The notes beneath the pieces were generated by a model that was not told the origin of the DNA, ran no database searches, and saw only the letters and a list, made by a program, of their open reading frames with translations. A DNA stretch of 64,000 bases from Ctenosaura bakeri (lineage: Eukaryota; Chordata; Lepidosauria; Squamata; Iguanidae). Of the stretch, positions 1 to 64,000 are shown piece after piece. The translations under genes were made by a program, and so were the position numbers. The stretch is taken from the NCBI GenBank assembly GCA_948474755.1, contig CAOLHI010001251.1, positions 347,324 to 411,323 on the forward strand. The letters run 5' to 3'. Every line of letters starts with the position of its first letter. Within the stretch, counting starts at the first letter, position 1.

Positions 1-398
1 GCTGCCGCTTTGCTTGGCGAGCCTTCCCCTCAGTCCCACATACTGAGAACTCCATACCTACGAACACTATCTCCAGACTAGCCAGGCTTCAGGACAGGTG
101 TAGTATTACCCAAACCAACAATCTCCTCTATCTCACTCCAACCTTTATTTCTATAGTTATCTGCGTAAGTGTGTTGCATACACTTGTTTGACTGTATTTT
201 AATAAAAACCACTATTATTATTTTACATCTGTTTGCTTCTTGACTCGGCCTGACCCCGTAGACGCTGGGTAAAAGATCTCGCTCCGCTGCCCTGCCTCTC
301 GTATTGCTAGCTTGTGCTCTTTGCTAATTTCCCCAGTTTACTATAATTTGGAGCGCACTTAGGAGTCCCTCACGGGACCCTCAGAAATTAGAGTAACA
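1..398 (+). repeat. LTR fragment, 3' end, cut by the window edge
   Basis: This is the right part of a long terminal repeat. It ends GAGTAACA at 398 and has an AATAAA polyadenylation signal at 201-206. It is the same family, in opposite orientation, as the complete 878-bp LTR at 33188-34065. The two share the run around the AATAAA, the TTGCTTCTTG..CTTGGCCTGAC block (TTGACTCGGCCTGAC here) and the CCTCACGGGACCC block near the end. It inserted into a palindromic MITE whose right half follows at 399-439. No coding sequence accompanies it here. Confidence 0.75.
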
Positions 399-439
399 GT
401 AGAATCATAGTGCTATAACTGTATAGTGTGGAAATGGCC
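399..439 (+). repeat. Right-end remnant of palindromic MITE
   Basis: TGCTATAACTGTATAGTGTG followed by GAAATGGCC is the right terminus of the palindromic family described at 57-63 kb. The left part is absent because the LTR abuts it. Confidence 0.6.
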
Positions 440-598
440 TTTATCTTCACAATAACTCCATGAAGAAGGCTGTGCTGATAGACAGCAATTGTCCAGTGGT
501 TACCCATTGCGCTTCATGGTTGAGAGGGGATTTGAATCTCAGCATCTATAGTCCAGCATTCTCAGTCTAACACTCTGCCCAATACACCATGATGCCTA
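440..598 (-). repeat. CORE-SINE (MIR-like), antisense
   Basis: Read on the minus strand, the right end resembles a tRNA-derived head (GGTGTATTGGGCAGAGTGTT and a B-box-like GATTCAAATCC), followed by a decayed core. It is old and diverged. Confidence 0.5.
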
Positions 599-1071
599 GG
601 TGTGATAAGAGTCCAAAAAAACATCAAGTGGGCCACAAGATCTCATTCCTGTATTTGAAACTGCTAATACATTCATGGAAAGAAGATCATTTCCTGATTT
701 TAAATCTAAACTTAGACATTTCTTTTAACAGCTTAAAATGACAACATTTACCAGTGTAGAATCAACAGAAGTCTCTGTTTCTTATTTCACCCCTCACTGC
801 CCTTGTTTCTCAAAAAGGAGCAGACAAGGTGAGACTCACATGCCACGTGTGATCATTTCCTGTCCAGCCATTTCCAGTTTTGAAAAAAAAAAGCCTCATG
901 GGACTAAAATGAGATGAAATCTCTTATCACACCCTTTGGAAAGTGTAGCTGACCACCAAAATTTGTAGAGTAGTGCAGGGAGCTGGAGCCAGTGAGGGCT
1001 TCTGAGGGCCTGAGGAATAGATGTGGCACCCTAGGGCTCTGCATGTTGCTTATCCCTGTTCCTAAGTTTTA

Positions 1072-1190
1072 GTCTTCCAGATGTTTTGGATTTCAACTCC
1101 CAAAAGTTCCAGCCAGTATGATCAATCATCAGGGATTCTTAGACCTGAAATCTAAAACATCTGGAGGACCAAAGGGTGAGAACCACTACA
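1072..1190. repeat. Palindromic hAT-like MITE, diverged
   Basis: Inverted arms are CTTCCAGATGTTTTGGATTT on the left and AAATCTAAAACATCTGGAGG on the right. This is the common squamate 'CCAGATG...CAACTCCCA' small palindromic element. Target duplication not resolved. Confidence 0.6.
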
Positions 1191-1198
1191 CTACATGG

Positions 1199-1377
1199 GT
1201 TTGCCAGAGTGAAAACTGGAGATGATTCCTGTTCATTAATAGTTGTGCAGAAGAACAAATTTCAGCAAATGTTGCTTGTTACTTGTTCCTGTGATAAGCA
1301 CCACCAGCTGAAACTTCCTCTCCTACACAACCATTAAAAAGACAGCAGCTCTCTCCATTTTCACTTAGGCACCCCTA
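1199..1377. repeat. Palindromic MITE family B, copy 1
   Basis: Starts near TTTGCCAGAGTGAAAACTGG and ends near CCATTTTCACTTAGGCA. It contains TTAATAGTTGTGCAGAAG on the left and the inverse CTACACAACCATTAAA on the right. Other copies lie at 57063-57243 and 58275-58437. Confidence 0.65.
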
Positions 1378-3679
1378 GTTAGGGCACTATGGAATGGGAA
1401 ATCTGTATGGGCCTCTCCCACATCATTTAATCTCTTTAGACAATTCAGGTTGTCGTATTTGTGAATTTTCTCTCCCTGCTGCCACCCCAGGCTCACATCT
1501 GAATGGGGCAGGCAGGAACAGCCAAGAGATTGTTTCTTCATCACACAAGTCCGAGCAGTGCTGGCTCACTTTTGGGCACTGTGAAATACTTAGTCAGTTG
1601 GGCATCAATGACTGGAAGATTCGGTCAGGGAAGGGAACTTGTCATCCTTCCCAGCATTCTAGAAATGGTTTTCTTGAACATGACACTCTGCAGGAGGCAG
1701 AGGATTCAACAGTACAGGACATATGACTTGCAAGGATACTGCTGAGTAAACTTTGAAAAGTCTGAAGAGGGACTGTACAAGATGCTTATTAAGTCTTTGG
1801 ATTGTTTTCTTTTTTAAAGGTACAATTTATGTATAAAACCAAAGGCTGAGCTAAACTCCAAGCTTACCCAGACTTACAAAATGATACCCTGTAAACCTGA
1901 TTCAGATCAGCATATTGATTTTGTTCCCTTTACAAGTTTATCACCAGTTCCTTTTTTCTTAGCTCTTTTGGGGCTATGCTTTTTTTCTTTTTAAACTTCT
2001 TACTTAGATTCTGTTGAGAGTGGCAACCTTTGCATGCTTTAATTAACTGGCTAGTTAGTTTGCATATGTATTGTGGGCATAGAGGGGACTGCCAAGAGTA
2101 AACTTCCTGTTGTTTGGTCAACACCCACTTCCCTTACATGTTCTCTTCCTCTTCCCTTTTTGTCTTTGTTTTTTGTCTTGAAAGCGTGCTCTGAGATCTC
2201 CTAACAGGGATTATTTTCAGCAAGCATGTGACTGCCTAATTTCTTCTTACTTTCTTCAAGAATTGAACCTGTGTAGACTATGCACAAGATTTGTGAGTAA
2301 ACTTTTCATATTTTTAACCAAACTTTTGTGTTTATTTTGAGCTAGATTAAGTGTGTCTGAGGTAGAGCTGATAAAGAGGGACTGGTAATTTGTTCAACTT
2401 CTGCCTGTGCATTACAAAATATTCTGCTGATTGCGAGACTTATTACTAAAAATCTCTCAATTCCCCAACAGATTCAACAGTGAGAAAGGAACATGGTGAA
2501 GAAGCAGAGGGGAGGAAAGACTCTGAAGAGGAGAGAAACTGAAGCAAAACTACGGATGCACACACCACTATGGAAAAAGTAGAAAATATGCCACTGGAAG
2601 CTTTAATTTGAAGAAGAGAGCAGCACCCCACAAAAGCTTCTGCTGAAATAAATTGGTTAGTCTTAAAGATACCACAAAACTACTTCTTGCTTCCCTTTTT
2701 GTACTAAGGACTTTGTACTAAAGACTTTTGTTAAGAAAACCTCATGACAGGGTTGCCATAAGTCAGAAAGGACTTAAGGGCGCACAACAGCAACAGACCA
2801 TGGAATGGCATGCTGAAAATGCCTCTGAAACTGAAACTGGCCCTTGGGCTGAAAAAGGCTCCTCACTGTTCCATTACAAGGTTCTAAACCACAGACAAAA
2901 GGAACCTCTCCTTCAGAAAATCAAACTGTGCATGTGGAAGGCAGAAGAACAGCCAGGGAGGATGCTCACCCCATTTCCTGTTGTATTAACCCAACACAAA
3001 TCAGAACATCTGAACAGGTCTCATGTTTACTAATTAACTGCGATCTGCTGTCAGAATGCTGGGGCACCATTTATTTCTTTGCAATCACAGGACTAACTGG
3101 GAGAAATGGCATTTGAATCCTGCAAAAACAGCTGCACTCATTATCTGAACATTTGGATCCTGCAGGGCTGCTAGATTTATGATGGCGAAGTGGGGGGAGT
3201 TACTTTTCTGTACCAGAAATGCAACAGTTTGGCTCTTTGTTTAGGGGATTCTGATATCTGGTGTCCAAAAAATTAAAAGCCAAGAAGGGAATGGGATCCA
3301 ATACGTACATGGTGACTCTCATTTCTCCACTAAGGAAGAAAATGCAGAATAACTGAAGAATGGCTTTTTAAAAACAATGTTAGAAGTTCTTTGTCAGAAA
3401 ACATCCTCAATACAGTTTTCCATGGAGGAGCAGCAGAAGGGTAGGGCTGAGAGAATATTTACTAAAATTGGTACCTTTGAGATGTTCTGAACTATAACTT
3501 CCTAATTTCTCATATTTAGAAAAGTAAGAAAGCAGGAATGAAACACTTGCACAAGTAGTGCACAGTCTGTGATAACAACAAGAAAACATAAGCCTTTAGC
3601 AGTATATAATGGATTTTTCTTAAAGAAGACACCAAATCAGTCAGAAAAATTAAGATATATGTTCCATTCACAAGGTCCT

Positions 3680-4013
3680 AGAGTCACAGAGTTGGAAGAG
3701 ACCACAAGGACCATCTAGTCCAACTCCCTGTCATGCAGGAATACACATCAAAGCACTCCCGAAAGCTGGCCAACCAGCCTCTGGTTAAAAACTTCCAGAG
3801 AAGAAGACTCCACCACATTCTGAGGCAGTGTATTCCACTGTTGAACCACTCTTACCATCCAGAAGTTCTTCCTAATGATTAGGTGGAATCTCTCTTCCTG
3901 CAGTTTGAATCCATTGCTCCACGTTCTAGTCTCTGCAGCAGTAGTAAACAAGATTTCTTCATCTTCAATATGACATCCTTTCAAATATTTAAACATGGCT
4001 ATCATGTATTCTG
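3680..4013 (-). pseudogene. CR1-type LINE 3' end (ORF2 C-terminus remnant)
   Basis: The minus strand still translates as [13 protein letters not shown], then ETRTWSNGFKLQEERFHLII, then RKNFWMVRVVQQWNTLPQNV. This is the terminal part of the CR1 reverse-transcriptase polyprotein (pattern ..GFKL.E.RF.L..RK.F..VR...WN.LP..VV). It is a 5'-truncated dead copy in intron 6. Confidence 0.8.
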
Positions 4014-4597
4014 TGGGCTTTGAAGTTTACAACTGCTATGTAAATATTTATTTACTCATTCATTCTTTCCTTTGAACTGTATTGCCTACTGAATTATCAA
4101 AGGAAGTACACATCAACTGTAAGACGACGCTAGGAAGTAATTAACAAAAAAATATAAATAATAGAGTAACAGGAAACCAGATGAACCTTTTTTTTAAAAA
4201 AACCCCTAAAAGAGATGGGGGGAAGTGCAGCCCACAGACTGTATGTGACTCCCCACATGGCCATTTCCGAAGTCTCCAATGCTTTCCAGAATCCCCTCTA
4301 ATTTTTTCCAATTTGAAAAGAAATACAAAAATGTTCTGATGCCCCCAAGATCCACGAGGGCCAATTTTGCCATATTTTTGCTGCACTTGGCCTTTTTTCC
4401 TTCCAACCTGAAATCAACCTACAGTTGATTTCCTTTACCATTTGGGTACAAAAAAAAGGGGGGGCTTTTTTAAAGGAAAAATGTTGAAGAGGGGCTGGAG
4501 GGTGCAACTCACCCGTCCCACAGAGGGCCAGCAGAAACCCCTCAGCCCATCAGTTGCCCAGCTCTAAAGTGATGAAATGGTTCAACCAGGAACCAAA

Positions 4598-5197
4598 TAC
4601 AATCAGCCCTCCACGTTCATGGGTTTCACTTTTGTGGATTTGATTATTCATGGATTTGCTGCAGGAAAGGAGATTCTACCTGAACCTCAGGAAGAACTTC
4701 CTGACAGTCAGGGCTGTCCGGTAGTGGAATCTTCTGCCTCGGAGTGTAGTGGAGTCTCCTTCTTTGGAGGTTTTTAAGCAGAGGCTGGATGGCCATCTGT
4801 CGGGAGTGCTTTGAGGGTGTTCCTGCATGGCAGGAGGTTGGACTGGATGGCCTGTGTGGTCTCTTCCAACTCTACATTTCTATGATTCTATGATTCTTTG
4901 CTGCCTCCTTATGCCATTTTTTGCAAGCTGTGTGAGACTGAGAAACTACAAACGCAGCTTGTAAGTCCCTATTAAAAATGGTGTGGGACAGCAGTGAAGG
5001 TGGCAGTAAGCCCCACCAGCCACCCACTTCTGCCTTGTGAAGGAACCCTGATGCCTCAAAGGAATCCATGGTGGGTTGAATATTTTTGTGTGGTACATAT
5101 GGTTTGGCAGAGCCTAGAGTTATTCACAGTTTTTCCACTTTCACAGGGGTCCTGTGCCCCTAACCCTAGTGAATGTGGAGGGATGACTGTATTGTCA
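4598..5197. mobile_element. Tigger/pogo-like non-autonomous element split by a CR1 copy
   Basis: The left end TACAATCAGCCCTCCACGTT and the reverse complement of the right end, TACAGTCATCCCTCCACATT, are imperfect terminal inverted repeats of the Tc1/mariner-Tigger style. A CR1 3' end (4660-4898) sits inside. The superfamily is inferred from the terminus style. Confidence 0.5.
4660..4898 (+). pseudogene. CR1-type LINE 3' end
   Basis: Starts GCAGGAAAGGAGATTCTACC, includes the GGAAGAACTTCCTGACAGTC block and ends in the CR1 signature tail TTCTATGATTCTATGATTC. It is nested within the Tigger-like element around it. Confidence 0.8.
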
Positions 5198-7896
5198 ACA
5201 CTTGAACACTCTTAGTAAAGAGAAGAAATATTCTAATGGGGCACCCAGAACATTAGCAGGGTGATGAACTCAAGAGGTCATCCCAGGGAAGAATCAAATA
5301 TGGGTAAGGTAGCTTTTGATGAATAATTTTATGCAAGATCACACTTGAGTGTATACATACAAAGATTGAAAACTGATATGAGGTTTTGGTGGAGAGAAAA
5401 GCCAGCAAACATAGATTTTAAAAAGAGATTTAACAAGGTTTTAAAAAGCTACCCACCCATCTGTATCGGAACAAACTGTTTTCTAGTAACACGGACTGTG
5501 TAGCAACAGATTCCATGAAGGGTTAAAATGACACTGTGGCTGGCACATGCTGAGCTTGTCATTTCTGAGTTTGAAAAGGGCACACCAACAACATTTCAGG
5601 GCCAGCTCATTTGCTCTGAACTGCTCCTTTGCTGACAATACAAATGTTAGAGGAAGATATTTTTTCTCCAGTCTGGGAATGTCAATGTCTAGATTTAGTT
5701 TAGTTCACTGGGTTCAAGAATGGAGACAACCTATATGTAGCATGTCCTCCTTCCTCCAAATTTGGCATGCCTGTCTTTATAGATTCAGGCATCTACGGAC
5801 TTGCTGCCCTTGAGAGCAGATGCCAAGAACAGAGTAAATATAATTAAAGTACACATAACTAATGAGTACTCTGGTTCTGCCCATACTGCAGTGGCGTGGG
5901 GGAGTCACAAGACACCAAGGGCTTTATCACACAAGACAAGTAAAACACAATTACAGAAGGGCAATAGTGTCTTTGGCTGGGACTTATCATATTACCTTGA
6001 TCCTCTTCTGTTGTTCTTACGGTGGAAGCTCATTTGGAAAGCATTTCTTTTACACAGGAGGTCATTAATGGATTGTGTGTGTGTGTTAATAAAAGAAATA
6101 TTTCTTCAGTGGTCTCCCATTGGGAAAACAACGGAAAAGAAACAACGCCCTATGGTAAGTTCCAGTCAAAGATGCTATTCTCCTGCTGCAACTGTGATTT
6201 ACCGGTACCTGCCTGGCTGAAAAAGCTGAGTGTCTAAGTTAAATCTAGATCCCAAACAAACCTTAATGCAACAGCCAAAGGCCAAAGATCTCCTGGCAAC
6301 TCACTAAAGGGATAGGTATATCTGCCAAAACATGCCCAGTGTGCATTTGTAGAGCAATTCCATTTTAAGGAACCTTCCTGATTTGTCTGTTTTTCTCTTC
6401 TTCTTTCTTAAAAACAGGTGCCTCTTCACTTAAAACAGGGGTGGGCAAGTGTTCACACATCCCTACCACAACACTCTGAGTCCTCCACATTAGTCCTGGA
6501 CCATTTTAGAGGCCTCTTTTCCAACAGGAATTGACCTGGGAATCAACTTCGTTGTCAGCTCCTGTGGGAAAAGAGGCCTCTCATGGATGTAAAACAGCTC
6601 AGGGGAACAACAACAAAAGGATAAATTGCTCTTTCCTCTAGGGGCCATTTGGGGGGGTAAAAAAAAATTGTTGAGGAAAACATGTGTCCTCCAGGGGCTG
6701 CAGAAACAATATCTGTCTTAAGACCTTTTCAACCTCTGCTGTGAAGCATTCTGCAATTAAAGGATGCCCATAAAGGGGGGAAAGGGGATGGGGAGGAGAG
6801 AAGTATGTTCTTGCACTTGGGAGCAAGAAACATAAATGGGTCAAGCTTATCAAAAGGCAAACACAGTCCCACTGAACTACAATGCAGAAGCCTATTTTAG
6901 CCCAGTTGTGAATCCCCCCCCTCCGGGGAGGGAAACACATTATCTGGCAATCCAATGTACCTTAAAAGGGTTTAACTTCTAAAGCTCTGCAGAATTTGCC
7001 AGCTCAGGGAATGCAGGTCATTTATGAGTTTCTGTATCCTGACAGTATGAGTTCTATTGAATGGCTGAGGGTAATAACTCTGGCCCTGAGCAAACCAGAC
7101 ATCTGCTGTGACAATTATTGCATCCAAAAGAAAAACTTAAAAAACAGGCATTCACCTTAAGCCTGAATTTAGATCAAGGTCTCTGGCCTAGTTCTCGAAG
7201 ACAAACGACATCCGATCCCCAGTCACATGTATTTTCCCCTCATGGAGCTTTATTTTCTTACACTTCCCCTGCCATTCTCTCCCTCTAAGGCTTTATTCTC
7301 TATTTCCCCCTGAGGCTTTATTCCCTCCAATGTTTCATTATTTTTACAGAAAAGGCACAAAATGTAGCGTTAGTTTTTATTTTAACATATGTTCAGTTTC
7401 TGGGCCTTGTGACTATCAAGAGACCCTTGAAAGTAAATGATCAATGCTTGCTAAGACAGAGAGGAAGAGCTGAGTGAGATCCTCAGTGCCTAAAGATGCA
7501 TTGCCTTGGTCCGTCGTCAGAATATATCATGCAAAGGAAAACTAAATATATTGTGCAGAGCCATGATAATGATGAAAACTGCCTTTTTTGCATCACATAT
7601 GTACAGAGTTGAGATTAACTTGGCAATCCAGGTTTTATAAAAGTACACAGCAGATGTTGTACTGATCCCATGGACTGCCAAAAAGACAAGTAAATGGATC
7701 CAAATGCAAGTCAAGGCTGAACTCATGCTAGATGCCAAGATGACTAAACTGGGACTATCTTACTTTGGACATAGCTTAAGAAGACATGACTCATTAGAAA
7801 AGACAATACGGCTTGGTAAAGTGGAAGGCAGTGGGCAAGGAAGACAATCTCATTATAGGAGGGTGGACTCAACCAAGCAAGGCACCACCCTGAGTC

Positions 7897-8640
7897 ACAG
7901 AGTCATAGAATCATGGAGCTGGAAGAGACCACAGGAGCCATCAAGTCCGACCCCCTGCCATGCAGGGAGACACATCAAAGCACTCCCAACAGATGGCCAT
8001 CCTGCCTCTTCTTAAAAACCTCCAAACAACCATACTCCGAGGCAGCAGATTCCACTGCCGAATAGCTCTGACCGTCAGGAACTTCTTCCTGAGGTTTAAG
8101 TAGAATCTCTTTTCCTGCAGTTTGAATCCATTGCTCCTTGTCCTAGTCTCTGGAGCAGCAGAAAACAAGCCCGCTCCCTCCTCAACATGACATCCCTTCA
8201 AATATTTAAACATGGCTATCATGTCCCCTCATAATCTTCTCTTCTGCAGACTAAACATAGCCTGCTACCTAAGCTGCTCCTCATAGGGCATGGTTTCCAG
8301 ACCCTTCACCATTTTGGTCGCTCTCCTCTGGACACGTTCCAGCTTGTCAATATCCTTCTTTAAATGAGGTGCCCAGAACTGGACACAGTATTCCAGATGA
8401 GATCTAACCAAAGCAGAATAGAGTGGTACCATTACCTCCCTTGACCTAGACACCATACTCCTATTGATGCAACTAAGAATTGCATTTGCTTTCTTGGCTG
8501 CTGCATCACACTGCTGACTCATGTCCAGCCTGTGGTCCACCAAGACTCCTAGATCCCTTTCACATGTACTGTGAGTCTGCGAGTCCCAATCTTTGATAAC
8601 AGACTGACTTGGAAGTCTTTCCTTCACAGCATCACTGTAA
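7897..8640 (-). pseudogene. CR1-type LINE 3' half with reverse-transcriptase remnant
   Basis: This is the longest CR1 copy in the window. Reading the minus strand, the frame holds [18 protein letters not shown], then [20 protein letters not shown], then [16 protein letters not shown], and after a frame break RKKFLTVRAIRQWNLLP. These are the thumb and C-terminal parts of the CR1 reverse transcriptase. The 3' end (left) has CATAGAATCATGG, the complement of the ATTCTATG tail. It is 5'-truncated and frame-disrupted, so it should not be called a host gene even though one frame stays open for about 150 codons. Confidence 0.85.
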
Positions 8641-9372
8641 GTTGTAGTTGACTTAGCAGCAATTGAGAACAGCAAGATATAGTCTGGATCAGAGTGCAAT
8701 TCCATGATGCAGAGCAACACTGGCTCTGCTTACAGATCTCCCTTCTGTGAGTTAATCCTTGCCTGAATCTTCTAAGCTAAGGGTAGGCAACCTGGGGTCC
8801 CCCAGATATTTTAAACTAGCACTGACAATAGTTAACAGCAAAAATCAGCTGGGTACTAAACTGTCTTCCTTTGTTCTAAATCATGGGCGGGAAAGCACAG
8901 CTTGTGAGGTGCATGTGTCCCTGGAACCTCACTTTTGCACCCACCAAAAGCTGTGTGGTAGTCCACCAAACTACACAACCTGTAAATTTTAAAAAATGCT
9001 TTCTCAGAAATTTCATGCCTTAAAATTGAACCAAAGAGACTAAAAGCACATGTGAATTCATTGGTTTGGCTTCTTCCCATTCCTGTATGGAAGAATGGTG
9101 ACTGGGAAGGGGAAAATGTTATGCTACTCTGTTCTTTGCAATGCTACAAGGGTTCCAGGCTGATTTGATGCAAAAGTTCAGGTCTTGGCAAAGTAAAGCC
9201 AAGCAAGAAAACATCCATGTTTTGTCAACAAAGTGGAGTCAGATAAAGTAGGACAAAGCTCAGTATATAAAGGAAAGCAATCTCAAGCAAAAACCAGGCA
9301 AGAATTCAGGAGGGACTTCACCATGGGAAGCACAGAAACAAGGCTCAAATAATGCTTCTTCAAAGGAACAGG

Positions 9373-9489
9373 AGTCCTCTAGATGTTGTTACACTGCAGC
9401 TTCCACTGCCCCATCATCACTGGCTGTGATGGCTAAGGCTGATAGAAGCTGCAGCCCAGCAGCATCTGGAGGGCCATAAGTTGTCCACA
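9373..9489. repeat. Palindromic hAT-like MITE
   Basis: Arms CTAGATGTTGTTACACTGCAGC and GCTGCAGCCCAGCAGCATCTGG face each other around GGCTGTGATGGCTAAGGC. It lies about 300 bp beyond exon 6 in intron 6. Confidence 0.65.
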
Positions 9490-9783
9490 TGTGAGTTAGA
9501 CTCAGACCAATCCCTAAAATAATGCAGCTTAAGCAGGTTGCATATGAGATTCAGGCAGGCTGGATAGTTCCACGTACGCTGAGAGAAGCCTCTTCCATTA
9601 AAAGGGCTTTGACCATCAGCTTCAGCAGACGTGGGTGCTGAGGGAACACTGGTTATGCTGAATGTAGCTTTTTCAAACTACAGAGCGACATACCAGGAAA
9701 GTCAAAGGTTTCCTACTACTGGTACAGATAAAAGCAAATGAAACAAAAACAACTGAGAAAAAATTACATCAATTTTTCTTTAC

Positions 9784-9864
9784 CTTGTTTCTTGGACTCA
9801 GCTTTGGAGCTTCCCTTTCAACACTTGTCAAAATGACAGGCAGATTCTGCTTACAGTTGGCTTC
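9784..9864 (-). CDS. FAM13A: FAM13A coding exon 6 (post-RhoGAP linker)
   Basis: An 81-bp exon (27 codons), phase 0 on both sides. The acceptor is CATCATAG and the donor GTAAAG. It encodes EANCKQNLPVILTSVEREAP and then KLSPRNK. This aligns with the human segment of the same length and pattern (E.YYKNSLPILLT..ERD.PK), including the conserved LP-ILT and the basic end. The exon is symmetric, so skipping it would keep the reading frame. No following exon was found between here and position 1. Confidence 0.92.
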
Positions 9865-10527
9865 CTATGATGAGAGAAGATAAGCAATTAAGAAAATATA
9901 ATATATCAAGAAGAAAGAAATAATAAATAATAATAAATAAAATAAAATAAAAAATAGAAGAATGAAGGTCTCCTTTGCAAAATTCTGGGCTTTCTTCCTG
10001 CATTGCAGTTTGCTTAGAAATAGCTCTTACATGGAAGAATGATTAAAAAAATTAACATTAACTGTTGGTGGTACTGGTTATAGAACATGACATTAATGGA
10101 AAAACTTAATGATCTGATACAAGGGAGGTGGCAAATTCCATTTCAGTGGAGGAGGTCCTTTGTATCAGGGGTTCACAATTTTAGAGAGTCCAGAGGTCCC
10201 TGACAATCAAAAACATAAAGGATGACAGGGTTGGCAACCTTTCATCTACAGTTACTCATTCCACCCCTGGTCACTTAAGAATGCCTAGCTGTCTTGAGTC
10301 ATTCTCTTTTGTTTTATTTTTCCTTCCTATCTTTTTTCCTGTTCAATAAACTACAAAATGATCTGTGAGGAGAAAATGTTCTCTTGGAGAGGAAGCACAG
10401 GTCAGGGAAACAACTGTGATTTCATTTCACATGCCCTGTGCCACTTACGTCACCTATGTTTACTACCTTAACACTGCTGGCATGAACCTTGGCCCAGCAG
10501 AAAACAAATGATGGATGCTCATAATGC

Positions 10528-10657
10528 CAGGGTAGACAACCTGGTGTCCTGAAGAAGTTTTGAATGAGAATTCCTGTTACGTCACAGCCAGCATGGCCAA
10601 CATTCAGGACTCATGGAACCTACAATCCAAAACACTAGTGGACACCAGTTTGCCCAT
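10528..10657. repeat. Palindromic hAT-like MITE
   Basis: The left arm GGGTAGACAACCTGGTGTCC and the right arm GGACACCAGTTTGCCCATCC are inverted. The centre holds CAGCCAGCATGGCCAACATT, typical of this group. Confidence 0.65.
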
Positions 10658-11108
10658 CCTGCATGGCGTAACAGTTGAAGTGTTCAGTTCGGTCAAGGTG
10701 TCCCAATATGACTTATATAGGATCCTGCTGGGAAAATAAGTGACAATATTAGCGTGATTCATAAGCACCTATGGTGAAAGTTTTCAGTGTTTCTATACTT
10801 TCACACTCTTTTCCTGGTTTTAATTTTATTTTGTAGGTTGAAATGTTTTATTTATTGCTACTGGTTTGATATTCTGCTGTCTTTGGTTACTGTTTTATTG
10901 GTTTATTGTATGTTATAATTTTAATACAATGTTCAGCAACCAGTAGGATCCAGTTCATGATCAGTTTAAAAGTGAAATAGATCAATCAATAAATATTTTA
11001 AAAGGAAAGGAGTCTAGAGTGTAGCATTATAGGAAAGTCCTATGATGTCTAAACTGAAAGCATTCAGATTTAGGGGGAGATGCAAGTTTAACACAGTTCA
11101 AGGGATGG

Positions 11109-11134
11109 TGTGTGTGTGTGTGTGTGTGTGTGTG
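11109..11134 (+). repeat. (TG)13 microsatellite
   Basis: A perfect dinucleotide run; potentially polymorphic. Confidence 0.95.
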
Positions 11135-11486
11135 TTCTCAAAGAGGGTTGAGATGGCAAAGACCAAAACAGTCTTAATAGTCTCATATCAGGTTTTCCCA
11201 CTTAACAGGGCTGGGACTTTCTGCCAAAGGCTGGCATTATGTTACAGGATGCAGTGACAGCTGGCAGTTAAAGCAGTAAACAGTACAGCTTGAAGGAGAC
11301 TGAAAAGGAAAAAGTATAAAGTATTTAACTAAGCATGTTACACACAGCCAAACGATGGGGAAAATCTCCAGTTATGACCCATCACAGAAACTTTTTTTTA
11401 CTTCTGAATTTTGCTTAGAGGCATAAGACCCAAAAAGCAAACAGATCAGCATTAAAAAAAACAACAACAACCCACTATTTCAAATG

Positions 11487-12200
11487 CAGTACAGGTATAC
11501 TCATTTAATAAAGTCTCTGACAGTGAAGCCCCTTTCATAAAGGCTTGTAACACCCACCCACACCCCCTTTTTCCCTCTTCATCCCCTACTTGAATTTCTT
11601 CTTCACTCTCTATTTAGATGGAAATTTTTAGCACTGGGAGGATGGTGAAAGAGGGCTAGAAAAACACACCTTTTGTGTCAGGTTGCAGCGGTGAGTCTGC
11701 AGTAAACAATGCAATAAGCAAAGGTTGTACTAGGAAAGACTCTGAATCTAGTCTAACTGATCCTACTGTAGCCTTGTGTGCCTGCCTATTAATAGGCAAA
11801 ATAAACAGCAATTGCTTCTAGAATCTCTTATTGAGCATGCAAGCACAGCAGAACAGAGAAAAGTGGAGGGAGAGCTGATAAGCCAGCTATCTGGAATACA
11901 TGTATAAAAAAGTAGATCTATAAATTTGGCCATCAAAACAGAAATTAGAAGAAAACTGGGGCAGTGCGTGTGAAAGAAATCCTAGATGTATATTGGAATA
12001 AGCTTTCAAGTGCCTATAGAAGGTTCAAAATTTATTGTTTACTTATGCAAGGCTTACCTGACCTGGCTGTTTCATTTCACATATTCATGTTGTTAATTTT
12101 GAATTTTAAACGTTTGCTGAAGCATGACGAACTGCTCTTCTTCTTTTGTGACATAGGAACCTGTGTGTTCTTTTCATTTTATTCATGCCTCTGATACCAA
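11487..12200 (+). repeat. Dispersed repeat X, copy 1
   Basis: Shares about 700 bp in the same order and orientation with 16028-16735. Both begin GTACAGGTATAC followed by CATTTAA, then TCTGACAG. Both carry GCAGTAAACAATGCAA and GAATCTCTTA.TGAGCAT in the middle, and TTTACTTATGCAAGGCTTA near the end. No coding frame and no clear family assignment. Confidence 0.75.
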
Positions 12201-12395
12201 AATTTTTGTGAAAGATGCAAAGCCCAGATACACATCTACTTTGTACACTTGAAGTAGGTATCATTATAGCATAACACTTCCCTGACATTTTTTCATTAAT
12301 TAAAAAAAGTCACAGGGAGTGTTAGAGAGGGAGGGAAGATGGGTTAAGCAGGAGGAAACTGTACAACCCATTCCCCTCATGCCGATCTTCTGTTC

Positions 12396-12434
<39 letters not shown>
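12396..12434 (+). repeat. (TA)n(GA)n compound microsatellite
   Basis: About nine TA units run directly into about ten GA units. Confidence 0.95.
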
Positions 12435-12714
12435 CCCTCTTGGATCTCATCTTGGGAGAAAGGTGGGGAATAAATCCAATTCAATCCAATCCATCAACAT
12501 CTTCTTTTACAGTAAAGATGAGACATGTATGGCCTACAGTCCACATCTGGACCTTGAGTGTTCTCCTGTGGTCGTTTCCCTCCCTTGAGTCCCAGAGACC
12601 TCATAAACAATTTTTGTTTATTTGAGCAAAACAAAAATAGAACATAACATGCCCGTTTGGCCAAAAATAGTCTCTAGGGCTATCTCCCTTATTTATTGCA
12701 CTGAAATGTTATTT

Positions 12715-12870
12715 TCTTTTCAGAAAATATCATTTTCTGTACAGAAAATACTGAGCAAAATTTACACTTGTTTGTAGAAAACATTTTATACGCAGAAAAC
12801 AATGCTTTCTGTGCAGATATATGCAGAAATGCTGCTTCCTGCACAGAAAATGTTGTTCCCTGCACAAAAA
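12715..12870. repeat. Degenerate tandem repeat of a CAGAAAA / TTTTCTG motif
   Basis: CAGAAAAT, CAGAAAAC, CAGAAATG and CAGAAAATG recur at roughly 20-bp steps, with the inverse TTTCTGTG/TTTCTGTA between them. It lies about 250-400 bp downstream of exon 5 in intron 5. I cannot assign a function. Confidence 0.6.
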
Positions 12871-13114
12871 TACCATACGCAAATTTTATACAGAGCATGA
12901 CTTGAACAACAAATAGCCTTCAAACACTGTGCCACTTTTTCAGACTTTCTCATAGTGGGAAATACATTGCTAAAATTACTCATTCCTACCTTTGAGGAGA
13001 AAATGAGAAAGAATTACCTTCCTGCCATACATTGCACCTTAGATGCTACATGCAACTACATTATTAACAAATACTCAAATACTCAAAAGAAGGAGTGGTC
13101 TTTCTAGCACTCAC

Positions 13115-13274
13115 TTTCACCAATATGATCTTTGCCAGCTCCTCACATGGGTGCATTTCACTCTCCTTTTTCATGTGTTCCCACTCAAACAAGGCACTGT
13201 AGTTTTCCAGCATCTGGGCCATGATTTTGTTGCAGGTCTCTTGTTCTTTCATACCTTCAAAGCCAGGAGACACA
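13115..13274 (-). CDS. FAM13A: FAM13A coding exon 5 (end of RhoGAP domain)
   Basis: A 160-bp exon, phase 2 in and phase 0 out. The acceptor is GATATAG and the donor GTGAGT. It encodes VSPGFEGMKEQETCNKIMAQ, then MLENYSALFEWEHMKKE, ending AKIILVK. The GMKEQ..CNKIMA..LENY segment is the last helix of the FAM13A RhoGAP fold and closely follows the human protein. The stretch after FEWEH is less conserved and is probably a loose linker. Confidence 0.96.
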
Positions 13275-13884
13275 CTATATCAGATAAAAAGGGGAAAAAG
13301 TCAACCAGTTGAGGACATTAGGGGGAAAAAGCACACAACTCCTAATGACCCATAACAAGATGACCGTCTGCCAGCCAAATAGGTCACCAGGGAATAGAAA
13401 ATGCCCCAGGGAGCACACAGTGGACTGGAGCACAGGGCTTGGGCTAACCTTACTTCTCAATCTGGCACAAAAAGTAAAGTAGTGACAGCTAACAGGCTAG
13501 GAGACATTCTCAAATACAGATGAAGGCAGCATTATGAGGAATTTATAGAGCTTGGAAAAGTTATGGCTAGGGGATCCTGGGAGCGGCAATCAAAAAGGAA
13601 CTTTCTAAAGCTCTTAGATGTTATTCTGTCTCTTCCCTTTAGTTTTATTGAATTTTGAATATACTGACTGAAATTTAACACCTCTACCATCTCTAGGAGG
13701 AGAAATGCCACAGAGCTCAAGCCATTTTCAAACTGTTTATATACTATGGATACTTTAAGCACCAGATCCTTTCTGAACTTGAATAATAATCAGGGTCAAA
13801 CCTGGTTTGAACCTGGAAAGGAGACTGCCAGGGAATACCAGGCTACATTCAGATGAAGGCAAAAATATTTTTGAGTATATCTTG

Positions 13885-13955
13885 CCTATGAAACTTTGTG
13901 GAATTCATGGAGCTGCCATAAGTTGACAAACGACTTGAAGGCACATACTTAATGT
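13885..13955 (+). repeat. SINE 3'-tail fragment
   Basis: CTGCCATAAGTTGACAAACG followed by ACTTGAAGGCACATA is the 3' end of the CORE-type SINE found in full at 28522-28760. Confidence 0.6.
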
Positions 13956-14004
13956 TATAATGAAGGACTGGAATTCAGCATTGCAGTTACAGATTCGTAA
14001 CCTA

Positions 14005-14581
14005 GGCCCTTTTCGCACTGAGGCTTCTAGTGCAAGCGGGGGAGGCCGGCAAGCGCAAGAAGGCTCCTCCGGGAGGCTGCCGCTTCCCCCTCCTTCCTTC
14101 CGCAGGCGAAGGAACAAGCGGGGAAGCGGCACCGAAGGAGGCTTGCCGTGCAAGCCGCCCTCCCCCGTGAGAAGCGGGAGACCTCGCGCCGGATTCCTCC
14201 CCCCGCGCGCGCCGGATTCCTCCCCCCGTGTGTGCGAAGCGGGTGGCATTGCTTCCCCCGCGCCCGCGCGCGAAGTGGGCGTCGCGCCCGTCGCGCTAGC
14301 TCCCCACCCCGCTCCTTCCTTCCGCAGGGGTGGAGGGAAGGAAGCGCGGCCCGGCCGGCTCCCGGAGGCTCCGCACGAAAGGTAAGTGCGGGTGGGCGCC
14401 AGGAGCGTTGCGCGAGTGCGGGGTGATTTTCGCTTGGACGCGAAAATCAAAAAACCCGCGCTCGCGCCGCTTCAGCCCCATGAGCTGGGCGGAAGTGGGA
14501 GTGCGTCGTGCGGAGCGACGCTCCCACTCCCGCGAGGCTCACGGGGCTGTCGCGCGAGCAAAGGCCCGTGCGAAAAGGGCC
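14005..14581 (+). mobile_element. GC-rich non-autonomous DNA transposon, copy 1
   Basis: A 577-bp, strongly CpG-rich block bounded by GGCCCTTTTCGCAC on the left and GTGCGAAAAGGGCC on the right, with a perfect 3-bp target duplication CTA (14002-14004 and 14582-14584). The host sequence around it is AT-rich. Copy 2 at 54215-54825 is its reverse complement in overall order; they share GGGAGTGCGTCGTGCGGAGC and the GATTTTCGC..GCGAAAATC palindrome. Several open frames through it exist on both strands, but they are a by-product of GC content, not genes. The 3-bp duplication would fit PIF/Harbinger-type elements; the superfamily is inference. Confidence 0.85.
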
Positions 14582-15363
14582 CTAGAGTTATGAATCCAGA
14601 ATTGGTTCATATTCAAAAAGCCTACTTATTCATGATTGTGGCACTATTGCCACAGTGGTAAAAGTCTTCCAATCTTCCTTTACCAGGCATCAGCTCCTGT
14701 GAGTAACAGACGTCTGTTCTCCTGTTGATTGGGGCACAGCAGACTAATGCTTCCATGTACTAGTGCCAACAATATATCCAATGTGAAGAGGAACTGTGAC
14801 AGTGATGCCACTTCTGATTGTCACACCAGAGATCACTAGTGCGAGGGGGGTGGAAACTTCAGTCTGCTGCATCCCAATCAACAGGAGAACAGACCTCTGT
14901 TACTCACAGCAGCTGATGCCTGGTAAAGCAGGATGTGGGCACTTCAGGCCAGGAGGTGCTACTTAGTTAAGTATACTTAACTAAGTAGCTGATCCAGGAT
15001 CTCTGTCCCAGTACATTATATGCATCACAGGATATTTACTGCAGCATTATGAATAATGTCCCCTCCAGAAATAACTAGTCTGCCCCCTTCCAACACTACA
15101 GCCTCCTGAGGGCTAAAAGAAGAGTATAGAAACTGCACACTATGATGGGTGCATAAGCAAGGGCAGCACTCCTGATTACTATTTCAATTTATGTTAAAGA
15201 AAATGGATTCTTATGAAAAAGATTTTGCCTTTCGCTACACCAGGTTCAAGAAGTATAATTCCATCATTTTAACACCAGGCTAAGTATCTGTGGTGCATCC
15301 AGGGAGAATTTTCTGCTCCTGCTGAGACCCTCCAGGACCACATGGATTTCTAAAAATACCACC

Positions 15364-15876
15364 CTCCCCATCTTATCATACACTTGCAGATTTATATTCC
15401 CTCACAAAAGTAGCAAAAACCACAAATAACTCCCCCTCTGTGCTCCCTCTCCCATTGCCTTCTGGGGCTCCCCCTCCCATTCCTTTGCTTTTTGACCTGG
15501 AGCATGAGCCTTCCTTCTCCATGCTGGGCAAAAGGCAAGGGGAGGGGAGGAGTGAGCAGAAGAAGTGGAGTAGGAAGGCATGGGCATGTCTTCCCCTCCC
15601 CACAATCCCTTCCCTTTTGCCTCGGCATGCATTCTCCGCGCTAGAGCAAAATGCAAGGGAATGGTGGGGCAGCACTGAAGGGGAGAAGTAAGATGCATGC
15701 TGCCTGCCCTCCCAGTTCCTTTGCCTTTTGCCCAGGTGCACTTGCCTTCCTTCTCCATTCCCAGGCAAAACGCAAGAGAACGGGAGGAGGAGAATGGAGG
15801 TGGGAGAGGCATGTGTATGCCTTGTGAATAATCAAATTTGCAAAGGTCAAACCTGCAAATGTGGAGGGAGGACTGT
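15364..15876. mobile_element. Tigger-like non-autonomous element, imperfect
   Basis: The right end AATGTGGAGGGAGGACTGTA matches the Tigger-style terminus seen at 5180. The interior consists of repeated GC-rich palindromic blocks around CTTCCTTCTCCATGCTGGGC and CTTCCTTCTCCATTCCCAGG. The left boundary is uncertain. The proline/serine-rich frames across it are not genes. Confidence 0.4.
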
Positions 15877-15887
15877 ATCATTTTGCT

Positions 15888-16045
15888 CAAAGGATAAACT
15901 CAATTGATTAACAAAGAAATAATTGCATGATTAATTAGCTGAAATGTACAGGTATATCTCATTTAACAAAGGATAAACTCAATTGATTAACAAACAAATA
16001 ATTGCATAATTAATTAGCTAAAATGTACAGGTATACCTCATTTAA
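15888..16045 (+). repeat. 79-bp tandem duplication
   Basis: Two units (15888-15966 and 15967-16045) beginning CAAAGGATAAACTCAATTG and ending GTACAGGTATA.CTCATTTAA differ at only a few sites. The second unit runs into repeat X copy 2, so the duplication joined X's first bases to its flank. Confidence 0.85.
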
Positions 16046-16735
16046 CAAAGCCTCTGACAGTTAAGCTCCTTAAACAGATGTTTTTTTACATTCTAACAGC
16101 CATACTTTTTTTTCTCATCCCCAGTCTAAATGGAAGTTTTTCTTTTTTTACTTTTTCTGAGCACTGGTATTGAAAAGACAATGAAGGATGGCTTGAGAAA
16201 CACAGACCTTGGGATCAGTTTGCAGCACCATGTCCGCAGTAAACAATGCAAACAACAAAGGCTGAGTTGGGAAAGGGAGGGGTTCTAGGTCACCTGGTTC
16301 TACTGCAGCCATGTGCACCTGTCTACAACAGGCAAAGAAAACAGCAGCTGGCTCCAGAATCTCTTACTGAGCATAGATGAACAGCAGGGGGATAGAAAAG
16401 GGGACAGCACATAAATTTGCCTCACCAATTAACCACAGCACATTAAAAAGCACAAATCTATACATCTGGTCGTCAAAATGGAAATCATAAGTAAAATAGA
16501 GTCATCCTTAGATACAGTTTGGAAAGGGCCTTCAAGTGGTCTCTAGAAGGTACAGAAAGCTTTTGTTTACTTATGCAAGGCTTATCTAACATGGATATTT
16601 CATTTCAAATGTGCATATTATTAGTTCTGAATAAAACATTTGCTGAAACATGTTGAACTCCTCTTCTTTCCAAGAGAACCTGTCCCTATTCTTTCCATAC
16701 TATGTCTGCCTCTGGCACTGATTTCCATAGTCATG
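16028..16735 (+). repeat. Dispersed repeat X, copy 2
   Basis: Homologous along its length to 11487-12200, same orientation, 4.5 kb away and on the other side of exon 5. It carries small indels relative to copy 1. Confidence 0.75.
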
Positions 16736-16767
16736 CTCAGTAACACATCAAATTTGTTAATGGAAAT

Positions 16768-16985
16768 ACAGTTGTTGTTGTTGTTGTTGTTGTTGTGTGC
16801 CTTCAAGTCATTTCTGACTTACAGTGACCCTAAGGTGAACCTATCAGGGTTTTCTCAGGCTGAAAGTGTGTGATGTGTCCAAGGCCAGCCAGTGACAAAC
16901 CACGGCTGAGCGGGGAGCTGAACCTTGGGCTTCCAGGTCATGGTACAAAGGTGAAACCACTATACCACAGAAATGTACCTACACT
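16768..16985 (-). repeat. CORE-type tRNA-derived SINE, antisense
   Basis: Begins with a TTG tail repeat (16770-16797), then TGTGCCTTCAAGTCATTTCT. The tRNA-like end (ACCACTATACCACAG, box A on the minus strand) is at the right. The core includes the minus-strand sense of the MIR-like 'CCTTGGxCAxxxCACAC' block. Confidence 0.8.
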
Positions 16986-17393
16986 TAAACTGGTTACAGT
17001 TCTAAGCCTATTTTCCAGCCATAGTTCCAGACTATGGAACTTGGGATTAAATTCTACAAAATACCGCACTACTTCTGTCTCAGGAAGCATGAAAAGGACT
17101 GTGAGTTTGGAGTGCTAATGGCACTCCTCAGATTTAAATTCAGGAGGAAACAAGTGTCTCTCTGCTGTCAGAAATATGAGAAATACTGAGAGGCAACAGG
17201 TTTTCCCAGGATTGCCTACCAGCTTGGTTTAATCACAGTAACAAACCACAGTTTAATGGAATGAAAACAAGCCCAGAAGGAGTAGCGGGATACACAAATG
17301 CCGAGGGAAAAATGCATCTAAATCAATAAACAGTTAAATCCCATTCCACGATTTGCTAACGTCATGGGACAAAAAACATTGTCTCATTTTAGA

Positions 17394-17510
17394 TCAGGAA
17401 TGGGGAAACTTTTGCCCTCTAAACATTCAGCTCCTAGGAGCTCCAGGCAGCATGGCCAATTATAAGGGATTATAGAAGCTGTAGTCTAAAAGAGCCAGGA
17501 CTGTTTCCTC
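17394..17510. repeat. Palindromic hAT-like MITE
   Basis: GGGAAACTTTTGCCCTCTAA, CAGCATGGCCAATTATAAGG and GAAGCTGTAGTCTAAAAGAG show the usual order of this group. Confidence 0.5.
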
Positions 17511-19329
17511 ATCATGTTTCACATCATAATCAAAACAGAGAGCCAAGCTTTCTCATATGAGAGTCACCAAGCAGAATGCTGGTTCTCTCTTAATCTCCTT
17601 TTTAAAAATGATTAACTTTGTACAGACTTTGACTCTCTCCATTTGCTATTGGTTAAAAAGCCATCTGAAACTCATTTTCTACAACATAGCTATTCTTTGC
17701 TGTTCACTCTGTGTTTGGAATGCCCAATTTGGACGCTTACCTCAAACCATTGTTAAGTGATATCTGATTTGACAAACCCTGGTTTGTGACTGGCTGAAAA
17801 AGCAGTTCAAAGAGGGACTGATGATTATGGTTTATGGTAATTATGATTTATGGGTTCTGTATGGACAAATCATTGTAAATGTTTATTATTACACCTCCAA
17901 AGGCATGGCACCTAGACAATGGAGTCAGTGATGAAGCAAAAAACTATAGGAGACGAACAACTCTAAGCAATAATTTTCCTGTATGTTTGGAAACTTCAGC
18001 CATGGTTACAATATTGAAGAATGGTTAGCATGTTCAACTGCACCTAGAAGATGTACAGTACTACCTTAAATCTAACAACTGAGAATGAAAATTTTCCAAA
18101 AGTTTGTTTCAAATTGCAGGCTTAGCCTGGGGTTTAGACTGTTTATCTCAGTTGCAGAGTCTGATCAGAGAATAAGCAGCTAATTTAGGTACATTACAAA
18201 GACTGCATTAGCACAGTGTGATACCTGCCACTGCTCTTAGAACAACATAGCACTTTGCTGTACTGCAAAATGATTTTGAAACTTCTCTTAGTTGCAAGAG
18301 TTATTTGCAAAAATACCACTCAGGGTCACCGAATGTATTGTGTAGTCCTTTGGATCCCAGCTCATCTGTTCACTAACACCTTCCACCAACCAGCTTCTTT
18401 CTAACAATCTTCTTTCAACAACTAAGAGGTTGCATCTACATACTTTATCCCTTCCAGCTTGTTAGTGAACAGAACTGGCTAAAAATCTAATCTCAAATGG
18501 GCCTCACCCACAGCCTAATAATTTCCTTGTTCATTATAGCAGTCTTCTTAATTGAGATCATTTCGATGACATCATTTGCTCTTTGCATGAAAGGAAGAAG
18601 TATTGCATCAGGCATGTGCTCAAGTGGCAAACCACACTTTCACAGAGCCAATGAAAACTCAATTTTTTTGGACACAGAGTTCCCCAAGCTAACACAGCCA
18701 CTGACCACACTGGTGGAGATTTTGGGAATGTGGTCCTAAACTTCTCCAAGATCTGCACTCGCCCCACAGAAAAAGGAGAAGCAGTATACATAAAGGGCAT
18801 ATCACTGACTCCTGAATAATTATGTATAATTTTATTTATATAAAAATTGCACAGTGACTTATTTTGCGCAGAGACAATCCCAGGCAACACAATAATAAAG
18901 TAATAATAATGTGTATGACATCCAATTTAGCAAAAAAAGGACACATTTGTTGACTGACTACATCAAATCACCAATCGTTATGATGACTCACATTTTAAAT
19001 ACCCCTACTATACAAACTGTGATAATTACTACTAGCAATATTCCTAATTTTCACTGTATATAATATTCTCAATCTTCACTGGGCTGACTGAACAGATTTA
19101 GTTGGGCACTGTGAAAACTCTTAAGGACTTTTAAGTTCTCCACCCTAACCCTCCATAGTCCTTTGTATTACTAACTGCTTGGATGTCTCATTTCTTTTTT
19201 GCACCAGAAAATGCCTGCACAATATATTTTCCCTGAGCAATCAATCAATCAATCAATCACTTACGCTTTTCATCCTGGGCAAGAACTTTGGTTGAGCTAG
19301 AAGCCCACCTCTTCTGACAGGACCCCTGC

Positions 19330-19505
19330 ATCAATTTTTAACTATAAATTTTAAATTGATGCATTTAAATGGTTTTATGTGTTCATAGTGTATTTTAATA
19401 TATGTTGTACCCTGCCTCAAGCCTTGGGCAGAGGCAATTAAGAAATATAATAATAGTAGTAGTAGTGATAATAATAATAATTAGTAGTAGTAGTGGTGGT
19501 ATTAG
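19330..19505 (+). repeat. LINE 3' tail with ATA/TAG microsatellite
   Basis: TACCCTGCCTCAAGCCTTGG then GCAGAGGCAATTAAGAAATA, followed by imperfect ATA/GTA triplets, is the squamate LINE/SINE 3' end pattern (GCCTCGAGCC..GAGGCGGGAT..AATAA). Confidence 0.55.
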
Positions 19506-20234
19506 TAGTGGTGTCCAAAGAGAAAAGGGCAGAGAGGAAAGACAATTAAGAACAGACCCAGTCCTGTTTATTAGTGAAAAGCAGACTAAAAGTTCTCTGC
19601 CCATTGGGAGCAATCTGTTCAAAACTAGGTAGCATAAATATTACTGATGCTAAATATTGCTGGCACTGCCCTTGTCAGTCTATTTTTAACCCAATGTCTC
19701 ACACAATTTTCCAAGAAATGAAAGGAGGTATCTCTTGAGTTTAAATCCTCTCCCTCTGATTTACATTTGTATTTTAGATAGGGTGGAAATGCAAGGACAG
19801 TCAAGGAGGCAGAGCAGAATCAGGGAAAAAATTGCAGTTCATGTCCTTTTGATAATAAGCTGAGCTATTTCACATTATGATAAAAAAATTTGGGACAATG
19901 CATTTGCATTCCACATTTAAATGGATCGGCTCTGGCAATTATCGCATGCATCACGTCCAAGTGTACTGGCCTAGAAGCCTGAGTAATAGAAGTGCATCAT
20001 TCCATAAAACTGACAGGAAAGCAGGGCAAATTTGAGAGCTGGGTTCAAAAAGGAAAACAAAACAAAACAAAACTCTCTGTGTCTTGAACAGAATGAATGC
20101 TGCCATTTCAACTATAATCTTCCACTGGCATTACACTGACATCTCAGAGAGATTTTGGTTCCATCCATAATGGCAGCGTTTGTTTCATTACAAAAATCTG
20201 GGTACATTCAAACAACAACTGGGCTTCTTCTATA

Positions 20235-20618
20235 TCCCTGTGATTACATACCCTTCCAGTATTTCACAGATGAAAACTGACACGTATGTGGCCAAGCAAA
20301 ATCAGAGTTTGGTCAAGATGGCAAAAGTTACTAACGAGGAAGAGCACACAAGCTAGGAGAGGTTTGCTGTTGCCAGAGCCTATTGGGAAAACTAAGATCC
20401 TTCCCACTCCTCTCTCCCTCTTCCTTCTCCTCCTCAAATTAACTGAGTACAGTTAGTACTCAGTACAAACTTCTTTTGCAATGTGAACTCAATTTGCAAC
20501 AACTGAAGTAAGCTGAGGGCCAATGGGGAAAGTGGACTGGGAAACCTTTTAAAAGGAGCTGAAAAAGTGGGATGACTAAGGATTAATCAGGATTGTCCCT
20601 GCCAAACTGGGAGAGCTG
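20235..20618 (+). repeat. Dispersed repeat Y, copy 1
   Basis: Shares TTTCACAGATGAAAAC, GGCAAAAGTTACT.AC.GAGGAAG, CTCCTCTC and the ending GGACTGTCCCTG..AACTGGGA with 30790-31275, and in reverse with 26335-26520. No coding frame. Confidence 0.7.
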
Positions 20619-20634
20619 GAGGCTATGTGACTAC

Positions 20635-21090
20635 GGCCATTTCCGCACAAGCTTAAAGAAACGGTGCAGAGCATTCTCCAGGGAGGACGTCTGCACCTGG
20701 GAGCGGACTGGGTCAGACCTACTTAGTGTAGTTCTGCACGTCAGCCCGCTCCAGAACGACCCGAAGTGGTCATCCAGTGTGCTTTTGAAAGACCACTTGA
20801 AACAGGTCTTTCAAAAGTACGGAGCGCGCCACTCCGTGCCTGTGCTCCGGTGCAGATTTGCAGGCTCGCACCAGTGCAAGCCTGCAATCTGCCGGGGGCG
20901 GGCTTTAGGCTGGCGAGCTTCAGTGGTTGTTGGAGAGCCTCAACCAACTGGAAGCCACCATTTTCGTCCCTGAAGCAGTGCGGAGCGGCAGCCACGCACT
21001 GCTCCAGACCAGCCTGGACCCAAGCATGGAGCCAAGAAGTCCGGTAAGTACCGGCATGGGGCGATTCCCTCACTACGTGCGGAAATGGCC
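20635..21090. mobile_element. 456-bp non-autonomous relative of the palindromic MITE family
   Basis: Ends are GGCCATTTCCGCACAAGC and CGTGCGGAAATGGCC, with flanks TAC and TAT as a probable 3-bp duplication with one change. The interior is GC-rich and differs from the short palindromes and from the 577/611-bp elements, with an internal inverted pair GTGCTTTTGAAAGACC / GGTCTTTCAAAAGTAC. An open frame across it is not a gene. Confidence 0.8.
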
Positions 21091-23374
21091 TATGTTTCAG
21101 GAGAGAAGTGAAGACTTGGGCTGGGAGGGAAAATTTAGAGGGAAAATCGGTTTTTGTCCCTATTTTTAAACTTTTTTTTCCCACAGAAAAATTGAAAAAA
21201 TGAGAGAAAAGATTATGGAATATTTTCTTTTAGAATGATGAATAAAATATTTAAGGGAAGATGTTCATGTATTTATTGCCCCAAATCATTTTTGAAAACT
21301 ATGTAAGAGAAAGATTCCTAAGTCAGATTATACAGAGTACCAAACCAGCACAATTCCTGTGCCTCCAAGTACATATTCAAGCATTATCTCAAAATATGGG
21401 AGGAATTTGACTATGTAGAAGTAAAACTGCATAATCCCAAGTGAACCGAATCCAGTCATAACCTTTACCAGTTTAGACAGATTCCTGTTTTTTAACAGCC
21501 TCCATTCTTAGGATCCACTCCCAACTTCACACCCATCTTGCCAAACAGATTTTTAAGACAGAAACGTTTAATAAAAAGTGCTACAGTTTGAGAAACATTA
21601 AAACATTAAAAGAATTACTTAAGATTAAATCAAACCAGTTGGTTTATTCTTTCTTTAAATCAACCTATGGACTGGAACTCCTGTTACGCCTGTCCACTGT
21701 CCATGCTGACTGCGAATGATGTGAGCTGGAGTCCAGCCACACATGGAAGTCCATTGGCTCCTCAACTTTATTTTAAATGACAGATCACCTTTCTTCTACT
21801 TATTGACATCTAATACTGTCAACAGTATAAGAATACAACATGTATCAAACTGGGTGGTATACAGAGGAAATGAATGGTGATGTTTGGTAAACTTTCTCCA
21901 AAATCAAAGGTTAAAAAAAAGAAGAAGCAGCGTGCATGAAATCATCATGCAGGATGAAGTTATATGACAAGAGTCTAGAAAGTTACTTTTTGGGGCTGCA
22001 ACTCCCAAAATCTTCCACCAACATGGCTACCACAGCCAAAACAAGAGAGAAATTACTGCCTGTGTTATCTCAGTCCAACCTCTTGCAACCAGAGTTGGAC
22101 AAAATAGGAGTAGGAAGAGTAGGCAATGCAAGAATGAAAGGGAGGAGAAAAAGTATATGCCAGCAAGCATATAAACACACACTTTCCTTTGCCCAGACAA
22201 GTGGCAGGATGACTAGTTGGAAAAACTCAGGTGGAAGGATGACGAACTTAATACTCTGATCAATCCACTGGCATTCAGATTCCAATATCCTGTCTTTACA
22301 AACGACTTAATCTTATTGCTTCCCAGGACGTTGCAAAATCTTGGCTGCTGGAAACTATGGAACAACGTGTCCCTGAAGCTCTTCTGCTCCATCAGAAAGA
22401 TGAGTCAGAAGCAGGTGACTATCTTACATTTGGGATTGTTCTATGTGTACTTATTTAACATATTTCTACCACTTCTTTCAAAAGTCTCAATGTGTAACAA
22501 TGTTAAAAGCTAGAAAATGCAATAAAATCACAGCAAAACAGTGATAAAACAATGAATCAATAAATTAGTATTTCATTAAAATCACTATGGGTAACTGAGT
22601 ATACGATGCAACTAGGGATGTTTTAAAAATCTCTAACTTCTGCCAAGACAAAAAAAACCCACCACACTATTGACATTTCTACAGTTACAAAGGTTAACTG
22701 TAAGCAGCCTTTCTTTTAAAGTTTTGTTCTATGTACTTTAGCTTCTACTGAGGCAAGAAAAAGAGACAGAAGGACAAGGACACAGCAGATTAAGGTAAAG
22801 CTTTTACTGGACTGTTTTTATCTCAGCGATACTGTGCATATTTCCCGTTACAGCACATCATTTTCATTAAGTAAAACTGTTTTACAAAATGTCAGCACTT
22901 AAGTACACAGAATGCTGACCTTGTAAGCAAGGTTAACCTTGCAAATTTGAACTGAAATGTCCTACTTTCTATCCCCTAAGAGTATGTCATTAGAAATTAT
23001 TAAAATCTCACCTTCACTGTGGGCAGCTGACTAAGTCGTGGCAATTTCTTTCCATACTATATTGAACAAATGGTTCTTTATAAGCTCTTCAGCTAGAACC
23101 TCATGGCAGAAATAACACAGATAGGCCTATATACTGTTAGTCCTCACCAGAGTAGACCTATTTAGTCAATTAGATGTTCTGATATGTTGACTCACCTTTC
23201 AACAAATGACTGAATAAATCCACTATAGCTAGGATTATCCAACAAGATTTCGGCCATAGACTATTCTTTTATGGTCTGAGGCCAGCTGACACAAAGGGAA
23301 GAAGGACTACAAATTATAATGTCTACAAAGAAAGAAAGTGATTCAAGTTTAAGAAAAATGATTAATTAGTTCAG

Positions 23375-23793
23375 TGTTGGAGGTTGGCTTTAGGGTTTCA
23401 AAGTGTCCCTTATTATAAGGGATGTCCCCTGTCTGAAAGCTGAAAAGCTTGTCCCTTACAAGATTGGCAAGGATCTCTTATTTTATGGGATGTCCCCTAT
23501 TTGAGGTTGGAAAACTTTTCCTTTTATACAGACTGAGCAAGACACCAAAACATCCTGTATTTTTAAATGTGGGCCCTTTATAAAGACAAAAATGTGTGCA
23601 TCACATAATTTATGAAGGTGGACAGTATGCTACTTTTACAGAGAAACACACAGCTAGGTTAACTGAAATCAATACTTGCATTTGTATTTAAGCAGAACAC
23701 AAAACTGTTACTAGCTGCTTTGTGAGTGTCAGCCCTGCAGGTCACGAATTTCTATTGTCCCTTACTGCTGTTTTGAAAATCTGGCAACACTAC
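23375..23793 (+). repeat. Dispersed repeat Z, copy 1
   Basis: Shares order and orientation with 46500-46875: GTCCCTTATTATAAGGGATG, GATGTCCC..TTGAGGTTGGAAA, CTTTTCCTTTTATACAGACTG, and the AATTT.TATTGTCCCTTACTG ending. The end GAAAATCTGGCAACACT resembles the terminus of family B. Confidence 0.7.
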
Positions 23794-25527
23794 TTGGGTT
23801 TTAAGGTGGTCCTAAGTCTGGAAGGTGCTGTCAGAAGTGGAGATATGTGCAACAATACTTGCACCTACATGGGGGAGCAGAGATAGTGGCAGATAGACAG
23901 AATCTCCTGCTGTGTTCTCTCTTTCTTTTCTGATCTGTAACTACCATGCCTATAGGTTGGCATCTGATTGATTAGTCCAAACTGGAGTAAAACCACACAA
24001 TCAGACGTTGAATGATGAACAAGTCTCACCTGCTGCTGCATAGAAAAACCTGGTGGGCAGAGTGAGGGAGTTTACCCCACACCATCCAGTCAGGTCTCTG
24101 TAATACAGGCCAGGTTGTCATGCTCATCCACAATCAAATCTTGAATAGCACTTGTTTTTCCATTCTCTAACCTGTGGCATTTTCAACCCATGGTGACAGT
24201 CACCAAGTCAATCCATGCTATTTGACCTGGGAAACAGCTGGGGGCAACAAGCACCCTGTTATGCTCCCCTCTTCCATGATATTTCAATTGTCTCTTCCAT
24301 CCATATCCCTCTCTGCCCTGTATTACTTCAATGGTTGTTCCCGGAATCTGTGAACCCTCCTCCTCTCTGGAAACCATATCTAACTACCATTCAACTTGGT
24401 ACTCATTACTTTCTAATTCCATGTAAAAATTGTCTGCTATCTCTGAGATATGGATGCTCCATTTGACCTCTACAACATATTCCATTAAACCCTCAAAGCA
24501 CACCTATCACTCAGAAGTTGAGCTGACCCTTCCTTGCTTCAGGTGCCCTGCCCAATTGCCCTTTGCTTCCCATCAGAACCAACATATATAGCTCGCGCCC
24601 AGAAATATCAAAACACAAGGGTGTTTATCAACACCACTATTTACGTACATACAAATAAAATTCCTCTGAAGTCCTTTCAATCTGCCCACTGGTCAATGCC
24701 TTTGAGATTCCTCAGTACCACAAACAAGCAAGTCAGAAGAATCAAGGAAAAGTCAACAAAACAGACTCAGAGAGTTCCCTTGCAAAACAACCTCAATGAA
24801 AAGCACTTTTGTCCTACAGAACAAATAGTAAGCCAAGACTATTAAAGGAATTTCAGCATGAGAAAAAGAGCAAGCGATCTGTCAAGAAAGAAAAGAAACA
24901 ATGAGCCAAGAAGGGGGAAGAGGTATTATAGATTATATTATAAATATAAAAATTATTTTGATAAGAGAAAACCAACAATATAAACACTGCAGTTTGACAT
25001 GGTTGATGCTCAGAATAAGAAGGATTATTCTTTCTAAATTCTATCACTGAAATTAGAAACAGGGAAGGTAAATACTGCTGGCATTTTATACTCACCACCT
25101 ACTGCATAACCACAGCATGAGTAGAACTTTAACGAAGCAGCTAGTTTATAAGTCATCACAGTGTATCAATCAATATCAAGTTTATATTATAAACATACAT
25201 TCAAAGTAGCACCATGCTTAAACCTTCCTGGCAACAGACTATGATAATTTGCCCTTGCAGTATTCTTCTCTATCCTTGACTGTTCATCCAGCACAACAAA
25301 GCCAGTGAGAAGAGATGAGTGTGTTATAAAGGACATTTTTCTGTCCTTGGTTTTTATGGTGACCTTGATAAGTAAACAACTCTGGCAAACAGCTTAACTT
25401 TTCTCATGTCAGACCACTGGGCCAGCAAGCCACTCCTTGGGCTACTTATTCTAGAGTATTACAACTCACAGATTCTCCAAGCAAATATGGCCATTGGAAG
25501 CTGTAGTCTAAAAAGGAATATTTCCAA

Positions 25528-25815
25528 ACTTTTCTGCTGCTCCAGAGACCAGGACAAGGAGCAATGGATTCAAGCTGCAGGAAAGGAGATTCCACCTGAA
25601 CCTCAGGAAGAACTTCCTGACAGTCAGGGCTGTCAGGCAGTGGAATCTGCTGCCTCGGAGTGTAGCGGAGTCTCCTTCCTTGGAGGTTTTTAAGCAGAGG
25701 CTTGATGGCCATCTGTGGAGAGTGCTTTGAGGGTGTTCCTGCATGGCAGGGGGTTGGACTGGATGGCCTCTGTGGTCTCTTCCAACTCTACATTTCTATG
25801 ATTCTATGAGTCTAT
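25528..25815 (+). pseudogene. CR1-type LINE 3' end
   Basis: Opens TTTTCTGCTGCTCCAGAGAC, contains GGAAGAACTTCCTGACAGTC and GGTTGGACTGGATGGCCTCT, and ends in TTCTATGATTCTATGAGTCT. It is 5'-truncated. Confidence 0.85.
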
Positions 25816-25885
25816 GAAACTTGGGCAAAGAGGAATGGGAAAACGCCAGAACCAGGGAAGCACATGGCTGATCAGTATTGTGAAA

Positions 25886-26034
25886 GGTCCATTCACACTA
25901 GGGGCATTTAAGAATAGTCCATCAGAGAGCTCTCCTGCCTTACCAAACTACAAACCCCAGGTTTCCATAGGAGGGAACCATGACAGTTATAGTGGAATAA
26001 TAGTACTATAATTGTGTCATGTGAATAGACCACA
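25886..26034. repeat. Old relative of the palindromic MITE family
   Basis: GGTCCATTCACACTAG on the left, CAAACTACAAACCCCAGG in the centre and GGAATAATAGTACTATAATT..GAATAGACC on the right follow the family order but are diverged and lack part of the left arm. Confidence 0.55.
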
Positions 26035-26334
26035 TAAAAAAAGGGCACCCATAGAACAAACTTTCAAGCCATTCTATTCATTTTTAAGTGAGACTACAGG
26101 CTGTTAGAAAGGGAGCAGGGAGGCAGATAGTCCTGTGGTAAAACAAGGATTTCTAGCACTCAGCTGAGAGTTTCTTGGCACACCCTGCAGGCCAATCAAT
26201 GGCTATCTCTTTTGGGGGACAAGCTGTGCCTGGGTGCCACAGTGGAACATAAGATTCGTTGTTTTACTGCCAGGAAAACAAAGGGAAGGTACTGGTCGCC
26301 TCCTCAGGCAAGCCTTGCCAAAGTGTAACTGACA

Positions 26335-26520
26335 TCACATATCTCCAGAACTTCCATCTGTTCTGATTTTCCAGAGACAGTCCTGACTTTTCTCACTTTT
26401 CCAGCTGTTTTTAAAATGTCCCAGTTTCTTTATCCTCCTCCTTTCTCCCTTTGTTCTCACCTCAACTGCTGCAACCTGAGTTCAAAGTACAGAGGTAGTT
26501 CGCATTCTATTAACTCAGCA
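26335..26520 (-). repeat. Dispersed repeat Y, copy 3 (antisense fragment)
   Basis: The reverse complement contains GGGACATTTTTAAAAACAGC and GTCAGGACTGTCTCTGGAAA, matching the end of repeat Y copies 1 and 2. Confidence 0.55.
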
Positions 26521-27977
26521 GGGTACAGGAAAGGAGGGGGCAGGATCTTGTCCTTCTGAGTAGACTCAAGCAAAAGCAAACCTCTGGAGCACCTCCTACC
26601 TTGTATGTTCTTCCTCATTAATAATGTTTTGCTATGTAGACTATGCTCTGATGTCGCTTGGCCACACATGTCCCAGCTTTCATCTGTGAAATGTTGGTGA
26701 ATATGCCATTGCAACACCTGGCTTTGCTAGGAAAGGGCCCCTCTAAGATCCTGACCCTGTTTGTTTAATTTCTTTCAGGTTAAGAGGGCATCTTGTTCTC
26801 TCCTACCCCCATTCAAAATATACTGAGAGAGTTCTGAAGCTGCTAATGGGCATAAAAAGAAGGGCAGAGGACACTGAGATGAGTCAAAAAGTAACTTTCA
26901 TGTTTTCTGCCAAAGACGATTGCATTACATTAAGTAGCCACACGCTGATGAAAGAGTTTTCAGTTAGGAGTTGCAGAAAGAATAGTCAGCAGTCTTCTCA
27001 AATTACTCCTCTTGAAATAATGTAGTTAATACACATCTTGCTCTAACCATGTCTATGGGGGCAAGGGCACTGTTTTAAGATCCAAGGGTGACAGTCAAAC
27101 ATTTTTTTTACATCAATAGGCCAGATCAGATTAGGCAATCCTGGAGTCTGAAAACCATATTTCCTTTGCCTACAACTCGCAGAACTCCAGCCAGTGTGAT
27201 CACTTGATTCTGAGAGTCATTGTCTGAGAAGTAATTTTTTCCAAGTTCTGCATTGTGTATTTGGGGTAGCAGTGCCTCTTCAGAGTCTCAGCAGAAGGTC
27301 CCCATCTAATTTCATTCATTCATTCTTTCATATTTCTTTATGAATGATATACAACAAATTAAAACAAACTGCAGTTAAAATCTTACTATGTAAAAGTTTA
27401 AAAAATAAATAATTCTATTAGAAATAGAAAGTTAAAACACTGTAAAATACATTTAAAATATAATGAAAAGATAAAAGCATGGCACACCACATTAAAAGGC
27501 CTTCTACCACATGAGTTAAGAGACAAAGACATACCTAACTAAAAAGGTCTTTGCTCAGCTGTCTAAAAAACACAGCACAGGCGGAGCAAACCATACTTCT
27601 TCCCACCCTACTATCTGAGATCTTTTCCCAGAGAGGGCAAAAACTGGACATGGAACTATCCGTATGCAAGGCATGTTTGTTTGTTTGTTTGTTTATCATT
27701 GAACTATGACCACTCCCCAAAACAGAGAAGCAGAAACTGGGGAGCACCCAATAAAGTCAGCAGAAGAAACTGGGGACACACTTCAAGGTGCCCAACAGCC
27801 TGATACATCGAAATGTCTGTGAATGTTATCTAGGAAAATCTTTTTTGCTTTGTTCCTGACCATCTGCTTATATACCTTCTGCTTATATATCTATTTGTTG
27901 TGGAGTGAGCACCTAATTCTGTTTCCCAGCTTATTTTCTGCATCAAACTGGGAATTCCTCTCAAGCAAGACACTTAC

Positions 27978-28158
27978 TGAAAGCAATTTGGTCCAAAAAC
28001 TGTGGCAAGGTTGGAAATGTTCATCTTGTTCTCTGAGTGATGCTCAGCAACTCTCCTTAGGAACTGGCAAAGGTATTTCAGCAGGCGATAGTGGGCCTCA
28101 GGCAGCTGCCTCAAGAGTTCTCTCAAAGTGTTTGCATTCAGACCATACTGTTTGGTGT
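27978..28158 (-). CDS. FAM13A: FAM13A coding exon 4 (RhoGAP domain, NLATVFGPN motif)
   Basis: A 181-bp exon, phase 1 in and phase 2 out. The acceptor is CTATAG after a pyrimidine-rich run, with a near-consensus GTAAGT donor. It encodes TKQYGLNANTLRELLRQLPE, then AHYRLLKYLCQFLRRVAEHH, then NISNLATVFGPNCF. The helix LLKYLCQFL and the motif NLATVFGPN are diagnostic of RhoGAP domains, and the Asn of NLA contacts the GTPase switch. The exon is shorter than an open frame that a gene finder would report, so it is easily missed. Its final CA joins T of exon 5 to give His (CFHV). Confidence 0.96.
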
Positions 28159-28521
28159 CTATAGAGAAGGAGGAAAAACAAGAAGAAAAAGATAGATGTT
28201 ATCCAAACAGTGAATTCATGTACTCAGGCTCACTCAATGTGGTGTTCTTCAGGTATGTTGAAGTACAACTCCAGTTGCGCTTGTCTAACACATCTGGAGC
28301 TTAGGGAAAGCCAATCTGTTCCACTTGCATGTATTTCCCATAGTCTCAGGCAGAGATCTTTGAAATCACATCCTACCTGATCCTTCAGCTGGAGGTACCA
28401 AGGAATGAACTTCTACTCTTCTGCCCAGAAGATTCAAGCTCTACACAGCAAGATTTAGCTATGTAGTTCTAATAGACTCATGTGTTTTTGGTGTCATGTG
28501 AGTGTTCCTGGTAATTACAGT

Positions 28522-28760
28522 GAACAGTGTGGAGTAGTTGTTTGATTGCTGAATGATGAATCTGGAGACCAGGATTCAAATCCCCACTCAGCCATGGAAA
28601 CCCATGGGGAGACCTTGGACAAATCATACTCTCTCAGCCTCAGAGGAAGGCAATGACAAACCTCCTCAGAACAAATCTTGCCAACAAAACCCTATGATAG
28701 GTTCACCTCAGAGTTGCCATAAGTCAGAAATGACTGGAAGGCACACCATAACAACAATAG
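28522..28760 (+). repeat. CORE-type tRNA-derived SINE, near full length, sense
   Basis: The tRNA-like head GTGTGGAGTAGTTG (box A) and GATTCAAATCCCCACTCAGC (box B) is followed by the MIR-like core GACCTTGGACAAATCATACT then CTCTCAGCCTCAGAGG, and the tail GAAGGCACACCATAACAACAA. It is a good reference copy for the antisense ones in this window. Confidence 0.85.
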
Positions 28761-28786
28761 TGAGCAGGAAGGGGAATGAATAACCA

Positions 28787-29009
28787 GGGCCCATTCATAC
28801 TACAATTATAGCACTGTTATTCTACTTTAATTGCCCTGGTTTCAAGCTATGAAATATTGGGATGTCTAGTTTGGTGAGACAGTACAGCACTCTGACTGAG
28901 AATTTTATATATCCCTCTCTAAACTGCAACTCACACAATTCCATGGGATGGCATCTTTGCAGTTAACATGGAATTATAGTATTATAACTGTGTAGTGTGT
29001 ATAGGCCAC
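28787..29009. repeat. Old relative of the palindromic MITE family
   Basis: Left GGGCCCATTCATACTACAAT, right TATAACTGTGTAGTGTGTATAGGCC. The interior TGAGAATTTTATATATCCCT corresponds to the '202-bp class' centre in decayed form. Confidence 0.6.
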
Positions 29010-29016
29010 ATGTACC

Positions 29017-29275
29017 ATAGCATCATAGAATGATAAAGTTGGAAGATTCCACAGAGGCCATTGGGTCCAACCCCCTGCCATGCAGGAATACACCAACAAA
29101 GTAGTCCCAACAGATGGCCATCCAGCCTCTGTTTAAAAACCTCCAAAGAAAGAGACTCCACCACACTCTGAGGCAGTGCATTCCACTGTCAAACTGCTCT
29201 TACCGTGTTTAGATGGAGTCTCTTTTCCTGAAGTAATTGCTCTGTGTCCTAATCTCTGGAGCAGCAGAAAACATC
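29017..29275 (-). pseudogene. CR1-type LINE 3' end
   Basis: CATCATAGAATGATAAAGTT at the left is the complement of the ATTCTATG tail. The minus strand reads VESLSLEVFKQRLDGHLLGL, the last residues of the CR1 polyprotein. Confidence 0.8.
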
Positions 29276-30789
29276 TCATCACAAGCAAAGATCCCCTTAA
29301 ACTGTCTCAACTCTTATCTACCATACTCATTTGGTCATATCAATTGACTTTGATAATATTTACACAATCATAGTCAAAACATCTCAGCCAGGTCTGTAAT
29401 GTAGAATTATTGAGGGCCTTCTTAAGGAGTACCTCCAGCCAGATGGTTCCTAGTGGGTACCAATTCAAAGGAACTATGGAGCTATTCTACCCTCCATAAT
29501 GGATTTCCCCTTTCTTAATGGATTTAGGAAGTGGGTGGAAGGAAAAAGAAGCAGCCATGGAAAAACATGGGACAATGACAAACTCCAAGAGGAAGATGAC
29601 AATGTCTGGATTCCTCATCAAATTCCATGAAGTGTTCACAGTACTTGCTCAACAAAAGCCTTGTCTGGAAAAAAGGATCTGTGGAATCAGAAGAGTTTGA
29701 AAAGGTTACTGGTATGGAAGGCAATTCCAAACCCTAGGAGTTTTTGTCCCTAACCAGTAGCCCTTTCAAGCTCAGGGAATCATTCTTCTCATAAACACCT
29801 GCATTAGGGCCAGAGTCTGGGAATCAGTATCCTCAGGCAATGACTAACACACCACAACAAGAGGCCTATCATTGGTCCCTTGAGTTTTCTGCCCTGCTCC
29901 TCCTCTTCTATACTGCCTCTGCCTATTTATTTTCTCTGTTGGAATGAAGAGAAGGAAGTCATCAATTCTCTCTTTGGACATCAGTTCACATTCGGCACAC
30001 AGGAAGTGGGCAAGCAAATGAGATAATACACTAATACGGAATTAGGTCTAAATACAAAAATATGCCCAAGCTAACCTAGCTGGAGAATCTGAGACAGTTC
30101 ATGCCAAAGGATGAGGCATTGTAAAATAAGCCTAGTCCTGAATGCCATCAGATCTTATCAAATGATGTGGCAGAAGATTACATTATGAAGATGGTCTTTT
30201 GTGGCTGGCAGCTTGCTGTCGCTTCTGCTATTACACAGTGAATAGAACTATTAACTGTAACTTTATTTTTATGGGTCTAGGCCATTATAATTTAGTAGAT
30301 AAAAATTAGAATGCCAGTACATAAAAATGACATGTCATTTATATTCATCAAAGAACAGCTGGCCCTGGAAAACGTAAGCAAATGTAAGCAAATACAATTT
30401 CCCCATCATGTAATGAGGAAGTAATAGTGCAAAAAAGCCCCTCCCCTCTCCAAAATTAAAACAAAGGCACAAAAAGCTTGAAAAGACAACAGACCATTCT
30501 ATTTTCCCCTGCTAATTTTTGTGTGTGTCTGGATCTTAATATTTTAGCAGCAGAGCATCCGTGAACTGAACATTTATAACATGGATATAATATCCTCTCT
30601 TTCAAAATAGGAGGATGCCTAGCTCTAAAACTATCTGGACAGTATTTTTTGGGCAGGCAGAGACCACCATTAATTACATCTCTCAGCTGATTTGTAGGAT
30701 AATTCCCATGCAACAGTACAGCATACTTGTTTAGCTTACCAAGTAATCACAAGTACTCTGCTCTAAACTGATAAATAATTGTATGCATA

Positions 30790-31275
30790 TGCTTCAACAC
30801 TTCACAGGTGAAAACCAGAACGTACCTGACCAAACAACATCAAACTGTGGTCAGAATGACAAAAGTTATTGCTGAGGAAGAACATACAAGAGGCTGCAGC
30901 AGATTTGCTTTTGCCTGAGTCTACAAGGAAGAGCGAGATTCTCCCTCCTCCACTCCTCTCCCTTCTCCTGAGTTAACTGACTGCAAACAACTTTTGCACT
31001 TTCAACAGGCCATTTCCATGCTAGACTGTTATAGTGCTATTATTCCACTTTCAACATCCTATGGAATCCTGGGGTTTGCAAACCCCAGGATTCCTTAGGA
31101 TGTTGAAAGTGGAATAATAGCACTATAACAGTCTGGTGTGGAATAGAGGTCAGTTTGCACCAATGGCAGCAAGCTGCAGACAAAGACAGAAAGCGTGAGG
31201 AGGAGAGAAAAATTGGGACATTTTTAAAGCAGTTGAAAAAGAGGAATGCACAGAGGAATAACTGGGACTGTTGGA
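30790..31275 (+). repeat. Dispersed repeat Y, copy 2, split by a MITE
   Basis: The parts 30790-31008 and 31151-31275 align in order to 20235-20618. A palindromic MITE fills the gap, so copy 1 serves as the empty-site control. Confidence 0.75.
31009..31150. mobile_element. Palindromic MITE nested in repeat Y
   Basis: A 142-bp near-perfect palindrome. The arms contain GTTATAGTGCTATTATTCCA and its inverse, meeting at GGTTTGCAAACC with no unique centre. CAG precedes it (31006-31008) and follows it (31151-31153). It is the most compact form of the family here. Confidence 0.85.
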
Positions 31276-31369
31276 GGGTATGCATATGTATTAATTCTTA
31301 GCCCCATGCCTAAGATTAAGGTCTAGGATGTGGGCACAGACACCATCAACCAAGGCTTTTCACAGGAAC

Positions 31370-31525
31370 GTGAGAAGCTGCCTTACAGAAACTCAAGCAA
31401 TTACTCCATCAAGTATGGTCTTTTTGAGTGGCAGCAACTCTTTAGGTTCTCAGGTGACTGCAACCTGAAGATGCCATAGATCAAACCTCAGACCTTCTGC
31501 ATGCAAAGCGCAAAGGTCCAGCAAA
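31370..31525 (-). repeat. tRNA-derived SINE ('GCATGCAGAAGGT' type), antisense
   Basis: GAACGTGAGAAGCTGCCTTA at the left and CTCAGACCTTCTGCATGCAA at the right are the reverse of the common squamate SINE with a tRNA head and a 'CAGTATAAGGCAGCTTC' tail. Confidence 0.65.
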
Positions 31526-31644
31526 GGTCTCCTTCCTCCCTTTCTGCACAAAACCTCTCCATCACAGTGTGATGGGCAGGAGGAACCTCTAGAGGGGTGA
31601 GTCGATGGAAAAGTGGAGAAGATGGAAAGATGAAAAAAGAGCAT

Positions 31645-31835
31645 TATGTAGTAAGGCATTTATTTTGTATGCCAAGATTCCCAGGTTCAGTTCTTGGTAT
31701 CTCCAGCTAAAAGGATCAAAGAAGAGCTAATCTGCCCAAGCTCTCAGAAAGCTGTTGCCAGTCTAAGTAGAGGCTGCTTAGTTAGATGGCTCAAAAATCT
31801 GACTCAGCATAAAGCAGTTTCAGATGTTCATAGGA
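31645..31835 (+). repeat. tRNA-derived SINE ('GCATGCAGAAGGT' type), sense
   Basis: CCCAGGTTCAGTTCTTGGTA (box B region), GTTGCCAGTCTAAGTAGAGG and GACTCAGCATAAAGCAGTTT follow the SINE order. With the preceding copy it forms an inverted SINE pair about 120 bp apart. Confidence 0.65.
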
Positions 31836-33187
31836 CCATATGCCGATGATCCCTTACTTATTAAGTAACAAGAGGTTTGGAAACACATCACAGCTTTATG
31901 TGCTGTGCCTCTTACGTGGTTCCCCTGCTCCATTTCTGTTTTCTTTAATGGTTGTTTGCTGTGACATCTGACTCATCATATTGTGGTTAGCACCTTGATT
32001 CCCTATGTGGCTATGAACCCATTTTCAAAGCACAAGTTCACACTGTGGCTTGGGGGTGAGAAGCTAACTGTAGTTTGCCAAATCCAATGTGAAAAAAAAA
32101 TATAGGTAGAAAACAAACAGAAACCAGAGAAGGAAAACTGTCCAAAAGAGGGGAAGGGGGTCTGTGAGCTCTTGAGTTCTTAAGATTCTAGTACATGGTT
32201 GGAAAGGCTGAACTGGTAACATCTGAACTGGGGTTTGGGTGAGTATTGCTTATATTATTACTCAGAACTTTCAGAATATCTAACATTTAAAGAAGAAAGG
32301 AGGCCAGGCCTTTCTGAAATTTCTCTGATCCCAAATGACAAAAGATTTTGATAACAGCTGCCTTAACTACTATATATTTCTATCTTGAAGGAGATTAAAA
32401 TCTGGCTTTTCAAAGGATAGAATGTGCCTTTCTTAAAATGGAAAAATACCAAATGAGCTCAAGTGTCAGCAGGAGATGGAAGCAATTAGTTCTCCAATAT
32501 GTTTCCTTAGCCTTGTTTAAAAAGTATGCTTCCCTTATGAAACAGATTGGATCTTACCATTTATTTTACCATTTACCATTACAAACTCTTTGTAATAACT
32601 ATGACTGATAATGCTCATCAGTGGAGAGATAATGCTGTATCCTGGCTAACAGCATAATCCAGGACAATCTCAGTCCGAATTTCACTACGGTTGCATGCTC
32701 ACTATGTATCCATGGGTTAGTCATAGGTGTACCTAGGCATCTACCAAAAAAAAAAAAAAAAAGTCAAGGCAAGCAAACTACGGAGTTCAAGCTCTCAACT
32801 GTTCTGGTGGCTTGTCAGGTGAGCAGTAGACATCTTATGGACTTATGAACACACAAAGTGGCATTAAAGTAAATTAGGTCATTGATCCATCTAGGTCAAT
32901 GTTATCGACATAGTGTCATAAGAGACAGACCCTTCTGCTCAAGATCCCTTTAATTTAATATGGCTTTCCCAAACTGGAAAGCCCACAGATGTGTTGGACT
33001 GCAACTCCCCTAGTGGCCTAGATCTTACTGTTAGTTTTGGCTGGCGTAGACTCAAGGAATTAATTGGATTTATTTATGTTTACCTAATAATAGATTCAAT
33101 GTGTCTGCTCCAGCTGGCACTCACTAACAAGATGCAGATCAATATTCCCAGTCAGCATGGCTTGGGAGGTTGGAAACTGTAGTCCAA

Positions 33188-34065
33188 TGTTACCCTGTTT
33201 ACTGGGGGTCCCGTGAGGGACGTCTAAATGCGCTCTCTATTAAACAAGTTGGGGAAATTAGTTAAAGAGCACAAGCTAGCAATGTGAGAGGCAGGGCAAC
33301 GCAGCAGAATCTTTTACCCAATGTCTACAGGGTCAGGCCAAGCCAAGAAGCAAACTGGAGTTTAAGAATAATTGTGATCTTTATTAAAAATACAGACAAA
33401 CAGTGTATGCAACACACTCACACAGATAACTATGGAAAAATAAAGGTTGGAGTGGGACAGAGGGAATTTTAAGAGGGATTGTTGATTTGGGTGATACTAC
33501 ACCTGTCATGAAACCCAGATAGATCACTGCGAAGGTTCAAAGGCGCGTAGTCTCAGTACGTGGGACTGAGGGGAAGGCTCACCCAGCAAAGCGGCAGCAG
33601 GCCTTGGAGCGATCCGAGCGACCTGAGGAAGGTCTCGGAATCAGGGGTTTGTATAGGGAGAATGTAGCCGTAGGCCAGTCCGTACTTAGGGAAAAACAAT
33701 GAGTTTAGGGCTGGAGACAAAGCCTCCGAAAGGTCAGAATTTAGCATGATTGAATTAGGTCCGAATTGTCAATAGAGCAGCCAGTATGCAGATGCGCAGT
33801 GCTTGACAGTTGAGTGTTCAGCTTGCCAAGTTGCCTGCTCGGGGCAGGGAGTTCTTTGTGAGCAGCGTGCATACATAATAGCATGTTTGCCAGTAGGTCT
33901 CCTAAAGCATCGGGACAGCTATATTTGGCCAGCCTGTATTGTTTAGAATATTGCAGCCATTATTGGCCGTGCCTGATTTGCGAGCTTGTCTGGTGGCCTT
34001 GCAGACATGTGGAGAGAGGTGGTGGAAGAGAGCCAAATTATTGATATCAGAAGCAATATCTGACA
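33188..34065 (-). repeat. Solo-LTR-like element (endogenous retrovirus type), antisense
   Basis: An 878-bp unit that, on the minus strand, begins TGTCAGATATTG and ends GGTAACA, the TG...CA form of retroviral LTRs. It has an AATAAA signal in TTTTTAATAAAGATC, about 200 bp before the end. The right part is homologous to 1-398. No internal viral genes adjoin it, so it is probably a recombined solo LTR. The flanks TCCAA and TCCCT agree at only three of five bases, so the target duplication is decayed or a boundary is slightly off. It lies antisense-aligned with FAM13A sense, so its polyadenylation signal points the same way as FAM13A transcription. Confidence 0.75.
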
Positions 34066-35789
34066 TCCCTTAGGTCAAGGCTAGGCAACGGCAATAACAC
34101 CAACACACCTTTGAGGGTGCCCAGGTCAAGAAAGCTGGCTTAACAAACCAAAATACCATCATCTGAATGTGGACAACAGCCTTGCTGAAATGCTGCTCAA
34201 TTTTAGGTGAACATGCACCTGTTAAAGTCTCACCATTTTATCACTGATACTTAACAAGCTTTCAGTAAAGGAGAATTGAGGATTTCTAACTGTTAGTGAA
34301 TAACAGAGCTAAAAAAGAAAAAAAAACACCCTCCTGATCAGCTAGTGAATTGAAAAGTACACTTGAGTGTTCCAGGCCACTTTTTCTCACTGGCTTTGCT
34401 GGCTAAGATTGCTGGGAGCTGCAACTCAACAATATCTGGAACCGAGGCGATATTTTAAATTTTACAAAATTACAAGTACAGCCTATGCAAGAGTCCCCCT
34501 GTACCTTGGCCAAAGTAGAATGCGCACTAATTTATACAACCCCACGGTGACAAAACCATATGCACATCTTTCTTCTTCAGATGTTATGACAAACGCACAG
34601 CAAAGAGGATTTGGCCCAGTATTAGCATAATGTCCACAGCTGTTATACACCTTTAAAATCCCCAGTTTCACAGTGCAACAGAGTTACTATCTGGCCCTTT
34701 AACTCACTTCTCGAAATCATTTGTTTTATCTTTAAACAGTCCAGGAACGCAGGTCCCTTATTGTTATTACCTCTTTGCTGGACATTATTTCCAAAACAGT
34801 GCTTTATGTGTTTTGCTGAGTGATACATAACTGGCACCTTCATGGTCACAAACAAGTAGACAATTCTTAAGTCTTTACAGCCAACCTTGATTTTATCAAA
34901 AACACAAGTCTGAGAACAAGGGATAAGTAGCCTTGAAAACAGAAAGAAAGAAACTCACCACAAAAGAGCAGATTGGCAGAATGTTTTTACTGTTAACCGC
35001 TGTGATACTAGCAACTAGCAAGCACTCACCATTTTCAAAATTAAAATATAATACTTGCATTTGTATCTTAAACCCACAGAAGAAGGCAGGAGAGGGAGGG
35101 AAGGAAGGAAGGAAGATTAGATAGACAGACAGACAGACTCTGAGGAGTGATATGTGGTTGACACTGAGGTGATAATTATGTCTGGACTCTACCGTCTTCA
35201 ATTACACAGCTGAATGCTCCTCCATTCAAAATAATTTTATGAAGACCGAAAACTTGCATAGCTACAAGAAAGCCAGATAAACCTTCTGCTTACTATTTAG
35301 TCTTCTGTGTAGAGGTATTTTATTTTTACAGACAGGAACATGTGAATCCTCCTATATACACTGAAATGGTACAACCCAGGATATAATAGAATGAAGCAAC
35401 AGAGTCTCCATAAGTTGGAGACAACTGAAAGCACGCAAAGAAGAACTACTGAGTCAAAGTAAAACAAGCTACTCATGAACATAATTTCTTTTACTGTATT
35501 TTTGTTGTTGTGACCCACAACCATCCTGTAGGCCCTTCTTCCACGAGGTAACAATTTCTGGCAAAGATATACCTAAGCAAGACAATTCACTTAACTTTTT
35601 GTACCTAATGACTTTTGAAAGTAATTTGGAAGTGATTAGCGTTCAAATAATTATCACACTTTTCCAAAGATAACATGCTATCCTATGGACATTCTCTCTT
35701 TTTGCATTTCTACCTAAAAGCAGTGAAACATTCTGCCATAGCACTGCTCAATGCATTTACCAAAAAAGGCTGAATCTGATGACCTCCAT

Positions 35790-36078
35790 GCATTATGTAG
35801 ATTGCATATGTCCCTGCTTATTCTCCTCCCCATACTTGGAAGGACTGACCCTGGATCCTTCTGAGTGCAAGGCAAGCACTCTGTCACTGAGCTGTGATCC
35901 TCCCCTGACCATTAGGAATCCAAGACACTGGCTTATACTCAGTCGGAACATTTTGATCAGTATTGTTCATACTGACTGGTAGTAGCTCTCTCTGGTTTCA
36001 TAATGGAATTTCTCCCAGCACTAGTTGGTGACACAAGGGAACTGAATCTTCTACGTGCAACACATGTGCTGTGCCCTT
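35790..36078 (-). repeat. Two tRNA-derived SINE fragments, antisense
   Basis: GGATCCTTCTGAGTGCAAGG then CTCTGTCACTGAGCTGTGAT (35840-35905), and GGCTTATACTCAGTCGGAAC then GACTGGTAGTAGCTCTCTCT (35928-36010), are pieces of the same SINE type as at 31370. Confidence 0.55.
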
Positions 36079-36308
36079 ATGCCTTTTTTTTTGGTCATTT
36101 TGCAATTAGAGAAGCAAAGCAACCAAATTCAATAAAATAAATTTCCATGCATTTATTTATTTACCAAGACTAACCCATTTAGCTGCCTGAACCAAAGGGT
36201 AAGATCCAATATTCTCACCAGTCATGTCTACCTATACATAGAAGCCAATCTGACTGGCAATCGCATGAGGCATACAGGACAGTGTAGTTTATTGAACTTT
36301 GGGGGAAT

Positions 36309-36363
36309 GGCAAGATTGTTTAATGAACCTGGGGGCAAGATTGTTTAATGAACCTGGGGGGAT
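36309..36363 (+). repeat. Two-copy short tandem duplication
   Basis: GGCAAGATTGTTTAATGAAC followed by CTGGG occurs twice, about 28 bp apart. Confidence 0.85.
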
Positions 36364-36639
36364 CTGCTACCCCCATCTTGGACCACCTCAGGTTGCTGCT
36401 TTACTCTGCCAAACAGTAAGGCTCGCCCTGACATTCACTCACCCACTTTATTTCTGAAGACATAAATTGTATTTCTGTGACTGGGCATATGGATTCTTTT
36501 GGATGCAAATTTTCAATACTTTTGCTTAAGGTTTTCCAAAGTGAAAATGCAACTGCTTGTGTTAGGGGCAATTATTAAAAACTCTAAACATATCTTTGTG
36601 TTTAGTAGATCAACCAAGAAATGTGCAAAATGCATCTTT

Positions 36640-36882
36640 CATTTATGTGTTGCTGTGTGCTTTCATGAAGTTTCCAACTTATGGCAATCCTAAGATGACC
36701 CTACCACAGGCTGTTTTTGGCAGGGTCTGTTCAGAGGGGGTTTGCCATTGCCTTTCTCAATGGCTGAGAGACAGTGACTTTCTCAAGATCCCCTAGTGGG
36801 TTTCCATGGCCATGTGAGGATTTGAACCCTGATCTCCTGGAGTCTTATCCCAGCTCTCAAACTACAACACCATGCTGGCTCT
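36640..36882 (-). repeat. CORE-type tRNA-derived SINE, antisense, full length
   Basis: Runs from TGTTGCTGTGTGCTTTCATG to AACACCATGCTGGCTCT and ends about 35 bp from exon 3, immediately downstream of its donor. Confidence 0.8.
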
Positions 36883-36917
36883 CAGTGTTATCTGTAGAAT
36901 TGATGAAAAATTGTCAC

Positions 36918-37127
36918 CTTGATACAGCTGCATGAATTTTGGATGGGCTGCAGAAGTGATCACACGGTCCGGCAGCTCCCTCAGAAACAGTTTCAGCAAA
37001 CTGGCAGCTGAGCTGACGTCACCCTCTGCAACCAGGTCCACTTCCTCTCCACTCTCGTACTTGACTCGCAGCTGTTCCACTGTTTTCAGACTGCCATTCA
37101 CCCTGAAAAGTCCTTCCTGTTCCAGAC
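36918..37127 (-). CDS. FAM13A: FAM13A coding exon 3 (RhoGAP catalytic core)
   Basis: A 210-bp exon, phase 1 in and phase 1 out. The acceptor is TTACAG and the donor GTGACA, which is weak at +4 to +6. It encodes [20 protein letters not shown], then a [27 protein letters not shown] segment, ending HPKFMQLYQ. The Arg in GLFRVNG is the family's catalytic arginine finger. The Lys and Arg in LLKLFLREL are the conserved residues of the GTPase-binding helix. All are present, so GAP activity is not ruled out from sequence, although FAM13A activity toward specific Rho proteins cannot be judged here. The last base G joins AC of exon 4 to give Asp, matching the human order LFQD. Confidence 0.96.
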
Positions 37128-37320
37128 CTGTAATTACATATTTGAAAGGAGTCAAAATAACTGGCGCACCCATTACCATGCGATAAAAATACACAACGGA
37201 TAGCAAATGCTAAATATAGACAACTCCTTACTCAGTTTTTTCACCCTCTAAAACAGTGAACAAGAGCTACCAAGCCTACACACTCATTTGTCCATAATGC
37301 TGACATAGGACTTAATATAA

Positions 37321-37432
37321 GGCTTTTGGTCTTCCAGACATTTTGAACTTAAGCTCCCACCATGGCCAATGCAAAGGGACTGTAGGAGCTGTCATCCCAA
37401 ACCATCTGATGAGTCTAAGGTTCCTCATCACT
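37321..37432. repeat. Palindromic hAT-like MITE
   Basis: GGTCTTCCAGACATTTTGAA and TCCCAAACCATCTGATGAGTC flank CATGGCCAATGCAAAGGGAC, the group's usual order. It starts about 195 bp upstream of exon 3. Confidence 0.55.
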
Positions 37433-39144
37433 GACTTAATATAATAAAATCTCCAATCAGTTTATACAACATAGGTCATAAAAACAGAAATAAAATACAT
37501 ATATAATACAGTGTAAACAGAAAGGGCACTTAACAACTTCCCAAACAGCAAACAATTAAACAGAGCAGTGTCATAGTCAAGTATAAGCCAGGAAAAACCA
37601 CATGCAGCTGAACAAGGTAGGAATGAAGTGGTAAAGATCTGTGGTGCGGACATGGACTGAACCACTTCAAGCAGGGTTGTCAGATCTCTGGGCCTGGCCA
37701 CTCTTTCCAGTCCACTGGCAAGGGAGAGAAATTTCCAGGCAAGAGCACTATCTTGAAAAGTATGTGTATATATTTTCCTCATATGTTAGGTTTGCAGCTA
37801 TGATTGATGCTTAATGTCTCATGCTTCATGGCATCACCATGGCCTGCCCCCTGTAACATCATAAGAGGTTGTCCCTAGGTCTCAGGTTTTTGGTCCTGAA
37901 ATTTCAGAGCCTGGGACAGTCATGACCTGGCAATCTTAACTTCAAACCATGGGTGAAAGGGAGAAAAAAAATTGCTCTCTTGTCTAGACAAAAATCACAG
38001 ATGGCAAATTAGCATAAGAGAGAATGAGCTTAATGTTCTCTTCTAGCATGTAATATTTACTTGTAAGGTCTTGTTTTGACTCGATGCTTACTATGGAAAA
38101 GCATCACAACAGTAGTCAGAAATGGTACAATAGTCTGAAATACTACAGTCCACTGGACTACCTCAGGATTTCTGCCACTGCCAGAGGTATATCTAGCATA
38201 AATAGCACATAGGGCAAGTGTGGAAGTTGTGCCCCTAACTCCAGGGCTGCTTCCTCCTCTGCCACTTCTGGTACTGCTTTTTCATGCATTGGCGCCTGGG
38301 GCATGTACCTGATTTGCCCCACCCTCTGCCTTATTCCGCTGCATACACAGTGTGGCTTTCAGTTTCTGGCTCTTAACTGACGTTTGAGAAAAACAAGGAT
38401 TTATCTGATTAACTGACTGACTGATCAATAGATAAACTGATGAAACTTTTAGATCATGCAATGAACAGAGTTCTCTGGATGGTATACAGTACAATGGGTT
38501 TGGTACCTACAGAGATTAATAAGAACCAAAAATAATAAAACTTCCTGTTGATATCCACACAATGCCACGCTTGCTTGATTTTCCTTAGCAGGACAGCACT
38601 TGACAAAAGCTCTTGAGCCAGAAATTTTACAGACACAGCTTTTCCCAATAGAAAGACACAGAGACAGACATCAAATCTGGCCCAAGATCTACTGCAGAGG
38701 AATGGCAGCCGATACATTTTATAAATGCAAAACATACACAAGTTGGTAATACTGCTTCCAGAGTTAAAGTGGTTCAAAGATCTAATTCTTCTCTCCTTCC
38801 CTCTCCTCCTCTCTCTCACAAGCCCTTTCTTCAGAGCTTGCAGTGTTACTTTCTGGACTACTAATGCCAGAATTCCCCATCCAACATGGCCAGTGGTTTG
38901 GGATTCTGAGAGTTTCATTCCAAAAAAGTAATTTTTCTGAGCATTTTTTTCCACCAGAGAGTCATAACCAGTACAGTACCTTCAAACCATCCACCCACAG
39001 ACTTCTGAGCTGTTCAGGAAGCAACTCAAAAGAGCTCAGTACAGTTGCCATTGGCCTATGTTCTAAAAAGGTGATAATTTCATAAACATATCTACATGAC
39101 AAGTACTGTGAACACAGGAAACTGGAAATGGCCACTTACCTATG

Positions 39145-39325
39145 ATAGCTTGTTGTTACACGCCTTCAAGTTATGGTGCCTCCTAAGACAAACCTATCGC
39201 GGGTTTTCTGGGCCTGAGAGTGTGTGATGTGGGGTTCCATGGCCAGTGGGATTCCATGGCCAAGAGGGGAATCAAACCCTGGCCTACAGGGTTATCTTCT
39301 AACCCTTAAACCATTATACCATGAT
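39145..39325 (-). repeat. CORE-type SINE, antisense
   Basis: From TAGCTTGTTGTTACACGCCT to AAACCATTATACCATGATG. Part of the core is missing. Confidence 0.7.
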
Positions 39326-39944
39326 GATACCTTACATATAGTAATTTGTGAAACTGAAAAGGCACCGACTACCATAAATAATCTGGAGACATGTGTTTCC
39401 TCTCTGTATTGATACATATCAGGTAGCATCCCAAATTCCATTAATTTTATTCCTCTAGAAACAAAATATTGCAGTCAAAAATTCTTTGGGAAATGGAATA
39501 TCTCCAAAATAGGCACTGCTGTTTGGGGCTCTATGATGGATGTGTGGATCCCCTGTAGCTGAAGCATTGTGAACTGGAGAGATAAGAGTGTAATACACAG
39601 TGTTAAGATGCAGAGCTCTGTGTTCAAATGTCACTTCTTTCAAAAAATCATGAGGTGGTTGCAGGCAAGTCTCTTAGTCTCTAACCCTACCATCCATATA
39701 GAGATAGTCGTATTAGCTTGCCTGACAAAGCTATTACAAAAAGAATTGATATAAGTAAAAAAAAAAAGTCTTGAATATGCTGCACGGGTAGAGAAATAAA
39801 CTGCTTGGAAAAGTCCTGAAATCCTTCAGACAGAATGTCTCCATATATGTACAGAAATCCTATTCTGACACCTGCTGGCTACAAGAAGACATTTCAGGCA
39901 GTAAGTTCTCTAAATCAGAAGCAGAGTACCACACATACTTCCAT

Positions 39945-40172
39945 AGTTGCTTTTGTGTGCCTTCAAGTTGTTTCTGACCTATGACAACCCTAAGGCAAGC
40001 TATCACAGGGTCTTCTTGGCATGATTTCTTCAGAAGAGGTTTGGCATTGCCTCCCTCTGAAGCTGAGAAAGTGTGACCTGCCCAAAGTCAACCACTGGAT
40101 TTCCATGGCCAAGCAGAGATTTGAACTATGGTTTCCAGAGTCCTAGTCCAACACTCACAAGTCACATTGGCT
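39945..40172 (-). repeat. CORE-type SINE, antisense, near full length
   Basis: From GTTGCTTTTGTGTGCCTTCA to CACTCACAAGTCACATTGGC, including the core CTGAGAAAGTGTGACCTGCC. Confidence 0.8.
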
Positions 40173-42257
40173 CCATAGGAGGCTGCTCCAAATTTCTCTG
40201 AAGAAGTGTGACTTTTTGCTGTACAAGTTCTTGGATTGTGCTGAATTTTTCCAGTTGCACCTCCAGGTCAACTCATTCCATTCTTTGTGAGTAGGGATAA
40301 TTCTTGAGTTTGCACTAGGACTCCCTCTATTTTTTTTTTAAACAGGGCATGCTTTGCTAAGTGGTTTCTACAGTTTGAGGTCATTTTTTCCCCTTTCCAG
40401 TTTTGTAAAACTCACTTTAGAGTTGTACCGCCATAGCGCAGAAGTGCCATTTCACTTCTGCCGTGATGCACTATAAATAAATAAATATTAAGAGAAAGGT
40501 ATAATGGATACTTTTGGGGTCTGATCTGTTTCAGAGTTAGAAAGAACTCCACTTGAGGATGGGGATAAAATGCTGAAGTGGGTGCCAGGTATTGCCAGAA
40601 AATAGTTTGCGACAACAGAAACATCTTTTTTTTTTAAAGTCTGGGGGCTACAGCTACAAGCACCTCAACTCCTCAACTTCCCAACATCCCAACACCTGCT
40701 TGGAGGAGGCCACAGACAAGAGCTCTGAAAAGTCATTTTTTGGACCACAGCTGCCAAAACGTTTCAGCTAGAATAGCTAGTGGTCATGCTAGCTGGGCGA
40801 TTCAGGTAGCTATAGGCTTAAAAAGCAACTTTTTGAAGCTTTGAGTACTGATTACATATCACCTCATCCTTCAGACAAAAGGCCCCTTTCAAAACCAAAG
40901 AACATGAGGGGGCAGTGGGACAACTGAACATATCTTGAAAGGCAACATGTCCTCACAAAGAATGACTCCTGTTTAACCAAAAAAACTTTAGTTTGTTGCT
41001 TTATTATCATCCTCTAATCCCACTGGGAACAAGAAGCTGACGAAAGAAAATGCATGGGGTACATTCTGTAAACAAGAGCCTGTACGTCCCCCAACTGTGA
41101 ACTACTCTGTGGCTAGAAAATGGTGTGGTACAGCTGAAGCTAATTCTTTATGAGAGTTTCTACATTTTACAAAATCTATTTATCTATCTAACTATTTCAC
41201 TGGCCAACTTTCAGGGCCATGTTCTCACAAAGTGTTATTAACAAAATAAACAAATGAATATATTAGTAGGAGACAACACTTTAGCATCACGGATCGAAGC
41301 TATATTGCAAAGATTTAGAAGTAAAATAAAATAAAATGAAGATATGAGAATTGCATAAAGTCATATGAGTTCCTTTGGGTTCCATGTTGAGGAAAAGCGC
41401 AGAATTTTAAATAAATACCCTCCTAGAGAAGGCAGCCCCAAAGTGATACGTTTTTTTAAAGGCTTGTTTGAAAAGTTGTAATTAATCCGCATGTAGGTAG
41501 AGACCAAGTCCAATTAATTGAGAATGATGGGGCTACCTTCAGAACCTTGCTCTCATGCCTGGGCTGGATCGCCAAAGATGGCCTTTAAGTATGAACAGGT
41601 TAATATGGCTGATGTTAGAAGCAGAAGTGGTGTTGGTGGCAAGCTTTCAGATAAGGATAAGAAAAACTAGGACAATCCTTACAAGGCCATGAGAGTTCAC
41701 TCAGTGTCCTCAGCCCAGTCACCCTGTCTCAGCATAACCCACTTCATGAAGTTGTGGTAGGGATAAAACAGGTGAAAGGAGGGCTGCGCTTGCCACCTTG
41801 AGCTCCTTGGATCAACGCAGAAAAACTGTTCCAAGTTTTGAGCAGGAAATGCTCCCCTACGTCAAAACATCTTGCAAGTAAAGGAACTATTTGTTCCGGA
41901 GCAAGGTTCTATCATACCCTTTTGCCAACTGTCTTCACTATAAATGTTACAATAAGTTTTTAAAATAAGGATGTAGTGTGGATGCACCTTATCATGCTAC
42001 CTCAGATAGAAAGTAGGAACCTTTTTTAAATCTAAAGTAGCATAATAAGGTGCACTCACACCACTCAATTATAGCTGTTTGATATCACTTTAAATGCCAT
42101 GCTCTATCTTGTGGAATACTGAACTTTATAATTTGGTGAGATATGTAAAATTCTCTGCGAGGGAGTTCTAGCGCAAAATTTCAAGGGGAGTACATTACAA
42201 TTGCTAGCAGAACATTAAAAGCACCCAAGATTCTGTAGCAGAGAGCAATGATACTTA

Positions 42258-42458
42258 CATCATTTCCGCACTACACTATTAAATGCTATTATTCCACCTC
42301 CAACATCCAATGGAATCCTGGGGATTGCAGTTTAAGTCAGGGCATTTAGAACTCTCAGCCAGAGAGCTCTTGGGCCTCAGTAAAGTACAAACCCCAGAAG
42401 TCCACAGGATGTTGAAAATGGAATAATAACACTATAACAGTGTAGTGTAGAAATGGCC
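42258..42458. mobile_element. Palindromic MITE, 202-bp class
   Basis: A 201-bp element flanked by perfect 3-bp TTA repeats (42255-42257 and 42459-42461). The terminus is CATCATTTCCGCACTACAC; the other end is TGTAGTGTAGAAATGGCC. The unique centre contains CTCAGCCAGAGAGCTCTTGG. Confidence 0.85.
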
Positions 42459-42494
42459 TTAGAGGGTTAACAAAGTACTATAATTCTGCAGTGT

Positions 42495-42736
42495 GGATTG
42501 TTGTTGTGTACTTTCACTTTGTTTCCAATTTATGGTGATGCTAAGGTGACTCTATCATGGATTTTTTGGGAAGATTTGTTCAGAGGGGATTTGCTGTAGC
42601 CTTCTTCTGAGGCTGAGAGTGTGTGACTTACTCAAGGTCACTCAGTGCATCTCCATGGCTGAGTAGGGATCTGAACCCTGGTCTTCCAGAGTCCTAATGC
42701 AGCATTCAAACCACGACTCCACACTGGCTGTCAGTC
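42495..42736 (-). repeat. CORE-type SINE, antisense, full length
   Basis: From GGATTGTTGTTGTGTACTTT to CGACTCCACACTGGCTGTC, with the core CTGAGAGTGTGTGACTTACT. Confidence 0.8.
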
Positions 42737-43506
42737 TGGATCCATTCTCAGTTCAATTTACCACCACCCCGAACTCATCTGTGCAAAGGTGATTTACAAA
42801 TGTGGAAAAGGCTCAGAGAACAAAGACAACGTGCCCATAATCACACAGTGAGTCTATATGTTGAGACAGGAAGCTGGGTCTCACTTGTCTTCTTTCTAGC
42901 TTAACCACTAGAAAATAACCAACCAGGTATAGGAGTCTCGGGGGGGGGAGAGAGAAAACCACAGTGTAGTTTTTTCCTTCCACTTCTCAAATACCTAAAA
43001 AATAAGTCTCAGGGCCTGGACGAGGGGAAACGGTGCAGCCACTTTGCTTATGCTAAACAAGCCTGGAGTTCCATGGAAAAAAAGGTAAAAAAGGTATAAT
43101 AAAAAATGAAAATAAATAATACATACATCTGCACTACTATCTTAACTTTAACAGTCTCTGGAAAGTGTAATTCTGACAGGAGGACTAAACACAGTTTCAC
43201 AGAATTGTAGCGTCAGCAAATTTCAAACTCCCAGCATTTTCTCCCTTCCTCTCTCTTTCTGTGGCCATGACAGTTAGGGAGATAAAAAAATTCAGAGTTT
43301 AGCTAAATGACTTTCTTTGACTATAGCTCCCAGAATCCCTCAGTCAGCATGGGTTACTGTTCATGCTGACGGGAGAAATCTGGGAACTGTCATCCCAAAA
43401 AGGCAACTTTTCCAAACTCTGTAAACAAGCGAGCTATGCCAGTAGAACAGGCATATCCTTACCATTACAACTTCTTAAAAATAAAAAGACTCAACCAGGA
43501 GCTTAC

Positions 43507-43696
43507 CATGCCGAGTCAGGTATTCAACAATATCCCACACCACATCTGGAATTCCATTTTTGCTGAGTCCCTGTTGCTGAAGCTCCTGAAGACTGGTGCC
43601 GAACACTTTCCGACCAGGGGTGCCCCTCTGCCCTTTCAGCGGTGCGCCTGCGATCTTTTTCATGTCTTCTTTCAGCCTCACTGCTGACTTGCTTTG
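43507..43696 (-). CDS. FAM13A: FAM13A coding exon 2 (start of RhoGAP domain)
   Basis: A 190-bp exon, entered in phase 0 and left in phase 1. A strong pyrimidine tract ends in the acceptor CAAG, and the donor is GTAAGC. It encodes QSKSAVRLKEDMKKIAG, then KVFGTSLQELQQQG, then IPDVVWDIVEYLTRH. The KVFG..L.EL segment is the usual beginning of RhoGAP domains, and the VVWDIVEYL helix is the conserved helix before the arginine-finger loop. Differences from the human protein are confined to the linker (GAPLKGQRGTPGR), as expected for an orthologue. The last base (G) joins GT of exon 3 to form Gly. Confidence 0.95.
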
Positions 43697-44435
43697 CTTG
43701 AAAGAGGTGAGGAAGAAAGAGCAGTCTGTCAGTGTCACTACGGGGGGCTGCATGGCTCAGGGAGAGACAGATCACCCAGGAGTAGAACGTCTCAGAAAAA
43801 GATCTGGGACAAAAACATGCACACACCCATGCACGGTGAAAAGGGAAAAAAAGAAACTCAAGAGGAGGAGCTTCCAAATGGGTAGCCAAGCAACAAGAGT
43901 GGATAACTTCTAAGTACTCAAGCGACATCACTGGAGCAACTGTGGGTGGAACAGAAATAAAAAAGACATGAATGGGAACTACCTCCATAAGCATAAGCAG
44001 AGATATAGATAAAAATAAAGACTAAGCTTTAGATGACAATAATAAAAAAACCCTCAGTTCTTATGCAGTAGTTCCAGCAAGCCACTATTCTACAAGCTGT
44101 TTTTCACAGATCCCTGATAGGGTAAAACAGAGTCATAACAACACTGTACAACAACAGAAAGCCTTATGGTCCTATCCCTCTGCCTTATTAGACAGCTAAA
44201 TTTAATTAAATTTACAATGCAGTGCTACGCATGTTTACTCAGAAGTTGATCCACCTGTGCTCGGTGATGCTTACTTCCTAGTAAATGTTACTCTGCATTA
44301 CCCTGTTGCAGAAAAAGCAACCCGAGACTGTTCTGCACTGCACAAATACATGACACCCCTTAACACCCCACTCCTTCATCCTATGGAATCCTGGATTTGC
44401 AGTTTTGTATTAGTTTCTGCCAGAGTGCTCTAGAG

Positions 44436-44923
44436 CGGAGCTTTCCAGACTTTTCATGTTCGTGACACGTTTTTTAGACATGTATCATTTCACGACACAG
44501 GCCATTTCCGCACTAGCCGGTTATAGCGCTTTGATTCCACTTTCAACATCCTACGGGATCCTGGAGTTTGCAGTTTCGGGAGGGGACAGTCACCCCTCCC
44601 GAAACTGCAAACCCCAGGATTCCATAGGATGTTGAAAGTGGAATCAAAGCACTATAACAGGCTAGTGCGGAAATGGCCACAGTAATTTCAGTTTTACTAG
44701 CACACTGGAGGTTAAACTAACCCCTTATAAGAGATACAGACACATACATAAATTGTAATAATAAAATATATGGGGATACAACATATCTCATGAAAATCTT
44801 TCATATATATTTTAAAAATATATGATTTATAAATAGTAACATACATTTTCAAGATTGTAGGCAATACACCTACACACTTCAGGTGGCACACTAACGTCAT
44901 GGCACACTGTTTGGAAAGCCCTG
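44436..44923. mobile_element. hAT (Charlie-like) non-autonomous element
   Basis: Ends CGGAGCTTTCCAGAC and, in reverse, CAGGGCTTTCCAAAC. The 8-bp target duplication is CTCTAGAG / TTCTAGAG (7 of 8), matching the nTCTAGAn target typical of Charlie-type hATs. It is itself interrupted by a younger palindromic MITE at 44500-44678. Confidence 0.8.
44500..44678. mobile_element. Palindromic MITE, 180-bp class
   Basis: A 179-bp near-perfect palindrome flanked by ACA (44497-44499, 44679-44681). Ends are GGCCATTTCCGCACTAGCC and GGCTAGTGCGGAAATGGCC. The centre is GGGAGGGGACAGTCACCCCTCCC. It lies inside the hAT element. Confidence 0.92.
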
Positions 44924-46499
44924 TTCTAGAGCCTCACCAAACTAGAAAGCACAGAATTCTTTAGGATGCAGTCAGCTAAAATGGTGTCAAAGTGCTATAA
45001 TTGTGTTGTGTGAAACAGACCAGATACTTCTTGTGATAACTTCAAATTATTATGGCACAAGTCAAGGATGGGCAACTGTGGCCTCCACATATTTTTAGAC
45101 TACTGTTTCCATCAGTCGTAGGCAGCATAATGAATGCGGAAGCACTACAGGCATTGCAGTCAAAAAAATGATCTCTAGAAAGCCACCAGTGCCTGCCCCA
45201 GCACATGTTTTGTGAGCTATGGCCTATTTTTTTTTTTTTAAAAAAATGCTTATTAATAGATTGTGAAAAATATCTCTTCCTTGTATAGCAAGGGTGAAGA
45301 ACCATTTTTCTGACAAGGGTCATATTCTCTCAGGAGGGAACCTGTTATAGGCCACATGGTGACAGTGATCAGATCCCAAAACAAATGTAGGTGGAGCCTT
45401 TTCCCTCTTTAAGAAATTGAAAATATTTCACAAGTTCATGTACTCCCTCTTCTCTCTGTATATAATTTCTTCTCTCTTGCTTTTCTGGGTCTGATTATGA
45501 GTACTGTTGTATATCCAATAATCTCAGTGCTAACCCTGATACAGTCGAACTAGTTTGAAACCAGTCCTATTCATGGTTGTGATTTCTAGATTGCAGTTAA
45601 TAATGGTTAGCATTAATACTAGTACACAACACTACCCACAGTTAACTTCAAAAAGAAAAAGGAGGATGTTGACTTAGCACTAAAGGTTATCGTCATTTTA
45701 TGTTGTTTTGTATTATTATGTTACAAGTATTTTATATTTAATGTTGTTTTTAATTTTATATTTAACATAATTTATTTATCATACCATATTTTATCTATTC
45801 TTATTCTTTTTCCTTTTTTTCTAGTCACCAACCAAAATAAATAAATGTTCATAATGCAAAAGAAGGGAAATTATACAATGTAAGGGGCAGAGCAAAAGCA
45901 GGACTGAACAATTTATCCCACTGCAGTCCCCTACATAATTATGTTTGCTTTTGTAAACACACAATCACAGTGTTCCGAACATTTTAAATCAAGTTTTTGT
46001 TTCTTTCTGTACTCCTTTTTTTTTTTTTTTTGGTAATGTTTAGGCTCATGAAAAGTTCTGGAGAACCCCAAAGCTTGCACTCTTGCGTGGTATTTTGTGC
46101 AGTCCAAATAAAGGCATTGCCTAATTCTGATTTCTGTTTGTATTCGTGGGCCGCTCACTGCATTCATTTTTGCAGGCATTTTAAAAATTCTAAAGGAAAT
46201 GCAGACACTACATGAGCCACCAAGTTTAAAGCAACCCAGTGTTATGTATCTGTGATGAGACAGGTGCTTAATAAGCTTAATTCCACAGTTCCTGGCAATC
46301 TTTAAGAAATAAAAAGGTTTACTGAGGCTTGCTGGACAACAACATAAGCTGGAAGGCTTCATTCACCTGGATAAGCCAGACTTTGCATGGATCTGCTACA
46401 AACCACTATGATAAATGTTACATACACTCATTCTAAACTACTATTCTAAATTCATTCAAATTATGGGAGATACCAAGGAAGACAGAGCAGAATGTCCAT

Positions 46500-46875
46500 T
46501 TCTGGTAGTGCTACCAGGTGTTTCCTATTTAGGACTGCTCCTTATTTGAGGGCCAGAAAGCTTGTTCTTATAGGGCCAGCAGATGTCCCCTTTACAGGGG
46601 ATGTCCTACATTTAGGAGTTGGAAAGCTTTTCCTTTTAAAAAGCAGACTGAATGAGATACCAAAAGATCTCATATTTTGGAGTGTGGACTCATCATAAAA
46701 ACAGAAATGTATGCATCATAGCATTTATCAATGTGGACAACAAGTCACTTTTACATGCCTAAGTTAACTGAAATAACTTCATTTGGTACTTACATAGAAT
46801 ACAACTTGTGAACAGCGGCTTCCTGATTGTTAAACCTGCACATCATGAATTTTGACTGTCCCTTACTGTGGTGCA
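46500..46875 (+). repeat. Dispersed repeat Z, copy 2
   Basis: Colinear with 23375-23793: CTTATTTGAGGGCCAGAAAG, GGGGATGTCCTACATTTAGG, CTTTTCCTTTTAAAAAGCAG and TTTTGACTGTCCCTTACTG. Confidence 0.7.
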
Positions 46876-47531
46876 AAACACTAATTCCTGCTCAATATAA
46901 TTAAGAATGAAGGCAACGATACTCTGCACACTTTCCTGGGAATAAATCTCACTCTGCTTTATGGTGTCAACTTCAGCACAGAAAAGCACAAAACCACACT
47001 GAAGACTCAAAAGGGAAGGCACAAGAGCTGGAAAAAACAGGGACTGCATGAGAATACTTCTTAAAATATTATTTATGTTATGTTGTCCTAGAACAGCAGT
47101 GGGAGCAATTACATATTCCCCCAAATCCAGTAGCATCCAGGAAAATAAATAACAAACACCAAAAAAGAAAAGAAGAAAAAAAGACAATTAAAAGAAAGCA
47201 ACTACCAGCACTGTTTTCAGACAGAACCTGGATCCCAGAAAAATAGACATAGAATTCAGAGCATGGTACTAGAGGGGTGGTATTTTCTTCTAAACCAGCG
47301 CTTCTCAAGCTATCTGTTGTGCCAGACCGACGGGAGTTTCTCTCCCAGTGTACCAGGGACCAACGCCATATACATAACTGTTGACTACAACTGCTTCTTT
47401 CTTTCCTGAAAACTTGTTGTGGGCCAACCTCTGATGGCTTGTGGACTGGTGCCAGTCCATGGACCACTACTTTCAGCAGCACTGCACCAAATCAGGGTGT
47501 TATGATGGCAAAATGTCAAGTCTCTCTATAT

Positions 47532-47908
47532 CAGCAGTTCTTAATCGGTGGTCTGTGGACCCCCCCACCCCCTGCCAGAGATCCATGAAGGCTTGAAGAA
47601 ATGTAATGAGCTTTTACAGTTACAATAGGGAGGAAGGAAGGAAGGAAGGAAGGAAGGAAGGAAGGAAGGAAGGAAGGAAGGAAGGAAGACAAATGTGTAT
47701 GAAATAATTCCAATAAAAATTGTAATAAGAATCTGTGCATTTATTTATTTCTTCCTTCTCTCCAAATTTGAAGACCCTTGACGAGCAACTTTAAATAAAT
47801 ATTTGATGCACTTTATGGTTTTAAATCTCGAGTTAAGTCTTGATGGTCTGTGGCAACCAAAGATTATTTAAAGGGAGTCTGCGATAAAGAGAAGGTTAAG
47901 AACCACTG
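47532..47908. mobile_element. hAT-type non-autonomous element containing a GGAA microsatellite
   Basis: Ends CAGCAGTTCTTAATCGGTGG and, in reverse, CAGTGGTTCTTAACCTTCTC. Flanking 8-mers CTCTATAT (47524-47531) and GTCTATAT (47909-47916) agree at 7 of 8. An uninterrupted GGAA/GAAG run of about 60 bp (47628-47688) sits inside. Confidence 0.8.
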
Positions 47909-48074
47909 GTCTATATGATGAAAGAGTAAATCTTTCCTGCCTAAACATCCATCTTGGAAGTTGATCGCTTTAACTTTAAAAACATACAAACTAAACACAC
48001 TGAACATCAAGAATGTGGTGGGGGCAAGTTGAATATTGCCTTTTCTTAAATGTGTACACTACAATGTGGGCTAA

Positions 48075-48285
48075 TTGTTGTTGTGTGCCTTCAAGTTGTT
48101 CCCCATTTATTGTGACCCTAAGGAGACTCTGCCATGAGGTTTCCTTGGCAAGATTTGTTCAGCTCTTCCTTTGAGGCTGAGAGAGTGTGATTTGCCCAAG
48201 GTCAGCCACTGAGTTTCCACAGCTAAGTGGGAATCTCTAGAATCACAGTCCAGTCTTCAAACTACTACATCACAGTGGCTTTCTG
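48075..48285 (-). repeat. CORE-type SINE, antisense
   Basis: From TTGTTGTTGTGTGCCTTCAA to CTACTACATCACAGTGGCTT, with the core GAGAGAGTGTGATTTGCCCA. Confidence 0.8.
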
Positions 48286-49497
48286 TTACTTGGGCAAAAC
48301 CACATACATAGTGCACACTTAAAGGGTCCTTTCTTTTTCACACACAAGTATACATGCACAGTCTCAAACTAGGCTTCCTTTCCCAAACTGGTTTTCATTT
48401 TAAAATTCAGGCTGCTGGCACGGGGACAAAAATAAGGTGGGGCATGTCTGAGATTCGATTGGTTGCATTTTTTAAAACCTTGTTTTAAACATACCCATAT
48501 CTGCAGCAAACATGTACAAACCTGCTTAGGAGTAAGCCCCTTTTGAAATCAGCTGCATTGAGGATTACAGCAACCATTGTCACCAAGGAAGTCTAACAGA
48601 AAAGGACTGGGCGAAAACCAGTGTGTGGGGGAGAATCCTGCTTTGAGAAACAGAGTTTATCTTATGTTCAGTTTCTCCCCCCCCCGCATACAGACAGGGT
48701 CTATCACTTACACAACTATATTAACTGTAAAACCAGGCACTCCAAATAGCCAAACTACAGAGCATTATGGAAACAAATTCTGGGAAATTAAAGTACAAAG
48801 AAGCAGAACTGTAAAAATGTGATGCTATTGGGATTTGTGGAACAGGAAGAGCATTCCAGAGCAATAACCAATGCGTATTTGCTCAGAAGAAAATCCCACT
48901 CAGTTCAATGAGGCTTGCGTTCATATATGCACGCATGTATGTATGAGTCTACAGCCTTAAATTACTACAGTGCCAAATGTATACCCAGCGACTTGAGACT
49001 GAGCCCTATGCAACTCAATGGGACTTTATTTTCAGTGGAAGGTACTGTTTAGGAATGCGCTGTTAACAAAATTCTCAGAGTTTTATTTTTTTTAAAAAGA
49101 ATCAATAACAGAAAACTGTATCTCACAGATGGACTTTCTGTTGGGATGGTTTTGGAAGTACTTCTAAAACATTAGGGAGGGCAAGAGAGAGGCCAGATTT
49201 TCAGGATGGCTTGTTTTTTAAAAAAATCCATTCATTGCATCATCTGCCCCAGTGAAATTAAGTGGAGCTTAACACTGGAAGAAGGCTCACTGAAAACAAA
49301 CCGGCTGGTTTATTCTATACCAAAACCGAAACACCAGTCTGCCACAGAAGATGTTTGTATTATTCAGTGCTTCCCCTGCCTGCTGTGCACTGGCTTGGCT
49401 AGCCTGCCCACGAGCCAGACCACACAGATCCTTCCCTCCCACCACTTCTCAACCCCCATGCACACATCGCCATATACAAGAGACAGCCTGTACTCAC

Positions 49498-49524
49498 ACA
49501 GATGGCTAATGCGCCTGCTCCCAT
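49498..49524 (-). CDS. FAM13A: FAM13A coding exon 1 (start codon exon)
   Basis: Nine codons, MGAGALAIC, followed directly by a GTGAGT donor (phase 0). The identity rests on an exact match to the known FAM13A long-isoform N-terminus as I recall it, and on seamless joining to the QSK segment of exon 2. The start context is strong, with A at -3 and G at +4. The exon continues upstream as 5' UTR, but its 5' edge cannot be seen. Reading upstream, the frame stays open for at least 25 codons but holds no in-frame ATG in that stretch, so this ATG is the best start. Two out-of-frame ATGs lie upstream if the transcript reaches them: a 7-codon uORF at 49572-49595, and one at 49506-49571 that overlaps the main start. 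Confidence 0.93.
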
Positions 49525-49800
49525 TCTTTCAGAGCTGTCTGGAAGAAGTGATGGCGAGGGGATGAAAGCATTCAGCGGCAGGCTGCTGGAGACATCCACC
49601 CCTCCTTCAAGCAGTTACAAAAACCCCAAAGGTTTGCATTTGGAGCTCAAAAACCCTCCACAGTCCTTTTCCTTTCAAAATAGCTAAGTTCTCCATTGGT
49701 ACTTTGGATACACATGGCTGAAGTCAATACACTGGAAATGAAATCTGAGTCAGCGACTCTTGCATTGGCAGTCTGGGTGAGTCACATGACCTGGGACTTA
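49525..49800 (-). promoter_or_regulatory. FAM13A exon 1 5' UTR / candidate proximal promoter
   Basis: The sequence just upstream of the start codon is repeat-free. It contains TGAGTCAGC (49746-49754, AP-1/MARE-like) and TGAGTCACATGAC (49778-49790), where an AP-1 site overlaps a CATGTGA E-box. No TATA box at a convincing distance and no CpG island are visible. The exon's 5' edge is unknown, so UTR and promoter cannot be separated. Role inferred from position and motif matches only. Confidence 0.35.
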
Positions 49801-49951
49801 AAAAGTCATCAGCATCTCTTACGGGAACTTCCAGGGATTTCAGGCAAGGAGGCAGGCTTTCCCTGGAGATGCTTCTCCCCAAGGTTACACAAGGGGCCGC
49901 TGCTTCTGCCCAAGAACCTGAGACAATCTGGAAAATCGTGCTCTTATTTCT

Positions 49952-50428
49952 TCCCCCCCCATTATTTTTATTAAAATAAATATACAAATGATAAAAAAGA
50001 AAATTATATAGATTTACAGACTTGTTTACATAACATAGAATTTTCATATATATATATATACTCATCTTTCATTAGAGTTCACATAGAAAATTATAAGGTT
50101 GAGTTTTTGACTTCCATTGCCAAACCCTGGTCTAATATCTTCCCGCTAACATTCCGCCAATGAAATTCCCTTATATTCAACCTTTTCTATGTTGAGCACA
50201 CCTTATTTTGAAATGTGGCGGTTAAAAGTCATAGAAATGAAACAATACGATGAGTTTTCAAAGCATTTGAAAGGGAGGCGAATGGAGAAGACGGAACAAA
50301 GATGGCAACCAGTTATTGACTACTTGAAACGACACATGACAAGTAGATGAGTAATAACCTCAAATATAAGGAGTAAAAGTAAAGAAAAAAAATGAGATTT
50401 AGTATAATTCCAAGGTTCTAGAGGGCAC
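49952..50428 (-). mobile_element. LINE-type retrotransposed insertion with 19-bp target duplication
   Basis: A 477-bp insert flanked by a perfect 19-bp direct repeat starting AAATCGTGCTC (49933-49951 and 50429-50447), the hallmark of target-primed reverse transcription. On the minus strand the insert ends TTTTAATAAAAATAATGG followed by a G run, resembling a LINE 3' UTR. The family (L1-like) is not certain. It is about 430 bp upstream of the FAM13A start codon and reads in the same direction as the gene. Confidence 0.8.
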
Positions 50429-50447
50429 AAATCGTGCTCTTATTTCT

Positions 50448-51049
50448 GACTTTACCTTCATGACGATTTCTCTATCTTCAACCCCATTTCAAAACTTGTA
50501 ACTATATAGACTTACTCAGTTGCTACATCCTCATTTCATTTCTTGGATTACATAAATTTAACTGAGGCTACCAGCCATGTACTATTGCACTGTCATTGTT
50601 TTAATCATGATTTGTGTTTCAATGTTACCAACCCAATTCTCCCAAAACAATCAGAGAGATCTGACACATTTTATGTGGATTGTTTTTTATTTTCAGAGGT
50701 GAATTCTCAGGTTACTTATAAAGTGGGAAGATTTTGTCCACCTGCTATTACCTCTAGGAAAATAATTACAAAAAGTTGATAATTAATATATTGGGCTTTT
50801 TCTTTTAAATATTGTAGTGGATATATATGTAATTGTGTGTGTTTGTATATACAGTATTTCTCTTTTTTCCTGTTTTCACTGTATACTTTCATCCAGAATG
50901 ATCTATTATTGTACATAACTGTGTTGTCTGTAAACCAGTGCTGTTCTTTGACCATAATAAATTTTCCACTGAAGGTACAACCATATGACAAATGCTTACT
51001 TAGGAGTATGTCCCATAAAGCACAGTAGAATTTCTGAGCAGATATATAC
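50448..51049. other. Unclassified AT-rich stretch
   Basis: No gene, RNA or clear repeat boundary is seen on either strand, only AT-rich sequence with scattered T runs. Confidence 0.5.
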
Positions 51050-51302
51050 AGGAATTTTATTTTATTTTATTTATTTTATTTATTTATTTGTATCCCGCCT
51101 CTCCATATGGATCGAGGCGGCGAACAACTTACAAATAGCATGTATTTCGAAACATTGCTATACATGCCCCCAACAAGCTGGGTACTCATTTTACCGACCT
51201 GCAAAAGGATGGAAGGCTGAGTCAACCTTGGAGCCTGGCAGGATCGAACTTACAACCTTTTGGCTTGCAGTACTGGCATTTAACCACTGCGGCACCAGGG
51301 AA
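51050..51302 (-). repeat. Sauria-type SINE, antisense
   Basis: Read on the minus strand: tRNA-like head CCTGGTGCCGCAGTGGTTAA, box B GTAAGTTCGATCCTG, body GGTCGGTAAAATGAGTACCC then AGCTTGTTGGGGG, and a 3' end GGAGAGGCGGGATACAAATA with an ATTT tail. These are hallmarks of the lizard/snake Sauria SINE. Confidence 0.85.
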
Positions 51303-51678
51303 TGCGCTGTAACTTTCTTGACCATTATGGAGTTGATTAAAATGATGGCCAGAAGTAGGCTTGCAAAAATCTGATTATGATTACTGTATCATTCACAATA
51401 ACAATGGTTCAGATGCAACACGTACAGTTAGCTCCCAAAAGGGAAGTGTATGATAGAGGAGGAGGGAGTTCCAGCTCACAGCATGATCCCAACTTCCTAA
51501 CTGCAGATGGGAAAACAAGGGATGGAATAACTGAACTAAACTGCAAGCATATATTCAACTGGAGAAAGTGGTAAGACAAAATAATGTTCTTCACAACATT
51601 ATGACAATTCAGATTTCAGTAACAGTTGAAGTGATGCAAGTCATGTACTCCTTTTACAATATAATCTCACGAACAGTG

Positions 51679-51812
51679 TTGACAACCTGAGGCCAAGGTA
51701 GTCCAGATGTTGGTTTGCAGTCCCCACAAGCCCCAGCAAGCAGAACCAATGATGATAAATAATAGGAGTTGTAGTCCAACAACATTTATAGGGCGACAAG
51801 TTGCCAGCCTCT
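51679..51812. repeat. Palindromic hAT-like MITE
   Basis: GTTGACAACCTGAGGCCAAG..GTCCAGATGTTGG faces GGAGTTGTAGTCCAACAACA..GCGACAAGTTGCCAGCC. Confidence 0.65.
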
Positions 51813-52329
51813 GTCCTAAAACATGATTCTTCTCAAAAAGTGGGATTTGCAACAAAATGTTGCAGTGTGAACTTCTGCTATTCAGGATGTCTGCCAGCCA
51901 GCTAGCCAGCCATGTCCTTTTCCACAACTCTCCATTCCATTCTCTCTTGCTGATCTTCTGGTTCCTTTCCTAGTTAGCTTTCTATGGCCATCAAGCATGC
52001 TCAGTCCTCACTGGGGTGTTCCAGGGGTTCCCCAAACTTGGGGTTTTTTTCCTCTTAAGGAGTTTTGAACTCCTGCAATGCTGGAGGTTTCCCAAAACCT
52101 GTTAGTACACAGGTAGCCTCTTGTTTGCAGATGATGCCATTTTTCTACAGGTCCAGTCAGAAAAGAATTATTTAAAAAGCAAGGTATTATCTTTGGGTAA
52201 TACCTTTGCTTGGCCAACCAAAATGCACCAAATACCTCATGCTAACGTTCAAGATTCCCACAATTTTTCACGAAGCAAAGATGGTCAAAAAGCTTGCAAG
52301 AAAAAGAAAGTGATGCTTTTGGAGTCATG

Positions 52330-52570
52330 GGACGTTTTCACCATAGCACAGTTATAGCACAATGATTCCACTTTTGGACCTCCACAGTTCCACTTTATGG
52401 AATCCTGTGATTTGTGTTGAAGGAGAAGCACTTACAATTCTCAGCAAGAGAGCTCTTGTCCCTAGCAAGACTACAAACCCCAGGACTCCCCAAGAAGTAG
52501 CCACAACAGTTAAGGGCCGTTTCACACTACACAATTATAGTGCTATGATTCAATTTTAATTCCCTTGGCA
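52330..52570. repeat. Diverged MITE-family copies, adjoining
   Basis: GGGACGTTTTCACCATAGCA starts one copy, with CTCAGCAAGAGAGCTCTTGT in its centre. At 52514 GGGCCGTTTCACACTACACA starts a second, left-end-only copy. Older subfamily of the elements at 57-63 kb. Confidence 0.5.
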
Positions 52571-52785
52571 ATTGTCCTAAAACATTTAAAACATAATTTT
52601 AAAAAGATAAAAGCACGGCCCCATTAAAAAGCCCCTTCTGCCTCATGAATTGCAAGTCAAAGGCCTGCATAAATAAGACAAGGAAAGAAGAGACAAACAA
52701 AATCTCTCATGGGAAGGAAGTCTACAACCCGAGAGGAGCCACCAAAAGAAAACACTCTCCCATATTTTCACCATACCTGTGAAGA

Positions 52786-53237
52786 GGAGGGTGACCAAAA
52801 TGGTCCAAGGCCTGGAAATCGTGCCCTATGAGGACAGGCTTAGGAAGCTGGGTATGTTTAGCCTGGAAAAGAGAAGCTTAAGAGGTAGCTATGTTTAAAT
52901 ATTTGAAGGGATGCCATATGGAGGATGGAACAAACCTGTTTTCTGCTGCTCCAGAGACTACGACATAGAGCAATGGCTTCAAACTTCAGGAAAAGAGATT
53001 CCATCTAAATACAATACAATAAATCTAAACATTAGGAAGAACTTCCTAACAGTAAGAGCAGTCTAGCAGTGGAATGCACTGCCTCAGAGTGTGCTGGAGT
53101 CTCCCTCTTTGGAGGTCTTTAAACAGATGCTGGATTGGTTGGGAATGCTTTGATAGGGTATTCCTGCATGGCAGGAGGTTACACTCAATGGCTCTTTTGG
53201 TCTGTTCCAGCTCTATGATTCTATTCCATGATTCTAA
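52786..53237 (+). pseudogene. CR1-type LINE 3' end
   Basis: From AGGGTGACCAAAATGGTCCA through GGAAATCGTGCCCTATGAGG and GGAAGAACTTCCTAACAGTA to TTCTATTCCATGATTCT. It encodes decayed KMVKGLE..PYED and WNALPQSVLESPS-like residues. Contains a small internal duplication (AAATACAATACAATAAATC). Confidence 0.85.
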
Positions 53238-54214
53238 GTTGGCTCACAAAGGCCACCACAGTTGAACAAACTGCAGCAGACATATATACAGGTCTCACAA
53301 AGAAAGTACACATTACTGCAAACAGTGTCTCCAAACCTGTCCATGGTCATGTGAGCTCTAATACAACCACAACAAGGCTGCAGTGGGTAATGTTAGCTAT
53401 ATGATTTGCTCTCTCACTAATCCCTTAATGTACTTTCCCCATCCATTGCAAAGAGTCATTTTCTTCTTAGCCTTAATGGGCTTTTACACAAATTAAACCA
53501 GACTACATGCTGCATTTGGTCCATAAGCACATTAGCAGTTGCTTCAAAAGGCCACACATTATCACTATCTGAAATACAGTGAAATAAATAAGTAAGTAAG
53601 TTATTATTCTGGTAACCCAAAACAGAAACAACAAGGATATCTGTAGCATAAACAGATCATCATATAGGTCAAGCATCCCAATCTGGAAATCTGAAATCCA
53701 GACTTTTTGCTGCCAGCCGCCCACTTCCATCTTTCAGGTAGTGCCCATGGCAAAAAGTTTCATTTGTCTCTCAGATCCACCTGCTCGTTCATCTCTCAGA
53801 TCCTCAGTCTGTCTCCAGTGTTGCACCTCATACACAACACAAGTAGCAACTGAATGCAGTGGAAGGTTGGAGAGAGATGTGACACTAGAAAGAGACATGA
53901 AGATCTGAGAAATGGCAGGAACCCAAGTGCAGTGTCAGCACAAATCTACACCTCCCACCATTCCACAGATCCTTGCATCTCTCCCCAGTCTCGCATCTCT
54001 CTTTAGCCTTGCATTTTGTTCCTTTGCTACTTATGTTGTGTATGAGATGAGAGGCTGGAGAGCTGAGAATCTGAGAGACTGAGGATATAAGGGACCTGAT
54101 ATCTGTATTCAAAAGAAAAATACAGTACTGTATAGGAGATCTCCAGGGAGCTTGCCAGCTGCCCTGTTCTGCTTTCAAGGTAGCGGCTGTGGCACACCTG
54201 CTTGTTCACTCATG

Positions 54215-54825
54215 GGCCCTTTTCGCACGGGCCTTTTCTCGCGCGACAGCCCTGTGAGCCTCGCGGGAGTGGGAGCGTCGCTCCGCACGACGCACTCCCA
54301 CTTCTGCCGGGCTCACGGGGCTGAAGCGGCGCGAGCGCGGGTTTTTTGATTTTCGCTTTGAAGCGAAAATCACCAGCGCTCGTGCAACGCTCCCGGCGCC
54401 CGCGCACACTTACCTCTTGTGCAGAGCGTCGGGGAGCCGGCCGGGTCGCGCTTCCTTCCCTCCGCCCCTGCGGAAGAAAGGGACGGAGCGGGGCGCTAGC
54501 GCGATGGACGCGACACATCCTGCTTCGCGCGCGCGCGTGGGCCAGACGCAACAAGCTCCTTTCTCGCGCGCGCGGGGGGGGGATGGACGGGACAGGCTCC
54601 TTTCTCGCGCGTGCGGGGGGATGGACGGGACAGGCTCCTTTCTCGCGCACGCGGGGGGGGGATGGACGGACACGCGAGCCGCCTCCGCCTCCGGGAGGCT
54701 GCTGCTTCCCCGCTCGTTCCTTCGCCTGCAGAAGGAAGGAGGGGGAAGCGGCAGCCTCCCGGAGAAGGCTTCTTGCGCGAGCCGCTGTCCTCCGTCGCGC
54801 GAGCGCCGGCGCTGTGAAAAGGGCC
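54215..54825 (-). mobile_element. GC-rich non-autonomous DNA transposon, copy 2
   Basis: A 611-bp CpG-dense block with ends GGCCCTTTTCGCAC and GCTGTGAAAAGGGCC, flanked by ATG on both sides (54212-54214, 54826-54828). It is inverted relative to copy 1 at 14005. It contains the palindrome GATTTTCGCTTTGAAGCGAAAATC and a minisatellite. Frames of up to about 290 codons run through it on the minus strand and others on the plus strand. They are low-complexity Arg/Pro/Ala-rich and present on both strands, so I do not call a gene. Confidence 0.88.
54555..54670 (+). repeat. GC-rich minisatellite inside the 611-bp element
   Basis: Three units of about 41, 38 and 37 bp start GCTCCTTTCTCGCGCG(C/T)GCG or close variants and include GGATGGACGG. 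G runs of 6-9 bp vary between units. Confidence 0.85.
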
Positions 54826-55484
54826 ATGGTCTCCTGCAGATTTTCTGTCCAGTACTGTATTTTTATTAGGGGTGGGCCAACTGAATCTGCGAATCCTTGA
54901 ATCCTGCACAACGATTCAAGATTCATGAATCCGAATCCCTGGGCCAAAACAGGCAAACTTAATCTTTTGAATCTGCCAACCAAATCCCAGTTGGAGACTG
55001 GGACACCTGAAAACCTAGGAGACCAGACACAAGGGGGAGACGGCAAGTAGGTGAGTTTTTCCCTTGGAGTAATAATGGCCTTTGCTAACAATTTCAGAAA
55101 TTACATCTGGAGTTGTATTCTAATATATTTAAATTGAACATTTAATATTTAAGTTCAGCACTTAACTGAAAGCTATAGGCTTGAGATTTCAAGGACAGCT
55201 GAAAGATTCATTTGCATGGCTCCCTTGCAAAGCTCTTCCATACACAATTCTGGGTTTGTAGTTTTACAAGGTGTCACAGCCTTCTCTGCCAGAATGTGCT
55301 GCTGCATCATCAAACAACAAACCCTAGGATGCCGTAAGGAGTTATGCAAAGAAAAGCCAGTTTTGACCTGGACTAGCTGTGTATGTGGCCCTGTTTACAC
55401 AGGCAGGAAAATGTGGGATTAATCTACATTCTCCTGCCTGTGTATAAAAAGCCTTCGTGTCATTTTCAATCTGGGGAGATTCTG

Positions 55485-55592
55485 AGGCAAAACTATGACA
55501 ATTGTCCTGGCCAGATTTCTTCAGAGGGAGGTTTCCTTTGCCTAGGCTTTTGCTAAGGCTGAAAGAGTGTGTCTTTCCCAAGTTTATCCTTC
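55485..55592 (-). repeat. CORE-type SINE fragment, antisense
   Basis: CCAGATTTCTTCAGAGGGAG then GCTGAAAGAGTGTGTCTTTC is the SINE core; the tRNA end is missing. Confidence 0.6.
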
Positions 55593-56211
55593 TTTCCCTT
55601 GCTTTTTGAACACTTAAAAAAAAAGGATTCAAAAGATTTGAGATTCATGGATTCCCAGAACCTTCCAGGGATTCAGATCTGGATTCAGATAAATTCTGGA
55701 TTCCTCTCAATCCTAGTTTTTATATATGCAAATACAGGTATTCCAGAATCTGAAAAAATCCACAATATGAAATACCTCTGGCCCCAAGCATTTTGGATAG
55801 TGAATACTCAACTCGTAGCATAATTATCTTTCACTTACGAAGGCCTGCTAGCTCCAATGTCTCTGAAATGCTACAGAATGTATTGTTGTTTTTATTCCAA
55901 CAAGCTCTTGTGGCTTCACCTCCAGAAGTTCAGCACACACACTACTAGGGACCCGAGCTGAGCGGCTCTGCTCCCATGTTTTTAACACCAGCCTTTAACA
56001 ACTGACTCCTCATGAACTGAGCATATTTGGCCTGCCCAGTAAGGGATCACCAACCATTGTGTACCATTCATGCCATGAGCTGAGATCAGAGATAACCTTT
56101 AACTTAGGGGACTTCTAATGTGGAAGGCAAGACTGACAGACAGGTCATTATGAATTTTGTATAGTTGCATGTTATCTTTTCACAACACTGTAAAAACACA
56201 GAAAATAATAA

Positions 56212-56650
56212 ATTCAGTAGTCCCCTCTTATCTGCAGTTCTGCTTTCCGTGGTTTCAGTTACCTGTGGTCAACCTCTTCCCACACAGACTCACCTTTCTC
56301 CCTCTCATCCTTTGCTCTGATCCATCCCTGGCATCCAAGTGACAGCACCCATGTCACCTGCTCCGGGTCTTGCCACTTGCACTTTGCCTGCCCGCCGACC
56401 CACCCCTAACTTTAACAGCTCTCTCGCTGCCACCACCACAAGAAACTCTAGTGCACTGGACGCAGTCCTCTAGATTTGCAGGGACCATGGAGAGGCTTCA
56501 TACTATCTGGTTGTATGAAGCTTTTCTATGGTCCCTGTGAAGCTAGACAGATATTTCTGGAGATGATATAGAGGTCTAGAGATGGTATAGAATTCAGTAC
56601 TATCCACAACTTCAGTAGAGGGTCTTGTGGATAAGCAGGGACTATTGAAA
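56212..56650. mobile_element. Tigger-like non-autonomous element
   Basis: Left TTCAGTAGTCCCCTCTTATC then TGCAG; right GTGGATAAGCAGGGACTATTG in inverse orientation. The GTTTCAGTTACCTGTGGTCA block is typical of Tigger-type MITEs. The interior includes GTCCCTGTGAAGCTAGACAG and no transposase. Confidence 0.55.
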
Positions 56651-57062
56651 AACACCACCACCAACCAAGGCAGTTAATAATGGAACTGCCATGAAATCAA
56701 CCACAAAATTATAAACAAAATGTTATAAAACTGTTTAACACATCAAATTAATGTTATCAAGGAAAGGGGAAAATCATAAGACCCTATTAAGTGTACACAA
56801 AGACATCTATAACTTCTAACTGGTAGTTTCTTGGTGGTCCTGATCCCTGCTGCCTTACTTATTATTATTATTATTTTCCCTGTTTCCCAATTTGGGACTA
56901 AAGATGCCTTACAAAATACTTTTAAAAAAAATCACAAAATACTAACAGCTAAAAAGTGGTTAAATTATCAAAAAATTAAAGTTTTAAGCCTAGCCTAGTT
57001 TGCTCGGGGTTCCATAGTTAGTTATTCTTTCTCACATTCTCTCTTAAAGCACCTTGACTTAT

Positions 57063-57243
57063 CTAGGGTTGCCAGATTGAAAACTGAAGAGGGCTCCTGT
57101 CCCTTTAATAGTTGTGCAAAAGAGGGAATTTCAACAGATATTGCTTGTTATTCAAGCCAGGTAACACAGAACACCTGCTGAAATTCCCTCCTCTACACAA
57201 CCATTAAAGGAGGCATCTCCAAGTTTTCAATCTGGCAACCCCA
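57063..57243. repeat. Palindromic MITE family B, copy 2
   Basis: AGGGTTGCCAGATTGAAAAC faces GTTTTCAATCTGGCAACCCC. CCCTTTAATAGTTGTGCA and CTACACAACCATTAAAGG lie in the arms. This is the best-preserved copy of family B. Confidence 0.8.
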
Positions 57244-57618
57244 CTTGTCACGCCAACATCTTTTTCACCCACCCCTGCCCATGTTTTTCAAACTGTTTTG
57301 TCTGGCAAAGCAACTTTGGTTTCCTAAGCTAGCACCAAGATTTTTGTGCAATGGTTTGTTGCTCTAATTAATGTATGACCACCCCATGATCAAAGTCATG
57401 CTGGGTTGACTGACAGGCTGAACCCAGATAAGGACAGGTCAATACACACCCATAGTTCTTTGTGTGAAGGCCAGATGTATTTTGTATGTGCTCAGAGGCA
57501 ACTTTTGGATAGCAAAACTGAGCAATGCTATTGTGACAAAAGCTATCCATCAGGACTTTGGGACTGGTCTCCGTCGTGTCTGGGTTCCCGCAATACATCC
57601 TAGGGTGACAAAGAGTAG

Positions 57619-57798
57619 GGTCATTTCCGCACTAGCCTGTTATAGCGCGATGGTTCCACTTTCAACCTCCTCTGGAATCCTGGGGTTTGCAGTTTCGGGA
57701 GGGGCCGGCTGGCCCCTCCCGAAACTGCAAACCCCAGGATTCCAGAGGAGGTTGAAAGTGGAACCATCGCGCTATAACAGGCTAGTGTGGAAATGGCC
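57619..57798. mobile_element. Palindromic MITE, 180-bp class
   Basis: A 180-bp element: two 88-bp arms around a 4-base loop (GGCT), with only about two mismatches, flanked by TAG (57616-57618, 57799-57801). It carries GCGATGGTTCC on the left and its exact inverse on the right, unlike the family-typical GCTATTATTCC. Confidence 0.95.
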
Positions 57799-57833
57799 TA
57801 GGACTAAGGGTAATGAATAAAATAAGGGACAGA

Positions 57834-58283
57834 GCTTGTTCTTGTTGTTATTGTGTACCTTCAAGTCTTTCCCAGCCTATGGTAATCCTATGGTGAACTT
57901 ATCACGGGGTTTTCTTGGCAAGATTTGTTCAGAGGGAGATTGTGTTCCTCTGAGGCTGAGAAAATGTGACTTGCCCAAACTCACCCAGTGGGTTTCCACG
58001 GCTGGCCAGGAAGTCAAACCCTGGTGTCCAGAGTCACAGGCCATTTCCGCATTGCACTGTTGTAGCGCTATTATTCCACTATCAACCTCCCAGAGAATCC
58101 TGGCGTTTGCAGTTTAGGGAGGGGCATGTAGACTTCTCAGCCAGAGAACTCTTTGGCCTCAGCAAACTACAAATTCCAGAATTCCCCAGGATGCTGAAAG
58201 TGGAATAAGAGCACTATAACAGTGTAGTGCGGAAATGGCCATAGTCTATTGCTCACACCACTGCACCATGCTGCCTCTTTAGG
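57834..58283 (-). repeat. CORE-type SINE, antisense, interrupted by a MITE
   Basis: 57834-58038 (GTTCTTGTTGTTATTGTGTA to GTGTCCAGAGTC) resumes at 58241 (TAGTCTATTGCTCACACCAC to CATGCTGCCTCT). Removing the MITE restores the usual SINE order. Confidence 0.8.
58039..58240. mobile_element. Palindromic MITE, 202-bp class, nested in SINE
   Basis: A 202-bp element with GGCCATTTCCGCATTGCACTG and CAGTGTAGTGCGGAAATGGCC ends. Flanks ACA / ATA (2 of 3). The unique centre contains CTCAGCCAGAGAACTCTTTG. Confidence 0.9.
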
Positions 58284-58437
58284 GACAGGGCTCCTATCCC
58301 CTTAATAGCCTTGCAGAGGTGGAACTTTCAGCTGGCGTTGCTTTTCCTGCAAGCAACACCTGTTGAACTTCCTTTTTTAAACACAGCTACTAAAATCACA
58401 GGAGCCCTGGTCCTTATTTCACTTGGCAACACTAACC
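58275..58437. repeat. Palindromic MITE family B, copy 3
   Basis: GACAGGGCTCCTATCCCCTT on the left and GGAGCCCTGGTCCTTATTTC on the right with diverged arms. GCGTTGCTTTTCCTGCAAGC lies in the centre. Confidence 0.55.
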
Positions 58438-58500
58438 CCATCCTCCTCCCACTTGGGGCATCCTCTGAGCGCTCTAGGATCGCAGGCAGAAGGAGAACAG

Positions 58501-58680
58501 GGCTATTTCCACACTACACTCTTATAGCGTGATTATTCCACTTTCAACATCCTATGGAACCCTAGGGTTTGCAGTTTCGGGAGGGGCTGGCTGGCCCCTC
58601 CCAAAACTGCAAACCCCAGGATTCCATAGGAGGTTGAAAGTGGAATAATTGCGTTATAAGAGTGTAGTGCGGAAATAGTC
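58501..58680. mobile_element. Palindromic MITE, 180-bp class (first of a back-to-back pair)
   Basis: A 180-bp element flanked by CAG (58498-58500 and 58681-58683). Both arms carry the copy-specific changes GGCTATT/AATAGTC and CTCTTAT/ATAAGAG. Confidence 0.93.
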
Positions 58681-58683
58681 CAG

Positions 58684-58884
58684 GGCCATTTCTGCACTAC
58701 GCTGTTAAAGTGCTATTATTCCACTTTCACTACCCTGTGGAATTCTGGGGTTTGCAGTTTAGGGAGGGCATTTAGAATTCTCAGCCAGAGTGTTCTTTGG
58801 CCTCAGGAAACTACAAACCCCAGAGTTCCAGAGGATGTTGAAAGTGGAATAATAGCACTATTACAGTGTAGTGTGGAAATGGCC
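58684..58884. mobile_element. Palindromic MITE, 202-bp class (second of the pair)
   Basis: A 201-bp element flanked by CAG (58681-58683 and 58885-58887). It shares its left CAG with the preceding element. Ends GGCCATTTCTGCACTACGC and GTGTAGTGTGGAAATGGCC. Confidence 0.93.
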
Positions 58885-59637
58885 CAGGACAGGGCTCCTG
58901 TGCCATTCACAAATGCACAAATCTGGGGGTGTCAGGAGGCATCTCCTGCATGTAGAGGAGCAATGTCCTTTGTCATGTGGTCGCCACATCATGCATCCCT
59001 CTGCACTTTCCCTGCCCACTGGGATCGTGGCGTAGTTTCTCTGCTGGTGAAGAGGAGCCCCTGATCCCCAACCTATTTGCAAATGATCTCCTTCTTTACG
59101 AAAACCAACCAACCCTGCAGTTCACCTTTCCTGCGCATGCCTTCTTTGCAAGGTCTTTCCAGGCTGGTTTTGAGAATAAGCGTGCAAAGTATCCAGGACT
59201 CTCATTCTGACCCCTCCCATCAGAAGAGCCCATTGCAATCAATGGCTCTATGCGAGCCTTAAGCCTCCACGGGCTCCCGTCAAAACCTATCGGATTCCGG
59301 TATAAGAACAAACAGCGCCACCTAGTGGCGTTCAACCTCTACCGCAGTCCAACCCAACGTTCTGCTTATTTCCCCTCCCTGTCAGTCATGAAGCCCGGAA
59401 AGGGAAAGGGCTTTCTGCGCATGTGCTATAGCGTGGTTTGTTCCCTGGGTGATTTGAAAACAAACAGTGCTGCTGAAAACTTTGTTTTGGCCCAGAGATG
59501 GGTGCAGTGAATCACTTGAAATGTATAGTGTGATTAGCAAATGGAACTTTATCAATAAAGGAGGAAAACCTTTTAAGATTTCTGTCGCTCAAAATAAAAG
59601 TGAGCTGTTTCCACGGTGGCAATTTAGAGAAGACTCA
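58885..59637. promoter_or_regulatory. Non-repetitive CpG-containing patch, candidate regulatory region
   Basis: This is the only sizeable unique block in the MITE cluster. It has scattered CpGs and, between 59120 and 59440, two NRF1-like sites (CCTGCGCATGCC, TCTGCGCATGTGC), an ETS-like CCCGGAAAG and a CTCF-like site. It could be an upstream alternative promoter of FAM13A or an enhancer/insulator; no exon with a clear product was recognised. Open frames here look like chance. Confidence 0.35.
59313..59332 (-). promoter_or_regulatory. CTCF-like binding motif
   Basis: The minus strand reads AACGCCACTAGGTGGCGCTG, closely following the vertebrate CTCF core (CCASYAGRKGGCGCT form). Sequence match only; binding is not shown. 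Confidence 0.5.
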
Positions 59638-59816
59638 GGACGTTTCCGCACTGGCCTGTTATAGCGCGATGATTCCACTTTCAACCTCCTCTGGCATCCT
59701 GGGGTTTGCAGTTTCGGGAGGGGCCGGGGGCCCCTCCCGAAACTGCAAACCCCAGGATTCCAGAGGAGGTTGAAAGTGGAATCATCGCGCTATAACACGC
59801 CAGTGTGGAAACAGCC
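59638..59816. mobile_element. Palindromic MITE, 180-bp class
   Basis: A 179-bp element flanked by TCA (59635-59637, 59817-59819). The arms carry GCGCGATGATTCC and the inverse GGAATCATCGCGC. Its closest relative here is the copy at 57619. Confidence 0.94.
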
Positions 59817-59839
59817 TCAGTGATCCATAGCCTTCAGTG

Positions 59840-60302
59840 GATGGTAGTCAAGGGTGTAGCTTCTCATTGTTCAGTGCCTTGGTGTTGTTTCTGCCTCAGG
59901 CAATCCTTAGACGAAGCTACCTTGGAGTTTTCTTGGCAAGATTTGTTTGGAGGGGGTTTTGCCTCCTCTTCCTCTGGGGCTGAGAGAGTGTGACTTGCCC
60001 AAGGCCACTTAGTGGATTTCCATGGCTCAGCAGGGATTTGAATCCTAGGGCCTTTCTGCACTACACTGTTATAGTGCTCTTATTCCACTTTCAACCTCCT
60101 GTGGAATTCTGGGGTTTGTAATTTAAGGAGGCCCAAGAGCTCTCTGGCTGAGAATTCTAAATGCTGGCCCCTAAACTGCAAACCCCAGGATTCCAGAGGA
60201 TACTGAAAGTGGAATAATAGCACTATAACAGTGTAGTGCGGAAATTCCTCTAGTCTCCAGAGTTGTAGGCTAAAGCACAAACCACTACCCCAAGCTGTCT
60301 CC
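59840..60302 (-). repeat. CORE-type SINE, antisense, interrupted by a MITE
   Basis: 59840-60048 ends GGATTTGAATCCTAG and resumes at 60251 with TAGTCTCCAGAGTTGTAGGC. The B box and following bases are restored when the MITE and one TAG are removed. Confidence 0.82.
60049..60250. mobile_element. Palindromic MITE, 202-bp class, nested in SINE
   Basis: A 202-bp element flanked by TAG (60046-60048, 60251-60253). Ends GGCCTTTCTGCACTACACTG and CAGTGTAGTGCGGAAATTCC. Confidence 0.92.
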
Positions 60303-60639
60303 AAGGGTGTAGAGGCAGGAGGGCAAAATGAAGCCATTTCCCCCCACCTTTGGTTCCCTCCTGTGAATTTTTCCTTCAGTCCTCAAATTTCTGGCACTGC
60401 ATAGGATGAGACATTGAAAATTGTTTAATCATGTAAAGCTTTCAGATTTCATATATTTATATTTCCTTGACAACATTGTCTGCCTCCTTTTTGGACACCT
60501 AAATTATTTCTGAATGCTCGACTGAAGTTTTAAACTACTGCAATGCCGACAGGCCTTCCCAGACCAGCATTTCCATCACCTCTCATCTATTGCCTTGCTG
60601 CTTGCTAACAGTAATTGATGGATTGTTAATTGCTGTGTA

Positions 60640-60788
60640 TTTTAAGGGGTTGGTTTAGGTGGGTTGGTGGGTGGGGAGGATTGGGTATGTTTTTAATGTC
60701 TTTTAATGTATTTTAGTGTATAATATATTTCATGCTGTTGGCTGCCTCGATCCATGTGGAGAGGCGGGATACAAATAAATATTATTAC

Positions 60789-60831
<43 letters not shown>

Positions 60832-60835
60832 CAGA
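60640..60835 (+). repeat. LINE-type 3' tail with TTA microsatellite
   Basis: GGCTGCCTCGATCCATGTGG then AGAGGCGGGATACAAATAAA followed by about 15 ATT units. Same 3' end as the Sauria SINE at 51050, as expected for a LINE/SINE partner pair. Confidence 0.65.
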
Positions 60836-61491
60836 GGGACTAAAGGAAAATTCCATTAGGGGGCACAATTCTTATTGGGGGAGCAATGCCGTCTCCCCAT
60901 TATCCCTGTAAAATATTTAGGGTGAGACATTCACTGTTACAGTCCTAAGTTCTTTCCAAGAGCATCCACTTTTTAAATGCAATCCCTGTGATAGCTTTGT
61001 GTAGGGAGGGATGGCTAGCTAGCAACTGATGGGAAAGGGCTTGAGATTCTGGTTAAATTGCATACATTAATATGGAGTGGGGAACTCGTGGCCTTTGGAG
61101 ATGCTGATGCAACTCCCCCTGCCTTAATTTTTTTTTACAATTTTGATGATTGGAAAAAAGAAAAATCCAAACCTGAATGCTACACATTACTGGTTGGTGG
61201 TGCAAAAAGAAATCGTTTGCTAACTCATGACTTCAACACCTCCAACAGAACAGGAGGTGTAGTGTGGGACAGCTCTTGAATTCTGCGACATTCCTTCTCT
61301 ACCATTTAGTGAGGTCATATCCCCATAACTATAAAAGTAATTAAAAAGTTCTGGCTACTTCCCAAAAGGGGTGAAATTATCCCTTGTTGAGTTAACATAT
61401 TTCTATCTTCATTGCAGGCATAAGGAGAAAGAATGCTCTAGCCCTCTCTGTCAGCCAAAGGGGGGAAAAAGAGTCCCTTGAACAAGACTAT

Positions 61492-61693
61492 GACCATTTC
61501 CGCACTACACTGTTATAGTGCTATTGTTCCACTTTCAACCTCCTATGGAATCTTGGGGTTTGCAGTTTAGGGAGGGGCATTGAGCATTCTCAGCCAGATA
61601 GCTCTTTGGCCTCCCTAAACTACAAACCCCAGAATTCCACAGGAGGTTGAAAGTGGAATAATAACACTATAACAGTATAGTGTGGAAAGGGCC
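61492..61693. mobile_element. Palindromic MITE, 202-bp class
   Basis: A 202-bp element flanked by TAT (61489-61491, 61694-61696). Ends GACCATTTCCGCACTACAC and TATAGTGTGGAAAGGGCC. Confidence 0.9.
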
Positions 61694-61918
61694 TATAAGT
61701 CAGACTAACAGTAGGGGAAGCACTGAAAATAGCTGCAGTGGCTGTAGGATTCCAGGAATTTTAATTCAAAAATAACTTTTCCAAATAGCCTGTCCAGACC
61801 TGAATTTAAACGCCTGCTTATATACCCTGCCATCAGATTTGAAGAACTGATCTCTCTCCTCTTTTTCTCCCTTCTCTTCTCCTTTGCTTCTGTTTTCATT
61901 TCATCATCAGCCCACTGA

Positions 61919-62124
61919 GGCTATTTCTGCACTACACTTTGAACATCCTATGGAATCCTGGGGTTTGCAGTTTAGGGAAGGTGTTACCCTGTATCAGGGT
62001 AAAAAAGGGCACTTAAAATTCTCAGCCAGGGAGCTCTTTGGTCTCAGTAAACGACAAACCTCAGAATTCCACAGGATGTTGAAAGTGGAATCACAGCACC
62101 ATAACAGTGTGATAGGGAAATGGC
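61919..62124. mobile_element. Palindromic MITE, 202-bp class, internally altered
   Basis: Begins GGCTATTTCTGCACTACACT and runs directly into TTGAACATCC, lacking the usual 'GTTATAGTGCTATTATTCCA' of the left arm. The right arm is complete. A short duplicated piece (TGTTACCCTGTATCAGGG) enlarges the centre. Target duplication not resolved. Confidence 0.8.
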
Positions 62125-63245
62125 CCAAGAAAGCATATCTGTGTTGTTGTGGTTGGTGCAGCTGTTATTGCCTAGGGGAGAATAATGGTCTGAAAAGTGG
62201 AATTAAAATGCAATAAATGAATATTACCTCCCTGACTTCCCCTGTTATTTTTCCTGCATCAGATTTAAGACTGGATGTTCCCCTGAGGGCAGGAGGTGGT
62301 CCCCTTGTATTTCCTATATTCATCATAGATACATAAACTGATGTGACAAAATGAAGATCACCTGAGAATCCAGGAAGTCTTAGGTCCATGAGAACACACT
62401 CTTTTAGATGCAAGGCTTCATTTTGAATGCCTTCCAGTCTTCTATGATTCTATGATTTTACATGTATAAAAGGTGGCCGAGGAACAAGTTGCACACTGTG
62501 GTTTATATGCATACAGTTCTTCCTGACAGGCAGCCAATTCAAATATGCTAAAATCATATCTGGTGCAGTCTTTAAATCCACTTTTCTTTTCTCATTTAAC
62601 TCGGTGAGGCTTCTGTGACGAGTTCTGTTTAAAGATTTGTTTTTCTCATTTTCTTTTACCTGGGCAGTCTCCTAGCTGCTCTTGTGAAAGGATGCAGCCC
62701 AAGCAGGGCTGTACCACATGGTAGGTTTGTATGCTTGCAGTAAGTAGGCACCGTGGCAGCTGGGCTGCGAACTGGTATGAGTTCATGACATTTTGCTGGC
62801 AGGAATATAGAAACTGTGACAGGGTGAATCAAAGAATATAAAAAGCTTTTAACAAATATCCTGTGAGACAGTTCGGTCTTGTCAAACCCCCGGTGGGAAT
62901 AATTATGAGCTTTGTGAATAGGCAGACAGGGCAGTGCATCTCAGCTGAGTTTTACTTTCATTATTATTAAACTACTGAAGAGGAACTATATTATGAGGAG
63001 AGATAAATGCTGATAGCTGACAGCAGTACTATGCATTAATAAGAGGCTGTCTAGGGACAAAGCACTCTGGAACCCTGGGGGAAAAGAGTGAGAACAATAG
63101 GAAGACTTTGCCCCTAAATTTCTATGTTCATCCCCATACAAGTACAAAGCAAGAATCCAGGAGTCCTTGAGATTTTTCAAAGGAATATATTCATTTATCA
63201 TAACGTACTAGATTTACATTCCACTTCCCCTCCCCCCTCAAATAT

Positions 63246-63246
63246 T

Positions 63247-63298
<52 letters not shown>
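63246..63298 (+). repeat. (ATC)n microsatellite
   Basis: About 17 uninterrupted ATC/TCA units. Confidence 0.97.
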
Positions 63299-63300
<2 letters not shown>

Positions 63301-63341
63301 GGAATTATGACAACATGGTGGAGTTGTGCCCTCAAAACATA

Positions 63342-63523
63342 GGCCATTTCTGCACTAGACTGTTATAGTGCTATTATTCCACTTTCAACATCCTATGGAA
63401 TCCTGGGGTTTGCAGTTTAGAGAGGGGCCTTTGAGGCCCCTCCGGAAACTGCAAACCCCAGGATTGCATAAGATGTTGAAAGTGGAATAATAGCACTATA
63501 AACAGTCTTGTGTGGAAATGGTA
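63342..63523. mobile_element. Palindromic MITE, 180-bp class
   Basis: A 182-bp element with probable ATA duplication (63339-63341, 63524-63526). The arms hold GTTATAGTGCTATTATTCCA and its inverse around GGGGCCTTTGAGGCCCCTCC. Confidence 0.88.
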
Positions 63524-63534
63524 ATAGCTGGACT

Positions 63535-63800
63535 TGAGCTTCTGTCATCCCCACCCAACGTGTCCAGTAGTTAGGTATGATGGAAACTGTAGTCCCGAAA
63601 CATTTGGAGGACCACAACTGCTTTACTCCTTCTTCCAGAAGTCTTGTATTGTTTTGATGTGGTAGAAAAGGTTCTGAAATAAGGTCTTACAATTCAAATG
63701 GACTGCAGGGCCACCAGTCCTTCACCATTGGCTTTCTTGGTTGGAGATTATGGGAGCTGAAGTCCAACACTGTCTGGAGTGTCACATGTCCCCCATCCCT
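63535..63800. repeat. Palindromic hAT-like pieces
   Basis: GATGGAAACTGTAGTCCCGA..CATTTGGAGGACCAC (63580-63615) and CACCATTGGCTTTCTTGGTT..GGGAGCTGAAGTCCAACACT (63720-63775) are halves of the 'CCAGATG...AACTCCCA' group. Confidence 0.5.
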
Positions 63801-63907
63801 GTTACAGTACATAGATATTCTCTTATAGTAATCAAGGATATTTTTTAAAAAAAACAACAACAACATTTGGTTTTCTTCCAATGAAAGCAGTGGGATTTTC
63901 ACTCATA

Positions 63908-64000
63908 GGCCCTTTTCGCACCTTACCTTCGTCACGGCAGTGGGGAGCGGCGCTTACACGGGCAGCCATTTTCGCGAGCCACTCACGGCAGCCCTTCTGC
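63908..64000 (+). mobile_element. GC-rich DNA transposon, left end, runs off the window
   Basis: GGCCCTTTTCGCAC begins here after CTCATA, as in the two GC-rich copies. The following sequence (GTCACGGCAGTGGGGAGCGG) differs from theirs, so this is a further subfamily with the same terminus. Confidence 0.65.

What the first reader, a model, noticed from the sequence alone, without database searches (positions are those of the whole stretch)
57619..63523. Family of palindromic MITEs with 3-bp target duplications, in two size classes
At least ten copies share termini near GGCCATTTCCGCAC and a perfect or near-perfect 3-bp duplication. Duplications: TTA (42258), ACA (44500), TAG (57619, 60049), CAG (58501, 58684), TCA (59638), TAT (61492), ATA (63342), probably CAG at 31009. 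One class is about 180 bp with two long arms and a 4-20 bp centre. The other is about 202 bp with a conserved unique centre around CTCAGCCAGAGAGCTCTTTGG. A 3-bp duplication excludes hAT (8 bp) and Tc1/mariner (TA) and fits PIF/Harbinger, but the triplets are not only TWA/CWG. No transposase is visible, so the driver is unknown.
Basis: partly seen in the sequence, partly recalled or inferred. Interest (0 to 1): 0.75.

Follow-up and report, generated by a model that had tools for sequence, protein, structure and literature searches.

The report
Harbinger-type miniature transposons in a reptile
The repeats are real: they are short, hairpin-like jumping DNA pieces that lack their own enzyme and appear to be moved by Harbinger-type transposons present in the same reptile genome, and their two mirror-image halves seem to have been copied onto each other again and again.

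Summary
In the window 9 of 10 copies with good tips have an exact 3-bp duplication; in a 335-kb sample 43 of 79 do, against 0-5 at shifted boundaries, 0 of 8 bp and 2 with TA on both sides. The tip GGCCATTTCCGCAC occurs 57,285 times in the 1.9-Gb genome (control 0). Insertion sites read RAC|WNW|GTY, nearest to the published NuwaII (C|TNA|G) branch of the PIF/Harbinger (PHIS) superfamily. Of the 150 best DDE_Tnp_4 hits, 79 have a listed Myb_DNA-bind_4 hit within 8 kb, all downstream on the opposite strand. 12 of 19 sampled DDE loci show 5' tips matching the MITE tip at 11-12 of 14. No transposase-bearing element with the exact MITE tip was found among them. The two size classes are related: the 180-bp consensus is a perfect palindrome made of the left arm of the 202-bp class, and variants in the 180-bp class sit mostly on both arms (one site genome-wide: both 2,126, one 618; expected 260 and 4,350). 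This suggests repeated arm-to-arm copying. New member of a known kind.

The parts
42258..42458 (.). 202-class MITE, TSD TTA
   Evidence: arm HMM pair and exact 3-bp TSD
44500..44678 (.). 180-class MITE, TSD ACA
57619..57798 (.). 180-class MITE, TSD TAG
58039..58240 (.). 202-class MITE, flanks ACA/ATA (2 of 3 match)
58501..58680 (.). 180-class MITE, TSD CAG
58684..58884 (.). 202-class MITE, TSD CAG, abutting the previous copy and sharing the middle CAG
59638..59816 (.). 180-class MITE, TSD TCA
60048..60249 (.). 202-class MITE, TSD CTA (reader: TAG at 60049)
61492..61693 (.). 202-class MITE, TSD TAT
61919..62125 (.). degenerate copy of about 202-class length with rearranged left arm, no TSD
63342..63523 (.). 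180-class MITE, TSD ATA
31008..31149 (.). truncated 142-bp copy, no exact TSD
20635..21090 (.). family B: 456-bp element with the same 14-bp tip at both ends and an unrelated interior; flanks TAC/TAT (2 of 3). Relatives with exact TSDs: L014 4257-4693 TTA (both tips exact), L021 2806-3261 TAT (one tip exact, the other one base off)
14005..14581 (.). family C: 577-bp element, both tips GGCCCTTTTCGCAC (identical to the 5' tip at transposase loci L045 and L047), TSD CTA
54215..54825 (.). family C: 611-bp element, left tip GGCCCTTTTCGCAC, right tip GGCCCTTTTCACAG, TSD ATG

Best explanation
These are non-autonomous cut-and-paste transposons (MITEs) of the PIF/Harbinger (PHIS) superfamily in a squamate genome. 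A Harbinger transposase, with its Myb-type partner, encoded by other elements would bind the GGCCATTTCCGCAC ends and insert them into palindromic RAC|WNW|GTY sites, duplicating the central 3 bp (duplication and target shown; trans-mobilisation inferred). The 202-bp class is a quasi-palindrome with two slightly different arms and a unique centre. The 180-bp class arose from it when the left arm was copied onto the right side and the centre was lost, giving a perfect palindrome (shown by class consensuses; the event and its direction are inferred). Later substitutions were again spread from one arm to the other in lineages that multiplied, most likely by snap-back template switching at the hairpin during replication or repair (inferred). 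The confidence given is for the Harbinger assignment; I put repeated arm copying at about 0.65 and template switching as its route at about 0.5.
For: 3-bp TSD in 43 of 79 copies vs 0-5 at nine shifted boundaries, 0 of 8 bp; of the other 36, 25 match at two of three bases, and among the window's own copies, not chosen by tip, 9 of 10 have it; cross-pair control 102 of 2,756. Target: C at -1 in 31 and G at +1 in 33 of 43. PF13359 DDE_Tnp_4: 150 scored of 632 candidates, best E 1.1e-31, rings in 1 of 14 control genomes. Myb_DNA-bind_4: 150 scored of 649, 0 of 14 controls. 79 of the 150 listed DDE hits have a listed Myb hit within 8 kb, all 79 downstream on the opposite strand, 0.19 expected if scattered evenly. 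5' tips GGCCCTTTTCNCAC or GGCCCTTTCCACAC (L043 and L050 one base off) at 12 of 19 sampled DDE loci, 11-12 of 14 with the MITE tip; homology between the closer pairs begins at or within 6 bp of these tips. Arms: 180-class (44 copies) within-copy distance 0.083 vs 0.142 for random pairing, 0 of 2,000 shuffles; transversions only, positions 1-50, 0.024 vs 0.083, 0 of 5,000; 30 of 44 copies symmetric at 11 sites scored as purine/pyrimidine, 17 distinct symmetric haplotypes; left and right arm sister leaves in 17 of 44. Consensus 180 = 88/88 palindrome; positions 51-86 match 202-left 35 of 36, 202-right 28 of 36. Genome-wide at arm position 44 (exact 13-mers around it on both arms): both arms 2,126, one arm 312+306, neither 20,063; independence predicts 260 and 4,350.
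Against: No transposase-bearing element with the exact MITE tip was found, but only 19 of 150 listed DDE hits (of 632 candidates) were looked at, and 7 of these 19 showed no clear tip in the stretch fetched. 3' tips and TSDs of the autonomous elements were not seen. 71 of 150 DDE hits have no listed Myb hit within 8 kb (both lists are capped). Families B and C have no match longer than 60 bp at E<=1e-6 to the transposase loci, and the A-arm hits above E 1e-16 there are MITE copies. Only 9 of 43 TSDs are strictly TNA. Alleles seen in a single sampled copy are never on both arms (0 of 24 in the 180 class, 0 of 37 in the 202 class), and a third allele at position 44 is on both arms in only 2 copies, so copying after insertion is not frequent. 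36 of 79 copies lack an exact TSD.
Confidence: 0.9

Rival explanations
1. The MITEs belong to another superfamily that also makes 3-bp duplications (recalled: Zator, Academ, some CACTA), and the Harbinger elements are unrelated bystanders.
For: No element with the exact tip and a transposase was found in the 19 loci looked at; the MITE tip differs from the sampled Harbinger tips at 2-3 of 14 positions. Other transposase superfamilies were not searched for.
Against: A match of 11 or more of 14 at a fixed place has a chance of about 4e-5. Short elements in the same window carry the exact tip seen at Harbinger loci L045/L047 (family C); family B has the exact MITE tip, and its L014 and L021 copies go on with GGGG as Harbinger L032 does. 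The C|...|G target is a published feature of a Harbinger branch.
Confidence: 0.06
2. Arm concordance of the 180 class is only descent: one symmetric founder, no repeated arm copying.
For: Alleles private to one sampled copy are not symmetric; a third allele at position 44 is symmetric in only 2 copies.
Against: 17 distinct symmetric haplotypes over 11 transversion sites among 30 symmetric copies: each derived state must have reached both arms, so one founder is not enough (recombination between copies could make some of the combinations). The 202 class also shows concordance in its outer 50 bp (0 and 2 of 2,000 shuffles) but not in its inner 30 bp.
Confidence: 0.2
3. Concordance reflects selection for matched ends rather than copying: only elements with two equal transposase-binding arms transpose, so matched double changes survive.
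For: The outer 25 bp are concordant even in the 202 class.
Against: In the 180 class concordance extends over all three parts of the 80-bp arm, including positions 44, 49 and 54, and the right arm of the 180 class is a copy of the left arm of the 202 class, which selection on binding sites does not explain.
Confidence: 0.12

Closest known systems
NuwaII group of the PHIS (PIF/Harbinger-ISL2EU-Spy) superfamily (PMC4482050; passages and section 8 read)
   Same: 3-bp duplication with C before and G after it; short terminal repeats starting GG; DDE transposase plus Myb/SANT protein
   Different: The central triplet is relaxed (T or A at both ends more often than strict TNA: 9 of 43); group membership of the transposase was not tested by phylogeny
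Harbinger-Snek of sea kraits (PMC8437027; passages read)
   Same: Large Harbinger expansion in a squamate, transposase and Myb-like protein, many short non-autonomous variants keeping terminal motifs and target-site duplications
   Different: Here several Harbinger families with different tips were sampled; the best protein relatives of one of them are an amphisbaenian and lizards (Rhineura floridana, 58%). Sequences were not compared with Harbinger-Snek itself
Tourist-type MITEs such as mPing of rice (recalled; PMC2836001 seen only in a search listing)
   Same: Small non-autonomous Harbinger derivatives with 3-bp duplications, mobilised in trans by two proteins
   Different: Duplications there are TTA/TAA (recalled); here the element is an almost perfect palindrome and the triplet is freer
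Quasi-palindrome template-switch mutation (PMC3820800; start of the abstract in the listing)
   Different: Described there in yeast; here inferred over 80-bp arms in thousands of transposon copies

Membership tests
PIF/Harbinger (PHIS) superfamily | 3-bp target-site duplication | tested here: met
   43 of 79 copies, 0-5 at shifted boundaries
PIF/Harbinger (PHIS) superfamily | DDE transposase of DDE_Tnp_4 type in elements with the same tips | tested here: inconclusive
   Such genes exist with 5' tips at 11-12 of 14 in 12 of 19 sampled loci; an element with the exact MITE tip was not found
PIF/Harbinger (PHIS) superfamily | Second ORF with a Myb/SANT domain in the autonomous elements | tested here: met
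   79 of 150 listed DDE hits have a listed Myb_DNA-bind_4 hit within 8 kb, all convergent; Myb_DNA-bind_5 gave only 9 hits, on contigs that hold no listed DDE hit
PIF/Harbinger group in the narrow sense | TWA duplication | tested here: not met
   4 of 43
NuwaI | CWG duplication | tested here: not met
   3 of 43
NuwaII | C|TNA|G target | tested here: inconclusive
   C 31 of 43, G 33 of 43, both 24 of 43; strict TNA 9 of 43
NuwaII | Terminal repeat of 13-46 bp, starting GG in most families | tested here: inconclusive
   Starts GG; family B shares 14-18 bp at its ends, but the 180/202 class has inverted arms of 80 bp or more
NuwaII | Transposase falls in the NuwaII clade | not tested
   no reference sequences at hand
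hAT | 8-bp duplication | tested here: not met
   0 of 79
Tc1/mariner | TA duplication | tested here: not met
   TA on both sides in 2 of 79; any 2-bp identity in 10 of 79, 5 of which also have a 3-bp duplication

The most novel reading that the evidence does not exclude
A palindromic MITE whose two arms evolve in concert: the amplifying lineages were repeatedly remade by copying one arm onto the other, so that fold-back copying, not just internal deletion, creates and diversifies a MITE family of more than twenty thousand copies.
Probability: 0.6. Interest if true: 0.55.

Novelty: new member of a known kind. Interest (0 to 1): 0.42.

Why it matters
It assigns a very abundant squamate repeat, which I did not find described in the open papers searched, to a transposon superfamily and gives a concrete target rule (RAC|WNW|GTY). 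It also offers a natural experiment with more than twenty thousand copies on how perfect palindromes arise and are kept symmetric in a vertebrate genome.

Tried and rejected
Chance pairing of flanks was rejected by shifted-boundary and cross-pair controls. Age-correlated CpG decay as the cause of arm concordance was rejected by counting transversions only. L035, a DDE gene lying between two MITE copies, looked at first like an autonomous element with MITE ends; I set this aside because the flanking copies are separate MITEs, one of 119 bp and one of 179 bp, each with both tips. Four exact strings of the tip were not found in the open papers held. Viral contigs gave 3 exact 16-base matches that were not examined. 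A pattern for a Harbinger-like continuation after the exact MITE tip, one mismatch allowed, gave 1,057 matches; the 25 exact ones, all listed, look like the end of family B, and so do most of the 100 listed. Frequent arm conversion after insertion was considered and is not supported. The one-arm count of a third allele at position 44 was asked nine times and never answered, so the figure of 2 copies on both arms has no one-arm partner. Random regions for an unbiased copy density were drawn but never fetched, so no genome-wide copy number beyond the exact-pattern counts is claimed.
Full report
The window lies in a 1.905-Gb genome of 8,006 contigs. The best named relatives of one of its Harbinger transposases (the DDE exon of L032) are squamates (Rhineura floridana 58%, then Eublepharis, Sceloporus, Heteronotia, Gekko, Podarcis, Anolis), so the host is most likely a squamate; the species was not determined.

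Observation. A profile of the MITE arm finds 28 hits at E<1e-6 in the window; 20 Markov-simulated windows give none at E<1e-3. Of ten window copies with good tips nine have an exact 3-bp duplication. In the larger sample (80 sequences, 335 kb, mostly chosen for exact tips) 86 copies have both ends, 79 with good tips, and 43 of these have an exact 3-bp duplication (window 9 of 10, L009-L028 19 of 38, L032-L050 2 of 5, L051-L090 13 of 26); shifted boundaries give 0-5, 8-bp duplications 0, TA on both sides 2. Another 25 of the 79 match at two of three bases. The exact 14-bp tip occurs 57,285 times in the genome, the reversed control 0 times.

Target. Among the 43, C precedes the duplication in 31 and G follows it in 33. 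The triplet starts with T or A in 34 and ends with A or T in 35; TWA accounts for 4, CWG for 3, TNA for 9. With the outer bases the site reads RAC|WNW|GTY (30 sites read on both strands). In the PHIS classification this is nearest to NuwaII, C|TNA|G (PMC4482050, section 8), but looser.

Driver. PF13359 rings in 150 scored of 632 candidates, most without a stop inside the match. PF13837 Myb_DNA-bind_4 rings in 150 scored of 649; PF13873 Myb_DNA-bind_5 in 9. 79 of the 150 listed DDE hits have a listed Myb_DNA-bind_4 hit within 8 kb, all 79 downstream and convergent, against 0.19 expected for evenly scattered hits; 71 have none in the capped list. At 19 sampled DDE loci, 12 show a 5' tip of the form GGCCCTTTTCNCAC or GGCCCTTTCCACAC upstream of the gene (L043 and L050 are one base off), and homology between the closer pairs starts at or within 6 bp of that tip. 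In the other seven no clear tip was seen in the stretch fetched. The tips match the MITE tip at 11 or 12 of 14. The same window holds a 577-bp element with GGCCCTTTTCGCAC at both ends and TSD CTA (14005-14581), a 611-bp relative with that tip at one end and TSD ATG (54215-54825), and a 456-bp element with exactly the MITE tip at both ends (20635-21090, flanks TAC/TAT), whose relatives in L014 and L021 have TSDs TTA and TAT. So short element families with both tip types sit in one genome beside Harbinger genes. Not shown: an autonomous element with the exact MITE tip, or the 3' tip and TSD of any autonomous element. Families B and C share no longer match with the transposase loci.

Two size classes. 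Class consensuses (27 copies of 202, 38 of 180): the 202-bp arms differ from each other (79 of 85) around a unique centre; the 180-bp consensus is an 88/88 palindrome, and its positions 51-86 match the left 202 arm at 35 of 36 and the right one at 28 of 36. The 180 class thus looks like a fold-back of the left arm. Inside the 180 class (44 copies) the two arms of one copy are more alike than arms paired at random (0.083 vs 0.142, 0 of 2,000 shuffles), also for transversions alone over positions 1-50 (0.024 vs 0.083, 0 of 5,000); in the tree of arms the two arms of a copy are sister leaves in 17 of 44. The 202 class (28 copies) shows no concordance overall (516 of 2,000) and its inner 30 bp are more different than random (2,000 of 2,000), but its outer 50 bp are concordant (0 and 2 of 2,000; transversions 2 of 5,000). 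At 11 transversion sites 30 of 44 copies of the 180 class are symmetric, with 17 distinct symmetric haplotypes. Genome-wide, among copies with exact 13-mers around it, the T>G variant at arm position 44 is on both arms in 2,126, on one arm in 618, on neither in 20,063; independence predicts 260 and 4,350. Against frequent conversion after insertion: alleles seen in one sampled copy are never symmetric (0 of 24 and 0 of 37), and T>A is on both arms in 2 copies (its one-arm count did not complete). My reading is that arm copying occurred repeatedly in the lineages that founded subfamilies. Template switching at imperfect palindromes is a described mutation type in yeast and E. coli (PMC3820800, PMC7202029: starts of abstracts in the listing) and is the proposed mechanism.

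Verdict. A real, very abundant Harbinger-type MITE family; ordinary in kind, with an informative target rule and an unusual, testable palindrome history. Searches for prior description: four exact tip strings in the open papers (none); papers on Harbinger, MITEs and lizards or squamates (titles and abstract starts of 20 of 112, 25 of 115 and 20 of 188 papers) showed none that names this family. Most subscription papers, Repbase and Dfam were not available.

Noticed in passing
window 58501-58884: Two MITEs of different size class abut, with CAG before, between and after: one appears to have inserted at the target duplication of the other.
   Followed up: partly
window 57840-58036 and 59880-60048: MIR-like SINE sequence (recalled, not searched) precedes and continues after the MITEs at 58039 and 60048, which seem to sit inside SINE copies; SINE text with AGTC motifs may offer preferred targets.
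   Followed up: no
L035 2351-3772 (-): Single-exon Harbinger-like gene of 474 aa (PF13359 E 2.8e-29) whose residues at the first two catalytic D positions appear changed (VVGTTH, LGGPAYPL; motif comparison by eye): possibly a domesticated transposase.
   Followed up: no
window 55387-55600: 214-bp stretch starting GGCCCTGTTTACACAGG, 89% identical to L019 7778-7573; only the start looks Harbinger-like.
   Followed up: no
window 28787-29008 and L014 4895-5125: Elements with tips near GGGYCCATTCACA; the middle of the window copy resembles 202-bp-class copies (67-77% over 61-151 bp). The L014 copy has TCAG on both sides.
   Followed up: no
window 8265-8720 (-): 151-aa open frame resembling a non-LTR reverse transcriptase fragment (by eye, recalled).
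   Followed up: no
L036 1043-1221 and L038 1054-1219: MITE copies lie within or beside Harbinger transposase genes; the one in L036 sits between two open stretches of the gene.
   Followed up: no
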